Source: Pseudoflavonifractor sp.
GTDB lineage: Bacteria > Bacteroidota > Bacteroidia > Bacteroidales > Muribaculaceae
DNA: 64,000 bases
NCBI GenBank assembly: GCA_023667145.1
Contig: JAMPAQ010000002.1
Span: 102,574-166,573 of the forward strand
Reading direction: 5' to 3'
In this document: piece after piece, positions 1 through 64,000 of the stretch
Position numbering within the stretch: position 1 is the first letter of the stretch
Layout: every line of letters starts with the position of its first letter
Translations under genes and position numbers: made by a program
Notes under the pieces: model-generated
Told to the model about the DNA's origin: nothing
Databases searched by the model: none
Seen by the model: the letters and a program-made list of their open reading frames with translations, nothing else

Positions 1-1202
1 TACTGCCAAACGGACTGCGCATCGTCCATCGCCCCTGTGCCGGCGCGGTGGAATACTGCGGCCTGACGGTCGATGCCGGGTCACGCGACGAGGCCGCCGA
101 CCGGCATGGTCTCGCCCACTTTGTGGAACACACGATATTCAAGGGTACAGACAAGCGCAAGTCATGGCACATCATCAACAGGATGGAGGCCGTGGGCGGG
201 GAGTTGAACGCATTCACCACCAAGGAGGAGACCACGCTTTACTCGGTCTTTCCCGCCGGAAACCTCGACCGTGCCGTCGAGCTACAGGCCGACCTCGTCA
301 GCCGCTCGCGATTCCCCCAGGCCGAGATAGACCGTGAGCGCGAGGTGGTCGCCGATGAGATCAACTCTTACCTCGACACCCCGTCAGAGGCCGTCTTTGA
401 CGACTTTGACGACCTGATATATGCCGGCTCGGCGTTAGGTCATAATATCCTCGGCACGGTTGAGGCCATCGACCGGCTCACCCCCGAAGTATGCCGCGAG
501 TACCTGTCGGCTCTCTATGTGCCGTATAACATGGTGTTCTTTTATATGGGGCCCGCGTCGCCCGACACGGTGACACGCATCGCCGAGCGGCGACTGGGAC
601 AGCTCGACCATCCCATGCCGCCACGGACACGCACGACACCGCCCGTGCTGCCCCCCTTTCACCAACGCCGGGCCATTGACTCACATCAGGCCCATACCGT
701 CGTGGGGACACGCATCCCCGGCATCCACGACGACAAACGGCATGTCACCGCGCTGTTGACCAACATAGTGGGAGGCCCGGGCATGAACTCGCTGCTCAAC
801 GTAGCCCTGCGTGAGCGTCGTGGACTGGTGTACACCGTCGATGCCTCGACCACACTATATTCCGACTGCGGTACATTCACCATCTACTTTGGCTGTGACC
901 CCGCCGACACCGACCGATGCCTACGCATCATAAAGGGAGAGATTGACCGTCTTGCCGACAAAGGACTCTCCCCACGGGCGCTTGCGGCGGCAAAGAAACA
1001 ATATCTCGGCCAACTGACCGTGGGAGCCGACAACCGCGAGCAACTCGCCCTGTCGACGGCCCGCGCCACCCTCTACAACGGCCGCGCCATGACACCCGGC
1101 GAGATAGCCGGACGCATAGCGGCGGTGACGACAGACGACATACGCGAGGCTGCGGCAATGGTAGCCATGGACCGTTGCTCGACTCTCACATTCTCAAATT
1201 AG
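1..1202 (+). CDS. M16 family zinc peptidase (5' end outside window)
   Basis: Insulinase-type (M16) metallopeptidase, a family that degrades or processes short peptides. The open frame runs from the window edge; codons from base 3 read LPNGLRIVH, the usual M16 amino-terminal strand, so the GTG at 48 is not the start and a few residues lie upstream. The inverted zinc motif HFVEH is at 117-131, and the distal Glu is expected in EREVVADEI. The carboxy-terminal half carries RERRGLVYT, the conserved R..GL.Y signature of the second M16 domain. About 400 residues are visible, the size of one bacterial M16 subunit. The peptide substrate cannot be told. Confidence 0.9.
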   Translation, partial: LPNGLRIVHRPCAGAVEYCGLTVDAGSRDEAADRHGLAHFVEHTIFKGTDKRKSWHIINRMEAVGGELNAFTTKEETTLYSVFPAGNLDRAVELQADLVSRSRFPQAEIDREREVVADEINSYLDTPSEAVFDDFDDLIYAGSALGHNILGTVEAIDRLTPEVCREYLSALYVPYNMVFFYMGPASPDTVTRIAERRLGQLDHPMPPRTRTTPPVLPPFHQRRAIDSHQAHTVVGTRIPGIHDDKRHVTALLTNIVGGPGMNSLLNVALRERRGLVYTVDASTTLYSDCGTFTIYFGCDPADTDRCLRIIKGEIDRLADKGLSPRALAAAKKQYLGQLTVGADNREQLALSTARATLYNGRAMTPGEIAGRIAAVTTDDIREAAAMVAMDRCSTLTFSN

Positions 1203-1285
1203 TGTGTGTTTGTGTCCGATTTTACCAATCGGGTAGCAAATATGATAAAAAATAGGTAAATTCGCGCAATATTCGCTTATCAGCT

Positions 1286-2302
1286 ATGCAAATAGGAAAG
1301 ATAGACCTCGGGGCACGCCCGGTCATGCTGGCTCCGATGGAGGATGTCACCGACCACTCGTTCCGGCTCATCTGCAAGGAGCAGGGGGCCGACATGGTCT
1401 ACACGGAGTTTGTCTCAGCCGACGCCCTAATACGCAACATAGCCGCAACCACCCGCAAACTGCACATCAACCCTGCTGAACGACCGACAGCCATACAGAT
1501 ATACGGGCGCGAAACCGGGCCGATGGTCGAGGCGGCGCGTATGGTCGAGGCAGCCAACCCCGACATACTCGACATAAACTTCGGCTGTCCCGTGAAGAAG
1601 GTCGCCGGCAAGGGCGCCGGAGCCGGGATGCTGCGCGACATACCCAAGATGCTTGAGATTACCGCCGCAGTGGTCAAGGCTGTCAACATCCCCGTGACGG
1701 TAAAGACACGTCTCGGATGGGACGCTGACTCCAAGATAATAGTGGAGCTGGCCGAGAAGCTACAGGACTGCGGCATACAGGCACTGACCGTGCATGGACG
1801 CACGCGGGCACAGATGTACAACGGCGAGGCCGACTGGGAGATGATAGCCCGCGTCAAGGAAAACCCACGGTTGACCATACCGCTCATCGGCAACGGCGAC
1901 ATCACAACCCCGGAGAAAGCCGCCGAGGCATTCTCACGCTACGGAGTCGACGGGGTCATGGTGGGCCGCGCATCCATCGGCGCTCCATGGATATTCCATG
2001 ACATCAAGGGATACATGGCCGGGGGGGAGGACTACCGCCCTCTGACGACAGCCGAGAAATTCACGATACTCCGGCGGCAGATCACCGAGAGCATATCAAA
2101 CATCGACGAGCGGCGCGGCATACTCCACATAAGGCGGCATCTCGCCGCGTCGCCACTGTTCAAGGGCATCCCCCACTTCCGCGACACACGCATAGCCATG
2201 CTGCGGGCCGACTCATACGCCGAGCTCGACTCCATACTGTCGCGCATACAGCACGAGACTCTTGCCGACGACACCAACGAACCGGTAATTACGCGGGAAT
2301 GA
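1286..2302 (+). CDS. dusB: tRNA-dihydrouridine synthase
   Basis: FMN-dependent enzyme that reduces uridines in the tRNA D-loop to dihydrouridine. The 338-residue length is normal for the family. The amino end has the FMN-binding strand MLAPMEDVTD. The catalytic cysteine is C101 in NFGCPVKKVAGKGAGAGML. VHGRTRAQMY and IPLIGNGDI are the usual barrel-end motifs, and a helical carboxy-terminal domain follows. The subgroup looks like DusB by length and by the GCPVKK motif, but DusA and DusC are not formally excluded. It stands alone after an 83-base gap holding only a weak -7-like TAAATTCG at 1257. Confidence 0.92.
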   Translation: MQIGKIDLGARPVMLAPMEDVTDHSFRLICKEQGADMVYTEFVSADALIRNIAATTRKLHINPAERPTAIQIYGRETGPMVEAARMVEAANPDILDINFGCPVKKVAGKGAGAGMLRDIPKMLEITAAVVKAVNIPVTVKTRLGWDADSKIIVELAEKLQDCGIQALTVHGRTRAQMYNGEADWEMIARVKENPRLTIPLIGNGDITTPEKAAEAFSRYGVDGVMVGRASIGAPWIFHDIKGYMAGGEDYRPLTTAEKFTILRRQITESISNIDERRGILHIRRHLAASPLFKGIPHFRDTRIAMLRADSYAELDSILSRIQHETLADDTNEPVITRE

Positions 2303-2360
2303 CCATCCCGTCACAGCGATATACACCAAACACCAGACAACGACAATAATAATCAGCTCT

Positions 2361-3062
2361 ATGAGACAACCATTCATCACTTCAATTCTTGCACTCGCGG
2401 CCTTGACCGCGACAGCCGCCGAACCGACGCGCTATGAACTGAACATAGGCGACTTCAGCGAGCTAAAAGTCATCGAGGGACTTAACGTCGACTACTATTG
2501 CAGCGCCGACTCAGCCGGCAAAGCCGTCTTCACGACCTCGCCCGACCTAGCGTCGATACTGATGTTCACCAACGACAAGGGCAAACTTGAGATGCAGATT
2601 TCGACCGACGGCATAGAATATGACGATCTCCCGACGATAAAGGTATACTCCAACTTCCTGACCAATGTCGAGAACAGCGGAGACTCGACAGTGCGCGTGA
2701 TCACCGTGGCCGGCGGCCCGCAGTTCAAGGCCAAGCTGATAGGCAACGGACGCCTCGTGGTGCGCGACATACACGCCACCACGGTCAACGCGTCGCTCTC
2801 GACCGGCAACGGTACCCTTGTCATCTCGGGCAACTGTGACCGCGCCAAAATCGGGATGACCGGGTCGGGAACAGTACAGGCCGACGAGCTCAAGGCCCCC
2901 AAGGTGAAGTGTACACTGCTCGGCACCGGCTCGGTAGGATGCTGGCCCACCGACCACCTCACCGTCATAGGCGCTACGTCAGGCAAGGTCTACTACCGTG
3001 GCGAGCCATCAGTGATAAAAAACACTTCAATCGGCATAAAGACCGTAAAGATAGACGGATAG
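2361..3062 (+). CDS. Secreted GIN-domain (DUF2807) protein
   Basis: A 233-residue exported protein. Residues 1-20 are a signal peptide ending near ATAAEPTR. The mature part is built of repeated short beta strands with small, polar turns (GNGRLVVRDIHATTV, STGNGTLVISGNC, GTGSVGCW). This is the pattern of the DUF2807 'putative auto-transporter adhesin head GIN' family, a right-handed beta-helix-like fold common in Bacteroidota. No membrane anchor or lipobox is visible, so it is probably periplasmic or surface-exposed. Function is unknown. The flippase gene starts 13 bases after its stop, so the two may be co-transcribed. Confidence 0.75.
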   Translation: MRQPFITSILALAALTATAAEPTRYELNIGDFSELKVIEGLNVDYYCSADSAGKAVFTTSPDLASILMFTNDKGKLEMQISTDGIEYDDLPTIKVYSNFLTNVENSGDSTVRVITVAGGPQFKAKLIGNGRLVVRDIHATTVNASLSTGNGTLVISGNCDRAKIGMTGSGTVQADELKAPKVKCTLLGTGSVGCWPTDHLTVIGATSGKVYYRGEPSVIKNTSIGIKTVKIDG

Positions 3063-3075
3063 CCAACCCATCGGC

Positions 3076-4569
3076 ATGACGGCAACCTCTGACATGAAGC
3101 TGCGCACGGCGCGTACCATCAAATGGAACCTCATCGACCGCGTGTCGTCACAGGTGCTCTATGCCGTCACAGGCATTGTACTCGCCAACGTCCTGTCCCA
3201 GGAGGACTTTGGTCTTGTCGGGGCGGTGTTGGTGTTCCAGGCGTTCGCGTCACTCTTTGTCGACAGCGGATTCTCCTACGCGCTGATACAGCGCAAGCGT
3301 CCGTCACGGCTCGACTACAGCTCGGTGCTGTGGTTTAACATAGCTGTTGCCGTGATCATCTACGTCATCCTGTTTGCCGCAGCCCCGCTGATTGCCGAAT
3401 GGTTCCAGGGCGACCGCAGGCTCATCCCCTTGTCACGTGTGATGTTTCTTTCGTTTATCATCAACGCCACGGCCATAGTGCAGACCAACCGGCTAATGAA
3501 GCGCATGAACGTCAAGATGATAGCCCTGTCTAACACAGTCGGGTTGGTGGCAAGCGCGGCCACCGGCATCATCCTTGCCCTCCGTGGCAACGGGGCGTGG
3601 GCCATCGTGTGGCAGACACTGACCCTCAACACGGTCAAGAGCGTCATCCTGTGGTGCACGTCCCGGTGGTATCCGCTCATGAAATTCTCATGGATGTCAC
3701 TGCGCTCGTTTTTCAACGTCGGCGCGGGGGTCGCGGTGTCGTCATTTCTCAACACCGTATTCCTCAACATCTACTCGTTCATCATCGGAAACCAGGTCGG
3801 ACTGCGGGCACTCGGATACTACACCCAGGCCGACAAGTGGAGCAAGATGGGCATAATGTCACTGTCGCAGATACTGACCTCGTCGTTCCTCCCTGTGCTC
3901 TCGCAATTTCAGGACGACGGCGAGCGCTTCAGGCGTGCGATAATGAAGATGAACCGCTTCACTGCCTACGTGATGTTTCCCGCCGTAGGGATGCTGATGG
4001 CGATGGCCACTCCTCTGTTCCACCTGCTGTTTGGCGTGAAGTGGGACCCCTCGATAGTACTTTTCCAGATATTGCTGCTGCGGGGCATATTCACGGTCCT
4101 CTCCTCCCTATACAACAACTATATCCTGGCCTTGGGACACTCCAAGACCCTCGTATGGCTTGAGGTTGTCAGGGATGGCGCCGCACTGGTGGCAATCGTG
4201 GCGACGATACCGTTTATCACCATCGCCCCGCCCTACAACCTCACATACGGCATAAAGATACTGCTGTGGGGCCAGCTCGCGGCATCGGCGCTCACTTGCG
4301 CCATCGCCCTGGCGGTGACCGCAAGGCTGACGGGACACAGCCTCATACTGTTTATACGCGACTGCGTGCCCTATGCCGCCTCGACCGTGCTCACCGTCAT
4401 ACCGATGCTGTTACTTCCGCGCTACATCACGTCTCCACTGCCGTTGCTCGTGGCACAGGGCGTTGCCGGACTCGCCGTCTACCTGCTGACAAACCGTGCG
4501 CTCGACTCGCGCATACAGCGTGACGCGCTGGAATATCTGCTCCACCGTTTCAAGCACAAAGCCGCATAA
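3076..4569 (+). CDS. Lipopolysaccharide/O-antigen flippase-like membrane protein
   Basis: Polytopic inner membrane protein of 497 residues belonging to the MOP/PST exporter group (Wzx/WzxC/TuaB-like), which flips undecaprenyl-linked saccharides to the periplasm. About 12-14 hydrophobic segments span the protein. The amino-terminal region WNLIDRVSSQVLYAVTGIVLANVLS and the following EDFGLVGAVLVF are typical of the family. Start at ATG 3076; an in-frame ATG at 3094 is also possible. No glycosyltransferase flanks it, which is odd for a Wzx, so its glycan substrate cannot be inferred from neighbours. Confidence 0.85.
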   Translation: MTATSDMKLRTARTIKWNLIDRVSSQVLYAVTGIVLANVLSQEDFGLVGAVLVFQAFASLFVDSGFSYALIQRKRPSRLDYSSVLWFNIAVAVIIYVILFAAAPLIAEWFQGDRRLIPLSRVMFLSFIINATAIVQTNRLMKRMNVKMIALSNTVGLVASAATGIILALRGNGAWAIVWQTLTLNTVKSVILWCTSRWYPLMKFSWMSLRSFFNVGAGVAVSSFLNTVFLNIYSFIIGNQVGLRALGYYTQADKWSKMGIMSLSQILTSSFLPVLSQFQDDGERFRRAIMKMNRFTAYVMFPAVGMLMAMATPLFHLLFGVKWDPSIVLFQILLLRGIFTVLSSLYNNYILALGHSKTLVWLEVVRDGAALVAIVATIPFITIAPPYNLTYGIKILLWGQLAASALTCAIALAVTARLTGHSLILFIRDCVPYAASTVLTVIPMLLLPRYITSPLPLLVAQGVAGLAVYLLTNRALDSRIQRDALEYLLHRFKHKAA

Positions 4570-4710
4570 GCCGCCTGACCGCATCACTCTCGCGGACACG
4601 CACGTCCCGACTGCATCTCTCACACAGCGGCCACACGTTCCCAAAACGGTGACAGCCGACTATATAAACCAAAAAACATCAGGCAGCGCGAAAATTTTTG
4701 CGTCTTGTGT

Positions 4711-4740
4711 TTTGTATTATAGATTTATTATATACTTTTG
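4711..4740 (+). promoter_or_regulatory. Distal promoter of the rplU leader region
   Basis: TTTG at 4711-4714, 18 bases, then TACTTTTG at 4733-4740. This fits the Bacteroidota primary sigma consensus TTTG-N19-TAnnTTTG. Transcription should start near 4747, only about 40 bases ahead of a strong terminator hairpin. Confidence 0.7.
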
Positions 4741-4746
4741 CATAGA

Positions 4747-4820
4747 TTATGTCGGAAGATTCGTCGCGAGACGGGTATCCGGCAGGCCTGCAACCTTCCC
4801 CCGGTTGCAGGTTTTTTATT
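4747..4820 (+). ncRNA. Candidate short RNA or terminated leader upstream of rplU
   Basis: A roughly 75-base transcript is predicted between the promoter at 4711-4740 and the rho-independent hairpin ending in a T run near 4820. It contains no credible open frame. It could be a free small RNA or an attenuated leader of the ribosomal protein operon. A second promoter follows before rplU, so rplU does not need read-through. Confidence 0.4.
4787..4820 (+). terminator. Rho-independent terminator ahead of rplU
   Basis: Perfect 9-base stem CCTGCAACC (4787-4795) / GGTTGCAGG (4803-4811) with a seven-base loop, followed by a run of six T and then ATTTTT. It lies 140 bases before the rplU start, between two promoters. 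Confidence 0.8.
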
Positions 4821-4847
4821 TTTATGGACAAAACTTTGACGCTACAC

Positions 4848-4878
4848 TTGCGTATGTGGCATGAAATGAGTAATTTTG
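4848..4878 (+). promoter_or_regulatory. Proximal promoter of rplU-rpmA
   Basis: TTG at 4848-4850, 20 bases, then TAATTTTG at 4871-4878. Transcription from near 4885 would give rplU a GC-rich leader of about 78 bases (4885-4962) containing CCGCACCGGGC and CCCCGCCCGACGGG segments. These could fold or bind a ribosomal protein. Confidence 0.65.
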
Positions 4879-4962
4879 TGGGCTAAATTTCCGCACCGGG
4901 CTGACAAAGCGGGTCAGACAAGGCCCCGCCCGACGGGTTAACTGTAAAATCAACATTAACAG

Positions 4963-5283
4963 ATGTACGTAATCGTAGAAATTCAAGGACAGCAGTTCAA
5001 GGCAGAAAAGGACAAGTTCTTGTATGTTCACTTCCTGGGCGAGAATGTCAAGGAAGGCGACTCGGTCGAGTTTGACCGTGTACTCCTCGTAGACGAGGAC
5101 GGTGCCGTCAAGGTCGGCGCTCCTACCGTAGAAGGGGCAAAAGTAGTTTGCGAGGTAAAACGTCCCCTCGTGAAAGGTGACAAGGTGATTGTCTTCAAGA
5201 AGAAGCGCCGCAAGGGCTATCGTCGCAAGAACGGCCATCGCCAGTATTTCACCCAGATAGTGATCAAAGACGTAGTCGCATAA
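4963..5283 (+). CDS. rplU: 50S ribosomal protein L21
   Basis: Large-subunit ribosomal protein that binds 23S rRNA. The 106-residue length is standard. The amino end [17 protein letters not shown] and the basic carboxy-terminal [16 protein letters not shown] are diagnostic of L21. It is followed after 20 bases by rpmA, the conserved L21-L27 order. Transcription is expected from the two upstream promoters at 4711-4740 and 4848-4878. Confidence 0.98.
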
Positions 5284-5303
5284 CCCATTAAAACCGTAAA
5301 GAA

Positions 5304-5567
5304 ATGGCACATAAAAAAGGTGTAGGTAGTTCTAAGAACGGACGTGAATCCGAAAGCAAACGCCTCGGTGTGAAGATTTTCGGTGGCCAGGCAGCCAAGG
5401 CCGGTAACATCATCAAGCGCCAGCGCGGCACAGCGCACCATCCCGGTCAGAACGTGGGTATGGGCAAGGATCACACTCTCTATGCGCTCATTGACGGCGT
5501 CGTTGTCTTCACTGTAGGCAAGGGTGGACGCAAGTTCATCAACGTCAATCCCGTAGAGAAGGCTTGA
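5304..5567 (+). CDS. rpmA: 50S ribosomal protein L27
   Basis: Large-subunit protein whose amino-terminal tail reaches the peptidyl transferase centre. It has 87 residues. [24 protein letters not shown] and the [20 protein letters not shown] core are the L27 signature. There is no Firmicutes-type cleavable amino-terminal extension: the protein begins directly at M-AHKKG. It is the second gene of the rplU operon and is closed by the terminator at 5588-5629. Confidence 0.98.
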
Positions 5568-5587
5568 CAGCCGTAATCCGACAGAAC

Positions 5588-5629
5588 AAAAAGGCTTCGG
5601 CTCCATCATCGGAGTAGAAGCCTTTTTTA
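5588..5629 (+). terminator. Terminator of the rplU-rpmA operon
   Basis: Stem AAAAGGCTTC ... GAAGCCTTTT with an inner GGCTCC/GGAG pairing, ending in TTTTTTATTT. It lies 20 bases after the rpmA stop. Confidence 0.85.
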
Positions 5630-5688
5630 TTTGAAAACGCCACCTATGGGTCACATACGGTGACAGATAACTTACACTTGACAAGGAG

Positions 5689-6234
5689 ATGAGTGAGTAC
5701 AACCTGATGCAGAGCGTCAAACGCGACATGTTTGCGATGCGCAACGGTGCCGTCGCCGACCACATAAGGAGGTTGGGCAATCCATACCGCATAATATTCG
5801 GACTCAACCTGCCGCAGATAAGTGAGATAGCGGCAAGATATGCCGGCGACACGGATTTGGCCGAGCGGCTGTGGGCCAACGTCTCAACCCGCGAGAGTAT
5901 GCTCATGGCACCAATGATATATCCTCCTGAAAAGATGACTGAGGAGACGGCCATGAGATGGATTGAGGGAATACCGTCGGCTGAGACCGCCGATGTATTG
6001 TGCCTGAAGTTGCTGAAAAAACTGTCATTTGCCCCTGGACTCGTTGACCGCCTCGCAGGGTCAGACCGTGACATGGACAGATATGTGGCACTGAGACTGG
6101 CCTTTAACCTGTTGCCTGACGGCATGGAGCGTGCGCTCCGGCTCGCTCAGGCCGAACAAGCCAAAGGGATAGCCCTGACGGTCTCCATATCGGGAGCGCT
6201 TATTGATAAAATTGAATTTCTCACCGAAGTGTGA
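5689..6234 (+). CDS. AlkD-like HEAT-repeat protein (DNA alkylation repair family)
   Basis: A 181-residue helical protein that looks like a shortened member of the DNA alkylation repair (AlkC/AlkD, HEAT-like) family, which removes bulky or positively charged alkyl bases. The pattern resembling the family is IAARYAGDTDLAERLWAN, then RESMLMAPMI, then ETADVLCLKLLKKL, where the family usually has a W..cD.lc..ll motif. It lacks about 40-50 residues relative to typical AlkD, and the WD part of the motif is not evident, so catalytic activity is uncertain. It stands alone and is closed by its own terminator. Confidence 0.55.
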   Translation: MSEYNLMQSVKRDMFAMRNGAVADHIRRLGNPYRIIFGLNLPQISEIAARYAGDTDLAERLWANVSTRESMLMAPMIYPPEKMTEETAMRWIEGIPSAETADVLCLKLLKKLSFAPGLVDRLAGSDRDMDRYVALRLAFNLLPDGMERALRLAQAEQAKGIALTVSISGALIDKIEFLTEV

Positions 6235-6237
6235 CAG

Positions 6238-6272
6238 AAAAAACGCCGTAATTGTCGATTTACGGCGTTTTT
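6238..6272 (+). terminator. Terminator after the AlkD-like gene
   Basis: Stem AAAACGCCGTAA / TTTACGGCGTTTT with a short loop, ending in a T6 run. The cdsA promoter overlaps its downstream arm. Confidence 0.85.
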
Positions 6273-6283
6273 TACTAAATTTG
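6252..6283 (+). promoter_or_regulatory. Promoter of cdsA
   Basis: TTG at 6252-6254, 21 bases, then TAAATTTG at 6276-6283. The start would be near 6290, giving a leader of about 10 bases. The -33 element falls inside the loop of the preceding terminator. Confidence 0.55.
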
Positions 6284-6299
6284 CCATGACAAACCTTTC

Positions 6300-7139
6300 A
6301 TGAATATGATAGTAAGAGCCATCTCGGGCGCGGTATATGTAGCGCTCATCGTCATATCGATATTACTGGGCCAATGGTCATTCACCGCCATCAGTGTGTT
6401 GCTTGCCATCGGCGGCATGATTGAATTTTACAGTCTCGGCAACAGCGAGGGCGGTGAACAGAAGCTGACACTGTGTGCCGACATCGCCGGCGGGACGTTG
6501 CTCGTGCTCGGACTGTCGGCATCGGCCATGCACCATGGCGACGCGGTGACAAGTCCGCTGCCGGCAGTGACATTCCTTATCCCCTACATGATATACCTGC
6601 TCGCGCGACCCGTGATGCAACTGTACACCAAGGAGAAATCGCCCCTCGCCAATCTCGCCTGCTCATACATGGGGCAGGTGTACGTGGCACTGCCATTGGG
6701 GCTTATGAGCTACATCTACGCAGTGTATGGCTCTCCCCACCTGATACTCGCGCTATTCATAATGATATGGGCCAATGACACGGGGGCCTATCTCGTGGGC
6801 CGTGCGATCGGGTGGCACAGACTGTTTGAGCGCATCTCGCCCAAGAAGTCATGGGAAGGATTCTGGGGAGGCTTGGCGTTTACCATCGGCGCGGCCATGG
6901 TGATGAAATATCTTTTCCCGGCATTTTTCCCCGCCTTGACTGGGTTGCAGATGGCAGGACTCGCCGTGACGGTGACCGTATTTGCCACATGGGGTGACCT
7001 TGTCGAGTCGCTGATAAAGCGCACCCTCCACGTCAAGGACTCAGGCACGATAATGCCGGGACACGGAGGCGTTCTCGACCGCATAGACTCCCTGCTGCTC
7101 GTCACCCCCGCCGCCCTGCTCTACCTGCTGCTCGTCTGA
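6300..7139 (+). CDS. cdsA: Phosphatidate cytidylyltransferase
   Basis: Inner membrane enzyme making CDP-diacylglycerol from phosphatidate and CTP, the branch point of phospholipid synthesis. It has 279 residues with about seven to eight membrane segments. The CDS signature is complete near the carboxy end: SLIKRTLHVKDSG followed by PGHGGVLDRIDSLL, with the two metal-binding Asp residues. Start ATG 6300; an in-frame ATG lies two codons later at 6306. Phosphatidylserine synthase and decarboxylase, often next to cdsA in this order, are not present here. Confidence 0.96.
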   Translation: MNMIVRAISGAVYVALIVISILLGQWSFTAISVLLAIGGMIEFYSLGNSEGGEQKLTLCADIAGGTLLVLGLSASAMHHGDAVTSPLPAVTFLIPYMIYLLARPVMQLYTKEKSPLANLACSYMGQVYVALPLGLMSYIYAVYGSPHLILALFIMIWANDTGAYLVGRAIGWHRLFERISPKKSWEGFWGGLAFTIGAAMVMKYLFPAFFPALTGLQMAGLAVTVTVFATWGDLVESLIKRTLHVKDSGTIMPGHGGVLDRIDSLLLVTPAALLYLLLV

Positions 7140-7244
7140 TGTCGCTGCCTATAATCTGCACCGACATTTTTGTTGCAACTTTTAACACTTGATTTTCGTC
7201 GATTTGGGAAGTTTTCAGTCTTTATTATAGAGACTAAAGAGAAC

Positions 7245-7766
7245 GTGGCGAAAAAACAACTCGACAGACAGACCCGTCAGATGCTTGGCGAAGTGATTGA
7301 GGCCAATCTCAATTACCTTGTGCGCTTCGCAACTATCCGCATCGGCAGCAAAGCTGATGCAGAGGACGTGGTACATGAGGCCGTCAAGAGGATTTTGGAA
7401 GCCGATATTTCCAAAATCAAGCGAGACAGCATCAGGATGTATCTGTTCCGAATTGTATATAATCTCTGCAAGGATTTTTATATCAGTGACCGAAATAATC
7501 GTCCGCTCTTTGAAGTTGACAATGAAATCCCCGATACGTCCAAGGAAGATGAGTTGGACATGGAAGAGATAGAGCGCCTGAACAATCTGCTTGACAATCT
7601 TCCCGAAAGAGAGGTCGAGGTGGTCAGGATGAATGTGATAGACGAACTCTCATTCGTGGAAATAAGCCAGATACTCTCCACTCCGGCATCCACCGTCAAA
7701 TCCCGCTTCAAATCGGGGATGGACAAGTTAAGAAAACAATATCTCAAAATCAGCAGTCATGGATGA
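7245..7766 (+). CDS. ECF-type RNA polymerase sigma factor
   Basis: Extracytoplasmic-function sigma-70 factor. Region 2 is seen in AEDVVHEAVKRILEAD and IRMYLFRIVYNLCKDFY. Region 4 is LDNLPEREVEVVRMNV followed by the helix-turn-helix ELSFVEISQILSTPASTVKSR. The frame is open upstream to a TTG at 7170, but the extra residues are hydrophobic and unlike sigma factors. I therefore place the start at GTG 7245, preceded by AAAGAGAAC, giving 173 residues. Its stop overlaps the next gene by 8 bases (shared 7759-7766), so the pair is translationally coupled. GC content is lower than in flanking genes. Confidence 0.88.
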   Translation: MAKKQLDRQTRQMLGEVIEANLNYLVRFATIRIGSKADAEDVVHEAVKRILEADISKIKRDSIRMYLFRIVYNLCKDFYISDRNNRPLFEVDNEIPDTSKEDELDMEEIERLNNLLDNLPEREVEVVRMNVIDELSFVEISQILSTPASTVKSRFKSGMDKLRKQYLKISSHG

Positions 7767-8916
7767 ATACAAGGACATTAGGGATATGCTGAACCCTCGC
7801 CGTGACTTTGCGGCATCTGACGAGTTGCGCAATCGTATAAATTCGACTCTTGATTCATATACCCGGAGAAAGAAACCTTTTCGATGGTTATGGGGAGTCG
7901 GCGCATCCTGCGTAGCAGCCGCAGTGCTGATATTGATTCTTATTCCATCCGGGATGTCAGCAAAAGAGATTCTTACCGAGACACTCAATACCCTCATTAA
8001 AAGTGATGGCATTGAAATGACAGTTGAGGTAAGGACACGGCCGATGGAAAATTTCAGATACATCAATCTGTCAGATGATTTTGTCGTACACAAAGTCTTA
8101 ATTGCCAAATCAGACTCATCTTTATCTTGGCGCATTGACAAGGGAGGTCGTGCCGCAGCCGGGAACAATAAAGTCATATACAACTGGGTTGACCAACTCA
8201 ATATCGGTTGGCGCACTGATAATGCCGACCCCAAGGAACTGCTCGGCGAGATGGCAATTCTACTCACTCCCGAACAGATTCTTGTATCCGAGTTACAGAA
8301 TTGTATCAATAACAGTGATGCTCATTATGATATGGATAAAAAGAATGGCGAGATAATACTCACCGTACACTCCACGCCTCAGGGCGATTTCAGCAATCCA
8401 TATATGCTGAATACCTCAATCGCTGAATCTGAGAATATTCGCTGTTATCTGATTGATGCCGACACAAAGCATCTCAAATCCGCATCCATAAGTGTCATAA
8501 ACGGTAAAAAGGAGACCGAGGTTTTGAGAATCACAAATATAATCTACGGCCAACCCCACACTGACCTATTGGCAATTCCATCTGAAATCCGATTTGTTGA
8601 CTTCCCACACAATTCTCTTCAGGGACTACAGAGACTAAATGCCACTGAAGCAGCATCTGCATTTCTCATTGCTTTGGAGACATGGAATATCGACGTACTC
8701 GAAAAGGCCGTTGAGACAAATACTCTTGAAGCCTTTTACCACAAGGAATTTCGAGGTGCTGTATTAAAATCAATAGGCAGCGCGTTTTCATCGGGGAAAG
8801 AAGGCAACACATACGTCCCTTACTGTTTAGCAATGCCCAACGGCGAAACAAGACATCATCACCTTGTACTCCAAAAAACGCTTGACAATGGCTGGATTGT
8901 TGTCGGAGGTCTTTAG
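7759..8916 (+). CDS. Membrane anti-sigma-like regulator with large periplasmic domain
   Basis: Probable partner of the preceding sigma factor. Residues 1-36 form a short charged cytosolic segment. A single membrane helix follows at about 38-60 (WLWGVGASCVAAAVLILILI), and some 320 residues lie outside. The cytosolic part is short and has no zinc-binding HxxxCxxC. Residues about 70-270 read like a LolA/RseB-type beta sheet (DGIEMTVEVRTRPMENFRYI; CYLIDADTKHLKSASISVI). The end, about 310-385, looks like a small NTF2-like fold. It is not of the FecR type usual in this phylum. The assignment rests on gene order, overlap and topology; the domain guesses are inference. Confidence 0.55.
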   Translation: MDEYKDIRDMLNPRRDFAASDELRNRINSTLDSYTRRKKPFRWLWGVGASCVAAAVLILILIPSGMSAKEILTETLNTLIKSDGIEMTVEVRTRPMENFRYINLSDDFVVHKVLIAKSDSSLSWRIDKGGRAAAGNNKVIYNWVDQLNIGWRTDNADPKELLGEMAILLTPEQILVSELQNCINNSDAHYDMDKKNGEIILTVHSTPQGDFSNPYMLNTSIAESENIRCYLIDADTKHLKSASISVINGKKETEVLRITNIIYGQPHTDLLAIPSEIRFVDFPHNSLQGLQRLNATEAASAFLIALETWNIDVLEKAVETNTLEAFYHKEFRGAVLKSIGSAFSSGKEGNTYVPYCLAMPNGETRHHHLVLQKTLDNGWIVVGGL

Positions 8917-8940
8917 CAAAGAATAAAATTTCATAACAAT

Positions 8941-11256
8941 ATGTCATTTAAGCATTTAATGGCAGGGCTGATGCTCTGCCTCACCGCTCACGCCCTTTTT
9001 GCGGCATCTGAGCCTATCACAGGAACTGTGGTTGACGAGTTCGGTTCCCCATTGGAGTTTGCAAACGTCGCTTTACTGACAATTAACGATTCTACTCTTG
9101 TAGATGGTACTGTCACCGATGTTGATGGAAACTTCACGTTTGCCGACTCGTCCAAATCATGTTTCCTCCGTATCTCCGCAATGGGATATGAGGAAACAAA
9201 AATTGCCAATCCCCACGGCAACCTTGGTTTGATACAGCTGACTCCGGCTTCCTATGAACTCGGCGAGATAGTGGTGAAAGGCTCACGCCCTGTCGCAAAG
9301 TTAAAGACGGACGGATTGCAGGTAGCAATTTCGGGTACTTATCTTGCAAATACAGGGACTGCCCTTGACGTACTCGGCAAAATGCCTTTCGTTTCCAAAA
9401 CCGGTTCGCAACTTGAAGTTCTTGGCAAAGGCACTCCGATTGTCTACATAAATGGCCGACAGGTACGCGATCAGTCGGAACTTGACCAACTTTCATCTGC
9501 CGACATCAAAAGTGTTGATGTAGTGACTTCGCCCGGCGCCCGTTATGACTCATCAGTCAATGCCGTCATAAGAATTACCACCGTTGCACCCGTGGGTGAG
9601 GGCTTCTCTTTCAACGACCGTACTACTATAGGTTACAAGCATTACGCCTATCTATTCGAGCAAGCCAATTTCAACATCCGAAAGAATGGGTTCGATATCT
9701 TCGGTATGCTGAATTACGAAAACTATCGTGAACGTCCACGTTACGAGAATAACACTATCCAATATCTCCACTCCGGCACCGTATCACAAACCAGCAACGG
9801 AAAGGACTTCACAAAATATCCTGCGTATGAGGGTAAAATCGGTCTCAATTATAATTGGAGCAATCAATATGCCGGATTCTATTATGATTTCGCCTATCGT
9901 CCGGCCATTGGCAACAGCTCATCGTTCACGTCAAGACTTCTCAACTCCATTCTTGAAGATGAACTCTATTACAACGGCACTAATCATAGACACAATCGTC
10001 AACACTTGCTTAGCGCATATTATACAGGGACCTTGGGTAAATGGCTGCTGAGCGCCAACTTTGATGCCATGTTGCAGATAAACAACCGCACGACAAATGA
10101 AACAGAGATGTCGACATTCAACCCTAATCGTATATTTTCAACTGATAACGATGTTGACAACAGACTCTTGGCAGGGAATATAACCGCTTCACTCCCGGTG
10201 AGAAAAGTTGAATTGCGTTTCGGCACAGAGATAAGCGATGTCTACCGCAAAGACCTGTATCTGTCCGATGTCGATTTCATCACCGACAACGATACTAAAA
10301 TCAAGGAAACCACATCGGCATTATTCGCTGAAATACAGCAGACTTTCGGGAAACTATCCATTTCGGCTGGCCTTCGTTGGGAATACACCGATTCCCGATA
10401 TTTCCTTTGGGGTGAGAAGAAAAATGACCAAAGCCGTCAATATCATAATCTCGCGCCAAGCTCCACCATATCCCTTCCAATTGGCAATGTAACGGCCAGT
10501 CTCTCTTATATGCGCAAAACATCGCGGCCCGCTTTTGAACAGCTCAGCAGTGCCGTAAGATACATTGACAGATACAGCTATGAGTCCGGCAATCCTAATT
10601 TGAGACCAATTTATCGAGACTATGTCTCGTTGTCAGGTTCATGGCGTGATATTGTTGTTGAACTGACTTACTATTCCACGAAAAATTACTTTATGTGGCA
10701 GACAACGCCTTACCCCGACGACCCTGACATGACATTGTTGAAAATGGAAAATATGCCCCGATACAATACCCTTGAGGCTTTCGCCAATTACTCGCCATGC
10801 CCCTTCACCATCTGGAGACCGACATTTATGGCCGGTATAATGGCACAGGATTTTAAGTTGATGCACAATGGCACGGAGATGAAGTTGAACAAGCCTCTCG
10901 GAATTTTCCGATTCAATAACGCAATTCATCTGCCATGGGATATGTGGCTCAATGTCGATTTCTCTGCCAGGACTTCAGGTAACATTGAAAACATGTATGT
11001 GAAAAGCCGTTGGAATTGTGATATCGGAATATATAAATCATTTGCCGATGACACATGGAGTGTAAAACTTCAGCTCAACGACGTATTCAACACCTATCGT
11101 CAGCAAATGATATTTTTTGACGCACTAACGGTGTCATCCGTCAACAAGATTTATGATACGCGCGACCTGTCACTGACCATACGCTACAATTTCAACGCCG
11201 CCCGTTCGCGTTACAAAGGCCAAGGAGCAGCCAACGCAGAGAAGGGCCGCTTCTGA
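8941..11256 (+). CDS. TonB-dependent receptor-like outer membrane barrel with CarboxypepD_reg domain
   Basis: A 771-residue outer membrane protein. The signal peptide is residues 1-22. A carboxypeptidase-regulatory-like beta sandwich covers about 24-100 (ITGTVVDEFGSPLEFANVAL; TDVDGNFTF). A plug-like region follows at about 108-215 (EIVVKGSRPVAKLKTDG; DIKSVDVVTSPGARYD). The rest is a barrel of the OMP_b-brl_3 type. It lacks an amino-terminal STN signalling domain, so a FecA-type signal relay is not obvious although it follows a sigma/anti-sigma pair by 24 bases. No SusD partner is present. Substrate is unknown. GC content is low like its two upstream neighbours. Confidence 0.85.
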   Translation: MSFKHLMAGLMLCLTAHALFAASEPITGTVVDEFGSPLEFANVALLTINDSTLVDGTVTDVDGNFTFADSSKSCFLRISAMGYEETKIANPHGNLGLIQLTPASYELGEIVVKGSRPVAKLKTDGLQVAISGTYLANTGTALDVLGKMPFVSKTGSQLEVLGKGTPIVYINGRQVRDQSELDQLSSADIKSVDVVTSPGARYDSSVNAVIRITTVAPVGEGFSFNDRTTIGYKHYAYLFEQANFNIRKNGFDIFGMLNYENYRERPRYENNTIQYLHSGTVSQTSNGKDFTKYPAYEGKIGLNYNWSNQYAGFYYDFAYRPAIGNSSSFTSRLLNSILEDELYYNGTNHRHNRQHLLSAYYTGTLGKWLLSANFDAMLQINNRTTNETEMSTFNPNRIFSTDNDVDNRLLAGNITASLPVRKVELRFGTEISDVYRKDLYLSDVDFITDNDTKIKETTSALFAEIQQTFGKLSISAGLRWEYTDSRYFLWGEKKNDQSRQYHNLAPSSTISLPIGNVTASLSYMRKTSRPAFEQLSSAVRYIDRYSYESGNPNLRPIYRDYVSLSGSWRDIVVELTYYSTKNYFMWQTTPYPDDPDMTLLKMENMPRYNTLEAFANYSPCPFTIWRPTFMAGIMAQDFKLMHNGTEMKLNKPLGIFRFNNAIHLPWDMWLNVDFSARTSGNIENMYVKSRWNCDIGIYKSFADDTWSVKLQLNDVFNTYRQQMIFFDALTVSSVNKIYDTRDLSLTIRYNFNAARSRYKGQGAANAEKGRF

Positions 11257-11394
11257 GCGACGCCCAATAATCGTAAGCCTGGTCTATAATCCGGCTTATA
11301 ATAATGTGCCATCAGCACGGTATTTTAAGGCGAATAAGTCACATCGGTCTTGACCTTTTTATCCTGTGGGTGTAAAAATCCAGTGATTTTTATG

Positions 11395-11402
11395 TACTTT
11401 TG
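11395..11402 (+). promoter_or_regulatory. -7 element of the purM-mltF promoter
   Basis: TACTTTTG fits TAnnTTTG. The -33 region about 20 bases upstream is poor (GGGTGTAA). Transcription would start near 11409, about 56 bases before the chosen purM ATG. The rest of 11257-11394 shows only a weak AAGCC/GGCTT hairpin. Confidence 0.5.
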
Positions 11403-11464
11403 CGGAAATATTAAATGTCTCACCATTGCCGACTCTCAGGGCGGCATATCAAGACCACATAACG

Positions 11465-12631
11465 ATGAGCGACCAGCGATATAATATGAGAGGTGTATCG
11501 GCCTCCAAGGAGGATGTACACAACGCGATAAAGAACGTTGACAAGGGACTCTACCCCAAGGCATTCTGCAAGATAATACCCGACATACTCGGTGGCGATC
11601 CCGAATACTGCAACATCATGCACGCCGACGGCGCCGGCACTAAGTCATCGCTGGCATACGCCTATTGGCGCGAGACCGGCGACCTCAGTGTGTGGAAAGG
11701 GATAGCCCAGGACTCGCTCATCATGAACATCGACGACCTGCTGTGTGTCGGCGCGACCGACAACATACTGCTCTCATCGACCATCGGACGCAACAAGCTG
11801 CTCATACCCGGCGAGGTGATCGCCGCCATAATAAACGGCACGGAGGAGCTGCTTGCCGAACTACGCGTGATGGGTGTGTCGATATACTCGACCGGCGGCG
11901 AGACAGCCGATGTCGGCGACCTCGTGCGCACCATCATCGTCGACAGCACCGTGACCGCCCGCATGAGACGCAGGGACGTGATAGACAACGCCAACATAAA
12001 GGGCGGCGATGTCATCGTGGGACTCGCATCCTACGGTCAGGCCACGTATGAGCGGGAGTATAACGGCGGCATGGGCAGCAACGGACTCACGTCGGCACGT
12101 CACGACGTGTTTAACAAGGACGTAGCACGCAAGTATCCCGAGACCTACGATGCCGGAGTCCCCGAGGAGTTGGTATACTCCGGTTCCATGAGCCTCACCG
12201 ACACTGTCGAGGGCGCTCCGCTCAATGCCGGCAGGCTCGTGCTGTCGCCAACCCGCACGTATGCCCCGGTAATTAAGCGTGTGCTCGACGAGATGCGCCC
12301 CCGCATACACGGCATGGTACACTGCTCGGGGGGCGCACAGACCAAGATCATGCACTTTGTCACCGACAAGCATGTCATCAAAGACAACCTCTTCCCGATA
12401 CCCCCGCTGTTTGAGATGATACAGCGCGAGAGCGGTACCGACTGGGCCGAGATGTACAAGGTGTTCAACATGGGACACCGCATGGAGATATATGTCGCCC
12501 CCGAGGACGCGGCACGCGTCATGACGATATCGGAGGAATACGGCATCCCGGCCCGCATCGTGGGACGCGTGGAGGATGCCCCGGCCAACCGTCTCACCAT
12601 CATCTCAGACAAGGGAACATTTGAATACTAA
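11465..12631 (+). CDS. purM: Phosphoribosylformylglycinamidine cyclo-ligase (AIR synthase)
   Basis: Fifth step of purine synthesis: ATP-dependent ring closure of FGAM to aminoimidazole ribotide. MHADGAGTKSSLAYAYW holds the PurM dimer/ATP motif. NIDDLLCVGAT and YSTGGETADVGD are the metal/phosphate motifs of the family. The frame is open to a TTG at 11426, but the ATG at 11465 gives MSDQRYNMRGVSA, the expected amino end, and 388 residues, the long form seen in Bacteroidota. mltF begins 6 bases after the stop. Confidence 0.93.
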   Translation: MSDQRYNMRGVSASKEDVHNAIKNVDKGLYPKAFCKIIPDILGGDPEYCNIMHADGAGTKSSLAYAYWRETGDLSVWKGIAQDSLIMNIDDLLCVGATDNILLSSTIGRNKLLIPGEVIAAIINGTEELLAELRVMGVSIYSTGGETADVGDLVRTIIVDSTVTARMRRRDVIDNANIKGGDVIVGLASYGQATYEREYNGGMGSNGLTSARHDVFNKDVARKYPETYDAGVPEELVYSGSMSLTDTVEGAPLNAGRLVLSPTRTYAPVIKRVLDEMRPRIHGMVHCSGGAQTKIMHFVTDKHVIKDNLFPIPPLFEMIQRESGTDWAEMYKVFNMGHRMEIYVAPEDAARVMTISEEYGIPARIVGRVEDAPANRLTIISDKGTFEY

Positions 12632-12637
12632 GCGACC

Positions 12638-14044
12638 GTGAACCGACGACTGACAAGACTGCTGCCGGGTCTGCTTGTCGCCATCATGGCGGCAGCGACA
12701 GTCGTGGGCGGCTGTCACGGCAACGGCGGGAACAGTGACACGGCAAGCGACTCAGTCGACCACAGGCTGCCCGACACCCTGCGTGTCGGGACACTGTATA
12801 GCCCGCAATCCTACTTCATCTACCGCGAGCAGCAGATGGGCTATGACTATGACCTCGTGAGCAAGCTCGGAGCCGACAAGGGAATGGTGATTGACCTTAA
12901 CGTGGCTGCAAGCATGGCCGAACTCATCGGGATGCTCGACTCGGGAGCCATCGACCTGATAGCCTACGAGGTACCCATCACCGCCGAATACAAAGATCGC
13001 GTGCTGCCCTGCGGCAACGAGAACATCACCCACCAGGTACTCGTCCAGCCTAAACGCGACGATGACTCACGCATATCCGACGTCACCCAGCTTGTGGGCA
13101 AGGATGTGTATGTTGAGAAAGACTCCAAGTACCAGCACCGCCTCAACAACCTCAACAACGAGCTTGGCGGCGGCATCAAGATACACCCCATCGACCGCGA
13201 TACGCTCATCACCGAGGACCTCATAGCGATGGTGTCGGAGGGCACTATTCCCCTCACTGTAGTAGACAGCGACATCGCCCGCATCAACAAGACCTACTAC
13301 GACGACCTCGACATCACGCTTGAGGTCAGCTTTCCCCAACGGTCATCATGGGGTGTCAGCCCTACTATGCCTTGGCTTGGCGACTCAATCAGCGAGTGGA
13401 TGAGGGAGGACGCGCCACGACGCACCCAGGCTCAGCTGATGAAGCGTTACTTTGAGATGAGCAAGAACGAGGGGCGCAGCCTGATGCCCGACCTTACCAA
13501 GGGGCGCATATCCCCCTACGACAACCTGTTCAAGCGTTATGCCAAGTCTCTTGGCTGGGACTGGAGGCTGCTCGCCTCCCAGGGATTTGCCGAGAGCCGC
13601 TTCGACTCTACCGTGGTGTCGTGGGCCGGAGCCCAGGGCATAATGCAGATAATGCCGGGTACTGCCCGGGCATACGGATTGCCGGCATCGCGCATCACCA
13701 ATCCCGAGGCAAGCATAAAGACGGCCACCGACATCATACGCGACCTCGACAAGTCGCTGTCGACACGCGTCAAGAATCCCGAGGAACGTAAGAAATTTAT
13801 CGTCGCGGCCTACAACTCGGGGATAGCCCATGTCTACGACGCTATCGCCCTCGCAGCAAAATACGGAAAAAATCCGCAACTGTGGTACGGCAACGTAGAG
13901 GAGGCGATAATGATGAAGTCAAAGCCAGAGTACTACAACGACCCGGTGTGCAAGTACGGATACTTCCGTGGGCGGCAGACAACCGCATACGTCAAGAAAG
14001 TTTTTGACTTCTACAACCGAACAAAACAGCACGTTAAATTGTAA
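12638..14044 (+). CDS. mltF: Membrane-bound lytic murein transglycosylase F-like lipoprotein
   Basis: Peptidoglycan-cleaving lytic transglycosylase fused to a periplasmic solute-binding domain. It has 468 residues starting at GTG 12638. The lipobox is VVGGC with the lipidated Cys at 26. Residues about 45-270 form the SBP_bac_3-like domain (PDTLRVGTLYSPQSYFIYRE). The SLT domain follows at about 290-460, with catalytic E318 in ASQGFAESRFDS, then GAQGIMQIMPGTARAYG and VAAYNSGIAHV. This is the domain order of MltF. It is coupled to purM by 6 bases, an association without an obvious functional reason. Confidence 0.9.
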   Translation: MNRRLTRLLPGLLVAIMAAATVVGGCHGNGGNSDTASDSVDHRLPDTLRVGTLYSPQSYFIYREQQMGYDYDLVSKLGADKGMVIDLNVAASMAELIGMLDSGAIDLIAYEVPITAEYKDRVLPCGNENITHQVLVQPKRDDDSRISDVTQLVGKDVYVEKDSKYQHRLNNLNNELGGGIKIHPIDRDTLITEDLIAMVSEGTIPLTVVDSDIARINKTYYDDLDITLEVSFPQRSSWGVSPTMPWLGDSISEWMREDAPRRTQAQLMKRYFEMSKNEGRSLMPDLTKGRISPYDNLFKRYAKSLGWDWRLLASQGFAESRFDSTVVSWAGAQGIMQIMPGTARAYGLPASRITNPEASIKTATDIIRDLDKSLSTRVKNPEERKKFIVAAYNSGIAHVYDAIALAAKYGKNPQLWYGNVEEAIMMKSKPEYYNDPVCKYGYFRGRQTTAYVKKVFDFYNRTKQHVKL

Positions 14045-14104
14045 ATATGTCGTGCGAAACATTAAAATTTTACAAATAATCGTTTTTCATCCAACTATAG
14101 ATTT

Positions 14105-14650
14105 ATGAAGAGAAGATATTTTACCGTGGCCCTCGTCCTCGCTGTCGCCGGCTCGCTGCTCTCCACCTCATGTATCGGCAGTTTTGCCATGACCTCCAAG
14201 CTCCTGTCATGGAACTCACATGTTGGCAACAAGTTTGTCAACGAACTTGTGTTTTTCGCGTTCTGGATACTCCCCGTCTATGAGGTGTGCGCGATAGCCG
14301 ACGTGCTTGTACTCAACAGCATTGAGTTCTGGAGCGGCAACAATCCCGTGGCCAGCGGCAAGAAAGTGATTGACGGACAGGACGGACGCTATCTCGTGGA
14401 GTGCGACGGCAAGGGATACACCATCACAAGCGAGAATGACAAGAGCGTCGTGCGTCTCGACTTTGACGACGAGGACAACTCATGGAGCGTCAACTTTGAC
14501 GGCACACAGCATAAGTTCATGACATTTATCGACGACACCCACGTGCGCATGATTGCCCCCGGCGGCGAGTCACAGGTCGTCGAGCTGTCACAGGCCGGCG
14601 TATACGCCTACCAGCAGCTTGCCACCGGCGCATCGTTTGCCCAAAATTAA
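14105..14650 (+). CDS. DUF3332-family lipoprotein
   Basis: A 181-residue protein with signal peptide and lipobox-like STSC at residue 23. A conserved WNSHVGNKFVNELVFFAFWI segment and the second hydrophobic stretch YEVCAIADVLVLNSIEFWSG are typical of DUF3332. A beta-rich carboxy-terminal half follows. Function is unknown; the two hydrophobic stretches suggest a membrane-associated envelope protein. It is followed by a palindrome at 14682-14711. Confidence 0.7.
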   Translation: MKRRYFTVALVLAVAGSLLSTSCIGSFAMTSKLLSWNSHVGNKFVNELVFFAFWILPVYEVCAIADVLVLNSIEFWSGNNPVASGKKVIDGQDGRYLVECDGKGYTITSENDKSVVRLDFDDEDNSWSVNFDGTQHKFMTFIDDTHVRMIAPGGESQVVELSQAGVYAYQQLATGASFAQN

Positions 14651-14681
14651 TCTCGACAGACCAAATAAACGACAGTATATC

Positions 14682-14711
14682 AGCCGACAGCCGTCATGAC
14701 GGCTGTCGGCT
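14682..14711. terminator. 30-base perfect palindrome, probable terminator
   Basis: AGCCGACAGCCGTCA / TGACGGCTGTCGGCT is perfectly self-complementary with no unpaired loop bases. Only a weak T tract follows (TTGTCAATTAG). It sits between two same-strand genes and most likely terminates the DUF3332 transcript. Confidence 0.55.
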
Positions 14712-14745
14712 TGTCAATTAGACACACACCAAACCTACACTACAG

Positions 14746-16413
14746 ATGAAACAGCCAATCTTGCTCGCAACCATCCTCGCCATGCTCTCACCAGCCTATG
14801 CCGACGAGTTGCCCGACCTCGCTCGACCGCTCGACATTCCGCTCTATCTGAGCGGCAACTTTGGGGAGTTGCGTCCCAACCATTTCCACTCGGGACTCGA
14901 CTTCAAGACACAGGGACGCACAGGTCTCGCCGTCCACAGCGCCGATGACGGCTACGTGTCACGTGTCGTGGTGTCACCGTGGGGATTTGGCCGTGCCGTC
15001 TATGTGACCCATCCGGCCACGGGACTGACCACGGTCTACGGTCATCTCGACTCGTTTGCCAAGAAGATTGACGACCCCGTCAGACGCGAGCAGTACCGGC
15101 AGGAGTCATTTCGCGTCGACCTCAACTTCAAACCCGGTGAGATACCCGTGTCAAAGGGCGAGGTGATAGCACGCAGCGGCAACTCCGGCTCATCGGGAGG
15201 ACCACACCTGCACATGGACGTGCGCGACACCGAGACCGAGCACGCTCTCGACCCGATGCCGTATTTCAAGAAATATATAGCCGACAAGGTCGCCCCGCAG
15301 ATGCGCACCCTCGCACTCTACGCCGTGCCTGGCGAGGGCATAATAGACACCGGCCGCACCTCGGCCTACAACACTGCACCCGGCAGCGTGTTCAAGGCAT
15401 GGGGGCATGTCGTACCGGGCATCAAGGCTTACGACCGCATGACCGGGACACAGAATATCTATGGCATAAAATACCTGACACTCACCGTTGACGGACACGA
15501 GCTATATCGCCGAGTGATTGACGAGTTTGACTTTGCCGACACACGTGCTGTCAATACCCTTGTCAATTACCGCGACATGACAAGGTCGAAATCATGGGTT
15601 ATGACATCGGCGGTGCCTCAGTCACAGCCACTCGGGCAGATGGTGACAGCCGGGGAGAACAACGGCATCCTTCACATCGACCATGAGCGCGACTACAAAT
15701 GCGTCTGGACACTGGAGGACGAGCATGGCAACCGAGCCACGGTGCCGTTCACGATACGTGGTGTAAAAGCCCCGGTGCCAAAGATAACCCCAAAGGGTGA
15801 CCGACTAAGCTATGAGGACAAAAACACCTATAATGGCGATGGGTTCACCGTCGAGATACCCAAGGGGGTGCTGTATGATGACATATATTTCACCGCCTCG
15901 GCGACACCGTCTGACTCATTCCGCTCACCCGTTGTGTCTGTCGGCGACAGCGACATCCCGCTTGCCGGCAACTACACCCTGACTATCGATGTCAAGCCCG
16001 ACAATGTCACCGACAAGCGCCGCTACTGCACCGTCAGGACTGACGGCAAGCATAACGTATCGGTCGGCGGCAAGTATTCCGACGGCAAGATGACCACAGA
16101 GGTCAACCGATTTGGCCGCTACGCCGTGACCACCGACAGCAAGGCACCAGTGATAACGCCTGAGAACAAGGCCATGTGGGGCAAGAACGGACGCATATCC
16201 TACCGTGTCTCCGACAACCTCAGCGGCATCGACAGCTACCGCTGCGAGATTGACGGCAAGTGGGTGATGCTTGAGCACGACGGCAAGACCGGGCGTCTCA
16301 GCTACCGTCTTGAGCCGGAACGCGTGACACGCGGCAAGTCCCACAACGTCGTCCTCATCGTGACCGACACCTGCGGAAACACCTCGACCTCAACCGAGAC
16401 CATGACATGGTGA
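14746..16413 (+). CDS. M23 family metallopeptidase, multidomain
   Basis: Secreted peptidoglycan endopeptidase-like protein of 555 residues. The signal peptide is residues 1-19 (cleaved near AYADE). The LytM/M23 domain covers about 25-185: first zinc motif NHFHSGLDFKTQGRTG, then VYVTHPATGLTTVYGHLD, and the HxH motif GGPHLHMDV. All zinc ligands (H, D, H) are present, so it should be active. The remaining 350 residues are beta-rich, Ig-like modules with no recognised catalytic motif (KAPVPKITPKGD; SDNLSGIDSYRCEIDGKW), probably for binding or spacing. Confidence 0.88.
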   Translation: MKQPILLATILAMLSPAYADELPDLARPLDIPLYLSGNFGELRPNHFHSGLDFKTQGRTGLAVHSADDGYVSRVVVSPWGFGRAVYVTHPATGLTTVYGHLDSFAKKIDDPVRREQYRQESFRVDLNFKPGEIPVSKGEVIARSGNSGSSGGPHLHMDVRDTETEHALDPMPYFKKYIADKVAPQMRTLALYAVPGEGIIDTGRTSAYNTAPGSVFKAWGHVVPGIKAYDRMTGTQNIYGIKYLTLTVDGHELYRRVIDEFDFADTRAVNTLVNYRDMTRSKSWVMTSAVPQSQPLGQMVTAGENNGILHIDHERDYKCVWTLEDEHGNRATVPFTIRGVKAPVPKITPKGDRLSYEDKNTYNGDGFTVEIPKGVLYDDIYFTASATPSDSFRSPVVSVGDSDIPLAGNYTLTIDVKPDNVTDKRRYCTVRTDGKHNVSVGGKYSDGKMTTEVNRFGRYAVTTDSKAPVITPENKAMWGKNGRISYRVSDNLSGIDSYRCEIDGKWVMLEHDGKTGRLSYRLEPERVTRGKSHNVVLIVTDTCGNTSTSTETMTW

Positions 16414-16492
16414 CCCATCCAGTCCACGATGTCCTCATGCGCCCATGCCATACCCACAACAACATTATGTTCTAAATTTCAACGGTTTTCAT

Positions 16493-16500
16493 TAACTTTG
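16493..16500 (+). promoter_or_regulatory. -7 element of the AlbA_2 regulator promoter
   Basis: TAACTTTG fits TAnnTTTG; the -33 element is not clear. Expected start near 16507, leaving a leader of about 14 bases before the ATG at 16521. Confidence 0.5.
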
Positions 16501-16520
16501 TATCCACCGACGACAAAAGC

Positions 16521-18146
16521 ATGACAGATTTTGACATAAAGACATTGAGCGACTATCGCGAGTACAACCAACTGGAGGCAAAATCGGCAAAGGGCGGTTT
16601 CCCGGGTTCCTTTTGGGAAACTTACTCTGCATTTGCCAACACTGATGGCGGTGTTATCCTCCTCGGAGTAAAAGAATCCTCCGATGGTTCACTACATTCA
16701 GAGCCTGGAATTGACATCGCGAAGCTCCGCAAGGACTTTTGGAACATGGTCAACAATCGTCAGAAGATAAGCGCCAACATTGTCACAGAGAGCATGGTCA
16801 CGGAAGAATTGTTTGAATTTAATCCAATTCTTGCGATACGTGTTCCAAGAGCTGAGCGTAGTGCCAAGCCGGTATTTGTCGGAAGCGACCCGAAGTCCGG
16901 CACATACCGCCGTAACCATGAGGGCGACTATCATTGCTCGTTGGATGAGATGTCGCTTATGTTCCGCGATGCCTCTGCCGTAACCCAAGATGCAAAAGTG
17001 CTGGAGAATATGGATAGCTCGGTATTCTGCCGTGACACCGTCAAAGGCTACCGAAACTTCTTCCGCACAAGACATTCCAACCATCTGTGGAACAATGAGG
17101 AAGATGAGATATTCCTACGCAAGATTGGTGCTATCAGCATTGGTACGGACGGTAAGTTCCACCCCACAGCTGCCGGGCTGCTGATGTTTGGCTATGAGTA
17201 TGAGATAATTCGGGAATTTCCTAACTATTTCCTCGACTACCAGGAAAATCGATCATCAGGACGTACCCGTTGGACCGACAGGGTCGTATCCACTTCCGGC
17301 GATTGGAGTGGAAATGTCTTTGATTTTGTGATTGATGTCCTGAGCCGAATACAGCGCGGCCTGAAAACGCCCTTTGTCCTCAAAGGAAACCAGCGAATAG
17401 ACGACACGCCGATTCACAAATTACTTCGAGAGGCCATTACTAATGCCTGTGTCCATGCTGATTTTTATGGCCGTCAAGGATTGGTGGTTCAAAAATCAAT
17501 GGACGGTTACAGACTGTCAAATCCCGGTAGCGTGCGCATCTCAATATCAGAGGCAATTGATGGAGGCATTTCCGATCCCCGCAACGGCGTAATGCTGAAG
17601 ATGTTCTCTCTCATTGACTTTGGAGAGCGTGCAGGTAGTGGACTGAATGAAATCTGCACCGTATGGGAGAAAGTATACCATACCCCTGTGACAATGGAGG
17701 AAACCCACAGTAATGGCGTTGACCGCACAATCCTGACACTTTCGACCGGAGGTAATGAGCAAGACGTGGAAGCCATGCTCGAATTATACGATGCCGACAG
17801 TATCGACTGTGTTGAGGAACCTGGTTCATACAAGTACGAAATCGACCAGAAATCCGACCGGAAAGTGACAGGTAGCGACCAGAAAACAGAATGTACCGAC
17901 CAGAAAATAGGATGTTCCGACCAGAAAACCGACCAGAAAGCGACAAGTAGCGACCAGAAAACTGACCAGAAAAATCGGATTATTAATCTAATCAGACACA
18001 AGCCTGAAATTTCACGATCAGAGTTGGCTGCAAGACTCAGCATTCATGAAAGCAGTGTCAAACGTCGTCTTGAAGCCTTGATGAGAGAAAATCGCATCCT
18101 ACGAGTCGGTCCCGACAAAGGTGGCTCTTGGAAAATAATCGAGTAA
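16521..18146 (+). CDS. AlbA_2 (Schlafen-type) regulator with DQK repeat linker and winged helix
   Basis: A 541-residue protein of the 'ATP-binding / putative DNA-binding' group. Residues 10-130 are the AlbA_2 domain (EYNQLEAKSAKGGFPGSFWE; FANTDGGVILLGVKE). A GHKL-like ATPase region follows at about 280-400 (LLREAITNACVHADFYGRQG, then the glycine motif FGERAGSGLNEI). Next comes a linker of repeated DQK tripeptides (about 442-484). The end is a winged helix, about 490-541 (SRSELAARLSIHESSVKRRL). Family members act as regulators or in defence-like contexts; its target is unknown. GC content is lower than its neighbours and it stands alone. Confidence 0.75.
   Translation: MTDFDIKTLSDYREYNQLEAKSAKGGFPGSFWETYSAFANTDGGVILLGVKESSDGSLHSEPGIDIAKLRKDFWNMVNNRQKISANIVTESMVTEELFEFNPILAIRVPRAERSAKPVFVGSDPKSGTYRRNHEGDYHCSLDEMSLMFRDASAVTQDAKVLENMDSSVFCRDTVKGYRNFFRTRHSNHLWNNEEDEIFLRKIGAISIGTDGKFHPTAAGLLMFGYEYEIIREFPNYFLDYQENRSSGRTRWTDRVVSTSGDWSGNVFDFVIDVLSRIQRGLKTPFVLKGNQRIDDTPIHKLLREAITNACVHADFYGRQGLVVQKSMDGYRLSNPGSVRISISEAIDGGISDPRNGVMLKMFSLIDFGERAGSGLNEICTVWEKVYHTPVTMEETHSNGVDRTILTLSTGGNEQDVEAMLELYDADSIDCVEEPGSYKYEIDQKSDRKVTGSDQKTECTDQKIGCSDQKTDQKATSSDQKTDQKNRIINLIRHKPEISRSELAARLSIHESSVKRRLEALMRENRILRVGPDKGGSWKIIE
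17844..17975 (+). repeat. In-frame 12/21-base tandem repeat encoding DQK units
   Basis: Eight copies of GACCAGAAA (one GACCGGAAA) begin at 17844, 17856, 17877, 17898, 17919, 17931, 17952 and 17964. Spacings are 12 or 21 bases only, so every unit change keeps the reading frame. They lie inside the AlbA_2 gene between the ATPase-like domain and the winged helix. Confidence 0.9.
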
Positions 18147-18207
18147 TGCGTCGCACTTTCTGCATTTGCCGATAGAGGTAAAGATTGGGTTAATTAACAT
18201 AAAGCCC

Positions 18208-18238
18208 TTGCATTTGTCGCCGCAAAGGCGTAACTTTG
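18208..18238 (+). promoter_or_regulatory. Promoter of the phosphohexomutase gene
   Basis: TTG at 18208-18210, 20 bases, then TAACTTTG at 18231-18238. Expected start near 18245, a leader of about 44 bases. Confidence 0.65.
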
Positions 18239-18288
18239 TTACTCTGCATAACCGCACAGATCATAACTAAACATAAAATCATAACAAG

Positions 18289-20037
18289 ATGGATAACCAA
18301 GATTTGATGAAAGACGTTGTCGCCAAGGCTCAGGTATGGCTGGGCGAGGGCTATGATGACGAGACACGCGCCGAGGTGAGGCGTATGCTCGATGCCGATG
18401 ACAAGACCGAGCTAATCGAGAGTTTCTACAAGGACCTCGAATTTGGCACGGGAGGTCTCCGTGGCATCATGGGCGCCGGCTCAAACCGCATGAACAAATA
18501 TACTGTCGGAGCCGCCACCCAGGGACTTGCCAACTATCTGAAGGTAGCGTTTGCCGACCTGCCCGAGATTTCAGTGGTCGTCGGTCATGACGTGCGCAAC
18601 AACAGCCGCCGCTTTGCCGAGATAGTCGCTGACGTGTTCTCGTCCAACGGTATCAAGGTGTACCTGTTTGACAGCTTCCGCCCCACCCCCGAACTGTCAT
18701 TTGCCATCCGCGAGCTCGGTTGCCAGAGCGGTGTGAACATCACAGCCTCCCACAACCCCAAGGAGTATAACGGTTACAAGGCTTACTGGGCCGATGGAGC
18801 GCAGATCATCGCGCCCCACGACAGCAACATCATCGATTACGTCAACAAGATTGTCGGTGTCGAGACCATCAAGTTTGAGGGCAATCCGGCCAAGATAGAG
18901 ATCATCGGCGACGAGATAGACCGCAAGTTCCTCGCTGCCATCAAGGGACTATCGCTCAGCCCCGATGCCATCGCACGCCACCACGATCTCAAGATTGTAT
19001 ACACCCCGATACACGGCACCGGCGTGAAACTCGTCCCCGAGTCGCTCAAGAACTACGGATTCACCAACATAATCCACGTACCCGAGCAAGACATCCCGAG
19101 TGGCGACTTCCCCACCGTCGTGTCGCCCAACCCCGAGGAACCATCGGCCATGGCTATGGCCATCGCCAAGGCCAAGGAGGTCAATGCCGACATCGTACTC
19201 GCGTCAGACCCCGATGCCGACCGCATCGGATGCGTCATACGCAACGCCCAGGGTGACTACCAGCTCATCAACGGCAATCAGATATGCCTCATCCTGCTCA
19301 ACTACCTGATGACCCGCAACGCCGAGCTCGGTATGCTCAAGGGCAACGAGTATATCGTGAAGACCATCGTCACCACCGAGGCCATCAAGTCGGTAGCCGA
19401 CAAGAACAACATCAAGATGTATGACTGCTACACTGGCTTCAAGTGGATTGCAGCAGTCATCCGTGATAACGAGGGTACAGGCCGCTATCTCGGTGGCGGT
19501 GAGGAGAGCTACGGATTCCTCGCCGAGGACTTCGTGCGTGACAAGGACTCCGTGTCGGCCATCTCACTCATGGCCGAGGTTGCCGCATGGGCCAAGGACA
19601 AGGGTATGGACTTCCTCCACATGCTCCAGGACATCTACATCAAGTATGGTTTCTCACGCGAGGCAGGTGTCAGCGTAGTGCGCAAGGGCAAGACCGGCGC
19701 AGAGGAAATCGTGGCCATGATGAAGAACTTCCGCGAGAATCCCCCCAAGCAGCTCGGGGGCAGCGACGTGGTGCTTGTCAAGGACTATGCCGACCTCAAC
19801 GCCCGTGACATAAAGACCGGCGAGGTCGTGAAGCTCGACATGCCGACGACATCCAACGTGCTGCAATTCTTTACCGAGGATGGCACCAAGGTGTCGGTAC
19901 GTCCCTCGGGAACCGAGCCCAAGATCAAGTTCTACATCGAGGTCAAGGGCACTCTCGCCTCCGAGGCCGACTATGACAACACGGTAGCGGTGGCCGACAA
20001 CAAGATAGCCGCCGTCAAGGCCGACCTCGGCATCTGA
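18289..20037 (+). CDS. Phosphoglucomutase/phosphomannomutase family enzyme
   Basis: Interconverts hexose 1- and 6-phosphates. The 582 residues match the long alpha-phosphohexomutase class (PgcA/PGM2-like). The phosphoserine loop is GVNITASHNPKEYNGYK with S154. The magnesium loop is DPDADRIG. The sugar-specificity loop is GGGEESYGF and the phosphate-binding loop is RPSGTEPKIKFYIE. All four catalytic loops are intact. The preferred sugar (glucose, mannose or ribose) cannot be told. It is a single gene between its own promoter and terminator. Confidence 0.93.
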   Translation: MDNQDLMKDVVAKAQVWLGEGYDDETRAEVRRMLDADDKTELIESFYKDLEFGTGGLRGIMGAGSNRMNKYTVGAATQGLANYLKVAFADLPEISVVVGHDVRNNSRRFAEIVADVFSSNGIKVYLFDSFRPTPELSFAIRELGCQSGVNITASHNPKEYNGYKAYWADGAQIIAPHDSNIIDYVNKIVGVETIKFEGNPAKIEIIGDEIDRKFLAAIKGLSLSPDAIARHHDLKIVYTPIHGTGVKLVPESLKNYGFTNIIHVPEQDIPSGDFPTVVSPNPEEPSAMAMAIAKAKEVNADIVLASDPDADRIGCVIRNAQGDYQLINGNQICLILLNYLMTRNAELGMLKGNEYIVKTIVTTEAIKSVADKNNIKMYDCYTGFKWIAAVIRDNEGTGRYLGGGEESYGFLAEDFVRDKDSVSAISLMAEVAAWAKDKGMDFLHMLQDIYIKYGFSREAGVSVVRKGKTGAEEIVAMMKNFRENPPKQLGGSDVVLVKDYADLNARDIKTGEVVKLDMPTTSNVLQFFTEDGTKVSVRPSGTEPKIKFYIEVKGTLASEADYDNTVAVADNKIAAVKADLGI

Positions 20038-20079
20038 TATACCAAACCACAATCGCTGGCAACACCCCGGCACAGTGAT

Positions 20080-20127
20080 AAGCAAGAAGGGCGTGTCTAA
20101 ACTGACGCGCCCTTCTTGCTTATTATT
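20080..20127 (+). terminator. Terminator of the phosphohexomutase gene
   Basis: Long stem AAGCAAGAAGGGCG / CGCCCTTCTTGCTT, followed by ATTATT. It starts 42 bases after the stop codon. Confidence 0.8.
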
Positions 20128-20179
20128 CCCATTTTTAACAAAAAAAACAATTTTGTTTTAAGTTAAGAAACAGCCGACT

Positions 20180-20187
20180 TATCTTTG
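20180..20187 (+). promoter_or_regulatory. -7 element of the small secreted protein pair
   Basis: TATCTTTG fits TAnnTTTG; the -33 element is weak. It implies a start near 20194, downstream of the alternative upstream start at 20185, which supports the ATG at 20221. Confidence 0.5.
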
Positions 20188-20220
20188 CAACCGACAATCA
20201 AACATAACAAATCAATCATC

Positions 20221-20652
20221 ATGAAAAAATTTTTAGCATCATTGTTTCTTGCACTGCTCGCGACCTCACTCGGTTTTGAGGCTATGGCCCAAAAACCAGG
20301 TTACACCCGCTACGCTATCACTAAAAACATCAACAACGGTCAGATAAGCAACTCGTCAGGCGGCGCCGGATACTGGATAAAATTTGAAGGAAACATTATG
20401 TGGCTCGACATGGGATTTGGCAGCCAATCACGCTACGTGTACAACAGCACCCAGGGCAACGGCAACAAACTGTACTACCTGACGGCCTACAACCACGGGG
20501 GCACAATGGGATCGGGATGGATGACATTTTATGACTCGTGGGCGCTCGTGTCGCCAGACGGTCAAACAATCAACGTCATGAGAAACAATGGCCGCGACGG
20601 TCAGGTATTGCACCTACAGACAGCCGGAGCCGCCGGAGATATGATTGAATAA
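20221..20652 (+). CDS. Small secreted protein of unknown function
   Basis: A 143-residue exported protein. The signal peptide is residues 1-23 (MKKFLASLFLALLATSLGFE, cut near AMAQ). The mature part is rich in Gly, Asn, Tyr and Trp, with no cysteines, and reads as beta structure (YTRYAITKNINNGQ; YYLTAYNHGGTMGSGW). The frame is open to 20185, but the ATG at 20221 gives the signal peptide directly and lies below the promoter. The next gene, 12 bases downstream, encodes a protein with the same general pattern, so they look like diverged paralogues in one operon. No family recognised. Confidence 0.7.
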   Translation: MKKFLASLFLALLATSLGFEAMAQKPGYTRYAITKNINNGQISNSSGGAGYWIKFEGNIMWLDMGFGSQSRYVYNSTQGNGNKLYYLTAYNHGGTMGSGWMTFYDSWALVSPDGQTINVMRNNGRDGQVLHLQTAGAAGDMIE

Positions 20653-20664
20653 ACATCCATAGCC

Positions 20665-21351
20665 ATGAGGACAATCGTTACTCTCATCATCGGCATGATG
20701 GCCATAGCGGCACATGCTCAAACCTATTACTATGCCCACACCAAGACCGTCTATGCCGACGGACGCGTGGTGGAGCAAAACGGACAAAGCGGACAATTCG
20801 TATGCCGCACGTCGTCTGACGGCCCGAAAAGATGCTTTGACAGCACAAGCACAGGCCGAAACCACTTGAACGGCACGCTGTATTACGTCGGCAAATACAA
20901 CGGCGCTGACGAGTATCATGGGAAATCATACTATGGAGAGAACTCAATCTACCAATTCAATGACAGCCGTGGACTCCTCAACATCAAGGATGCACGTGGA
21001 AATGTCTACGTCTACAAGCGACGTGAAGCCCCCGCAGGACGCAAAAACAGCTCGTTGCTCGCAGCGGGTGCCTCGCGGGATGGATGGGACGCACGCGACG
21101 GGTATGTCGACCCAATCCAACCTGTCACACCTACACCTAATCCAAAACCCAAGCCAAACAATCCCGGCACCACAAGATCGCGGGAATGTGGTTACTGCCA
21201 CGGTGGAGGACGTGTAAAGGCCCATGTTGGGACAAGCAGCTATGGCACAAGCAACCGACGCAAGAAGTGCGGCACCTGTGGCCAATGGTATGACACCGCC
21301 ACCGACCATTGGCACGACTGCCCCCAATGCAAGGGCACTGGACGGCTGTGA
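20665..21351 (+). CDS. Secreted protein with DnaJ-like zinc-ribbon carboxy end
   Basis: A 228-residue protein with signal peptide 1-19 (cut after AHAQ). Residues 20-120 resemble the preceding gene product (YYYAHTKTVYADGRVVEQNG; LYYVGKYNGADEYHGKSYYG). A Pro-rich linker TPTPNPKPKPNNP follows. The end has four Cys pairs, including ECGYCHGGGR, KKCGTCGQW and DCPQCKGTG, which is the DnaJ CxxCxGxG pattern. Such a module normally binds zinc in the cytosol; an exported one is unusual in this setting. Function is unknown. Confidence 0.7.
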   Translation: MRTIVTLIIGMMAIAAHAQTYYYAHTKTVYADGRVVEQNGQSGQFVCRTSSDGPKRCFDSTSTGRNHLNGTLYYVGKYNGADEYHGKSYYGENSIYQFNDSRGLLNIKDARGNVYVYKRREAPAGRKNSSLLAAGASRDGWDARDGYVDPIQPVTPTPNPKPKPNNPGTTRSRECGYCHGGGRVKAHVGTSSYGTSNRRKKCGTCGQWYDTATDHWHDCPQCKGTGRL

Positions 21352-21370
21352 TAAGCTTTTTCCAGCACAC

Positions 21371-21406
21371 TCAGGAGGGACAGGGCTGAGTCTCTATCCC
21401 TCCTGA
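21371..21406 (+). terminator. Hairpin after the zinc-ribbon secreted protein
   Basis: TCAGGAGGGA (21371-21380) pairs with TCCCTCCTGA (21397-21406); a weak TTTATG tract follows. Probable terminator of the two-gene unit. Confidence 0.55.
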
Positions 21407-21438
21407 TTTATGTATATGCACTGTAATAGTGACGCGAA

Positions 21439-21470
21439 TTTGGCAGTCGGAAAATAAGGTTGTAACTTTG
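21439..21470 (+). promoter_or_regulatory. Promoter of the UvrD/PcrA helicase gene, overlapping the start codon
   Basis: TTTG at 21439-21442, 20 bases, then TAACTTTG at 21463-21470. The start of transcription is expected at about 21475-21478, which coincides with the ATG at 21476. Confidence 0.65.
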
Positions 21471-21475
21471 TATTG

Positions 21476-23839
21476 ATGGAAAACGATACTTCAGGACAGC
21501 AATACGACTACATAAAGGAACTCAATCAAAGCCAACGCGACGCGGTGCTCTACACCGATGGACCGGCACTGGTGATAGCCGGAGCCGGGTCGGGAAAGAC
21601 GCGCGTGTTGACCTACAAGATAGTGCATCTGCTGAGCCATGGCTACGAGCCGTGGCGCATACTGGCGCTGACATTCACCAACAAGGCGGCACGCGAGATG
21701 CGAGAGCGCATCGAGGCACTCGTAGGCCAGGCGACAGCCTCAAAGCTGTGGATGGGGACGTTCCACTCCATCTTCTCGCGCATACTGCGTCAGAACGCCG
21801 ACCGCATAGGCTACAAGCGCGATTTCACCATATACGATGCCGCCGACTCCAAGTCGCTTGTCAAGACAATAATACGCGACATGGACCTCGACGACAAAAT
21901 CTACAAGCCCTCATTGGTGGCCAACGCCATATCGACTGCCAAGAACGCGCTCATCTCCCCCCGCGCCTACGCCGAGGCCGGCGACATTATGGAGGCCGAC
22001 CGCCGCGCCAAGCGCCCGCGCCTCCACGAGGTATACACGGCCTATTGCCACCGCTGTTTCGTGGCCGGGGCAATGGACTTTGACGACCTGCTCTACTACA
22101 CCAACGTGCTGCTGCGTGACAATGACGACATCCGGCATCACTATCAGGAGTATTTCAGATATGTGCTTGTCGATGAGTACCAGGACACCAACTTCGCCCA
22201 GCACCGCATCGTCTCCTATCTGACCGAGGGGGCCGGCAACCTCTGTGTCGTCGGCGATGATGCCCAGAGCATCTATTCGTTTCGCGGTGCCAACATACGC
22301 AACATCTTGACGCTCAAGCAATCTTACCCCACTCTCAAGACATTCAAACTTGAGCAGAACTACCGCTCGACCCAGAATATAATCAACGCGGCCAACTCAC
22401 TGATAGACAAGAATATCGAGCAGATACCAAAGCATATATTCTCGGAAAACGCCCCCGGACAGCCGATAGAGGTCGTGCAGAGCTACAGCGACTATGAGGA
22501 GAGCTTTCTCGTGGCCAACCGTGTGTCACAGATAAAGATGCTGTCGCACGACAGCTATGAGGAATTTGCCATACTCTACCGCACCAACGCCCAGTCGCGC
22601 ATACTGGAGGAGTCGCTGCGCAAGCGCAATATCCCCTACCGCATATATGGTGGCCTGTCGTTCTACCAGCGCAAGGAAGTCAAGGATGCCATCGCCTACT
22701 TCCGTCTGTCGGTCAATCCCGATGACGACGAGGCGATGAGGCGCGTCATCAATTATCCCAAACGCGGCATCGGCGACACCACCATCAACAACCTGATCCG
22801 GGCGGCGATTGACAACCGCGTCAGCATGTGGCGCGTCATCAACGACCTGGCCCAGTATGCCCCCGACACAAAGACGGCTGCGGCCAAGAAGCTGTATGGA
22901 TTCCGCGATATGATCGACTCGTTCATCGAAGCCAACCGCCGTGGCGACAACGCCGAGGAGGTTGCCAAGAAGATAATCACCGACACGGCCCTGCTGAGCT
23001 CGCTCATGAGCGACACCACCCCCGAGAGCATCTCGAAACAGGAGAACCTCACGGAGTTGCTCAACGGTGTGAGGGAATTTGTGGCCTCCAAGATGGAGCA
23101 GGGCGATGACTCCACGTCTCTCACCGACTTTCTCGGCGAGGTGTCACTGGCCACCGACCAGGACAATGACGACACTGCCGAGGAGCGCATCACGCTGATG
23201 ACCGTCCATGCGGCCAAGGGACTTGAGTTTGCCAACGTCTTTATCGTCGGGGCCGAGGAGGAGCTGTTTCCCTCGGCCATGAGCAACTCGTCGCTCAGCG
23301 AGATAGAGGAGGAGCGGCGACTGATGTACGTGGCGATCACACGAGCCAAGAAATTCTGCATGATAAGCTACGCGGCATCACGGTTCCGCAACGGCCAGAC
23401 GGTCACCTGCTCACCTTCGCGCTTCCTGCGTGACATCGACCCGCAGTACCTGAAACTGAACGCGGGCAACGACTTCCCTATGCCGTCTCAACGCCCCATA
23501 AACCCCATCGCCAACTACCGCAAGTCAACAGGCCGCAGCTATGACAGCGAAGCGCCCGCGTCATCGTTCCGACCGCTCGGCGCAGGGCCGCGCAAGGCCA
23601 TCAACACCACCCCCGGCCCCACGCCCGGAAAATCCACGGCGGCACCGGGACGCGGACAAGGGGTACACTCCCCTGCGGAGCTGCGCGCCGGCATGGAGAT
23701 AGAGCACGAGCGGTTTGGTCGCGGCACCATCTCCGAGATAGACACCGCATCGGCTGATCCGCGCATCAAGGTCGAGTTCAAGAACACCGGCAGCAAGACC
23801 CTGCTGCTGAAGTTCGCCCACTTCAACATCATCACATAG
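21476..23839 (+). CDS. UvrD/PcrA-type superfamily 1 DNA helicase
   Basis: ATP-driven 3'-5' DNA helicase for repair and replication restart. It has 787 residues with all SF1A motifs: Walker A GAGSGKTRVLTYK, Ia TFTNKAAREMRER, Walker B LVDEYQDTN, III VVGDDAQSIYSFRGA, IV EQNYRSTQNI, V LMTVHAAKGLEF and VI RRLMYVAITRAKK. A Tudor-like carboxy end (LRAGMEIEHERFGRGTISEI) is as in PcrA. A TTG at 21473 is possible, but ATG 21476 is preferred. The promoter -7 element ends 5 bases before the ATG, so the mRNA is probably leaderless. UvrD and PcrA cannot be separated by sight. Confidence 0.93.
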   Translation: MENDTSGQQYDYIKELNQSQRDAVLYTDGPALVIAGAGSGKTRVLTYKIVHLLSHGYEPWRILALTFTNKAAREMRERIEALVGQATASKLWMGTFHSIFSRILRQNADRIGYKRDFTIYDAADSKSLVKTIIRDMDLDDKIYKPSLVANAISTAKNALISPRAYAEAGDIMEADRRAKRPRLHEVYTAYCHRCFVAGAMDFDDLLYYTNVLLRDNDDIRHHYQEYFRYVLVDEYQDTNFAQHRIVSYLTEGAGNLCVVGDDAQSIYSFRGANIRNILTLKQSYPTLKTFKLEQNYRSTQNIINAANSLIDKNIEQIPKHIFSENAPGQPIEVVQSYSDYEESFLVANRVSQIKMLSHDSYEEFAILYRTNAQSRILEESLRKRNIPYRIYGGLSFYQRKEVKDAIAYFRLSVNPDDDEAMRRVINYPKRGIGDTTINNLIRAAIDNRVSMWRVINDLAQYAPDTKTAAAKKLYGFRDMIDSFIEANRRGDNAEEVAKKIITDTALLSSLMSDTTPESISKQENLTELLNGVREFVASKMEQGDDSTSLTDFLGEVSLATDQDNDDTAEERITLMTVHAAKGLEFANVFIVGAEEELFPSAMSNSSLSEIEEERRLMYVAITRAKKFCMISYAASRFRNGQTVTCSPSRFLRDIDPQYLKLNAGNDFPMPSQRPINPIANYRKSTGRSYDSEAPASSFRPLGAGPRKAINTTPGPTPGKSTAAPGRGQGVHSPAELRAGMEIEHERFGRGTISEIDTASADPRIKVEFKNTGSKTLLLKFAHFNIIT

Positions 23840-23926
23840 CCGTCCTACAGCCACAGATGTCCGAGTCACCGATTCTTCATAAACAAGGTCATCGGCGCGG
23901 CTCTGACAACGGCAACGTCAAGATAG

Positions 23927-23957
23927 TTGCACAATTGCGTGAAAATGATTATCTTTG
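23927..23957 (+). promoter_or_regulatory. Promoter of the CotH-kinase gene
   Basis: TTG at 23927-23929, 20 bases, then TATCTTTG at 23950-23957. A leader of about 109 bases precedes the ATG at 24073. Confidence 0.65.
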
Positions 23958-24072
23958 CGGTCGAAAAACCATGTGACACGCACTATCACCATCACGGTGC
24001 CTATAGTAATGTATCATATCCACTGGCAATCATAGCTTATAATTTTTCAAACCATATTCACTAACTACTCAG

Positions 24073-25983
24073 ATGAGAAAATTTAATCTTTTTGTCTTTA
24101 CCCTGATGACCCTGCTGTCGGGGCTGACAGCCAAGGCTGCCGCCGTATTTGACGGTGAGGGTTATCCGATAGTCTTCCTACGCGGAGGAGTCACAGGCTG
24201 GGAGGCCAAAAATGACTACAAGTTCACCCGCAACGGAGATGTCTACACACTCCACCTCGACGCGCTCGACGGTGAGTTTAAGTTTGGTGACAGCCAATGG
24301 AGCAACTTTGACTACGGGGCAGCCTCCACTGTCGATGGTGAGAATGTGATATCCAAATCCACGACAGTTTCAGCCCGACATGCCGGGAAAAACTTTTCAG
24401 CCTCCAACCTCACCGATGTAACCATAAGTTTTCAGGTCAATGATGGCGGCGACACCACCATCAAGCCCATCACCTTTATCATCGGAGGTGTCGAGCCGAC
24501 TGTCAACGGACTGTCGGGAACACTCCCCGTCCTCTACATCAACGTCTACAACGAGGAAGATAAACTCACCCTCAACAACGAGATAATCGACAAGGACCTC
24601 GACCACAAAAACTACTTCAGCTTTGCCGAATATTGGCTCGACCTCAACGGATGTGAGTGGTTGGAGGCCGAGGGTGCCAAGTCGATAGGATCCAAGGAGG
24701 AGCCGCTGCCCCTTGAGATAAAGGCCCGTGGCAACTACACCCGCACAGGCTTTTCCAAAAAGCCGTTCAAGCTCAAGCTCGGCAAGAAGCAGAACCTGCT
24801 CAACCTCACACCCGAGAAAAGCAAGCACTACGCGATACTGGCCCACGCCGACGACAACAAGGGCTACCTGCGCAACTTCGTTGGCTTTAACCTCGGCCAC
24901 CGCATCGGTCTGCCCTGGACACCGTCACAGCAGCCCATCGAGGTTGTCATCAACGGTGACTACCGTGGCCTTTACTTCCTGACCGAGTCGATACGCGTAG
25001 GCGATGGACGCGTGCCTGTCGAGGAGCTCGACGACAATGTCAGCGACCCCGCGCTCATCTCGGGCGGATACATCGTGGAACTCGACAACTACAATGGCGA
25101 CAATCAGATACGCTTTCAGGAGAAACCTTACAGCAACGGCGACCCGACTGTGCGTGTGACATTTGACACCCCTGAGGAATATTCCGACTTCCAGTACCGC
25201 TTCATCAGCGAGCAGTTCAACAAGATCAACGACCTCATCGGTGCCAACAGCGACGAGCTGTGGAGCTATCTCGACCTCGACGATGCCGTGCGCTACTACC
25301 TTGTCGAGGAGATTATCAGCCACACCGAGTCATACCATGGCTCGACCTACCTGTTCCGCGACCGTGGCGAGGGACAGAAGTGGCACTTCTCTCCGCTCTG
25401 GGACTGCGGCAACGCGTTCAACGGACCCACAAACGACCATTTCTACAACCACGCCATGTTTGGCACCACTTGGATACACACAATGGTGCGCAACGGAAAG
25501 TTCTACGACAAGGCCCGCGAGACTTGGCAATGGTTCATGAGCAACGAGTATGACGGCCTGATAGATGACATTGACACATACGTGTCCCACATCACCGCAG
25601 CCGCCAAGTCCGACCGCAAGCGTTGGAAAGGACAGGCGACCCCGTCACCCACCGGCAACAACAGCCCCACTCAGGTGGTCGACAATACCGACATGCAGTC
25701 ACGCCGCAACGATGTGGTCAACCACCTCAACGCCAAGATCGACTGGCTCAAGAGCGTGTTTGGCGACTACTCCGGCGCTCTCGTGGCCGAACCTCTGCGC
25801 GACAACACAGTGGCAGCACCCCTGCCCTCCTACGTTGTCACCGGCATTGAGGACATCGAGGCCGACGACTACACCGGCGCTGAGTTCTACAACCTGCAAG
25901 GCATCAAGGTCGAGAATCCCTCAGCAGGAAACGTCTACATCATGCACAACGGCGACAAGGCACGCAAGGTGCTCGTGAAATAA
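24073..25983 (+). CDS. Secreted CotH-kinase family protein with SusE-like amino domain
   Basis: A 636-residue secreted protein. The signal peptide is residues 1-23. Residues about 25-100 look like a SusE/F-type carbohydrate-binding fold (YPIVFLRGGVTGWEAKNDYK; FKFGDSQWSNFDYG). The CotH domain, about 150-560, has RGNYTRTGFSKKPFKLKLGK, HADDNKGYLRNFVGF, GYIVELDNYNGD and the metal-binding FSPLWDCGNAFNGPTN. CotH proteins are atypical surface protein kinases in spores, but their role in Bacteroidota is unknown. The last 30 residues (FYNLQGIKVENP then VYIMHNGDKARKVLVK) resemble a carboxy-terminal sorting tail of type IX secreted proteins. Confidence 0.82.
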   Translation: MRKFNLFVFTLMTLLSGLTAKAAAVFDGEGYPIVFLRGGVTGWEAKNDYKFTRNGDVYTLHLDALDGEFKFGDSQWSNFDYGAASTVDGENVISKSTTVSARHAGKNFSASNLTDVTISFQVNDGGDTTIKPITFIIGGVEPTVNGLSGTLPVLYINVYNEEDKLTLNNEIIDKDLDHKNYFSFAEYWLDLNGCEWLEAEGAKSIGSKEEPLPLEIKARGNYTRTGFSKKPFKLKLGKKQNLLNLTPEKSKHYAILAHADDNKGYLRNFVGFNLGHRIGLPWTPSQQPIEVVINGDYRGLYFLTESIRVGDGRVPVEELDDNVSDPALISGGYIVELDNYNGDNQIRFQEKPYSNGDPTVRVTFDTPEEYSDFQYRFISEQFNKINDLIGANSDELWSYLDLDDAVRYYLVEEIISHTESYHGSTYLFRDRGEGQKWHFSPLWDCGNAFNGPTNDHFYNHAMFGTTWIHTMVRNGKFYDKARETWQWFMSNEYDGLIDDIDTYVSHITAAAKSDRKRWKGQATPSPTGNNSPTQVVDNTDMQSRRNDVVNHLNAKIDWLKSVFGDYSGALVAEPLRDNTVAAPLPSYVVTGIEDIEADDYTGAEFYNLQGIKVENPSAGNVYIMHNGDKARKVLVK

Positions 25984-26005
25984 CCGCCGCGTCATTTAAC
26001 GATAT

Positions 26006-26048
26006 GTGGCACGCATCCCCCTCCGGACGGTGCGTGCCACTTCTTTAT
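26006..26048 (+). terminator. Terminator of the CotH-kinase gene
   Basis: Stem GTGGCACGCA (26006-26015) / TGCGTGCCAC (26031-26040), followed by TTCTTTAT. Confidence 0.75.
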
Positions 26049-26135
26049 ACGCACGGGCCTCGTCACCATAGACCACGTCGCAGCTTTTATATCCTCAAAA
26101 TCATTGACTGATGTCCGTAATAAGCAGAAAATAGC

Positions 26136-26143
26136 TAAATTTG
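26136..26143 (+). promoter_or_regulatory. -7 element of the nspC promoter
   Basis: TAAATTTG fits TAnnTTTG; no good -33 element at the expected distance. Expected start near 26150, leader about 31 bases. Confidence 0.45.
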
Positions 26144-26180
26144 CAATCAAGAGGTCACGACATCAACGTGACATGAGATT

Positions 26181-27332
26181 ATGAAGAAAGAGGATATACC
26201 CACACCGTTCTACATAGTGTATGAGGACCGACTCAGACACAACCTTGAACTTATAGACGACGTGAAGCGACGCGCCGGAGTCAACATCATAATGGCGTTC
26301 AAGGCCAACGCCCTGTGGCGCACGTTTCCCATCATCCGCGAGTATTGCACCGACTCGACGGCAAGCTCCCTCAACGAGATGCGTCTCGGCAACGAGATGC
26401 TTGGCGGCGAAGTCCACAGCTATTGCCCGGCCTACACCCCCGACACCATAGGGGAATATCTGTCGGGAAGCACCCACCTGACATTCAACTCGCTCGGACA
26501 GTGGGAACGGTTTGCCGACGACGTGCGCCGGCACAACGCTACCGAGGGCAACTGTCACGTCTCACCCGGCCTGCGGGTCAACCCGCAATGCTCCGTCATC
26601 GAGACCGACATATACAATCCGGCGATACCCGGGTCGCGGTTTGGCGTGACAGCCGACATGATAGGCGACCGTCTGCCCGAAGGCATCGAGGGACTGCATT
26701 TCCACTCCCTATGCGAGTCATCATCCTACGACCTTGAGAAAGTGTTGGCCGCGTTTGAGCGTCAGTTCGGTCACCTGCTGCCCCAGGTAAGATGGGTCAA
26801 CATGGGCGGCGGTCACCTGATGACCCGCGAAGGATACGACATCGACCACCTCGTCGGCCTGTTGCGCGGATTCAAGGAACGCTATCCGTGGCTTGAGGTG
26901 ATACTTGAACCGGGGAGCGCCTTCACGTGGCGCACCGGCGACCTCATGACATCAGTGGTCGATATGGTCGAAAACCAGGGCATCAAGACAGCGATAATCG
27001 ACGCGTCGTTCGCGTGCCACATGCCCGACTGCCTTGAAATGCCCTACAAGCCCGCAATCACCGAGAGCTGCGGGGTCGATGAGTCCAAGCCGACCTACCG
27101 GCTCGGCGGCAACTCGTGTCTCAGTGGCGACTACATGGGCGACTGGAGCTTTAACCGACCGCTCGCCATCGGTGACCGTCTGACGCTTGAGGACATGAAC
27201 CACTACACCACGGTAAAGACCACGATGTTCAACGGCATCCAGCATCCGGCTATAGTGTTGTGTGACCGCGACGGCGACTGCACCTATCTGCGGCGGTATG
27301 ACTACGAGGACTACAAGTCGCGCATGAGCTGA
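26181..27332 (+). CDS. nspC: Carboxynorspermidine decarboxylase
   Basis: PLP enzyme that decarboxylates carboxy(nor)spermidine, the last step of the aspartate-semialdehyde route to spermidine in Bacteroidota. It has 383 residues with the alanine racemase-type barrel. The PLP lysine is K41 in IIMAFKANALW. The family motifs YCPAYTPDTIGEYL, MGGGHLMTREGYD, LEPGSAFTW and the Cys-containing GGNSCLSGDYMGDW are all present. The partner carboxyspermidine dehydrogenase is not in the window. A GT2 gene starts 25 bases after its stop. Confidence 0.93.
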   Translation: MKKEDIPTPFYIVYEDRLRHNLELIDDVKRRAGVNIIMAFKANALWRTFPIIREYCTDSTASSLNEMRLGNEMLGGEVHSYCPAYTPDTIGEYLSGSTHLTFNSLGQWERFADDVRRHNATEGNCHVSPGLRVNPQCSVIETDIYNPAIPGSRFGVTADMIGDRLPEGIEGLHFHSLCESSSYDLEKVLAAFERQFGHLLPQVRWVNMGGGHLMTREGYDIDHLVGLLRGFKERYPWLEVILEPGSAFTWRTGDLMTSVVDMVENQGIKTAIIDASFACHMPDCLEMPYKPAITESCGVDESKPTYRLGGNSCLSGDYMGDWSFNRPLAIGDRLTLEDMNHYTTVKTTMFNGIQHPAIVLCDRDGDCTYLRRYDYEDYKSRMS

Positions 27333-27357
27333 CACGACATACCAACGACCAATCCAC

Positions 27358-28359
27358 ATGCCAATGAGATATTCAGTAATCGTACCGGTCTACAACCGCA
27401 TCGACGAAGTGGACGACCTGCTGCGCAGCCTCGCCGCCCAAAAGGGGGGCGACTTTGAGGTGATAATCGTGGAGGACGGCTCGACACAACCGTGTGACGG
27501 CACGGTAAAGGGCTATGAGGACAAACTCGATGTCAGGTATTATTATAAGTCAAACGAGGGACGCTCCATCGCCCGCAACTACGGGCTTGAACGTGCCACC
27601 GGGGACTATATGCTGTTTTTTGACTCTGACTGTGTCATACCCGACGACTATTTCATCAAGCTCGACGCGGCGCTGTCAGCGCGACCGCTCGACTGCTTCG
27701 GTGGCCCTGACGCAGCCGATGAGTCATTCAGCGACACCCAAAAGGCCATCAACTACTCGATGACATCATTCCTGACCACCGGCGGCATCCGAGGCGGCAA
27801 GGTGCAGCTTGAGAAGTTCACTCCACGGTCGTTCAACATGGGCTACTCGCGCCTCGTCTACGAGACCGTGGGGGGCTTCCGCGAGATGTTCTCGGAGGAT
27901 ATAGACATGAGTATGCGCGTGAGAAACGCCGGATTTACCATCGGGCTGATACGCGAGGCATACGTCTACCACAAGCGGCGCGTCGATTTTGCCAAGTTCC
28001 TGCGACAGGTCTACGTGTTTGGCATGTCGCGCATCACCCTCAAGCTCCTCTACCCCGACTCGCTCAAGCTCGTGCACACGTTGCCGGCATTGGCCGTCAT
28101 AGCGGGCGTGGCGTGTGTGGTGATGGCACTCACCGTCTCATGGTGGTGGATACTGCCCCCTGTCATATACCTTATCGCGATATTCCTGACGGCCCTGTGG
28201 GCGACGCGCAGCCTGAAAATAGCGCTTAAAGCCGTGCCGGCAAGCATAATACAGCTCGGCGGATATGGATGTGGCTTCATCAAGGCATTTTTCACAAAGA
28301 TAATCCTCGGTCGCGGACGCGACATCGACGAGGAGATTGCCATACGTAAGGGACGATAA
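27358..28359 (+). CDS. Family 2 glycosyltransferase with membrane tail
   Basis: Inverting glycosyltransferase of 333 residues. The GT-A fold starts at YSVIVPVYNRIDEVDDLL. EDGSTQPCDG and the metal-binding MLFFDSDC follow, and the acceptor-side EDIDMSMRVRNAGF is the usual ED motif. Two to three membrane helices occupy about 240-305, placing it at the inner membrane. Start ATG 27358; an in-frame ATG at 27364 is equally possible. The donor and acceptor cannot be inferred. It lies between nspC and radC with gaps of 25 and 2 bases, so it is probably in one transcript with genes of unrelated function. Confidence 0.9.
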   Translation: MPMRYSVIVPVYNRIDEVDDLLRSLAAQKGGDFEVIIVEDGSTQPCDGTVKGYEDKLDVRYYYKSNEGRSIARNYGLERATGDYMLFFDSDCVIPDDYFIKLDAALSARPLDCFGGPDAADESFSDTQKAINYSMTSFLTTGGIRGGKVQLEKFTPRSFNMGYSRLVYETVGGFREMFSEDIDMSMRVRNAGFTIGLIREAYVYHKRRVDFAKFLRQVYVFGMSRITLKLLYPDSLKLVHTLPALAVIAGVACVVMALTVSWWWILPPVIYLIAIFLTALWATRSLKIALKAVPASIIQLGGYGCGFIKAFFTKIILGRGRDIDEEIAIRKGR

Positions 28360-28361
28360 TC

Positions 28362-29063
28362 ATGTATACTCCTGAATACCGCCGACGAATATGCGACCTC
28401 GACGCAGCCGACAAGCCTCGCGAGAAGGCGATGGAACATGGGGTCAACTCACTGACCAACGCCGAGCTGATAGCCATAGTGCTCGGCAGCGGACTGCCGG
28501 GCAAGTCGGTAATCGACCTCGCCCGCGAGATACTCGCCGACAACGGCAACCGCGTGGGCGCTCTCGCGTCGCTCTCAGTCAACGACCTTGTCAAGCGGTA
28601 CAAGGGCATCGGGCCGGCCAAGGCCGTCACACTGCTGTCGGCCATTCATCTCAGCCGCCGCATAGCCCTTGACAGCAAGCGTACCGACCCGGTTATCACC
28701 GGCTCTGACAGCATCTACGAGCTGATGTGTGTCGACATGGAGAACTTGCCCCACGAGGAGTTCTGGATTGTACTGCTGTCGCGTGCCAACCGCGTCATAA
28801 AGCGCCGCCGCATCAGTGTCGGAGGTACGGCAAGCACCGTGGTCGATGTCAAGATAATAATGAAGGAGGCACTCGACTCGCTCGCGGCGGCGATCGCCGT
28901 CGTTCACAACCACCCGTCGGGCAATTTGCGACCGAGTACCGACGATGACCGTCTGACCATGAAGATACGCGACGCCGCCGCACTGCTCGACATTAAGCTG
29001 CTCGACCACCTAATCATCGGGCAAGGTGGCTACTACTCATACCACGACGAGGGACGCATCTAA
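28362..29063 (+). CDS. radC: RadC-type JAB/MPN domain protein
   Basis: A 233-residue member of the RadC (UPF0758) family. Its exact biochemical role is unsettled despite the 'DNA repair' name. The amino half has helix-hairpin-helix-like segments (NAELIAIVLGSGLPGKS; YKGIGPAKAVTLLSAI). The JAB metalloprotease-like core has VVHNHPSGNLRPSTDDDRLT with the HxH and downstream Asp metal ligands. It begins 2 bases after the GT2 stop. A convergent operon ends 110 bases downstream. Confidence 0.95.
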   Translation: MYTPEYRRRICDLDAADKPREKAMEHGVNSLTNAELIAIVLGSGLPGKSVIDLAREILADNGNRVGALASLSVNDLVKRYKGIGPAKAVTLLSAIHLSRRIALDSKRTDPVITGSDSIYELMCVDMENLPHEEFWIVLLSRANRVIKRRRISVGGTASTVVDVKIIMKEALDSLAAAIAVVHNHPSGNLRPSTDDDRLTMKIRDAAALLDIKLLDHLIIGQGGYYSYHDEGRI

Positions 29064-29090
29064 GAGAGGAAAAGGCTGTAAAGATACAAG

Positions 29091-29126
29091 CGGTGGGCGA
29101 TTTCTCAAAAAGAGAGTCGCCCACCG
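29091..29126. terminator. Shared hairpin between convergent radC and PCMD operon
   Basis: CGGTGGGCGA with TTCTC pairs with GAGA and TCGCCCACCG around an A5 loop. T tracts are weak on both sides. Placed between convergent transcripts, it can serve either. Confidence 0.6.
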
Positions 29127-29173
29127 CATTATCCGTATCGCCGTCCCATCAACGGCACATGCCTGTTGTCGGG

Positions 29174-30745
29174 TCAGTAGTCATATTCCAGGACGAGGTC
29201 GTCAATCCAGAGTATCGAGCCGTTACCGCCCGTGAAGTAGTCGCCATACTTGCTTGCCGAGGCGACCACGAGGATGTAGCTCGGCACGCGGTTGGTGTCG
29301 CGGTAGTCGAGCGTTATCTCAAACTTGCGGTACTCGCCGATAGTCTCGCCATACAGCACGGTGCCGTATGCTATCACCGACGGGTCATCGGGATTGAAAA
29401 GCTGACGGTTCTTGGGATTGGTGCGTATCTCCAACGGCTCCCTCCAGTCGGCGAGCGCTATGTAGATTTGTGCCGTGTCGGGACGGCCTTTCAGATAGGA
29501 CATCTCGGACGACGCATTGCTTATGGGCACACATGTGTACTTGGCATAGCCCGTGAGACGGGTCGGACGCTGGGTGAACGGACGACCGAAGCTGAGGATA
29601 CCGTTGGTGCCGTCGGTCTTGACATAGACACCCGAGAAGATATTTCCGGCGGCAATCTTGCCGAGCATACCTATGCCGACAAAACGGGTCTCAAGTTTGG
29701 CCGCGAGTCCCTTGCCACTGCTCGTGTCGTCGGTGGGCACGGAGTTGCTGTCTCCGAGTGTCGTCGCACCCTTGTTGCCGGTTCCCCAGAATGGAGTGCC
29801 ACCCTCTGACCACGGACACCATATTTTGCCGTCGAGCCACCACTGGTCGAGCGCTCCGTCGGGAAGTTCGGTCTCGCTGCCGGTGGTAAACTCCTCCTCG
29901 ACACCAAAGTCGCTGTCGGAGTATGCCCTCACGACATAACGCGTGTCGGGTCGCAGGTGGATTATACGTGCCATAAAGCTGCCTCCCGAGGTGGTGATCC
30001 ACTCATCGGGGACATCAATCCATGTCTCCGACGACTCCTCGCGGTACTCAAATCCATTGTTCTTTCCCTCCTCAGCCGTACCATATATCCACGCCACGTT
30101 GGTCCACGCATCGACACGGTCGGTGGTCACCGAACTCTCGGTCTGGGCCATGTAGATGGTCCATGTCTCCTTGCGGTCATAGGTAGATACCTCCACCTCC
30201 ACTGGGCTGGAGAAATCGACCGTCTTCCCCTCAAGGTCGGGGGTCATTGTCGAGCCTGTGGGTCCGAGCTTGATTGAGGTCACCTTGACCGCCGACAACG
30301 ATGCCTCCATGGGCACGTAGGCCACCACGCGGCGTGCCGGGACATCAATCTCGGCAGCACCCACCTGAGCCGCCACGGTAAAGTAACGATCGACGGGCTG
30401 CTCGGCGGTGACGGTCCAATGATAGTCGGTGGTATACATCGTCAGCGTGACATCAAGCGGCTCCTCAAGGTCGATTCCGTCGGTAAGGTCCGTTCCGTTG
30501 ACATACGCCCCGTCGGTCAGCGTGAACTCGGTTATGTCCACATTTTTGATATCTACCTCCTCGCCGAGGTAGAGAGTCACTGTCGATGTCGAGGCATCGA
30601 TGAGCGCACTCTTGGTCTGCCCCTCGGCTGCTATGGTGAGAAACTCGGCCTGCGTGCGCGGATAGGGTATATCATTCTTGATACACCCCGACAGCAGCAT
30701 GACGGAGACAGGAGCGAGGAGACTGGCTACAGAGGTAATCTTCAT
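29174..30745 (-). CDS. PCMD-domain surface lipoprotein
   Basis: A 523-residue lipoprotein, last gene of the six-gene minus-strand operon. The signal peptide ends in the lipobox MLLSGC, with the Cys at about 21. The amino part has short beta domains like those preceding PCMD elsewhere. The carboxy half, from about residue 300, is the 'putative carbohydrate metabolism domain' PCMD: LDQWWLDGKIWCPW, TPFWGTGNKGATTLGD, FSGVYVKTDGTNGILSFGRP and the end YFTGGNGSILWIDDLVLEYD. This half closely follows the end of the 32329-34467 product. PCMD has no proven activity. It starts 11 bases after its upstream neighbour. Confidence 0.8.
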   Translation of the reverse strand: MKITSVASLLAPVSVMLLSGCIKNDIPYPRTQAEFLTIAAEGQTKSALIDASTSTVTLYLGEEVDIKNVDITEFTLTDGAYVNGTDLTDGIDLEEPLDVTLTMYTTDYHWTVTAEQPVDRYFTVAAQVGAAEIDVPARRVVAYVPMEASLSAVKVTSIKLGPTGSTMTPDLEGKTVDFSSPVEVEVSTYDRKETWTIYMAQTESSVTTDRVDAWTNVAWIYGTAEEGKNNGFEYREESSETWIDVPDEWITTSGGSFMARIIHLRPDTRYVVRAYSDSDFGVEEEFTTGSETELPDGALDQWWLDGKIWCPWSEGGTPFWGTGNKGATTLGDSNSVPTDDTSSGKGLAAKLETRFVGIGMLGKIAAGNIFSGVYVKTDGTNGILSFGRPFTQRPTRLTGYAKYTCVPISNASSEMSYLKGRPDTAQIYIALADWREPLEIRTNPKNRQLFNPDDPSVIAYGTVLYGETIGEYRKFEITLDYRDTNRVPSYILVVASASKYGDYFTGGNGSILWIDDLVLEYDY

Positions 30746-30756
30746 AACGACAGGGT

Positions 30757-31590
30757 TTATATATGAACACCTATACCGAAGTTGATGTTGAACAGATTTA
30801 TTTTGAAATTAGCGCCCGACGAAAACCGCGTACCTTCCTCGACATCGTTGGTACGCTGCTTCTCATTCTTGAAATAGAGGCCAAACACGCCAAACGACAC
30901 GTTGAAGCTGACATAGTCCATGATAAACACCGTCAAGCCCGGGCTGAAACTGAGACGGCCCTCGACCGAGTTGGTGCGAGTGTCGCGCAGCTCCTCGTTG
31001 TAGTAGCGCTTGAAGCGCTGCGATCCACTGCCAAACTCGAGGTCAACCTCGTTGAATATGCCGAAACGCTTCGCTGTGCCGAGTCCGATATAGTTGCGGT
31101 AGAATATCGAGGCGGCGTATGTCTGCGAATAGTAGCTGATATCGCCGATGGTGAAGCTCATATCCTCGTCGATGTCAAGCGACAGCTTGCCAAGGTCGGC
31201 AATGCCACGCGTGTAGTTGAGCTTCATGCCTATCGACTGGTTGTTGCGCACAAAATAGGCTACCGAGGGCTTGATGGAGTACATCTTGCCCTTGAAGTTG
31301 AAGTCCTTGAGCAACGACAGTATCTGAACGTCATCGGCATTGAACTCCCCGTATGAGGCGGTCAGGGCAAACGCCCACTGCCCCTTGGGGATGAATAGGT
31401 AGTTGAACAGTCCACGGTCATAGCGGCCAAAGTTGCGCTCAGGCAATATGATGCTCACCGTGTCGCTACCCACAATCACCTTCTCGTCGTTGGGGTCGTA
31501 GGGCGCTGTCTCGGTGACGATAATCTCTTGTCCCGCCACATGCGCGGGCATCATCGCCACGGCAATTATGAGATATAAGATATACTTCAT
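30757..31590 (-). CDS. Small outer membrane beta-barrel protein, copy B
   Basis: A 277-residue exported protein. The signal peptide is residues 1-20. The mature protein alternates hydrophobic and polar residues throughout, as in an outer membrane barrel of roughly ten strands, and ends in INFGIGVHI. It is a diverged sister of the next gene upstream: both have PKGQW, RNYI.LG..KRFG.FNEV, SPGLTVF/APGMIVF and ANFKINLF. An extra amino-terminal segment (EIIVTETAPYDPNDEKVIVG) is unique to this copy. The gap to the copy A stop is 5 bases. No known family name is assigned. Confidence 0.7.
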   Translation of the reverse strand: MKYILYLIIAVAMMPAHVAGQEIIVTETAPYDPNDEKVIVGSDTVSIILPERNFGRYDRGLFNYLFIPKGQWAFALTASYGEFNADDVQILSLLKDFNFKGKMYSIKPSVAYFVRNNQSIGMKLNYTRGIADLGKLSLDIDEDMSFTIGDISYYSQTYAASIFYRNYIGLGTAKRFGIFNEVDLEFGSGSQRFKRYYNEELRDTRTNSVEGRLSFSPGLTVFIMDYVSFNVSFGVFGLYFKNEKQRTNDVEEGTRFSSGANFKINLFNINFGIGVHI

Positions 31591-31595
31591 GACTC

Positions 31596-32336
31596 CTACA
31601 GATAAAATGCCACGCCAAAGGTGATTGAGAACAAATTGATCTTGAAGTTGGCCGAGCGCGAGTTGCGGTCGGCGATGAACACCTGGTCGGTGATCGACTT
31701 GGTGTGGGTATAGCTGAATCCGAGCACCCCGACATTAACCTCCAGGGCCGAGTAATTGTTGAGAAAGACTATCATGCCCGGGGCAAGCCCGATGTCGAGC
31801 TTGTAGTTCTTCTCGTAAGTACCTGTCAGGTCATCGCCGCTGCCGTTGATCAGCTTTGACTGGCCACCGCCCATCTCCACCTGCACCTCGTTGAACAGGC
31901 CGAAGCGCTTGCTGCTGCCGAGGCTGATGTAGTTGCGGAATATCGCCATGCCGTAGTAGTTGTGGGCGATATTGTACAAGTGGTCGAGCTTGTAGTCGGT
32001 CTCCGAGTCGATGACCACGCGGCCCTTCTCAATCTTGTTGAGCGAGCGCGAATAACCGAACTTTCCTCCCACGCCGAGATTGTCCTTGAAGATGTAGCAC
32101 ACCATCGGGCTCACCTTAAACGTGTAGTTGTCGCCCGACAGCCCCTCGACTATCAGGAACTGATAGTTGTCCATGCTCGACTGGGAATAGCTGACACTCA
32201 GTCCCGCCACCCATTGGCCCTTCGGGACAAACGATGTCATTTCAAGGCCGCGCTTAAAAGGCTCTTGCCCATAGGCACCCGAGGCACCCATGAGCAAGAA
32301 CAATAGCGGGATAAAAAGTCTTGGTATCCTATTCAT
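31596..32336 (-). CDS. Small outer membrane beta-barrel protein, copy A
   Basis: A 246-residue exported barrel-like protein. The signal peptide is residues 1-23 (cut after AYGQ). Shared signatures with copy B are FVPKGQWVAGLSVSYS, FRNYISLGSSKRFGLFNEVQ and SANFKINLFSITFGVAFYL. Its start codon overlaps the stop of the DUF4493-PCMD gene by 8 bases, indicating translational coupling. Tandem duplication followed by divergence is the simplest origin. It could anchor or export the lipoproteins of this operon, which is inference from gene order only. Confidence 0.7.
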   Translation of the reverse strand: MNRIPRLFIPLLFLLMGASGAYGQEPFKRGLEMTSFVPKGQWVAGLSVSYSQSSMDNYQFLIVEGLSGDNYTFKVSPMVCYIFKDNLGVGGKFGYSRSLNKIEKGRVVIDSETDYKLDHLYNIAHNYYGMAIFRNYISLGSSKRFGLFNEVQVEMGGGQSKLINGSGDDLTGTYEKNYKLDIGLAPGMIVFLNNYSALEVNVGVLGFSYTHTKSITDQVFIADRNSRSANFKINLFSITFGVAFYL

Positions 32337-34467
32337 AAACCAACTGGAGGTCGTCTACAAACAACTCGCTTGAGTCACATCCGACGAAGTAGTCGCCGAA
32401 GTAGCTTGCCGAACATACTATCAATATGTTGGAAGCCTTGACATCCTCGCGGACATACTCGATGGGAATCGTAAACTCAATCATATCGTCACCCGGAGTA
32501 TTCTCATCCCAGGTAATCTCACCAAATCCGATGACACGCGAGTCGTTGCGGTCAAAGAGACGCTGTTCCTTGGGGTTGGTCTTGATGATAAACGGCCACT
32601 TTTGTCCGTTCCATTCCTCCATCTGGTCATCGAGGATGGCAATATAGATGACACCTATATCATTTGACTCCTTGAGCGTCACCCCGGCATTGGCTGGCAG
32701 GTCGGCCTGCTTGCCTCGGTTGATGACACCGGTCTTGTACTTGACATAGCCCTTGAGCGCCGTGGGTCGTGATGAGAACGGACGACCGAACCCAAGGATA
32801 CCATTGGTACCGTCGGTCTTGAGGTATTTGCCTGTAAAGGCGTTTCCGGCGGCAAACTTCATCACCACATACTTTGACATGAGGTCAGCGCCATAGTTGC
32901 CTGAGTGCTTGACAGTCTCGGACGGAACAGTGATGTTCCAGCTGGCACCGAGGGTCGTCGAGCCGTGGTTACCGCTGTCCCAGAACATGTCGCCGCCGGG
33001 AGCATAGAGCAGATAAGCAGTTGTCGATGTATTCCAGTCCTCAAATCCGCCGTTGGGCACCTGGGCCTCGGCCTCAGTGGTGAAGGTCTTTACCTCGGCT
33101 GAGGTGAAGTCATCGCCCGTGGCGACATACTCGTAGACAGTCCCACCGTCAAGATTGGTGAGCGTGGCCGAGAATGAGTCGCCCGAGAGGGTCGCGGCGG
33201 CGTGTGACCATGTGGAGGCACCCTGCTTGCGGTAGTCAAACCCTACGTTGGCCACACCCTCCTTGAGCACCTTGCCGGTGAGGGTGGCGTGCTTTGCCCA
33301 GACAGCTGCCGGAGCGACAGCATTGGCCGACACGGCGGGAGTGATGGTCGACAGGATGAAGGTCGCCGTGCGCTGCTTGGCGAAGTTATCGACAGCCTTT
33401 ACCTCAAACTGGTATGTATCGCCGCCGAGCGAGTTGGTAAACGTCTCCTCAAAGTTAATCTTGAGGTTGGAGACATCGCGGGTGCCGTCGTATGTGTAGA
33501 TGGCATTGATACCCTTGGCATCAAGAGCGTCGCGGGTGGCATCGTCCATAGCCATCAGGTCAACACCTCCGGCGGGGAGTCCGGCCTTGTCGCAGGTGAG
33601 TGTGACACTCTGGAGAGCCGTGGCGGCGGTCACATAGAGCGACTGACGACCCACGAGACCGGCCTCGCAGTAGAGCGGCTCGGCGATGTCAAACCCTACA
33701 CCGGCAATCTCGGGCGCGGCTGTGATCACTATCTCGTCCTCGACATCGACAGCCGATTCGTCAACGGTTACTGTCAGCAGACCGCCACCGGCCTCGCCGA
33801 TGGGGGTGCTGTTGTATATCACATCGAGTTTGTACTCAGTTGCACGCTTGACGTTCTCAATGACACCGGTCTTGGTGTACTCGCTGCCGTCAATCTTGTG
33901 ACCCGACACAGTCCATGTCAGCGAGGTCACGCCGTTGGGCATCATGAAATAGCCCTTGCGCTCATCGCGACCCTCAAACACGAGTTCACCCTTGGTGTGG
34001 GCCACGGTCATGGTGTAGTCCTTGAGTACCTCATCGACACTCGACCCATAGTTGACCGAGGTCACGACATTGGCGATCTTGCACTTGAGGTTGACGGTCG
34101 TCGCGCTGCCGCCGTTGACGGTGAAAGGCTGATAGCCCTTGAAATAGCGCTTGTCAAACGACGCGGGCACCGAGTCGCCCGTCCATGCCTCGGCCACATA
34201 GTTTCCGGCGACGAGCCATATCTCGGAGGGGACGTTGGAGATGCCCTCATACTTTCTAACAAGACCCTTCTCGCTTGAGATCCAGATGGTACAGCCATCG
34301 GCAAGCTCCTGTGCGGTAGCCGCACGCGAGAAGACCTTGACATTGGAGTTGACGACGGTGTGGAGCGAAACCCGGCCCTCGCCGCCCATCGCCTCGTCCC
34401 GCTCGCTGCACGCCGTAACTCCGGCGGCGAGCAGGGAGGCCATGAAATATATTGATATCTTTTTCAT
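32329..34467 (-). CDS. DUF4493 plus PCMD surface lipoprotein
   Basis: A 712-residue lipoprotein. The signal peptide ends in GVTAC (Cys 20). The DUF4493 domain, about 30-220, has GEGRVSLHTVVNS, VPSEIWLVAGNYVAEAW and TVNLKCKIANVVTSVNY. A central region of Ig-like strands follows. A PCMD-like carboxy domain starts at about 480 with VPNGGFEDWNTST, then MFWDSGNHGSTTLG and KYLKTDGTNGILGFGRPF, and ends VDDLQLVYE. The gene thus carries in one chain the domain of its two upstream neighbours and that of the last gene. It lies 5 bases after the upstream gene. Confidence 0.82.
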   Translation of the reverse strand: MKKISIYFMASLLAAGVTACSERDEAMGGEGRVSLHTVVNSNVKVFSRAATAQELADGCTIWISSEKGLVRKYEGISNVPSEIWLVAGNYVAEAWTGDSVPASFDKRYFKGYQPFTVNGGSATTVNLKCKIANVVTSVNYGSSVDEVLKDYTMTVAHTKGELVFEGRDERKGYFMMPNGVTSLTWTVSGHKIDGSEYTKTGVIENVKRATEYKLDVIYNSTPIGEAGGGLLTVTVDESAVDVEDEIVITAAPEIAGVGFDIAEPLYCEAGLVGRQSLYVTAATALQSVTLTCDKAGLPAGGVDLMAMDDATRDALDAKGINAIYTYDGTRDVSNLKINFEETFTNSLGGDTYQFEVKAVDNFAKQRTATFILSTITPAVSANAVAPAAVWAKHATLTGKVLKEGVANVGFDYRKQGASTWSHAAATLSGDSFSATLTNLDGGTVYEYVATGDDFTSAEVKTFTTEAEAQVPNGGFEDWNTSTTAYLLYAPGGDMFWDSGNHGSTTLGASWNITVPSETVKHSGNYGADLMSKYVVMKFAAGNAFTGKYLKTDGTNGILGFGRPFSSRPTALKGYVKYKTGVINRGKQADLPANAGVTLKESNDIGVIYIAILDDQMEEWNGQKWPFIIKTNPKEQRLFDRNDSRVIGFGEITWDENTPGDDMIEFTIPIEYVREDVKASNILIVCSASYFGDYFVGCDSSELFVDDLQLVYE

Positions 34468-34472
34468 CTTAC

Positions 34473-35771
34473 TTATTGAGCTACAAGGATAAGAGTTTCT
34501 TTCTTGACTGTTCCATCGTTATCGACAATCTCAAGGGTGAAGCTGTGAGAGCCGGGGAACACGAGCATACCGAAGAACCGCGTGATGTCAAACGTCAGGT
34601 CGACCGCATCAATCACCTCCTCGTTGACCGGGAAGTCGAGGTCGTCACGCAGATTCTCAAGATTCTCGGCAGGGGCGTATGCGAGGTCAAACGTCGTCGG
34701 GAGCAGGTCAGACACAGCGGCCATGAAGTCCTCGCTCGTCGAGGCTATCGTCACGTTGAAGTGGGCGATACCCTTGTCAGCGTGTATGAAGACCTTACCG
34801 TCGCTGAGAGCTGCGACATCATTGGTAGCCGGAGAGAATACCATCTCAGCTGCGGTAATGGTAATCGTATTGGTGGGTGTCGGAGGAGTGGGATCATCGG
34901 GGCCGGGACCCGGGGTCGGGTCGTCACCCTCTATGGGGCGCTCGCCATCTATGACATCCTCATCGACAATCACGTTGCCATCCTTGTCAACAACGGTCAC
35001 CTCGGTGTCGAGCACGAGACCCTCTCCGATGACAATGCCGCCGGTAGCATCGGGCACGGTGCCGTTGCCGTTCTTGAGCTTGAACGTGATGATGCGGTGC
35101 TGACCGGCCTGAATGTCGGTGTAAGCCTTGCGTAGTGTCACGCGGTTGCCGTCAATTGAGCCGGCAAAAGAGGCCACGAGCGTGTGGCTGTCCTCGATAA
35201 ACTTAAAATATCCCGAGCGGTTCTCGCCATAGTTGTAGACGAGCTGACCGCCATCATTCATCAACACAGTCACCTGAGCGTCGGTTCCGAGATGCTCCAT
35301 CAGCTGGTCGCTGTAGCGTATCGACACCTTCACGTTGGCGAGCTTGCACACCACGGTGCCTATCTCAGTGATGCCACCGTTGGTGATGGAGAACTTCTCA
35401 GAACTGCCCTCGTAGTAGGGGGTCTCCCATGCCTGAAGTTCCTGATTGTGTGATATGACCTTTACAAGATAGTCGCCCACAGGGAGGGTGATGATCTCGG
35501 GCATCTCGCCATAAAGCCACTCCTTGACGAGAGTGTTGTCGGTGGCATCAAGCACCTTGACGGTAAAGGCATCCACATCGACGCCCGAGCGTGACTTGAT
35601 GTCCTTGTCGCCGACAGTGGTCTCTGCGGTAGAGAGCTCCACTCCGGCGAGTGAGAGCTGACCCTCACCCTCGCTGTCGGTCAAGGAGTCCCAATAGTTG
35701 TCCTTGGAACATGAGCTTACGAGCACCACTGCCGCAAGCACCATCATTATATTATATATCTTTTTCATCAT
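34473..35771 (-). CDS. DUF4493-domain surface lipoprotein
   Basis: A 432-residue lipoprotein with lipobox VSSC (Cys about 21). DUF4493 occupies about 35-250: GEGQLSLAGVELS, FTVKVLDATDN, MPEIITLPVGDYLVKVIS, TPYYEGSSEKFSI and VVCKLANVKVSIRYSD. A Pro/Asp/Gly linker at about 285-305 (DDPTPGPGPDDPTPPTP) leads to a second beta-rich domain of about 130 residues. The gap to the preceding gene is 17 bases. Function is unknown. The acidic, Pro-rich linker suggests an exposed, extended surface protein. Confidence 0.8.
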   Translation of the reverse strand: MMKKIYNIMMVLAAVVLVSSCSKDNYWDSLTDSEGEGQLSLAGVELSTAETTVGDKDIKSRSGVDVDAFTVKVLDATDNTLVKEWLYGEMPEIITLPVGDYLVKVISHNQELQAWETPYYEGSSEKFSITNGGITEIGTVVCKLANVKVSIRYSDQLMEHLGTDAQVTVLMNDGGQLVYNYGENRSGYFKFIEDSHTLVASFAGSIDGNRVTLRKAYTDIQAGQHRIITFKLKNGNGTVPDATGGIVIGEGLVLDTEVTVVDKDGNVIVDEDVIDGERPIEGDDPTPGPGPDDPTPPTPTNTITITAAEMVFSPATNDVAALSDGKVFIHADKGIAHFNVTIASTSEDFMAAVSDLLPTTFDLAYAPAENLENLRDDLDFPVNEEVIDAVDLTFDITRFFGMLVFPGSHSFTLEIVDNDGTVKKETLILVAQ

Positions 35772-35788
35772 CTTTGGTGTTACCGGGA

Positions 35789-38392
35789 TTAATAGACAAA
35801 TGAGAGGTTATCGACAGTGAGCATGGCACCGCGTGAGCTGCTCTCATATCGGCTGATGTAATCGGTGGTCACTATCGCCGAGGCCTCCGCACTCATGTCG
35901 TAGGAAGCCTTGTCAGACGATGTGATCATTATGCGCAGGGCTGTAGCCTTAACAAATGTCTTGCTGTAGGTGATGGGTACTGTAAACTGTGTATAACCCG
36001 AGGCCGCGCCCAGCTTGACACTGCCCTGCCCTATCACGGTCGAGCCGTTGAGGAGCGTCACGGTCACCATACCTTTTTCTGAAGTGTTCTGCGGGTCGTT
36101 GACATACTGGTAGTATCCTGTTAGCGACGCGGGGCGCGAAGCAAAGCTGATGCCCTCGTTATAAGTTTCCTTGCCATTGGAATAGGTGTATGAGCCAAGG
36201 AACAGCTTACCGGCAGAGCGGTTGGCCATATAGGGATTGGGCTTGTTCTCGCTGTAATAGTATTCACTGGTACGCGACTTGGCATGTTTTGCAGGGGTTG
36301 TGCCGTTCTCATCCCATGCCACGTTTCTCACTACCATAGCGTTGCCACCATGCTGAGCCTTCAGGTTCTTATAGACATCCGGAGTCTCTGTACCTCCACC
36401 GGTGTTCACTATACGCAGGCCGGGTACAGTACCCTGCCATGTCAGTGTGGTGTTATAGGTCGAGGGAATGACAAACCATGACATCTGGTTGGCCGCCGAC
36501 AGGTTGCAAGTCTTGGCATTTACGCTTGCCCAGCCGGTAGGTTCGTTGACTTGGAATGACAATGTGCTTTGGTAATACGGATTACCGATAGTCGGTGACC
36601 ACTGACCGCCCTGATTCATCTTGGAGGCCGCAAACTGGGCACCGCCAAGGTCCTCGAAGTCGCCGTTGGGGACAGCCAAGGTGGCCTCGGTCGTAAACTG
36701 CATCGGAGCGGTCTGCTGTCCGTCGGGGAGTGTGACAGTCATGTTGTAGGAGGTGGCGGGAGTGAGACCCGTGAGGGTAATAAGGCCGTTGACAGCGTCG
36801 CGGTGATCGGCCTCCTTGGTCACGCCGTCAAACTTGACAACACCATAGTTGACTACATACGCGATATTTTCAGCCGACGTGCCCGACACCTTGACGAGCG
36901 CCTTGTTGGCGTAAGCGTCTACTTCTATATCGTAGGCAAGCTGCTCGTGGGCAACGACTGCCTCTGCGCCATCTTTGGGCTTACCGCAGTAGAGGGCGCG
37001 GACGTTGACATCGCCCTGGGCGGGTACGGCTATCACGACATTATATCCGGGCGTGCGGGCTGCATCGTTGACCGAGATTATGCGGGCGGTCGACCATGTT
37101 GCCCCGTTGTCGGTCGAGGTCTCGAACGACACCTTGTCGTTGAAGTCGTCACCATCATAGACAACCGTGAGGTCCATCTCGGTAGCGCCATACTCAAGCG
37201 ACTCAGGGGCTGTCACCGTGAGGGTGACGGGGGTAACTGTCACGCCGAGTGACACCGGCTCATTGACCTTGGTCATCTGGTCCTTGACCACGAGGGTGAA
37301 TGTCGCGTCGCCGGCACCGAGTGACGCTATAGCGCCGGTGAGGTCGACAACGGCGAAGCGCTCGGGCTGACGCCACAGACCCGATGCTTTGAGGCCGAGC
37401 GACGTCATCGTTGACTTCTGCATCTCGGTAGCACGCATGAGGTCAATCTCAGCGGGCCATCCCTTGGCTATCAGCGACTCTGACTGGGTCGTGAGTGTCA
37501 CCGAGCCGAGTCCGCCGGGAGAGTTGATCATGTAGCGCACGGCCTGGGAGGGGGTCTCACCCTCGACAACCGTCATCGGCTGACCGACGGTAAATCCCTC
37601 GGCGGTGACCGTTGGGGCGGGAGCATTCATCAGCTCGTCGCTGAGGTTGATGGTGACGGTCTCCTGTTCGAGAGCGTCGTCAAACTCCACGTTGAGCACC
37701 GCGTCTCCCACACCGCCCTGATCCTTGTTGACATCGAGGGTGATGCGGTAGTGATGACGGGCAAGCGCCTCGTCGATATTAGCGGGCTGGATGGTAGCAT
37801 GAGTACCGTTGGGCTTGGTGATGTCGAGCGACAGGGTCACCTTGCCGGGGCGCAGGTAGGCCGGGCGGGTCTCGTCGGAGGCGTAGGTGATATACGTGCC
37901 GCCCTCGGAGTGCAACTCGGCGCTGTAGGCGCTGAAATAACTCTTGAATGCCTCGGTATAGGCTATTGACACCATGGTGTTGGCAAGCGAGGCCGTGAGC
38001 GACACCTCGGTGGTGCGTCCTTCGTTGACCGAGAATGTCGAGCTGCCATAGTAGTACGGCTTCTCAAAACCCTCGTCATTGAGGCTACCCATTGATGCCT
38101 CAAGGGTGTACTTGCCAATCTTGAACGCTTCGTCGGTCGGGAACTGCGCTACCGACGGCCATGTCTTGTAGTAGGATCCGTTTTCGGACTTCAGCGACAG
38201 TCTGAGATCATCGACCGTGGGCGAAGTGGCCGAGCGGCCTGTCGACACTGTCGTGATGACATCGGAGTTGAGCTCGATCAACGGGGTGATGCGGCCTGCT
38301 CCTGCGGTCATCGGCGACTCCTCAGACGCGCAGGCCCCCATCATCAGGGCCGACGCAACGACCAAGGAATAGCCAAACGTCGTTTTTTTCAT
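35789..38392 (-). CDS. Large DUF4493-like surface lipoprotein, first gene of the operon
   Basis: An 867-residue lipoprotein. The lipobox MMGAC places Cys at 20. The DUF4493-like domain, about 30-250, has GAGRITPLIELNS, IGKYTLEASMGS, KPYYYGSSTFSV and SLANTMVSIAY. Several Ig/FN3-like modules follow, then a carboxy-terminal domain starting at about 600 with VPNGDFEDLGG, the same entry motif as in the 712-residue protein. It ends SSRGAMLTVDNLSFVY. It is first in the transcript; only a weak -7-like TATCTTTA (38484-38491, minus) lies upstream. Confidence 0.78.
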   Translation of the reverse strand: MKKTTFGYSLVVASALMMGACASEESPMTAGAGRITPLIELNSDVITTVSTGRSATSPTVDDLRLSLKSENGSYYKTWPSVAQFPTDEAFKIGKYTLEASMGSLNDEGFEKPYYYGSSTFSVNEGRTTEVSLTASLANTMVSIAYTEAFKSYFSAYSAELHSEGGTYITYASDETRPAYLRPGKVTLSLDITKPNGTHATIQPANIDEALARHHYRITLDVNKDQGGVGDAVLNVEFDDALEQETVTINLSDELMNAPAPTVTAEGFTVGQPMTVVEGETPSQAVRYMINSPGGLGSVTLTTQSESLIAKGWPAEIDLMRATEMQKSTMTSLGLKASGLWRQPERFAVVDLTGAIASLGAGDATFTLVVKDQMTKVNEPVSLGVTVTPVTLTVTAPESLEYGATEMDLTVVYDGDDFNDKVSFETSTDNGATWSTARIISVNDAARTPGYNVVIAVPAQGDVNVRALYCGKPKDGAEAVVAHEQLAYDIEVDAYANKALVKVSGTSAENIAYVVNYGVVKFDGVTKEADHRDAVNGLITLTGLTPATSYNMTVTLPDGQQTAPMQFTTEATLAVPNGDFEDLGGAQFAASKMNQGGQWSPTIGNPYYQSTLSFQVNEPTGWASVNAKTCNLSAANQMSWFVIPSTYNTTLTWQGTVPGLRIVNTGGGTETPDVYKNLKAQHGGNAMVVRNVAWDENGTTPAKHAKSRTSEYYYSENKPNPYMANRSAGKLFLGSYTYSNGKETYNEGISFASRPASLTGYYQYVNDPQNTSEKGMVTVTLLNGSTVIGQGSVKLGAASGYTQFTVPITYSKTFVKATALRIMITSSDKASYDMSAEASAIVTTDYISRYESSSRGAMLTVDNLSFVY

Positions 38393-38636
38393 ACTTTTCT
38401 CTGTTTATTTTTAGTATAGTCTATAGCTGTGTTGTGTGCAAGTATCCGGGAGCGAATCAACTCCCCATAAAGCAAAATCGCGGTAAAGATAGCTATTTTT
38501 ACAGAATCTTCGGCCTTTTTCACCTAATAAATCATGACGCGCCCTCCACTTTTTAACATCTCGCATGACTCTCGCCAACCCTTACCGCCCAACAATCAGG
38601 GAGATTAACATGTTATAATCAAAATCACACACGCTT

Positions 38637-39404
38637 ATGAAACGTATAGTCATTATGGGAGCATCATCGGGCATCGGACTCACCCTTGCCGAGATACTCG
38701 CCTCGCGGGGTGTCCCGGTGGGCATAGCCGCACGCAACCTGCAACCGCTGCTCGAACTCCGGGGACGCTATCCCGGCAACGTGGTGGTGAAGTCAATCGA
38801 CATCACGAGTCCCGATGCGCCGGTGAGGATGCTGCAACTCATCGATGCCCTCGGCGGCATGGACATCTACATACATGTGGCGGGAATCGGATATGAGAAC
38901 CTGACGCTCGACCCCGACCGCGAGGCGGCGATAGTCGATACCAACGCCACGGGGTTTGCACGGATGATTGACACGGCCTACCGCTACATGCGCGGCAACG
39001 GCATACGCGGGCAGATAGCCGCCGTCACCTCGGTAGCCGGAACCAACGGCATCGGGCGACTCGCGGCCTACTCGGCCTCAAAGCGGTTTGGTCAGGCATA
39101 CCTCACGGCCTTGCAGCAACTCGCCCACGCTGAACGCTCCGGGATACGGTTCACCGACATTCGCCCGGGATGGACCGACACGCCGCTACTGTTGCCGGGG
39201 GTAAGCTATCCCATGGAGATGGAGGTACGCCCGGTGGCCGTGGAGATAATCCGCGCCATCGCCCGCAAGCGACGCGTAGCCGTCATCGACCGGCGGTGGA
39301 ATGTTGTGGTCGGCCTGTGGCGGCTCATTCCCAACGCGCTGTGGGTGAGGTTGAACATCCCCATCTCCCGGCCCGACCTCCCCATGCCAACCCCGGGCGA
39401 CTGA
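38637..39404 (+). CDS. Short-chain dehydrogenase/reductase
   Basis: NAD(P)-dependent oxidoreductase of 255 residues with a classical Rossmann fold. The nucleotide motif is IMGASSGIGLTLAE near residue 8. The catalytic pair is in AAYSASKRFGQAYLT, with the Ser of the triad in AVTSVAGTN upstream. The substrate is not predictable. The last 35 residues are hydrophobic and basic (VGLWRLIPNALWVRLNIPIS), compatible with membrane association. It diverges from the DUF4493 operon across 244 bases. Confidence 0.9.
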   Translation: MKRIVIMGASSGIGLTLAEILASRGVPVGIAARNLQPLLELRGRYPGNVVVKSIDITSPDAPVRMLQLIDALGGMDIYIHVAGIGYENLTLDPDREAAIVDTNATGFARMIDTAYRYMRGNGIRGQIAAVTSVAGTNGIGRLAAYSASKRFGQAYLTALQQLAHAERSGIRFTDIRPGWTDTPLLLPGVSYPMEMEVRPVAVEIIRAIARKRRVAVIDRRWNVVVGLWRLIPNALWVRLNIPISRPDLPMPTPGD

Positions 39405-39508
39405 CCGCCGGCATGACGCATGGACGCAAAAGCAGAGGCCCGCTACGCTGTCGCGCTGCGGGCCTCCACTTATATATGCTTGAATGTAACGGTTATGAAA
39501 GGGAATGA

Positions 39509-40054
39509 TTATTTGCGGTCGCCTCTCTTATCTTTCTTGTCCTTGTGGTCCTTATCACCCTTCTTGTCGCCGAAAGGTTTCTTGTCCTTGCCGGGCTTCA
39601 TGCTACGGTCAAAGCGGGGTCCCATGGGATTCTGACCGCTCACCACGATATTCTCAAGGAATGTCACATACTGGTCCGGGGTAAGTATCGACTGTATCTG
39701 CTTGAGGTTGGCAAGACGCTGTGCGCGGAACGATGAGTCACGCTCGGCACGACGCTCGCGGGCCTCGGTGCGGCGTTCCTCGGCCTTTGCCTTGCGGTCG
39801 GCGGCACACTGCTGGCGCAGCTGGTCGAGCTTGCCCTGCTGCTCGGTGGTGAGGTTAAGTCCCTCAAACGGGTTGTTGCAGGGTTTCTTGTCACAGGTCT
39901 TCTTGTCGCAGTCCTTGCCGGGCTTGCCGGGACACTCGGTCTTGGTGCATTTGGCATCCTTGTCACAGGTCTTGGCTGCGGGATTTTGCGCCATAGCGCC
40001 AAACGAGAAGATTGAAGCGGCGACAACGGCCATGCTGATGATTGATTTTTTCAT
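39509..40054 (-). CDS. Cysteine-rich Spy/CpxP-like periplasmic protein
   Basis: A 181-residue exported protein. The signal peptide is residues 1-22 (cut after AMAQ). A 35-residue stretch with six Cys follows (KTCDKDAKCTKTECPGK and DCDKKTCDKKPCN). A helical core carries LTTEQQGKLDQLRQQC and LTPDQYVTFLEN, the two LTxxQ motifs of Spy/CpxP-type chaperones, here with a seventh Cys. The tail is a very basic/acidic, Lys-Asp repeat (GDKKGDKDHKDKKDKRGDRK). The Cys-Lys-Asp segment suggests metal binding or oxidative stress sensing, which is inference. Confidence 0.72.
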   Translation of the reverse strand: MKKSIISMAVVAASIFSFGAMAQNPAAKTCDKDAKCTKTECPGKPGKDCDKKTCDKKPCNNPFEGLNLTTEQQGKLDQLRQQCAADRKAKAEERRTEARERRAERDSSFRAQRLANLKQIQSILTPDQYVTFLENIVVSGQNPMGPRFDRSMKPGKDKKPFGDKKGDKDHKDKKDKRGDRK

Positions 40055-40599
40055 AATTTTGTTTTTATATTTAAGTTAGTTATTCTTCTGTTGACTGTAT
40101 ATTCAAGTCAGTTTATGTTGACTGTCTCGGTTTTTCCTGACAGTCTGTATTATTGACAACAAGGAGGGTGAAAGGTTTAGCGGCATGTCGTTTGTTTAAC
40201 TGTTATTTAACTAAACCGAGGTCGTTATTGAAGATTTGTTTACAAAACACTGCCCTCACTCTTCACGAGCGGGGGCAGCATATAGTAACTTGAAAAGTTA
40301 GCGTTATTACATCAATAATATGTCTTATCTTATTCCTGCATACATGCTGTCTACATGTCCTTGTCTTATAGACGCGCCATCATGGGTCTTGGTTTAACAC
40401 ACAGGCGAGGTTTTAATTAATTTTCACATGAACCCGGGATCATCGTAACAATTCAGCCAGTCAGACATGTTGACAATCAAATCTATGTGATTCTTTTCCC
40501 GTTATGATATTTCCACATTCTTTCGTGATTGCGGGAATTTTCTTAATTTTGCCCCTACAACATCTGCCGCCGCAAACGTCGCGGCAGACACTCACCGAT
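40055..40599. other. Long AT-rich intergenic region with TTGACTGT repeats
   Basis: These 545 bases hold no supported gene. Two direct copies of TTGACTGT lie at 40091-40098 and 40118-40125. GACTGTC (40120-40126) forms a small hairpin with GACAGTC (40139-40145), and CTGCCC (40252-40257) with GGGGCAG (40272-40278) forms another. TAGATTTG on the minus strand (40478-40485) is a promoter-like -7 without a clear -33. A weak TAACTTAA (40071-40078, minus) could be the -7 element of the Spy-like gene. Confidence 0.5.
40544..40551 (+). promoter_or_regulatory. -7 element of the tsaC operon promoter
   Basis: TAATTTTG fits TAnnTTTG; a weak TTTCG lies about 20 bases upstream. Expected start near 40558. This lies downstream of the first in-frame ATG (40504), so the ATG at 40600 must be the start. 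Confidence 0.5.
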
Positions 40600-41175
40600 A
40601 TGTCAACAAATATTGAGGAAGATATTAAACAGGCTTGCGCCACCCTGTCGCGGGGAGGCGTCATACTCTACCCCACCGACACCGTGTGGGGCATCGGATG
40701 TGACGCGACACGGCCCGATGCCGTCAGGCGCGTGTTTGAGATAAAGCGCCGGGCCGACAGCAAGGCGCTGATCACCCTCGTTGACAGCGTGGAGCGACTT
40801 GAGCGGTATGTCGACAACATCCCCGACGCGGCCCGCGACATCATTGAGCTGAGTGACAGGCCGGTGACCATAGTGTATGACCGCGGACGCAACCTCGCGC
40901 CCGAGTTGCTTGCCGACGATGGCAGTGTCGGGATACGTGTCACCGCAGAGGAGTTCTCCCGACGGCTATGCCGCGCCTACCGCAAGCCGATAGTCTCGAC
41001 ATCGGCCAACATAAGCGGCTCCCCCACCCCGGCGACATTCAAGGACATCACGCCCGCCATAAAATCGGCTGTCGACTACGTCGCCACGACCCGACGCGGC
41101 GACAGCGCCCCCCACAAGCCGTCGGCGGTGATAAAGTTGTCGGACGACGGCACGGTAAAAATAATCCGCAAGTGA
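40600..41175 (+). CDS. tsaC: Threonylcarbamoyl-AMP synthase (TsaC/Sua5/YrdC family)
   Basis: Makes L-threonylcarbamoyl-AMP from Thr, bicarbonate and ATP for the t6A37 tRNA modification. It has 191 residues in the short YrdC form without the Sua5 tail. Motifs seen are GGVILYPTDTVWGIGCDA, KRRADSKALITLV and STSANISGSPTP. The ATG at 40600 is chosen because it begins MSTNIEED and lies below the promoter. The stop TGA overlaps the GTG start of the sugar transferase (GTGA). Confidence 0.92.
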   Translation: MSTNIEEDIKQACATLSRGGVILYPTDTVWGIGCDATRPDAVRRVFEIKRRADSKALITLVDSVERLERYVDNIPDAARDIIELSDRPVTIVYDRGRNLAPELLADDGSVGIRVTAEEFSRRLCRAYRKPIVSTSANISGSPTPATFKDITPAIKSAVDYVATTRRGDSAPHKPSAVIKLSDDGTVKIIRK

Positions 41176-42593
41176 TAGGCACCAACCGACAACGGCTACT
41201 CTATATCGTGGGCGACTTCCTGTCGACCAATGTCGGCTATTTCCTGTTTAACATCTGCCGCTACCTGCTCATCGACAGTGTCAACGCCTCCTACGCTGAC
41301 TTCTGGGCCTTTGAGTGCTCGCGCATGGTGATGTGGGGACAGATACTTTTCCCCATGCTGATGATGGGTGTCTACTATCTGTCGGGCTACTACAACTCCC
41401 CCTTTTTCAAGTCGCGCCTACAGGATTTCATCACCACGGGCGGGTCGGCCATCATAGGGTCGCTCATCGTCTTTTTTGTCGCGCTCACCAACGACATGGG
41501 CGGCAGCCGGTTGTTCAACTTCGAGATACTGCTGTCGCTGCTGCTATGTCTGTTTGTCCCGGTATATGCCGTCAGATGGGCCATAACCCAACGCACCACC
41601 CTGCGCATCCACTCGCGCCGGTGGAGCTTCCCCACGCTGATAGTCGGCACATCGGCCGCCGCCATCGCCCTGCACCGCAAACTCGACACGATGACAAAGT
41701 CAATGGGCTATGACATCGTGGCCCATGTGGCAACCGACGGGATGCCAAAGGGCCATTTCCCCTACCCCGTCATCGACATCGACAATATAGCCGCCGAGTG
41801 CAAGCGGCTCGGCATAAAGCATCTCATCCTCGTCAAGGGGGGACACTCCCTTGACGAGCAGAAGTCCCTGAGGCTCATCAACAAGCTGCTGCCGCTCGAC
41901 CTGCCGATATACGTCAGCCCCGACACGCTCCACCTCGTGACATCGCGGGTGCGCACGGTCAATGTGGCGGGCGAACCACTTGTCGAGATCTCACACGCCG
42001 AGGCCACGGCGAGTACCCGCAACATCAAGCGCCTCTGCGACATAATGGTCTCGGCGGTGATGCTGGTCCTCCTCAGCCCGGTCATCGCAGCTCTCGCACT
42101 GGCTGTAAAGCTCGACTCGCCGGGGCCTGTGTTCTACCGGCAACAGCGCGTGGGATACCACCGCAAGAAGTTCAACATCATCAAGTTGCGCTCAATGCAC
42201 GTTGACTCGGAGGATACAGGGCCGCGACTGTCGACCGCCGATGACCCGCGCATCACGCGCATAGGCCACACGCTGCGCAAGTACCGCCTCGACGAGCTGC
42301 CGCAGTTCTGGAACGTGCTGCGCGGCGACATGTCGCTCGTTGGGCCGCGCCCCGAGCGCGAGCACTACATCGAGCAGATAATGAGGGAAGCCCCCTACTA
42401 CACTCTCGTCCACAGTGTCAGGCCGGGCATCACGTCATGGGGCATGGTCAAGTATGGGTATGCCTCGTCGGTGGCCGAGATGATAGAGCGACTGCGATAT
42501 GACCTTATATATATAGAGAACGTGTCGTTCCCGGTCGATATGAAAATCATAATTTACACCATACGGACTGTCCTGACCGGGCGCGGGATATGA
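41172..42593 (+). CDS. Undecaprenyl-phosphate sugar-1-phosphate transferase
   Basis: Initiates surface polysaccharide synthesis by moving a sugar phosphate from a UDP-sugar to undecaprenyl phosphate. The GTG at 41172 overlaps the tsaC stop and gives 473 residues; the frame is open further upstream only by chance inside tsaC. Four or five amino-terminal membrane helices and a CoA-binding-like domain precede the bacterial sugar transferase domain at about 275-473. That domain has KRLCDIMVSAVMLVLLSPV, SPGPVFYRQQRVGYHRKKF, KLRSM, YRLDELPQFWNVLRGDMSLVG and GPRPE. It is the WcaJ/WbaP architecture; the sugar is unknown. Confidence 0.9.
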   Translation: MIGTNRQRLLYIVGDFLSTNVGYFLFNICRYLLIDSVNASYADFWAFECSRMVMWGQILFPMLMMGVYYLSGYYNSPFFKSRLQDFITTGGSAIIGSLIVFFVALTNDMGGSRLFNFEILLSLLLCLFVPVYAVRWAITQRTTLRIHSRRWSFPTLIVGTSAAAIALHRKLDTMTKSMGYDIVAHVATDGMPKGHFPYPVIDIDNIAAECKRLGIKHLILVKGGHSLDEQKSLRLINKLLPLDLPIYVSPDTLHLVTSRVRTVNVAGEPLVEISHAEATASTRNIKRLCDIMVSAVMLVLLSPVIAALALAVKLDSPGPVFYRQQRVGYHRKKFNIIKLRSMHVDSEDTGPRLSTADDPRITRIGHTLRKYRLDELPQFWNVLRGDMSLVGPRPEREHYIEQIMREAPYYTLVHSVRPGITSWGMVKYGYASSVAEMIERLRYDLIYIENVSFPVDMKIIIYTIRTVLTGRGI

Positions 42594-42635
42594 CCGCGAG
42601 CCGTCCACAGCCCTGAAAACCATCCTTATGCTTGT

Positions 42636-44444
42636 ATGAATGTAATTCCCGCAAATATGTCACGACGGATACAGGATATGTTCCTCTCGCTGCTGATATG
42701 GCGTGAGAAGCACATCTCCGAGAAGAATTTCGTGCTCGTGCTGGCATTCATCGTCGGTATCGTCTGCTCGTTTGCCGCGTTGCTGCTCAAGACTCTCATC
42801 TCGCTGATATCGGGTGCGCTGACTTCCCACTTCACCGTCAGCGGCGGCAACTGGCTCTACTTCATATACCCCGCCCTCGGTATCCTCATCACATCGCTCT
42901 TTGTCAAGTATGTCGTCAAGGACAACATATCCCACGGAGTGACGAGGGTGCTATATGCCCTTTCGCAAAACAAGAGCCGACTCAAGCGTCATAACATGTA
43001 CACCTCACTGCTGGCCAGCTCGATAACCATCGGATTTGGCGGATCGGTCGGAGCCGAGGGCCCGATTGTCTACACCGGGGCGGCCATTGGGTCAAACATC
43101 GGCCAATTGTTCCGCATGTCACCGCGTGTGCTCATGGTGATGGTCGGATGCGGGGCGGCGGCGGGTATCGCCGGCATCTTCAAGGCCCCTATTGCCGGGA
43201 TGCTGTTCACGCTTGAGATTCTGATGATCGACTTCACGGCGATGTCGGTGATGCCGCTGCTCATCGCGTCAATCACGAGCGCCACTCTGGCCTACGTGTT
43301 CCACGGATACAATGCCGAGTTCTTCTTCGTCCAAAGCGAGCCTTTCTTCATCAACAAGATACCCTACGTGATATTGCTCGGAGTGTTCTGCGGGTTTGTC
43401 TCGCTCTACTTCATCCGCACGATGAACTGGGTCGAGAGCCGTTTCCAACGTCTTGGGTGCGCGTGGAAGCGGTTTGCCGTCGGGTCGGTCGTGCTGGTCA
43501 CCCTGGTGTTCTTCTTCCCCGCGCTCTACGGCGAGGGCTATCCCCAGATTGTCAGTCTGCTCGGGGGCGACCCGGGCAACATCATGGACGGGTCGATATT
43601 CTACCCCGACAGGGATCTGACATGGTTCATACTGCTCTACATCGGCGCGATAATCCTGTTCAAGGTATTTGCCACGTCGGCCACCAACAGCGCCGGCGGT
43701 GTCGGCGGCACATTCGCCCCGACGATGTTCATGGGGTGCATGACGGGATTCTTCTTCGCATTCCTGCTCAACCACAACGGATTTTTTGACGCGGGGCTGT
43801 CACACAAGAATTTTGCGCTGCTCGGCATGGCGGGACTGCTCGCCGGAGTGATGCACGCTCCCCTAATGGGCATATTCCTCATAGCCGAGTTGACCGGCGG
43901 CTATGCCCTGTTCCTCCCCCTGCTGATAGTCTCGACAATATCCTACGGCACGATAAAGTTTTTCGAGCCATACAGCATCTACGCCATGCGTCTCGCACGG
44001 CGCGGCGAGCTGCTGACCCACCATAAGGACAAGGCCGTCCTCACCCTGCTCAAGATGGACAGCGTCATCGAGACCGACTTCATGTCAGTGCGCCCCGAGA
44101 TGAACCTCAAGGAGATGGTCGATGTGATATCAAAGTCGAGCCGCAACCTGTTTCCCGTGGTCAACGACGACAACATCCTGCTCGGAGTCGTACTTCTCGA
44201 CGACATACGCAACATCATGTTCCGCCCCGACCTCTACAAGCGCATGTACGTCAACAAGTTCATGAGCGCCCCGCCCGCCAAGATCGAGATTGACGAGAAC
44301 ATGGAGCAGGTGATGAAGACCTTTGACCGCACCGGGGCCTGGAACCTCCCCGTAGTCAGGGACGGCAAATACGTCGGCTTCGTCTCCAAGTCCAAAATCT
44401 TCAACTCCTACCGCCGCGTCCTCCGCCACTACTCCGATGACTGA
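42636..44444 (+). CDS. ClC-family chloride channel/antiporter with CBS domains
   Basis: A 602-residue inner membrane protein. About ten to twelve helices carry the ClC anion-selectivity motifs GFGGSVGAEGPIVYTG, GIFKAPIAGMLFTLEI and SAGGVGGTFAPTMFMG. Two CBS domains occupy about 470-600 (MSVRPEMNLKEMVDVISKSS; MSAPPAKIEIDENMEQV) and probably sense nucleotides. Start ATG 42636; ATG 42657 is an alternative. The Glu of GAEGP is present, compatible with proton-coupled exchange. The stop overlaps the ATG of an acyltransferase stub. Confidence 0.93.
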   Translation: MNVIPANMSRRIQDMFLSLLIWREKHISEKNFVLVLAFIVGIVCSFAALLLKTLISLISGALTSHFTVSGGNWLYFIYPALGILITSLFVKYVVKDNISHGVTRVLYALSQNKSRLKRHNMYTSLLASSITIGFGGSVGAEGPIVYTGAAIGSNIGQLFRMSPRVLMVMVGCGAAAGIAGIFKAPIAGMLFTLEILMIDFTAMSVMPLLIASITSATLAYVFHGYNAEFFFVQSEPFFINKIPYVILLGVFCGFVSLYFIRTMNWVESRFQRLGCAWKRFAVGSVVLVTLVFFFPALYGEGYPQIVSLLGGDPGNIMDGSIFYPDRDLTWFILLYIGAIILFKVFATSATNSAGGVGGTFAPTMFMGCMTGFFFAFLLNHNGFFDAGLSHKNFALLGMAGLLAGVMHAPLMGIFLIAELTGGYALFLPLLIVSTISYGTIKFFEPYSIYAMRLARRGELLTHHKDKAVLTLLKMDSVIETDFMSVRPEMNLKEMVDVISKSSRNLFPVVNDDNILLGVVLLDDIRNIMFRPDLYKRMYVNKFMSAPPAKIEIDENMEQVMKTFDRTGAWNLPVVRDGKYVGFVSKSKIFNSYRRVLRHYSDD

Positions 44445-44538
44445 CCCCCGCCCCCCACACCGCCGCCACATCGACTGGATCGACATCCTCAAAGGCTCCC
44501 TTTTTAGGCCGACAAACGTTAAAATAGCTCTGCTTTAG
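44437..44538 (+). pseudogene. Amino-terminal stub of an acyltransferase_3 gene
   Basis: A 33-codon frame starts at ATG 44437, overlapping the ClC stop (ATGACTGA). Its residues 11-19, HIDWIDILKG, are the hallmark beginning of acyltransferase family 3 membrane enzymes (usually ..R..WIDIAKG). After KGS the resemblance stops abruptly and TAG follows at 44536. About 320 codons expected for the family are missing, so this is best read as a deletion remnant of a gene once coupled to the channel gene. Confidence 0.5.
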
Positions 44539-44626
44539 AGACCGCTTGTAAGCCTGCTAAACGGACAAAATGCAAGGGGTGGGAATCTTTTTGTGGCGCG
44601 GGGGACGATATGTGGGGGAAAAGTTG

Positions 44627-44634
44627 TAACTTTG
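44627..44634 (+). promoter_or_regulatory. -7 element of the carA-carB promoter
   Basis: TAACTTTG fits TAnnTTTG; no clear -33 element. Expected start near 44641, leader about 56 bases. No PyrR-type attenuator hairpin was found in the leader. Confidence 0.5.
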
Positions 44635-44696
44635 CACGGTTTTCACGATAGAAATCCTGTGAACCGATATTGTTAACTACATCTATATTCTATCGT

Positions 44697-45767
44697 ATGC
44701 GAGAAACAAAACGTGCAGTCCTCGTGCTTGAAGACGGCACCACTTACGAGGGTAAATCTTTCGGCTACGAGGCCGCGACAGCCGGTGAGGTCGTCTTCAA
44801 CACCGCAATGACAGGCTATCCCGAGAGCCTTACCGACCCATCCTATGAGGGACAGATTTTAGTCACCACCTATCCGATACTCGGCAACTACGGTGTGCCA
44901 CCGAGACGCGAGAAAGACGATGTCAGCGAATATTACGAGTCGACCCACATCCACTGCAAGGCGATTGTATGCCAGGACTACAGCTGGGACCACAGTCACT
45001 GGCAGGCCGACCGCGGACTGGCCGACTGGCTCAAGGAAGAGAAGATACCAGGCATATACGGTGTAGACACCCGCGCACTGACAAAGCACCTGCGCGAACA
45101 TGGCTCCATGCTCGGCAAGATCATCGTCGAGAGAGCGGAAGACGTGGATTTCTACGACCCCAACAAGGAAAACCTCGTGGGCAAGGTGAGCTGCAAGGAG
45201 GTCGAGGTACACGGCGATGGCGACAAGACGGTCGTGCTCGTCGACTGCGGCACAAAGCACAACATCATCCGCTGCCTGACACGGCGCGGCGTCAAGGTGG
45301 TGCGCGTGCCATGGGACTATGACTTCACCACCATCCCATACGACGGACTGTTCATCTCCAACGGCCCCGGCAACCCCGATATGGCCGGTAAGACCGTCGA
45401 GAATATCCGCAAGGCCATAGCCATAGGACGCCCGATATGCGGCATCTGCATGGGCAACCAGCTGCTCTCAAAGGCCGCCGGAGCCAAGACCTACAAGCTC
45501 AAGTACGGCCACCGCAGTCACAACCAGCCCGTCCGCCGCGTAGGCACCGACACCTGCTACATTACATCACAGAATCATGGGTTTGCCGTCGATTCCTCCA
45601 CCCTGCCCGACGACTGGGAACCACTGTTTGTCAACATGAACGACGGCACCAACGAGGGCATACGTCACAAGACCCTGCCGTTCTTCTCGGCACAGTTCCA
45701 CCCCGAGGCAAGCTCGGGACCAAAGGACACGGAGTTTCTCTTTGACGAGTTTATCAACATGCTGTAA
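44697..45767 (+). CDS. carA: Carbamoyl phosphate synthase, small (glutaminase) subunit
   Basis: Supplies ammonia from glutamine for carbamoyl phosphate, used in pyrimidine and arginine synthesis. It has 356 residues from ATG 44697; the frame opens at 44670, but MRETKRAVLVLEDGTTYEG is the family amino end. The class I glutaminase triad is C251 in CGICMGNQLL, and H335 and E337 in QFHPEAS. The nucleophile loop reads GNQ rather than the common GHQ; the triad itself is intact. carB follows after 27 bases. Confidence 0.96.
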   Translation: MRETKRAVLVLEDGTTYEGKSFGYEAATAGEVVFNTAMTGYPESLTDPSYEGQILVTTYPILGNYGVPPRREKDDVSEYYESTHIHCKAIVCQDYSWDHSHWQADRGLADWLKEEKIPGIYGVDTRALTKHLREHGSMLGKIIVERAEDVDFYDPNKENLVGKVSCKEVEVHGDGDKTVVLVDCGTKHNIIRCLTRRGVKVVRVPWDYDFTTIPYDGLFISNGPGNPDMAGKTVENIRKAIAIGRPICGICMGNQLLSKAAGAKTYKLKYGHRSHNQPVRRVGTDTCYITSQNHGFAVDSSTLPDDWEPLFVNMNDGTNEGIRHKTLPFFSAQFHPEASSGPKDTEFLFDEFINML

Positions 45768-45794
45768 AACCGCAACCGACTGAACACTAACATT

Positions 45795-48700
45795 ATGGAC
45801 AACAACGATAAGAAACCAGCCAAAGTGCTCCTGCTCGGAAGCGGGGCGTTGAAAATCGGCGAGGCCGGTGAGTTTGACTATTCCGGCTCACAGGCGCTTA
45901 AAGCGATGAAGGAGGAGGGCATCTCGACCGTGCTGATCAATCCGAATATCGCTACGGTGCAGACATCCGACGGATTTGCCGACAAAATATATTTTCTCCC
46001 CGTCACTCCTTACTTTGTCGAGAAGGTCATCGAGAAAGAGCGCCCCGACGGCATACTGCTCGCATTTGGTGGCCAGACCGCCCTCAACTGCGGTGTAGCT
46101 CTCCACGAGAGCGGCGTGCTCGAACGCTATAACGTGCGCGTACTCGGTACCCCCGTACAGGCCATCATGGACACCGAGGACCGCGAGCTGTTTGTCAGGA
46201 AACTTGACGAGATTGATGTAAAGACAATAAAGAGCGAGGCCGTGAGCTCGGTCAACGATGCCATCGCCGCAGCTGACGCTCTCGGCTATCCCGTCATCGT
46301 GCGTGCCGCCTACGCCCTCGGCGGTCTCGGCAGCGGATTCTGCGACAACCGCGAGGAACTCGTCACCCTTGTGGAAAAGGCCCTGTCGTTCTCCCCGCAA
46401 GTACTCGTCGAGAAATCGCTCAAGGGATGGAAAGAGGTCGAGTATGAGGTAGTGCGCGACCGCTTTGACAACTGTATCACGGTCTGCAACATGGAAAACT
46501 TCGACCCGCTGGGCATACACACCGGCGAGAGCATCGTGGTGGCGCCGTCACAGACCCTGTCAAACGAGGACTATCACTACCTGCGCAAGCTGGCTATCAA
46601 GATCATACGCCACATCGGCATCGTGGGCGAGTGTAATGTGCAGTATGCCTTTGACCCGCAGTCGATGGACTATCGCGTCATCGAGGTAAACGCCCGTCTG
46701 AGCCGTTCGTCGGCCCTCGCCTCCAAGGCGACAGGCTATCCCCTGGCATTCGTGGCTGCCAAACTCGGTCTCGGCTACGGACTGTTTGACCTAAAGAACT
46801 CCGTCACCAAGGAGACCTCGGCATTCTTTGAACCGGCACTCGACTACATCGTCTGCAAGATACCCCGCTGGGACCTCGGCAAGTTCCATGGCGTGCGCCG
46901 CGAAATCGGCTCGTCGATGAAGTCCGTGGGCGAGGTCATGGCCATTGGCCGCACATTTGAGGAGGCCATACAAAAGGGTCTCCGCATGATAGGTCAGGGA
47001 ATGCATGGATTTGTCGAGAACAAGGAAATCAAGATTGCCGACATCGACAAGGCCCTGCGCGAGCCGACCGACAAGCGTATATTCGTCATATCAAAGGCCA
47101 TGCGTCAGGGCTACACTGTAGACCGCATCCATGAGCTTACAAAGATTGACAAGTGGTTCCTCTTCAAGCTACAGAATATAGTCAGCACCGCCAACGAGCT
47201 TGAGTCGTTCGACTCAATCGACAGTCTGCCGACGGCACTCCTGCGCCAGGCCAAGGAGCAGGGATTCAGCGACTTCCAGATAGCACGTGCCGTCCTCAAG
47301 GATTCACTCGGCAATGACAGCCTGATGGCCGTGCGCGACCTGCGCAAGCGCCTCGGCATCCTCCCGGTAGTCAAGCAGATTGACACTCTCGGTGCCGAAT
47401 ATCCCGCTCAGACCAACTATCTGTACCTCACCTACAACGGCACTCAGAATGACGTGGAATATCTCCACGACCACCGCTCCATCGTAGTGCTCGGGTCGGG
47501 AGCCTATCGCATCGGTTCGTCCGTCGAGTTTGACTGGTGCTCGGTCAACGCGCTCATGACCGTCAAGAAAGAGGGATGGCGTTCGGTGATGATAAACTAC
47601 AATCCCGAGACCGTGTCGACCGACTATGACATGTGCGACCGTCTCTACTTTGACGAGCTGACGTTTGAGCGCGTGATGGACATCCTCGACCTTGAGCAGC
47701 CCCACGGAGCCATCCTGTCGGTGGGAGGCCAGATACCCAACAACCTCGCCACCAGGCTTGACGAGCAGCATGTCAACATCCTTGGCACGACCGCCACGAG
47801 CATCGACAACGCCGAGGACCGCCACAAGTTCTCCTCAATGCTCGACGACCTTGGCATCGACCAGCCACGATGGCGCGAGCTGACCTCGTTTGACGACATC
47901 AACAAGTTCATCGACGAGGTAGGTTTTCCCGTTCTCGTGCGCCCGAGCTATGTGCTGTCTGGTGCAGCCATGAACGTATGCTCAAATCCCGAGGAACTCG
48001 AACGCTTCCTCAAGCTCGCGGCCAACGTCTCCAAGCAACATCCTGTCGTCGTCAGCGAGTTCATCCAGAATGCCAAGGAAATCGAGATGGATGCAGTGGC
48101 CCAGAATGGCGAGATAAAGATGTATGCCATCTCCGAACACATAGAGTTTGCCGGAGTCCACTCAGGCGATGCCACAATACAGTTCCCGCCACAGAAACTC
48201 TATGTCGAGACCATGCGGCGCATCAAGAAAGTGTCACAGCAGATAGCCAAGGCACTCAATATCTCCGGTCCGTTCAACATCCAGTTCCTTGCCAAAAACA
48301 ACGACATAAAGGTGATCGAGTGCAACCTGCGTGCATCGCGCTCGTTCCCGTTCGTCTCCAAGGTGCTCAAGCTCAACTTCATCGACCTCGCCACCAAGGT
48401 GATGCTTGGCATCCCCGTCGAGAAGCCCCACAAAAACGCCTTTGACCTCGACTACGTCGGCATCAAGGCATCTCAGTTCTCATTCTCGCGTCTGCAAGGT
48501 GCCGACCCCGTGCTCGGTGTCGACATGGCCTCCACGGGCGAGGTGGGATGTATCGGAGCTGACACCAACGAGGCAATCCTCAAGTCGATGCTCTCAGTCG
48601 GTATGCGCGTCCCCTCCAAGGGCAAGGGCATACTCCTGTCCACCGGCACCGCCAAGCAAAAGGCCGACCTGCTCGACGCCGCCCACCGTCTGCACAACAG

Positions 48701-49025
48701 CGGATACCGGCTCTACGCCACCGGGGGTACCCACGCGTTCCTCAACGACAACGGCATCCCCGCCGTGCGCGTGTTCTGGCCGAGTCAGGCAGAGCGTGAG
48801 CCTCAGGCGCTCGAACTCCTCCACGGCAAGGAAATCGACCTCGTCGTCAATATTCCCAAAAACCTGTCGGAGACCGAGCTTACCAACGGCTACCGCATAC
48901 GCCGCGCCGCCATCGACCTCAACATCCCCCTGCTGACCAACGCACGTCTCGCCTCGGCCTTCATCCAGGCATTCTGCGAGCTGCCCGTCGCCGACATCGA
49001 GATAAAGTCGTGGGATGAGTATTGA
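45795..49025 (+). CDS. carB: Carbamoyl phosphate synthase, large subunit
   Basis: Makes carbamoyl phosphate from ammonia, bicarbonate and two ATP, with CarA. It has 1076 residues, full length. Two homologous ATP-grasp halves are visible: GSGALKIGEAGEFDYSGSQA opens the first and GSGAYRIGSSVEFDWC the second. EVNARLSRSSALASKATGYP and ECNLRASRSFPFVSKV mark the metal sites of each half. The carboxy-terminal allosteric MGS-like domain (LHNSGYRLYATGGTHAFL) is retained. It lies 27 bases after carA. Confidence 0.97.
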   Translation: MDNNDKKPAKVLLLGSGALKIGEAGEFDYSGSQALKAMKEEGISTVLINPNIATVQTSDGFADKIYFLPVTPYFVEKVIEKERPDGILLAFGGQTALNCGVALHESGVLERYNVRVLGTPVQAIMDTEDRELFVRKLDEIDVKTIKSEAVSSVNDAIAAADALGYPVIVRAAYALGGLGSGFCDNREELVTLVEKALSFSPQVLVEKSLKGWKEVEYEVVRDRFDNCITVCNMENFDPLGIHTGESIVVAPSQTLSNEDYHYLRKLAIKIIRHIGIVGECNVQYAFDPQSMDYRVIEVNARLSRSSALASKATGYPLAFVAAKLGLGYGLFDLKNSVTKETSAFFEPALDYIVCKIPRWDLGKFHGVRREIGSSMKSVGEVMAIGRTFEEAIQKGLRMIGQGMHGFVENKEIKIADIDKALREPTDKRIFVISKAMRQGYTVDRIHELTKIDKWFLFKLQNIVSTANELESFDSIDSLPTALLRQAKEQGFSDFQIARAVLKDSLGNDSLMAVRDLRKRLGILPVVKQIDTLGAEYPAQTNYLYLTYNGTQNDVEYLHDHRSIVVLGSGAYRIGSSVEFDWCSVNALMTVKKEGWRSVMINYNPETVSTDYDMCDRLYFDELTFERVMDILDLEQPHGAILSVGGQIPNNLATRLDEQHVNILGTTATSIDNAEDRHKFSSMLDDLGIDQPRWRELTSFDDINKFIDEVGFPVLVRPSYVLSGAAMNVCSNPEELERFLKLAANVSKQHPVVVSEFIQNAKEIEMDAVAQNGEIKMYAISEHIEFAGVHSGDATIQFPPQKLYVETMRRIKKVSQQIAKALNISGPFNIQFLAKNNDIKVIECNLRASRSFPFVSKVLKLNFIDLATKVMLGIPVEKPHKNAFDLDYVGIKASQFSFSRLQGADPVLGVDMASTGEVGCIGADTNEAILKSMLSVGMRVPSKGKGILLSTGTAKQKADLLDAAHRLHNSGYRLYATGGTHAFLNDNGIPAVRVFWPSQAEREPQALELLHGKEIDLVVNIPKNLSETELTNGYRIRRAAIDLNIPLLTNARLASAFIQAFCELPVADIEIKSWDEY

Positions 49026-49044
49026 CAGAAAAACATTAAAATAC

Positions 49045-49075
49045 TTGCTCCTCTCAAAAATAGCCCGTACCTTTG
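49045..49075 (+). promoter_or_regulatory. Promoter of tRNA-Pro
   Basis: TTG at 49045-49047, 20 bases, then TACCTTTG at 49068-49075. Expected start near 49082, 23 bases before the mature tRNA. Confidence 0.65.
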
Positions 49076-49104
49076 CACTCGCAAACCTCCCCGTCGGGGA
49101 GACT

Positions 49105-49179
49105 CGGGGCGTAGCGCAGTCCGGTTAGCGCACCTGCTTTGGGAGCAGGGGGTCGAAGGTTCGAATCCTTTCACCCCGA
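49105..49179 (+). tRNA. tRNA-Pro (anticodon UGG)
   Basis: Cloverleaf read by hand. Acceptor is CGGGGCG / CACCCCG plus discriminator A. D stem is GCGC/GCGC. Anticodon stem CCTGC/GCAGG holds the loop TTTGGGA with TGG at 49140-49142. The T arm is GAAGG TTCGAAT CCTTT. CCA is not encoded (ACA follows). Acceptor pair 6-67 is a C-A mismatch. Confidence 0.95.
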
Positions 49180-49181
49180 CA

Positions 49182-49227
49182 AACCGACAGGCGGTTGAAA
49201 TCCAATGATTTCAACCGCCTGTCGGTT
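49182..49227 (+). terminator. Long perfect hairpin after tRNA-Pro
   Basis: A 21-base perfect stem beginning AACCGACAGGCGG (49182) and closing at 49227, loop CAAT. It lies 2 bases after the discriminator base. The T tract is short (GTTACA), but the stem is very stable; it most likely ends the tRNA transcript. Confidence 0.7.
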
Positions 49228-49317
49228 ACAATCCACCCAAACTATGACTGACACAATTCTTACCCATCCTCATCCTGACTCCCACAACACCATTAACCAA
49301 ATCATCTGTTAAAATCC

Positions 49318-49348
49318 TTGGAAATCCAAACTCAAATATTTAATTTTG
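49318..49348 (+). promoter_or_regulatory. Promoter of the two-gene cassette behind tRNA-Pro
   Basis: TTG at 49318-49320, 20 bases, then TAATTTTG at 49341-49348. Expected start near 49355, 20 bases before the first ATG. Confidence 0.7.
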
Positions 49349-49374
49349 CGTTTAACAAATAAAATCAAGAAAAC

Positions 49375-49509
49375 ATGAAACCTATTCAGAAACCCAATCT
49401 AAAACTTGCCAAGCCAACTTCCAAAGCAAAGCAAGTACACTTGTCTGTCGTTTCTGATCAGGAGCGTCAGAGTGCACGGATTTCAAGCTATGCCTACATC
49501 CTGCCATAA
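49375..49509 (+). CDS. Small 44-residue protein, unknown
   Basis: Short frame from ATG 49375 to TAA 49507, beginning MKPIQKPNLKLAKPTSKAKQ and ending SSYAYILP. It is basic and soluble, with no signal peptide. It is supported by a well-formed promoter whose expected start is 20 bases upstream, and by close spacing (2 bases) to the next gene. It could be a real small protein, an antitoxin-like partner, or a leader peptide. No family recognised. Confidence 0.5.
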   Translation: MKPIQKPNLKLAKPTSKAKQVHLSVVSDQERQSARISSYAYILP

Positions 49510-49511
49510 AC

Positions 49512-50054
49512 ATGGCATTGAGATATTACAACGCATCATTCGTCATGCGGAGCAAAGATCCCTCTACGCTCCGCATTATTGATATCTGGACATTCAAGTC
49601 AAGAAAAAGCAACAAGCGCTATATCGTTGAAGTAGAACATTTCTCCAGGCGTTTCCTTGGATTGAAGTTCTATTGGAAAGGTGTTGCTGACAGCAAGGAT
49701 CGGTATTCATTGCTCACTAACGACTATGAGCCACGCACGATTGTTATGTCGTGCATACAGATTATGCTCGCTTACTACAACAAGGATGATTTTTCATCAT
49801 TCGGATTTGTGGCGGCTCCCGACTTGGATAGTGGCAGAGTGAAAGTTCCGAACAAACGGTTTAGATTTTATCGGAACTTGATGCTCAACGTATTTGGCAA
49901 TCAGACATTTATTCATGCCTACGATGCAGACACATCAGTCTATGTCCTTATCAACCGCAAATCTTACGACAATGGGTACATCTCCTTGCCACAATTAGAA
50001 GCCGAGATATCCAGATTATATGTAGGCGAGTATTCCCTGACATCGCAAAATTAA
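49512..50054 (+). CDS. Hypothetical protein, accessory
   Basis: A 180-residue protein without signal peptide or membrane segment. Composition is rich in Tyr, Phe, Arg and Lys. Seen motifs: IVEVEHFSRRFLGLKFYWKG, SSFGFVAAPDLDSG, NKRFRFYRNLMLNVFG and VYVLINRKSYDNGYISLPQL. I do not recognise a characterised family, though similar-looking orphan proteins with an FGF..a.d...kRFr.Y pattern occur as accessory genes in Bacteroidota. It lies 2 bases after the 44-residue frame and downstream of a tRNA, a common site for acquired cassettes. Base use is AT-richer than its neighbours. Confidence 0.7.
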   Translation: MALRYYNASFVMRSKDPSTLRIIDIWTFKSRKSNKRYIVEVEHFSRRFLGLKFYWKGVADSKDRYSLLTNDYEPRTIVMSCIQIMLAYYNKDDFSSFGFVAAPDLDSGRVKVPNKRFRFYRNLMLNVFGNQTFIHAYDADTSVYVLINRKSYDNGYISLPQLEAEISRLYVGEYSLTSQN

Positions 50055-50116
50055 ACACATCAATAATTACGAATAAATTATACAGAAATTCGCCACCTGC
50101 GATTTGCTACGGGATT

Positions 50117-50800
50117 TTACTTCACCAGTTTGAGGGTGAAGCCGGCGCAGAGGCCGTCGTAGCTGTTGAGCAGCTTTGAGATGCCCGAGAGCGTCGAGTT
50201 GCCCGACACAGCGGCTATCTTGTCGACCAAGGTTATCAACTTGGACACATCAAAGGTTATATCCACCGTATCACCAGCCTTGGATATGTAGGCCGTCATG
50301 TTGCCGATGGGAATTTTCTTACCGATTTTGAAGTTGAACTGGAAATTACCGTCAGCGTTCTTCTCGATTGTGCCGCTTACGGTGACACGCTTCATCTTCA
50401 TCGTGAACGTGCTGTCGGCCTCGACAGTGAGCGTCATGCCGTCCAATCCGGCTTTCTTGTAATATTCCTTGAGCTTCTCCTCAACCACCGCCGACGCGGC
50501 AGCGCCACCGGCCTTCTTGAGCAGATTGTCGCTCTTGAAAGTCACCGCCGGCGATGTGTATTGCCAACTGCCGACAAGGTCAGCGACACCAATCTTGCCC
50601 GAGCCGAGAAGATTGCCGAGGAAAGAGCCGAGAGCTGAAGTCCCGCCACCATTATCCGACGTGGAGATCTGACCGTTACTTACAGCCGTGGTGTCGGACG
50701 CGCCGCTCACCTTGTTGAGCAAATCCTTGATGTCAAGCGGGGCAGCGACACAAGCTGATGCGACCGCCACTGCTAAAAACAGAGCTACTATCTTTTTCAT
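50117..50800 (-). CDS. DUF4923-family secreted protein
   Basis: A 227-residue exported protein with signal peptide 1-19 (cut near CVAAP). The family mark is VADLVGSWQYTSPAVTFKSDNLLKKAGG, followed by a lipocalin-like run of beta strands (MTLTVEADSTFTMKMKRVTVSG). Residues 25-60 are a low-complexity Ser/Gly/Asp linker. DUF4923 proteins are common in gut Bacteroidales and of unknown function. No clear promoter in the 72 bases before the divergent-facing CapD-like gene end. Confidence 0.75.
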   Translation of the reverse strand: MKKIVALFLAVAVASACVAAPLDIKDLLNKVSGASDTTAVSNGQISTSDNGGGTSALGSFLGNLLGSGKIGVADLVGSWQYTSPAVTFKSDNLLKKAGGAAASAVVEEKLKEYYKKAGLDGMTLTVEADSTFTMKMKRVTVSGTIEKNADGNFQFNFKIGKKIPIGNMTAYISKAGDTVDITFDVSKLITLVDKIAAVSGNSTLSGISKLLNSYDGLCAGFTLKLVK

Positions 50801-50872
50801 TTCAATATTGATTATTTCTATATTTTATAACGTTCAAAGACCCGCACACTCCCGCCGACATGCTGTCAGGCA

Positions 50873-52885
50873 TTACGCCTCTCCGGCACGCTCTCGGTCG
50901 ATTATCTCGTCAAGTTCGGCCCACCGGGAGTTCTGACTCCTGTATTCGGGAATGATGCGTTTCATCTCAAGTATCAACGAGCGCGGGTCGTCATTGTTTA
51001 TCAACTCACGCAATATCTCAAGTTTTGCCGCCACATCCTCATACCTGTATGTATCGACCTTGGCTATCATTATCTTGCGGTGATGGGTCGCAAGGGTGCG
51101 CTCCTTGTCGTTGAGCAGCTCCTCAAACAGCTTCTCGCCGGGACGCAGACCCGTCTCGACAATCTCGATGTCCTGACCGAGCTTCAGTCCGGCAAGCGAG
51201 ATCATGCGGCACGCGAGGTCATAGATCTTGATTGGCTTACCCATGTCAAAGATATATATCTCGCCGCCATGCCCCATACATCCGGCCTCAAGCACGAGCG
51301 AGCAAGCCTCGGGAATAGTCATGAAGTAGCGTATGATGTCGCGATGGGTGACCGTCACAGGCCCCCCCTCCTCTATCTGCTGACGGAAACGTGGTATCAC
51401 CGAACCGTTGCTACCCAGCACGTTGCCAAAACGCGTCGTGATAAACTGTGTCGACCGGCGGTCAGAGCTATGTCGTCGATTAAGAAACAGCGACTGCACG
51501 TATATCTCGGCCAGGCGCTTCGTAGCACCCATGACGTTGGTGGGATTTACCGCCTTGTCAGTCGATATCATCACAAACTTCTCAACATTATATTTCAGTG
51601 CGAGGTCGGCCAGGTTCTTTGTCCCGAACACGTTGTTATACACCGCCTCGGTCGGGTTGCGCTCCATCATGGGCACATGCTTGTAGGCGGCGGCGTGGAA
51701 CACGTAGCGGGGACGGTACAGGGCAAATGCCTGTTCCATGCGCTCACGGTTGACTATGTCTCCGATATACAGATGGATGCGGGTATCAGGATACTTCTCC
51801 TCCATCTCAAGCTGTATGTAGTGCATCGGGGTCTCCGCTTGGTCGAGAAGCACAATCTCGCTCGCGCCAAACTGGGCTACCTGACGCGTAATCTCACTGC
51901 CAATCGAACCCGCCGCGCCGGTTATCATCACCACCTGACCCTTGATGAGCCCCGAGATTTCGGGATTGTTGTTTCTTATCGGCTCGCGTCCGAGCAAGTC
52001 CTCAATCTTTATCGCCTGCACGTGGCTCGACAGATTGGGCATCGCCTCCTTGTTGGTGTCAAACTCCTCAACCTGATTAAGCACAAGCAATTTGATATGA
52101 TTCTCAAGGAAACTGTCGCTGAACCCGCTGCGCATGAACTCCATCTGGGTCGACAGAAACAACAGCGTGTCACAATGGTATTTCTCAAATATCTCCTTGA
52201 CGCTGGCCGCATCATAGCGCTCGATGGGTATCCCGTTAATCGAGCGGCCGGCCTTGCTGTCGTCAAGGCTCAGCAACGCCACCGGCGAGAACGCGCCGTC
52301 AACCTCGGTGCGCAGCGCGTTGGCAAGCACAAACGAGTTGATGGCCGACCCGAGCACAATCACAGGCCGCCGCCGTCCGTTGACACGCGAGAACTGGGCA
52401 TAAAGGTACTTTATCATCAGCCGCAAGCACATCATGAACGTGAACGACAGCATCCCGATGACAAATATGTTCCAGAAACTTATGTAATATCCACCGTAAA
52501 ACAACCCAACCACAACATTGCCGAGCATGAGAAACACCGACGACGAGGCCACGAGCACAACAAGGCGGTATATGTCATCGAGCACCGACAACCTTATGAT
52601 GTACTGGTAACTGCGTATAAGCACGCTCATCATCAGGTACACCCCGATGATGACAAGGCTCTTGACCGTAGGCTGGAACCATATCCCAGGACCCTCGATA
52701 GTCGTGGAAAATGTGAACACCACAAGACAGCACAGGGCCACGATGGCAATGTCGGCAAGCAACACCGACCAGCGCGGCGCCGGGGAGTTGTACATCATCT
52801 TCACAATCGGCAGGGTGTGCAGTCTTTCTATAATGGTTTGGTTCATTATCGTTTGTATTTTTGATCTTATCGGAAAAAAATTCAT
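50873..52885 (-). CDS. Membrane nucleotide-sugar 4,6-dehydratase, CapD/FlaA1 type
   Basis: Likely UDP-N-acetylhexosamine 4,6-dehydratase for surface glycan precursors. It has 670 residues from the outer ATG at 52885. The ATG at 52846 would give MNQTIIERLHTLPIVK, closer to the family start, and is equally plausible. Four to five membrane helices lie in about 40-165. A CoA-binding-like domain follows. The SDR-type catalytic domain, about 300-600, has VVMITGAAGSIGSEITRQVA and VMISTDKAVNPTNVMGATKR (catalytic Lys). FITTRFGNVLGSNGSVIPRF is also conserved. It is not clustered with other capsule genes. Confidence 0.9.
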   Translation of the reverse strand: MNFFPIRSKIQTIMNQTIIERLHTLPIVKMMYNSPAPRWSVLLADIAIVALCCLVVFTFSTTIEGPGIWFQPTVKSLVIIGVYLMMSVLIRSYQYIIRLSVLDDIYRLVVLVASSSVFLMLGNVVVGLFYGGYYISFWNIFVIGMLSFTFMMCLRLMIKYLYAQFSRVNGRRRPVIVLGSAINSFVLANALRTEVDGAFSPVALLSLDDSKAGRSINGIPIERYDAASVKEIFEKYHCDTLLFLSTQMEFMRSGFSDSFLENHIKLLVLNQVEEFDTNKEAMPNLSSHVQAIKIEDLLGREPIRNNNPEISGLIKGQVVMITGAAGSIGSEITRQVAQFGASEIVLLDQAETPMHYIQLEMEEKYPDTRIHLYIGDIVNRERMEQAFALYRPRYVFHAAAYKHVPMMERNPTEAVYNNVFGTKNLADLALKYNVEKFVMISTDKAVNPTNVMGATKRLAEIYVQSLFLNRRHSSDRRSTQFITTRFGNVLGSNGSVIPRFRQQIEEGGPVTVTHRDIIRYFMTIPEACSLVLEAGCMGHGGEIYIFDMGKPIKIYDLACRMISLAGLKLGQDIEIVETGLRPGEKLFEELLNDKERTLATHHRKIMIAKVDTYRYEDVAAKLEILRELINNDDPRSLILEMKRIIPEYRSQNSRWAELDEIIDRERAGEA

Positions 52886-52920
52886 GTATGTGGCCGGAAA
52901 AGGCTACCTGCTTAATGCTA

Positions 52921-52951
52921 CAAATTTAAGCATTTTTTTATCAATACCAAA
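52921..52951 (-). promoter_or_regulatory. Promoter of the CapD-like gene
   Basis: On the minus strand TTTG (52951-52948), 19 bases, then TAAATTTG (52928-52921). Expected start near 52914, about 29 bases before the outer ATG. Confidence 0.7.
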
Positions 52952-53025
52952 CCATCCCGCCTGAGTATGCTTGAATATATCAAGAAAAAACAGCGCTTAT
53001 CGACATTTCAGCCCCATATACCGAC

Positions 53026-53058
53026 AAAAAGTATGCCCCGCACGACGGCGGGGCATAC
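53026..53058 (-). terminator. Terminator of rpmE2
   Basis: Perfect 11-base stem GTATGCCCCGC / GCGGGGCATAC with a six-base loop. On the minus strand it is followed by TTTTTGTCGG. Confidence 0.8.
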
Positions 53059-53081
53059 TCTATACGTGTAAGATGAATGTC

Positions 53082-53336
53082 TTATTTCTTCTTGCGGTTG
53101 CCGTAGCGGCTCATGAACTTGTCCACGCGACCGGCGGTGTCGACCAACTTCTGCTTACCGGTAAAGAACGGGTGAGAGGAGCTGGTGATTTCAAGTTTCA
53201 CCAAGGGATACTCCTTGCCGTCAACGGTGATTGTCTCCTTGGCGGCTACGGTTGAGCGTGTGATGAAAATCTCATCGTTTGACATGTCTTTGAATACCAC
53301 TTCGCGATAGCTGGAGGGATGCAGGTCTTTTTTCAT
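53082..53336 (-). CDS. rpmE2: 50S ribosomal protein L31, type B
   Basis: Large-subunit protein. The 84-residue product from ATG 53336 begins [19 protein letters not shown], the L31 amino end. [26 protein letters not shown] is the conserved core. It lacks the CxxC zinc motif, which defines the zinc-free type B paralogue. The frame is open to 53438, but the extra residues are not part of the family and lie upstream of the expected transcription start. No zinc-containing copy is in this window. Confidence 0.95.
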
Positions 53337-53408
53337 CTTATTGTTTCTTATTTGATTATTCTTGCGGTTAAACGTAGCGTTGGTAAGACGCGTTGTAGTA
53401 ATGGCGTG

Positions 53409-53439
53409 CAAATGTAGTGTTTTTTTTGCACATGGCAAA
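53409..53439 (-). promoter_or_regulatory. Promoter of rpmE2
   Basis: Minus strand: TTTG (53439-53436), 19 bases, then TACATTTG (53416-53409). Expected start near 53402, giving a leader of about 65 bases. Confidence 0.7.
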
Positions 53440-53499
53440 AATTTACAAGACCTTTTACCTCAGCAAGACGATTTTTCGTTCAAATTACACTCAAATCGC

Positions 53500-55368
53500 T
53501 CATTCAAACTCGACAAGCACGGCGTCTGTGCCGACCACGTCGCCCACCTTGACAAACAGGCGCTTGACCACACCGGCCACGTCAGACGCTATCTCGTTTT
53601 CCATCTTCATGGCCTCATAGATGAGCAGCGGGTCGCCCTTCCTCACCGTGTCGCCGGGTCTCACCATTATCTCTATCACCTTGCCCCCCATGGGAGCGTT
53701 GACCGTAGGCCCGGTCGGGGTCACGGTCTCGGCCATAGGCTCCTCCTTGGCGGCTGTCTCCTCCTTGGCCGGAGCAGTGGCCACATATTCGGCCTGACGG
53801 CGCTTGCGCAGGAATCCGTTTGCAACCGTGGGCAGCAGTTCAAGCAACAGCTCCTCCTCGCGGTTTGACGCGAGCCGCGCCCCGCCAAGATCCTCAAGCA
53901 CGGGATTCTCCGGCTTTCGGTATGAGTCAACATTATAGGGATGCTCCTCGGGGCTGCCGGTTATCAGCTCACGGAACGCCGGGTCAACCGGCACCGGGGT
54001 CTTGCCATACTCACCCTTTATCAAGGCTATGAACTGGTTGGACGGGTTGGAATAGTCAGGCTTGCCCTTCTTGCGGTCGAGCGCGAGCGACACGGCCTGA
54101 CTGCCCACTATCTGGCTCGTGGGGGTGACCAGCGGCACCAGTCCGGCATCGCGGCGCACCTTAGGTATCAGCTTCATGGCATCGTTGAGCAAGTCCACGG
54201 CTCCGAGCGCCTTGAGCTGTGCCACCATGTTCGAGTACATTCCACCGGGCACCTCCGCCTCCTTGACAAGCAGGTTGGGAGCCGGAAATCCGAAGTACTC
54301 CTCGATGGCATGGCAAGCGTCGAGCAGAGCCGCCTCGTCATTGACACGGGCTGCTGCTATCGCCTTGTCAATCTGAGCCTCGACCTCCGCCGGGACAGTG
54401 TCGGTCAGCGGGTCAAAGTCTCGTGGGAAACTCTTGACGAGGTCAAACGCGCTCAGCGATTCCCTCACGGCCATGAGTTCCTTGCGTATGTGCGACAACG
54501 CCTTGAGGTTGACCTCAACCTCTATGTCCATCTTGCTGGCAAAGAGATATATCAGCTCGACAGCTGGAGCAGCCGACCCGCCGCCAAAATACCAGATGTT
54601 GGTGTCGAGTATGTCGACTCCATGCAGCATGGCCATCACCGACGAGGCGAGACCGTAGCCCGGAGTACAGTGGGTGTGGAAATCGACCGGCACCGACACG
54701 GCACGCTTGAGTGCCGGAATGAGCGTGGCCACGCGTGCGGGATTCACCAGTCCGGCCATATCCTTCAGCGTGATTATCTTGGCACCCAGTGCCTCCATGC
54801 CCTTGGCCTTGGCAACAAAATACTCATCCGTGAAGATGCGCTTATCCTCCTGGCGTGAACCCCCGCCAAACAGGCGGCTGAAGAATGACTTCCGGGCCGG
54901 CTTGGCCTCATCCTTGGGATCGACCGTGTAGCACACCGCCCCGTCGGCGATGCCGCCGAGACGATTGATTATCTCTATCGACTCCTTGACATTGTCAAGG
55001 TCATTGAGCGCGTCAAATATGCGCATGACGTTGAGGCCGTTGGCGATTGCCTCCTTGTAAAATCCCTCAAGCACGCTCGTGGGATATGGAACATACCCAA
55101 ACAGGTTACGGCCCCGCGACAGTGCCGTCAGCAACGATATGCCCTGCATCACCTTGCTCACACTGCGCAGGCGGTCCCACGGCGACTCGTCGAGATAGCG
55201 CATCACCGAGTCGGGGACGGCACCGCCCCACACCTCGATGGCATAAAATCCCGCGTCCTTGTAGTAAGGCAGCAGACGGTCTATGCAACTCTGGTCCATA
55301 CGCGTGGCAAACAATGATTGCTGGCCGTCTCTCATGGTGAGATCTCTGATCTTCAGGTTACGTTTCAT
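53500..55368 (-). CDS. Biotin-dependent carboxyltransferase (OadA/pyruvate carboxylase subunit B type)
   Basis: A 622-residue enzyme with carboxyltransferase and biotin-carrier parts. It begins LKIRDLTMRDGQQSLFATRM, the HMGL-like barrel. VDFHTHCTPGYGLAS carries metal-binding His, and a PYC_OADA domain follows. The end is a biotinyl domain with the biotin Lys in LIYEAMKMENEI. ATG 55368 is preferred over the upstream frame to 55500, which overlaps the promoter region. The beta and gamma sodium-pump subunits are not in this window, so oxaloacetate decarboxylase and two-subunit pyruvate carboxylase remain alternatives. Confidence 0.88.
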   Translation of the reverse strand: MKRNLKIRDLTMRDGQQSLFATRMDQSCIDRLLPYYKDAGFYAIEVWGGAVPDSVMRYLDESPWDRLRSVSKVMQGISLLTALSRGRNLFGYVPYPTSVLEGFYKEAIANGLNVMRIFDALNDLDNVKESIEIINRLGGIADGAVCYTVDPKDEAKPARKSFFSRLFGGGSRQEDKRIFTDEYFVAKAKGMEALGAKIITLKDMAGLVNPARVATLIPALKRAVSVPVDFHTHCTPGYGLASSVMAMLHGVDILDTNIWYFGGGSAAPAVELIYLFASKMDIEVEVNLKALSHIRKELMAVRESLSAFDLVKSFPRDFDPLTDTVPAEVEAQIDKAIAAARVNDEAALLDACHAIEEYFGFPAPNLLVKEAEVPGGMYSNMVAQLKALGAVDLLNDAMKLIPKVRRDAGLVPLVTPTSQIVGSQAVSLALDRKKGKPDYSNPSNQFIALIKGEYGKTPVPVDPAFRELITGSPEEHPYNVDSYRKPENPVLEDLGGARLASNREEELLLELLPTVANGFLRKRRQAEYVATAPAKEETAAKEEPMAETVTPTGPTVNAPMGGKVIEIMVRPGDTVRKGDPLLIYEAMKMENEIASDVAGVVKRLFVKVGDVVGTDAVLVEFE

Positions 55369-55409
55369 GTCAAGACTGATTAGTATTGTTGTAAATAATG
55401 TTAGTGTGG

Positions 55410-55417
55410 CAAATGTA
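55410..55417 (-). promoter_or_regulatory. -7 element of the carboxyltransferase promoter
   Basis: Minus strand TACATTTG; no good -33 at the expected distance. Expected start near 55403, 35 bases before the ATG at 55368. Confidence 0.5.
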
Positions 55418-55477
55418 GAAAAATTTCCGTAATTAAAAACATGCAGGGCGATATTTTTGTTTTTTAAGACATCCAAG

Positions 55478-55508
55478 TTGGCAAAGCGAACTAAAACCAT
55501 TAACTTTG
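55478..55508 (+). promoter_or_regulatory. Promoter of the CpsB-type phosphatase gene
   Basis: TTG at 55478-55480, 20 bases, then TAACTTTG at 55501-55508. Expected start near 55515. This excludes the upstream in-frame start at 55457. Confidence 0.65.
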
Positions 55509-55552
55509 TTCATCCTTTCTCGGATTTTGCAGCTGTAAAAAATACACGAAAG

Positions 55553-56284
55553 ATGTTTGGACTATTCAAAAAGAAAGAGCAACCGGCCTCACTGTTCTTC
55601 TCGACCGATATCCACTGCCACATCCTGCCGGGCATCGACGACGGGTCTCCCGACGTGACGACATCGGCTGAGCTTGTCGAACGCATGAAAAGTTGGGGGA
55701 TAAGCCGCATAATCGCCAGCCCCCACGTGACGATGGAGACGTTTGAGAACACCCCCGCGACCATCAGACCCGCCCTTGAGTCGCTCAAGGCCGAACTCGC
55801 CTCCCGTGGTGTCGACCTCGACCTTAGCCACTCAGCCGAGTACCGCATCGACGAGTTTTTCACCCGTCAGCTCGACGAGGGCAACGTCATACCCCTCCCC
55901 AACAACTACCTGCTCGTCGAAAACTCGTTCATCCAGGAACCATGGGGACTCGACCAGTTTCTATTTGACCTCAAGGTAAAGGGCTACCGCCCCATCCTCG
56001 CCCATCCCGAGCGCTATCATTACTATCACAGCCACCGCGACCGCTACGACAACCTCCACTCCACGGGCACGCTTTTCCAGATCAATCTCCTGAGCCTCGC
56101 CGGATATTACGGCAGCGCCGAGCGCAACGTGGCCAACAAGCTCGTCGAGAACGGTCTTGTCGATTTCATCGGCACCGACCTCCACAACCATCGCCACGCC
56201 GACTACATCGAGAGCTACCTGAAGTCAAAGGACTATCGCCGACTCCTCTCATCGGGACTGACCTTACTCAACGACACCCTTTAA
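55553..56284 (+). CDS. PHP-type protein tyrosine phosphatase, CpsB/CapC family
   Basis: Manganese-dependent phosphatase that dephosphorylates the tyrosine kinase controlling polysaccharide polymerisation. It has 243 residues from ATG 55553 (MFGLFKKKEQP). The PHP metal motifs are STDIHCHILPGIDDG, IIASPHVTMETF, LAHPERYHYY and FIGTDLHNHRH. All expected His and Asp ligands are present. The cognate BY-kinase (Wzc) is not in this window. The end overlaps the convergent membrane protein gene by 4 bases. Confidence 0.88.
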   Translation: MFGLFKKKEQPASLFFSTDIHCHILPGIDDGSPDVTTSAELVERMKSWGISRIIASPHVTMETFENTPATIRPALESLKAELASRGVDLDLSHSAEYRIDEFFTRQLDEGNVIPLPNNYLLVENSFIQEPWGLDQFLFDLKVKGYRPILAHPERYHYYHSHRDRYDNLHSTGTLFQINLLSLAGYYGSAERNVANKLVENGLVDFIGTDLHNHRHADYIESYLKSKDYRRLLSSGLTLLNDTL

Positions 56285-56826
56285 CGCGCCGGGTAGCGTA
56301 TGTCATTGGCGCGGCTGTATATGGCCACGCTGTTCTCAATCTCGCGGCGATGTGGCTCCACCTTGGCCGTGCGGCATCGCGACGCGAGCGACGTGTCCTC
56401 CCGCCAGTCTTCGGCCTCGACTGTCCTCATCAGCCTCACCGCCATGTAGCAGCAGAGCGACACAGGCACCACCGCGCCGAGCAGCCAAAGGCCCGTAAAG
56501 GCAGTGACATACTCAGGTGCCCCGGTGAAAACGTCCCCGCATATAAGCTCTATCTCACCCCACATTAACGCGGCGCTCACCCCGAGCTGCACGACCGACA
56601 GCGCCCCGGCTCCATACGTCTTGCCATACATATAATAGGACACCACCCCGGCCAATACACAGGGCATCACGTAGAGCAACATCGGCGAGGTCACCTCACC
56701 GACCGACAGCCTGCCGCTCATCGACCTCATCAATCCGCAGTACACCACGCCCGACAACACGAGCGACAGCACCATCATTCCCTCCCACATCCAGAGCTTC
56801 TTGTCTTTTAACCTGATAGTTTTCAT
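56281..56826 (-). CDS. Four-helix membrane protein of unknown function
   Basis: A 181-residue integral membrane protein. Hydrophobic segments are at about 14-34, 46-66, 73-93 and 105-130 (MMVLSLVLSGVVYCGLM; MLLYVMPCVLAGVVSYYMY). A hydrophilic tail of 45 residues follows, likely cytosolic. No family recognised. Its last bases overlap the convergent phosphatase stop. Confidence 0.6.
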   Translation of the reverse strand: MKTIRLKDKKLWMWEGMMVLSLVLSGVVYCGLMRSMSGRLSVGEVTSPMLLYVMPCVLAGVVSYYMYGKTYGAGALSVVQLGVSAALMWGEIELICGDVFTGAPEYVTAFTGLWLLGAVVPVSLCCYMAVRLMRTVEAEDWREDTSLASRCRTAKVEPHRREIENSVAIYSRANDIRYPAR

Positions 56827-56934
56827 AGTTGTGTGTTTTTAATTGTGTCATCAAATAGTATTAATCCGTTTTGATATATAACAATCGGTCCACGGCCATA
56901 ATCATCCCCGAAATCAGATATTAACGAAATTGTA

Positions 56935-56964
56935 ATAAAAATGCCGGCGCATGCGCCGGCATTT
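56935..56964 (-). terminator. Terminator of the glutamine synthetase gene
   Basis: Palindrome AAATGCCGGCGCA / TGCGCCGGCATTT. Read on the minus strand it is followed by TTTTATTACAATTT. It lies 34 bases after the stop codon. Confidence 0.8.
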
Positions 56965-56997
56965 AGAGGTTGTTCCAGTTATATCATTCGTGCCATT

Positions 56998-58506
56998 TCA
57001 GCCACAGTACAGATATTTCGCCACCAGATGCTGCATCTCGGTGGGATTGTTCTTGGCCTCGGCTATGAGCCTCGGGTCGTTGTAGGATCGCAGACGTGAT
57101 ATGGTGCCGTCAATGATGGCCTTGCTGAACACGCCGTCGCGCTCATACACTCCCCGCTGACGTTCGAGACAGTCAGCCGACTGGGCGCAATTGGCCGGCA
57201 GATGGGCCAGGTGCTCGGCTCTCTCGGCATTTGCCGCCTGATGTATGTTTACGTCGACATACGTGTCGCGGGCCACCTCAAGGGCATTATCCATCTCAAA
57301 TCCGTGACGGCAGGCCACCGCGAGCGCCGCTATCAGCAGGTAGATGTCAGCCGACCCGTCGGCCGAGCGTATCTCGACCGTCTGCTTGTCGGCATAGTCC
57401 ACCGCGCTGCACGACGACAGCGGATTGACCTCATGGCACATATCCTTGTCGGCAGTCCACCCGAGCGGCACGCGCACGAGCACCGAGCGGTTGCGGTCGC
57501 CCCAGCAAACGTTGGTCGGGGCCTCCTGGTGGGGCACCAGCCTGAAGTAGGAGGTCGGTATCGTGTTGCCAAAGGCGGTTATCGACTCGGCCATATCCAT
57601 CATTCCCGCGATGGCGCGGCGGGCCGTGTCGCTCAACCGCCGGTCACGGTCGAGCATCTCGTTATGCCCGTCCTTCATTATGCGCATGTGGATATGCAGC
57701 CCCGAACCGGCCTTGCCGGTGGTTATCTTGGGCGCGAACGTCACGTTATATCCCATCTTAAATCCAAGATTGCGTATTATCCACTTGGCTATCACGAGCT
57801 GGTCAGCGGCATCACGTGCATCCACCGGCAGGAACTCTATCTCGTTTTGCTCGTAGACGGTGCCGTGGAGCGTGAAGTTGCCTACCTCCGAATGTCCGTA
57901 TTTTATCCGGCCTCCGGCCTGGGCTATATACTGCATACAGCGCACGCGGAAGTCGTTGAACTTGGCAAACGGGGCCGACTCATGATAGCCCCTTTGGTCG
58001 GTCGCGGGAAACGCGCCCGTGTCAGGCGCTATGACATAAAACTCAAGCTCGCCCATGGCTTGGAACTCCATCCCGGTGACACGCGTGAACTCCTCACACG
58101 CCTTGTCAAGTATATGCACCGGCGACGATGTCATGGGAGCCCCCTCCTTGTCCATAAACGAGCATAGCATCGTCAGCGTTGGTATCTCGGCAAACGGGTC
58201 TCGGAACGCTGTCCTGAACCGTGGCACCACATACAGGTCACTGTTGCCCGCCTCGATATAGTGGGGAAACAGGCTTGACCCGTCCACACGCTCGCCACAA
58301 CAGAGTATCGTCTCAAGATACGCCAGGTCGTTTATCACAAAGTTGAGCGTCTTCAGCCGTCCGTCGGCTGCGGGGTACATGAAGTTGACCATCTCTATCT
58401 GCTCCCGCTCGATGTACGAGATGATGTCATCCTTGGTAAACAGTGCCGCCGGCTTGCCAAGCGTGGCCACCACATGATTCTTGTTAAGTCTGATATCGTT
58501 GTTCAT
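56998..58506 (-). CDS. glnA: Glutamine synthetase
   Basis: ATP-dependent synthesis of glutamine from glutamate and ammonia. It has 502 residues, the roughly 500-residue form common in Bacteroidales. The beta-grasp amino domain carries VNFMYPAADGRLKTLNFVIN. The catalytic domain has FQAMGELEFYVIAP, IKYGHSEVGNFTLHGTVYEQ, the ATP motif KITTGKAGSGLHIHMRI, and the R-rich NRSVLVRVPLGW. Side activities of GlnA-like enzymes (gamma-glutamylation of other amines) cannot be excluded. No PII or NtrB-type regulator is nearby. Confidence 0.88.
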   Translation of the reverse strand: MNNDIRLNKNHVVATLGKPAALFTKDDIISYIEREQIEMVNFMYPAADGRLKTLNFVINDLAYLETILCCGERVDGSSLFPHYIEAGNSDLYVVPRFRTAFRDPFAEIPTLTMLCSFMDKEGAPMTSSPVHILDKACEEFTRVTGMEFQAMGELEFYVIAPDTGAFPATDQRGYHESAPFAKFNDFRVRCMQYIAQAGGRIKYGHSEVGNFTLHGTVYEQNEIEFLPVDARDAADQLVIAKWIIRNLGFKMGYNVTFAPKITTGKAGSGLHIHMRIMKDGHNEMLDRDRRLSDTARRAIAGMMDMAESITAFGNTIPTSYFRLVPHQEAPTNVCWGDRNRSVLVRVPLGWTADKDMCHEVNPLSSCSAVDYADKQTVEIRSADGSADIYLLIAALAVACRHGFEMDNALEVARDTYVDVNIHQAANAERAEHLAHLPANCAQSADCLERQRGVYERDGVFSKAIIDGTISRLRSYNDPRLIAEAKNNPTEMQHLVAKYLYCG

Positions 58507-58638
58507 CTTAGGTATTTATATAAGGATTAACGACCTAAATTTACAACAATATTCCATATAGGCGGTTAACTCTAAGTCTTAATTTTTACAAATTAAGACT
58601 CCGCGACACTCCGCGACACAGTCATCCATGCTGACAGT

Positions 58639-59379
58639 CTACATCCCCGCCATCGCCCTCTCGGCGGCGGCAAGAGACTCGGGCTTGCCTATGTCGTGCC
58701 AGCTATAGGGCACGTCGGGGCGGTAAGTACCAATCACCCTGCTGTCGCAGACCGACAGATAGAACGGAATGATCGGAAACCGAGGCCCGGGCGCGAATGT
58801 CGCCATCGCGTCAAACAATGACGGCGACACCACATGCACGCCGCCAAATGCCACACGACCAGTCCCCTCTGCTGGCACAAACCCCTCGGGTCTCACCTCG
58901 CCTGTCGAGACATTGGTCCACCCTCGCAGCCGACCGCCACGGTCGGTCAGCAGGTAGCGCGATGTGACACGCTCGCCGACGAGCAGCGTCGCCTCCGCGC
59001 CCGACCGCAGGTGAGCGTCAAACATCGCCCGCAGGTCGATGTCGGTCAATATGTCGGCGTTATGCACTATGAACGGCTCGTCGCCGTCAAGCCATCGGCG
59101 GGCATTCAGTATGCCGCCGCCGGTATCGAGCAACAGTCCGCTCTCGTCGCTGATGTTGACTTTTATGCCAAAGCTATCTCGCGACCTGATATAGTCGGCA
59201 ATCATAGGTGCAAAATGATGTACGTTGACCGTCACATCATCGGCCCCGGCCTCTATGAGCCGTCTCATCACGCGCTCAAGCATCGGCACTCCACCTACAG
59301 GCACGAGCGCTTTGGGCATACGGTCGGTCAGCGGCCTGAGTCGTGTGCCAAGCCCAGCGGCAAATATCATCGCTTTCAT
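58639..59379 (-). CDS. Sugar-1-phosphate nucleotidyltransferase (MurU-like)
   Basis: A 246-residue nucleotidyltransferase from ATG 59379. The signature MIFAAGLGTRLRPLTDRMPKA is complete. PMLERVMRRLIEAGADDV, the metal-binding IVHNADILTDID and the end WHDIGKPESL are the other family motifs. It is the size of MurU/HddC-type enzymes that join a sugar 1-phosphate to UDP or GDP. It lies 53 bases after a sugar-kinase-like gene on the same strand, recalling the AmgK-MurU pair that recycles MurNAc to UDP-MurNAc. That role is inference. Confidence 0.82.
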   Translation of the reverse strand: MKAMIFAAGLGTRLRPLTDRMPKALVPVGGVPMLERVMRRLIEAGADDVTVNVHHFAPMIADYIRSRDSFGIKVNISDESGLLLDTGGGILNARRWLDGDEPFIVHNADILTDIDLRAMFDAHLRSGAEATLLVGERVTSRYLLTDRGGRLRGWTNVSTGEVRPEGFVPAEGTGRVAFGGVHVVSPSLFDAMATFAPGPRFPIIPFYLSVCDSRVIGTYRPDVPYSWHDIGKPESLAAAERAMAGM

Positions 59380-59432
59380 AGTCAATCGTCTCTTTGTCAA
59401 CAAATATTATCATTCCCGTGGCCATCGGCTGC

Positions 59433-60839
59433 TCACCGTTGCCAATGGTCCCGCTCACGGTGGGTTAGCACCACGTTTATCCCATACCGCTCTCTCAGAT
59501 GCCGTGCCGTGGCCTCGGCGCTGTAGACCGAGCGATGCTGCCCGCCCGTGCAGCCGAAACCCACCGACAGATGCGAGAACCCGCGCCTGATATACCTCTC
59601 GACCGAGGCATCGACAAGGGCGTAGACATGGTCGAGGAAAGTCAGTATCTCGCCATCCTCCTCAAGGAATCTCACTACCTCGGTGTCCCGCCCCGTCAAT
59701 CGCTTGTACTTCTCATACCGCCCGGGATTATGGATGGCGCGGCAGTCAAACACAAACCCGCCGCCATTACCCGAATCATCCACCGGCAACCCGCGCTTGT
59801 ACGAGAAACTCATCACGTCCACGGTCAGCGTCTGACGCGGCTTGAGCCGGTCGAGTCCCGAGAGTTCGGTGGCCAACCGCGATATGTACGGATAGTCATC
59901 GCCCAATTCGTCTGTTATCTGCTTGAGATTGGCTATCGCAAACGGCACGCTCTCGACAAAGTGGGGCTTGCGCTCGAAGTATCCGCGATATCCGTATGCC
60001 CCGAGCACCTGCAACGTCCTGAACAGCACGAAGTGACGCAACATGCTGCCAAACTCCTGCCGGTCCACGTCAGCGTACCCCCGCAGGCTATCGACATACA
60101 CCCCGGCCAGCTCATCACGCACCGACGGTGTAAGCGCCGCCTTTGCCTGCCACAGGAACGAGGCTACGTCATAGTGACACGGCCCCCGGCGACCACCCTG
60201 GAAGTCGATAAACCACGGCTTGCCATCCACCATCATCACGTTGCGCGACTGGAAGTCCCGATACATGAAGTGGTCAGCCGGACACGACATAAGCATGCCG
60301 GCCAGCCTGTCGAAGTCATCCTCAAGATCATCCTCCGAGAAGTCGATGCCAACACCTTTCAGGAAACAGTATTTGAAGTAGTTGAGGTCCCACATCACGG
60401 CCCGGCGGTCAAACTGTTTCAGCCGGCACTTGCCGCCAAAGTCGGTTGATGCCGCCCGCGAGAACTGAAATCTCGGCAGCGTGGCTATAGTCTCGGCGAG
60501 CATACGCCGCTCGTCGCCGGTGAAGTCACCCGACATCCTTCCAGCAGCTATGGCCGCAAACAGCGACTCGTCACCGAGGTCATCCTGCAAGTATCCCATG
60601 CGGTCATCGCTCACCGCGATTACCCGTGGTACGGGCAACCCCTCGGCTCCAAACGCCTCGCTCATGGCGATAAAGCGCTCATTCTCATCGGTCGATGTCC
60701 CAATCACCCCTACCACGGTCCGCGGCCCCGCGAGCCGGTAGTAACGGCGTGCCGACCCCGACGCGGCGAGACCCACCACCTCCGACGGGGCGTGGCCAAA
60801 CTCACGCTCATACAATCTCACCAATAGCTCTGCTTCCAT
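59433..60839 (-). CDS. APH-like sugar kinase fused to RapZ carboxy-terminal domain
   Basis: A 468-residue two-domain protein. Residues 1-330 are an aminoglycoside phosphotransferase-like (AmgK-like) kinase: catalytic loop MYRDFQSRNVMM with D195, and metal-binding FIDFQGG near 211. Residues about 336-468 are the carboxy-terminal domain of RapZ: VMSFSYKRGLP, VFDCRAIHNPG and VGFGCTGGQHRSVYSAE. The P-loop ATPase half of RapZ is absent. In enterobacteria this RapZ domain binds glucosamine 6-phosphate. The fusion plus the adjacent MurU-like gene suggests an amino-sugar kinase controlled by an amino-sugar signal; this is inference. Confidence 0.85.
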   Translation of the reverse strand: MEAELLVRLYEREFGHAPSEVVGLAASGSARRYYRLAGPRTVVGVIGTSTDENERFIAMSEAFGAEGLPVPRVIAVSDDRMGYLQDDLGDESLFAAIAAGRMSGDFTGDERRMLAETIATLPRFQFSRAASTDFGGKCRLKQFDRRAVMWDLNYFKYCFLKGVGIDFSEDDLEDDFDRLAGMLMSCPADHFMYRDFQSRNVMMVDGKPWFIDFQGGRRGPCHYDVASFLWQAKAALTPSVRDELAGVYVDSLRGYADVDRQEFGSMLRHFVLFRTLQVLGAYGYRGYFERKPHFVESVPFAIANLKQITDELGDDYPYISRLATELSGLDRLKPRQTLTVDVMSFSYKRGLPVDDSGNGGGFVFDCRAIHNPGRYEKYKRLTGRDTEVVRFLEEDGEILTFLDHVYALVDASVERYIRRGFSHLSVGFGCTGGQHRSVYSAEATARHLRERYGINVVLTHRERDHWQR

Positions 60840-60888
60840 CTTGATACCACATTTAAGAATTTGTCACCGACAGTCTGTGACAGTAACG

Positions 60889-60919
60889 CAAAATTAACCT
60901 TTTTCATAATAATGTGCAA
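60889..60919 (-). promoter_or_regulatory. Promoter of the kinase-RapZ / MurU-like operon
   Basis: Minus strand: TTG (60919-60917), 20 bases, then TAATTTTG (60896-60889). Expected start near 60882, 43 bases before the ATG. Confidence 0.65.
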
Positions 60920-60947
60920 CCTCCCCATTTTTTAACATCACCGATAA

Positions 60948-60976
60948 TTGCCGATACAATATTTTATGTATCTTTG
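60948..60976 (+). promoter_or_regulatory. Promoter of the zinc metalloprotease gene
   Basis: TTG at 60948-60950, 18 bases, then TATCTTTG at 60969-60976. Expected start near 60983. Confidence 0.55.
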
Positions 60977-61170
60977 CGTCTATGAATTAATGTAACCTTG
61001 CCCCAACGCCTTCGTGGCGCTAATGCCAATCACAACCAACCAAATCACAGCCGCGACGGCGACAGAGGACCACAACACAGTGCAAGGCTCCGTTTTTTCA
61101 GCAATTTTCATTCGGACATCGTGATGCCCGGCTTTAGACTTTATACCAACTGCTTAACTTAACTATACGT

Positions 61171-63807
61171 ATGGACCGACTAACAAGACTGCTACCGATC
61201 GGTATATTGCTGCTGTCAGTGACCGCTGCTACGGTTCCCGCATCAGCAAAGAAAAAAGCAAAGACTCTCCCTAAGATTGAGCTCAAGGGAGAGGCCAAGG
61301 ACAGTGCCGACTTCAGAAAGAAGCTCACTGACGCCAAGGCTTTCAACGGCATGTTCAACGCCTACCTCGACAAGAAAGGCAAGCTGACATTCGAGCTGCC
61401 CGACAGCGCGTTCGACCACACTTACCTGCTCGTCAACCGCGTCAACAGCCTGTCTCAGACCAAGGACTATGTCGCCGGACAGATGGCCTGCAACCCGATG
61501 CTCATCAACTTCACCAAAGACGACCTCAACGTCTACATGCACCTGTTGCAGGATGCCACCACCATACCCGACGGAGACCCCATCAAGGCTTCGTTTGACC
61601 GCAACTTCATCAACCCTGTCCTCAAGGCTTTCAAGATTGCCCACAAGGAGAATGGCCGCGTATTCATCGACGTGACCTCATTTTTCTCCGGCAACGAGAA
61701 GTCCATCTCCCCCATCAAGGAGCCCAATCCGCTGACCAAGATGCTTGGCGGCAAGGAGGGTATCAAGGGCACCTACTACGGCGACGGGTCGGCAGTGACC
61801 TCGGTGAAGTCATTCCCCGAGAATGTCGAGATCGAGAGCCGTCTCGCCTACACCACCCCTCAATCGCGTGCCCCCTACACCGTCGTGATGTCACGCTCGA
61901 TAGTGAGACTGCCCGATGATCCGATGCGTCCCCGACTTCAGGACAACCGTGTCGGTTACTTCTCCGAGCTCAAGAATCTCTATTCCTCCTCAATCGACGG
62001 GGCCGAGCAATACACCATCATCAACCGTCACCGTCTCGAACCCCGCGACGAGGACCGCGAGGCTTATTTTGCCGGACAGCTCGTCGAGCCTAAGAAAAAG
62101 ATTGTCTTCTATGTCGACTCTGCGTTCCCCGAGAAGTGGAGAGGCGCGGTCAAGGAGGGTATCGAGTACTGGAACACCGCCTTTGAGGCTGCCGGTTTCA
62201 AGAATGCCATCGAGGCCCGCGACTATCCCAAGGATGACCCGACGTTTGACCCCGACGACATCCGCTACTTCTGCGTGCGCTACTGCGTCACCCCCACTGC
62301 CAACGCCATGGGACCCTCTTACACCGACCCCCGCACGGGCGAGATACTCGGTGCCGATGTGATATGGTATCACAACATCCTCTCGCTCGTCCACAACTGG
62401 CGTTTCTCCCAGACAGCCGCCGTCGACCCGCGTGTACGCACCAAGGTTTTCGCCGACTCCGTCATGTATGAGTCCCTGACCTACGTCGCCGCCCACGAGA
62501 TTGGCCACTGCCTCGGCCTGATGCACAACATGGGCGCGTCCTACGCTTTCACTCTCGACAATCTCCGTGACCCAGCCTTCACTCAAAAGCACGGCACCAC
62601 ACCCAGCATCATGGACTATGCCCGCAACAACTTCGTCGCCCAGCCCGGCGACCTTGAGCGCGGCGTGCGCCTTACGCCTCCCCCCGTCGGAGTCTATGAC
62701 ATCCATGCCATCAACTGGGGCTACCGTCTGATTCCCGGAGCCGAGACGATGGAGGATGAGAAGGAGACCCTCGACCGATGGATACGTGAGAAGGACGGTG
62801 ACCCGATGTACGAGTTCGGCGCTCAGCAGTTCCTCGGCCTCATCGACCCCACTGACCAGACTGAGGACCTCGGCAACGACCACATGAAGGCCGGCGACAT
62901 GTCAATCTCCAACCTCAAGATCATCATGGACAACTTTGAGGACTGGGCAGGTGTCCCGGGTGAGGATTATGCCAAACTCGACGATACCTACAGGGCCGTT
63001 GTCCAGCAATATATGCGCCATATCACCCACGTCTACCCCTATATCGGCGGTATCGAGTTCAAGGAGATACGCCAGGGCCGCGACAAAGGCGCGATGCGTA
63101 ACTTCGTCTCAAAGGCCGACCAAAAGCGTGCCATGGACTGGCTGCTCAATCAGGCGCGTACCAACGGATGGCTCGCGCCCAAGGAGCTGCTTGCCAAGTG
63201 GGAGCTGCCCTACGTGTGGCGTCCGTCGATGCAACGCAGTGTCGTGGGCTGCCTCCTCTCACCCGGCAACCTGCAACGCATAAAGGATGGCTATGAGATG
63301 GATCCCGACAATCACTACAGTCTTCAGGCTTACATGAACGATGCCGTCCGTGGCATTTTCGCCCCCACCTATGCCGGCAAGGCTCTCGACGAGACCGAGC
63401 GCAACATGCAGTCAGCCGCCGTCACCGCCATGCTCAAGAGTTCGGGACTGCTCCCGGCCACAAGCAAGGACAAGAAAAGCACCTTTGCGCTGACCGACGA
63501 TGCCGACATGACGGCGACCGAGGAGTTTGAGGCAATGATGGCTCATGGTGTCACCCCCTCGCTCCCCTGCTCGATGTCCCACGTATGCGATGATGAGGCT
63601 ATGCTCGACGGAAGCCGGTCATTCCTCCGCATCCTCATGGGACAGCCCGCCCTCCCCGCTGTCGAGCTGCGGCCACTCATGACAGGCCAGCTCCGCAAGT
63701 TGCTCACGCTCTACCGCTCAAAGCTCGCATCTGCTACCGACGCTACCACTCGCGACTTCTACGACTATCAGATACGCACCATCGACTCGGTGCTCAACCC
63801 CAAGTAA
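61171..63807 (+). CDS. Secreted zinc-dependent metalloprotease (DUF5117/DUF5118 type)
   Basis: An 878-residue secreted protein. The signal peptide is residues 1-25 (cut near ASAKKK). The amino part matches the DUF5118/DUF5117 arrangement (FNGMFNAYLDKKGKLTFELP; LVNRVNSLSQTKDYVAGQM). The protease core has the metzincin-like zinc motif AAHEIGHCLGLMHNMGASY, with H442, E443, H446 and H452. IMDYARNNFVAQPGD may supply the Met-turn. A helical carboxy region of about 350 residues follows. Substrate is unknown. A SusC-type receptor starts 17 bases downstream. Confidence 0.88.
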   Translation: MDRLTRLLPIGILLLSVTAATVPASAKKKAKTLPKIELKGEAKDSADFRKKLTDAKAFNGMFNAYLDKKGKLTFELPDSAFDHTYLLVNRVNSLSQTKDYVAGQMACNPMLINFTKDDLNVYMHLLQDATTIPDGDPIKASFDRNFINPVLKAFKIAHKENGRVFIDVTSFFSGNEKSISPIKEPNPLTKMLGGKEGIKGTYYGDGSAVTSVKSFPENVEIESRLAYTTPQSRAPYTVVMSRSIVRLPDDPMRPRLQDNRVGYFSELKNLYSSSIDGAEQYTIINRHRLEPRDEDREAYFAGQLVEPKKKIVFYVDSAFPEKWRGAVKEGIEYWNTAFEAAGFKNAIEARDYPKDDPTFDPDDIRYFCVRYCVTPTANAMGPSYTDPRTGEILGADVIWYHNILSLVHNWRFSQTAAVDPRVRTKVFADSVMYESLTYVAAHEIGHCLGLMHNMGASYAFTLDNLRDPAFTQKHGTTPSIMDYARNNFVAQPGDLERGVRLTPPPVGVYDIHAINWGYRLIPGAETMEDEKETLDRWIREKDGDPMYEFGAQQFLGLIDPTDQTEDLGNDHMKAGDMSISNLKIIMDNFEDWAGVPGEDYAKLDDTYRAVVQQYMRHITHVYPYIGGIEFKEIRQGRDKGAMRNFVSKADQKRAMDWLLNQARTNGWLAPKELLAKWELPYVWRPSMQRSVVGCLLSPGNLQRIKDGYEMDPDNHYSLQAYMNDAVRGIFAPTYAGKALDETERNMQSAAVTAMLKSSGLLPATSKDKKSTFALTDDADMTATEEFEAMMAHGVTPSLPCSMSHVCDDEAMLDGSRSFLRILMGQPALPAVELRPLMTGQLRKLLTLYRSKLASATDATTRDFYDYQIRTIDSVLNPK

Positions 63808-63824
63808 CTCCATAATTACCGATT

Positions 63825-64000
63825 ATGAAACATTTCCTGCTATCACTACTGCTCGCCATATCAGCGCTGGCGCTCAATGCCCAGACGACTCGACTCGTCA
63901 AGGGTACGGTCGTCGATGAGACCGGCGAGCCGCTCATCGGAGCCACTGTCAAGGTCGAGGGCACCAAGCTCGCCACCGCCACCAACATCGACGGTGAGTA
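63825..64000 (+). CDS. SusC/RagA-like TonB-linked receptor, amino-terminal fragment
   Basis: The first 58 codons of a gene running off the window. The signal peptide is about 1-20 (MKHFLLSLLLAISALALNAQ). It then begins a carboxypeptidase-regulatory-like domain, VKGTVVDETGEPLIGATVKV followed by ATNIDGE, the usual start of SusC/RagA receptors. A non-receptor protein with the same domain is possible. It is 17 bases after the metalloprotease stop, so probably co-transcribed. Confidence 0.7.
   Translation, partial: MKHFLLSLLLAISALALNAQTTRLVKGTVVDETGEPLIGATVKVEGTKLATATNIDGE

Follow-up and report, generated by a model that had tools for sequence, protein, structure and literature searches.

A six-gene Bacteroidales operon of DUF4493 and PCMD lipoproteins with paired outer-membrane barrels: a candidate type V pilus-like system

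Six minus-strand open reading frames, forming one operon in the ORF list of the window (the whole stretch of 64,000 nucleotides that was analysed), are proposed to encode a type V pilus-like fibre or a short tip-fibre adhesin; PCMD domains would serve as its heads, and two barrels with a PCMD lipoprotein as its base in the outer membrane. This reading, to which a probability of roughly 0.55 is given, is drawn from computed features, namely gene order, conservation, co-occurrence, the kinship of DUF4493 in fold and profile, the loop position of a basic site, the loss of that site in lone DUF4493 genes and an eight-stranded barrel. In the proposed mechanism, the products of genes A, B and C would be exported as lipoproteins and displayed at the surface, where an Arg/Lys protease would cut the loop that is predicted to follow the first strand of each DUF4493 domain and that holds a conserved Arg (occasionally Lys). 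Strand 1 would thereby be released, and the groove left open would take up a strand of the next subunit, so that A, B and C are linked as a fibre. The C-terminal PCMD jelly-rolls of A and C would most likely be the ligand-binding heads, the ligand probably being a glycan, and the two OmpA-type barrels together with the uncleaved 523-aa PCMD lipoprotein would form an outer-membrane base holding or organising the fibre.

Operon layout and conservation

An earlier sequence-only reading had described six minus-strand genes separated by gaps of 17, 5, -8, 5 and 11 bases from gene A to the PCMD gene, and these gaps, the protein sizes and the strand all match the ORF coordinates (Table 1), the negative value being an 8-base overlap of the gene C and barrel A ORFs. 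The lipoboxes it assigned to the four large proteins were found, with the Cys at positions 21, 21, 20 and 21, as were its motifs VPNGDFED/VPNGGFED, KTDGTNGIL and RNYI.LG..KRFG.FNEV in the translations. Upstream, the six-gene set is bordered by a divergent SDR gene, and the strong hairpin at its other end is likely a terminator common to the operon and the convergent radC. No SusC/SusD, glycosidase or regulator was found among the operon proteins and their nine nearest neighbours, and the absence of a SusC/SusD pair from this set agrees with the earlier statement that the locus differs from a standard polysaccharide utilisation locus. A CotH-kinase-like protein (636 aa) is encoded a few genes off the operon, at 24073-25983.

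Table 1. Parts of the operon, with coordinates as positions within the window
Feature	Position	Strand	Description
Gene A	35789..38392	-	867 aa; lipoprotein; place in order kept in relatives
Gene B	34473..35771	-	432 aa; lipoprotein; DUF4493 and C-terminal Ig-like domain
Gene C	32329..34467	-	712 aa; lipoprotein; DUF4493, Ig-like, FN3-like and C-terminal PCMD jelly-roll
Barrel A	31596..32336	-	246 aa; signal peptide and OmpA-size outer-membrane barrel
Barrel B	30757..31590	-	277 aa; sister of barrel A; predicted 8-stranded OmpA/OprF-type barrel, residues 65-277
PCMD lipoprotein	29174..30745	-	523 aa; N-terminal domains, FN3-like, C-terminal PCMD
Strong hairpin (GCGGTGGGCGA...TCGCCCACCGC)	29092..29136	.	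operon end / convergent radC; z -7.0

A scan of a genome collection with the 523-aa protein as query returned 463 relatives, and the best 80 loci were analysed; nearly all of these belong to Bacteroidales, the few under other names probably being MAG mislabels. Barrel A, barrel B and the PCMD protein were all present in 77 of the best 80 loci, nearly always adjacent and in that order. Linked A, B and C genes accompanied them in 11 loci, including the Barnesiella isolates An22 and An55, in which the 8-base overlap of gene C and barrel A is identical to that of the window. One DUF4493 gene was linked in 13 loci, and 40, with enough upstream sequence to judge, had none. The same six-gene order, looked for in other Bacteroidales, recurs in about 15 other genomes, Barnesiella included. 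It is complete in the window, in loci L011, L036, L042, L044 and L050, in the Barnesiella loci and in other families, where the order includes additional small DUF4493 genes and only one barrel. At one further locus (L049, 6250-9150), a 966-aa gene sits between barrel B and the PCMD gene.

Within Muribaculaceae the operon is usually split into an A-B-C unit and a barrel A-barrel B-PCMD unit. When 38 genomes with a lone trio were searched, at least three DUF4493 genes were found elsewhere in 34, one in two and none in two. All of the DUF4493 sets fetched from such places (20/20) run A-B-C on one strand, encoding proteins of about 800-890 aa (A), 416-529 aa (B) and 712-771 aa (C). Since the units co-occur even when split, they appear to form a two-unit system, fused in some lineages, apart in others and rarely alone. 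Across 295 Bacteroidales genomes, 25 held both barrel and DUF4493, four the barrel only, nine DUF4493 only and 257 neither (Fisher 9e-25, a value that ignores kinship). The DUF4493-only genomes held single genes in the places fetched, and the four genomes with a barrel and no DUF4493 suggest that the trio may have a function independent of DUF4493. FtsH and phosphofructokinase genes directly upstream of lone trios were rejected as further members because they are housekeeping genes.

When the PCMD proteins are placed on a tree, linked loci fall in several families that branch early, and split loci belong mostly to a single large clade of Muribaculaceae; as the tree was midpoint-rooted, the direction of change between the two states is not proven by it. 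The conserved order and the co-occurrence of the units even when split bear out the earlier proposal of one co-evolving system. Scattering of the genes in relatives, named beforehand as evidence against that proposal, was seen in part, in that the set often splits in two, but the same two ordered units result, and they are still found in one genome.

DUF4493 and the pilin-like basic site

Genes A, B and C each matched the Pfam family DUF4493 (E 1e-45 to 1e-48), and gene C and the 523-aa gene matched PCMD. In gene A, the fimbrillin-like DUF4493 (residues 39-251) is followed by an Ig/FN3-like middle and, at the C-terminus, by a weak PCMD match that had been overlooked (residues 691-838; E 2e-6). 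The structural relatives of the 523-aa PCMD protein are 4jrl, 3s30, 3hbz and 4het, and solved PCMD relatives bear the label "putative glycoside hydrolases". One further PCMD protein (414 aa frame) is found elsewhere in the window's genome (G000:C11:381148-381897). A literature search for DUF4493 or PCMD under these names returned no papers.

The top whole-length matches of the predicted gene B model were type V pilins, aligned across both domains with Z 8-9.2 over 190-200 residues (4h40, 3up6, 3sy6, Mfa3 5nf4, Mfa2 5nfi and FimA 4q98, Bacteroides adhesins among them), and the DUF4493 model has the two-domain, transthyretin-like beta-sandwich fold. Its pLDDT was 69 overall and mostly 75-90 in the DUF4493 domain, and a Z of about 9 against the pilins is only moderately above background. 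As the structure model was of medium confidence, a second test was made from sequence alone, in which 108 DUF4493 sequences were compared by hhalign with Mfa_like_1 and Mfa2 profiles built from other genomes. DUF4493 matched Mfa_like_1 with E 9.3e-6 over 230 columns and Mfa2 with E 1.3e-4, compared with E 0.065-0.21 for control profiles (barrels, PCMD) and E 0.15 for the two accepted pilin families, Mfa_like_1 and Mfa2, against each other. From model and profiles together, DUF4493 is probably a relative of the type V pilins (fimbrillins), and it may already be classed with pilins in other resources. In a direct Pfam scan of genes A, B and C, no accepted fimbrillin family was matched, DUF4493 being the sole pilin-related match. 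NCBIfam matches of gene B to fimbrial families were set aside because they cover the signal peptide only.

If DUF4493 is a pilin relative, a function would be gained for a family with no known role, in dominant gut bacteria (Muribaculaceae, Barnesiella). The window's own genome holds one C11 (clostripain) protease gene and no Mfa_like_1 or Mfa2 proteins; among the families searched, the operon would be its only fimbrillin-like system. The reverse pattern was seen in another genome of the window's family (G025), which has neither barrel nor DUF4493 and carries seven Mfa_like_1 and four Mfa2 proteins, possibly by replacement of one pilus type with another.

Type V pilins are cleaved by an Arg/Lys protease at a basic residue of the loop that follows strand 1, upon which strand 1 leaves; the cleavage-site Arg is R49 in Mfa1, R43 in Mfa3 and R54 in Mfa4, and the anchor Mfa2 is without it (PMC5789003; PMC8313007). 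By analogy, candidate cleavage sites in the operon are R53 of gene A (STGR/SAT), R61 of gene B (KSR/SGV) and R48 of gene C (FSR/AAT), the slash marking the putative cut. In the gene B model, strand 1 spans residues 36-48 and strand 2 residues 70-75, with R61 in an unstructured loop (49-63) between them. The loop motif [STVILNF][RK][AST] was present in 78/105 DUF4493 sequences, compared with 28 +/- 4 in shuffles, and four control stretches were at shuffle level or moderately off. In the unlinked sets, R[ASTG] was found in 16/18 A, 17/19 B and 18/19 C genes. Canonical pilins from other genomes have the same pattern (TKA/TRA), which Mfa2-type ones are without. The Arg is missing from some sets (B and C of L011; C of L088 and L120). 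Gene C of L011 (6813-8363) furthermore has no PCMD, its end being formed instead by the Ig-like domain known from gene B.

The site was absent from every lone DUF4493 gene beside barrels (R[ASTG] in 0/11) and present in 30/34 A genes of A-B-C sets, a comparison in which a few rows are near-copies and for which Fisher values ignore kinship; the lone state has several origins on the tree, but fewer than 11. Nine of 12 genomes with a lone barrel-side DUF4493 have no other, and the remaining three carry a complete A-B-C set at another place. In these three (G735, G736 and G738; loci L037, L052 and L056), a fourth DUF4493 without the basic site adjoins the barrels, and given the full set elsewhere, it may be a fourth, anchor-like paralogue, for which it is a candidate. 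Such anchor-like DUF4493 genes without the Arg lie beside barrels in other genomes and not in the window.

The paired barrels

Barrels A and B are sisters by profile comparison (E 1.7e-44, 32% identity). The barrel B model (residues 65-277) is a closed barrel with eight transmembrane strands, in keeping with the barrel of about 170 residues of the OmpA type, and is nearest to OprF/OmpA (Z 13-14); a likeness to the amyloid exporter FapF was dropped (TM 0.2). PF13505 was matched weakly in barrel relatives, the window's own barrels had no direct Pfam/NCBIfam match, and a PDB sequence search with the barrel profiles gave none. Outside Bacteroidales, only weak matches were found and were taken as unrelated generic barrels. 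The R, G, R, F and E of RNYI..KRFG are invariant across 42-46 genomes; the motif marks the barrel family and is therefore, alone, no proof of a tie to the lipoproteins. Near its N-terminus, barrel B carries a conserved extension (residues 36-61; VIVGSDTVSIILP..RNFGRYDRGL) that barrel A is without. The extension looks strand-like and could be a contact element pairing with a lipoprotein. An anchoring or structural role is possible for the barrels.

Rival readings and comparison with known systems

The sequence-only reading had favoured a surface complex for glycan or host-ligand binding. A surface adhesive or binding assembly still appears probable, but the apparent kinship of DUF4493 with pilins and the conserved basic site shift the likely mechanism to a pilus-like fibre with carbohydrate-binding-like heads. 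It is rather unlikely that the complex is static, with DUF4493, Ig and FN3 domains as spacers, PCMD binding glycan, the barrels as passive anchors and neither cleavage nor polymerisation. The presence of PCMD on three of six proteins and the hydrolase label of its solved relatives would suit such a complex, and polymerisation does not follow from the fold by itself, as uncleaved anchors like Mfa2 demonstrate (PMC5789003); however, the basic site in the loop greatly exceeds its frequency in shuffles and goes missing just in those DUF4493 genes to which B and C are not linked, and neither SusC/SusD nor a glycosidase lies among the nine nearest neighbours.

It seems distinctly improbable that two separate systems are mere neighbours, one a fimbrillin-like A-B-C unit and the other a barrel-barrel-PCMD unit that acts independently in some general envelope function. 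The trio standing alone in at least 40 loci, the four of 295 Bacteroidales genomes with barrels and no DUF4493, and the nine with DUF4493 (single genes in the places fetched) and no barrels could all be explained in this way. Against it are the co-occurrence of unlinked units in 34/38 genomes, the linked arrangement in several families towards the base of the tree and the gene C/barrel A overlap kept in Barnesiella. A further option enlarges on the export pores of the earlier reading and has the two barrels exporting or assembling the lipoproteins; it draws on the tight linkage and on type V pili having no known helper in the outer membrane for their assembly (PMC5789003). It is very improbable, because closed 8-stranded OmpA/OprF-type barrels would offer no channel for folded or unfolded protein, and lone trios occur without adjacent DUF4493 substrates.

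Within the preferred reading of a pilus-like or tip-fibre adhesin, a long fibre is unsupported: no subunit resembles a classic shaft pilin or ends in an obvious long tail of the kind that shaft pilins have at the C-terminus (none is apparent in B). We tentatively suggest, at somewhat less than even odds, that DUF4493 operons are a separate type V pilus lineage with its own outer-membrane base, the OmpA-type barrel pair and the PCMD lipoprotein. To our knowledge, no described type V pilus has dedicated membrane parts such as two barrels. How a type V pilus is held and assembled at the outer membrane, with no usher known, would be made testable by these three proteins.

Among known systems, PCMD-domain proteins (PF13201; 4jrl, 3s30, 3hbz, 4het) resemble the C-terminal domain of gene C and the 523-aa protein and, weakly, of gene A, but the PCMD of the operon is joined to fimbrillin-like domains and linked to barrels, and a catalytic role is without evidence. 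The likeness to OmpA/OprF/OmpX-type 8-stranded barrels is that of the predicted barrel B fold; unlike those proteins, the operon barrels have no peptidoglycan-binding C-terminal domain, are paired sisters and, in barrel B, carry the conserved N-terminal extension. With type V pili (FimA-E, Mfa1-5), the operon shares lipoprotein precursors, the two-domain fimbrillin fold predicted for DUF4493, a loop following strand 1 that holds a basic residue (about residue 48-61 in the operon) and several subunits per operon with no chaperone or usher. It differs from them in that DUF4493 is a separate sequence family, that its subunits carry PCMD heads, and that it has no recognisable long-tailed shaft pilin and adds two OmpA-type barrels and a PCMD lipoprotein.
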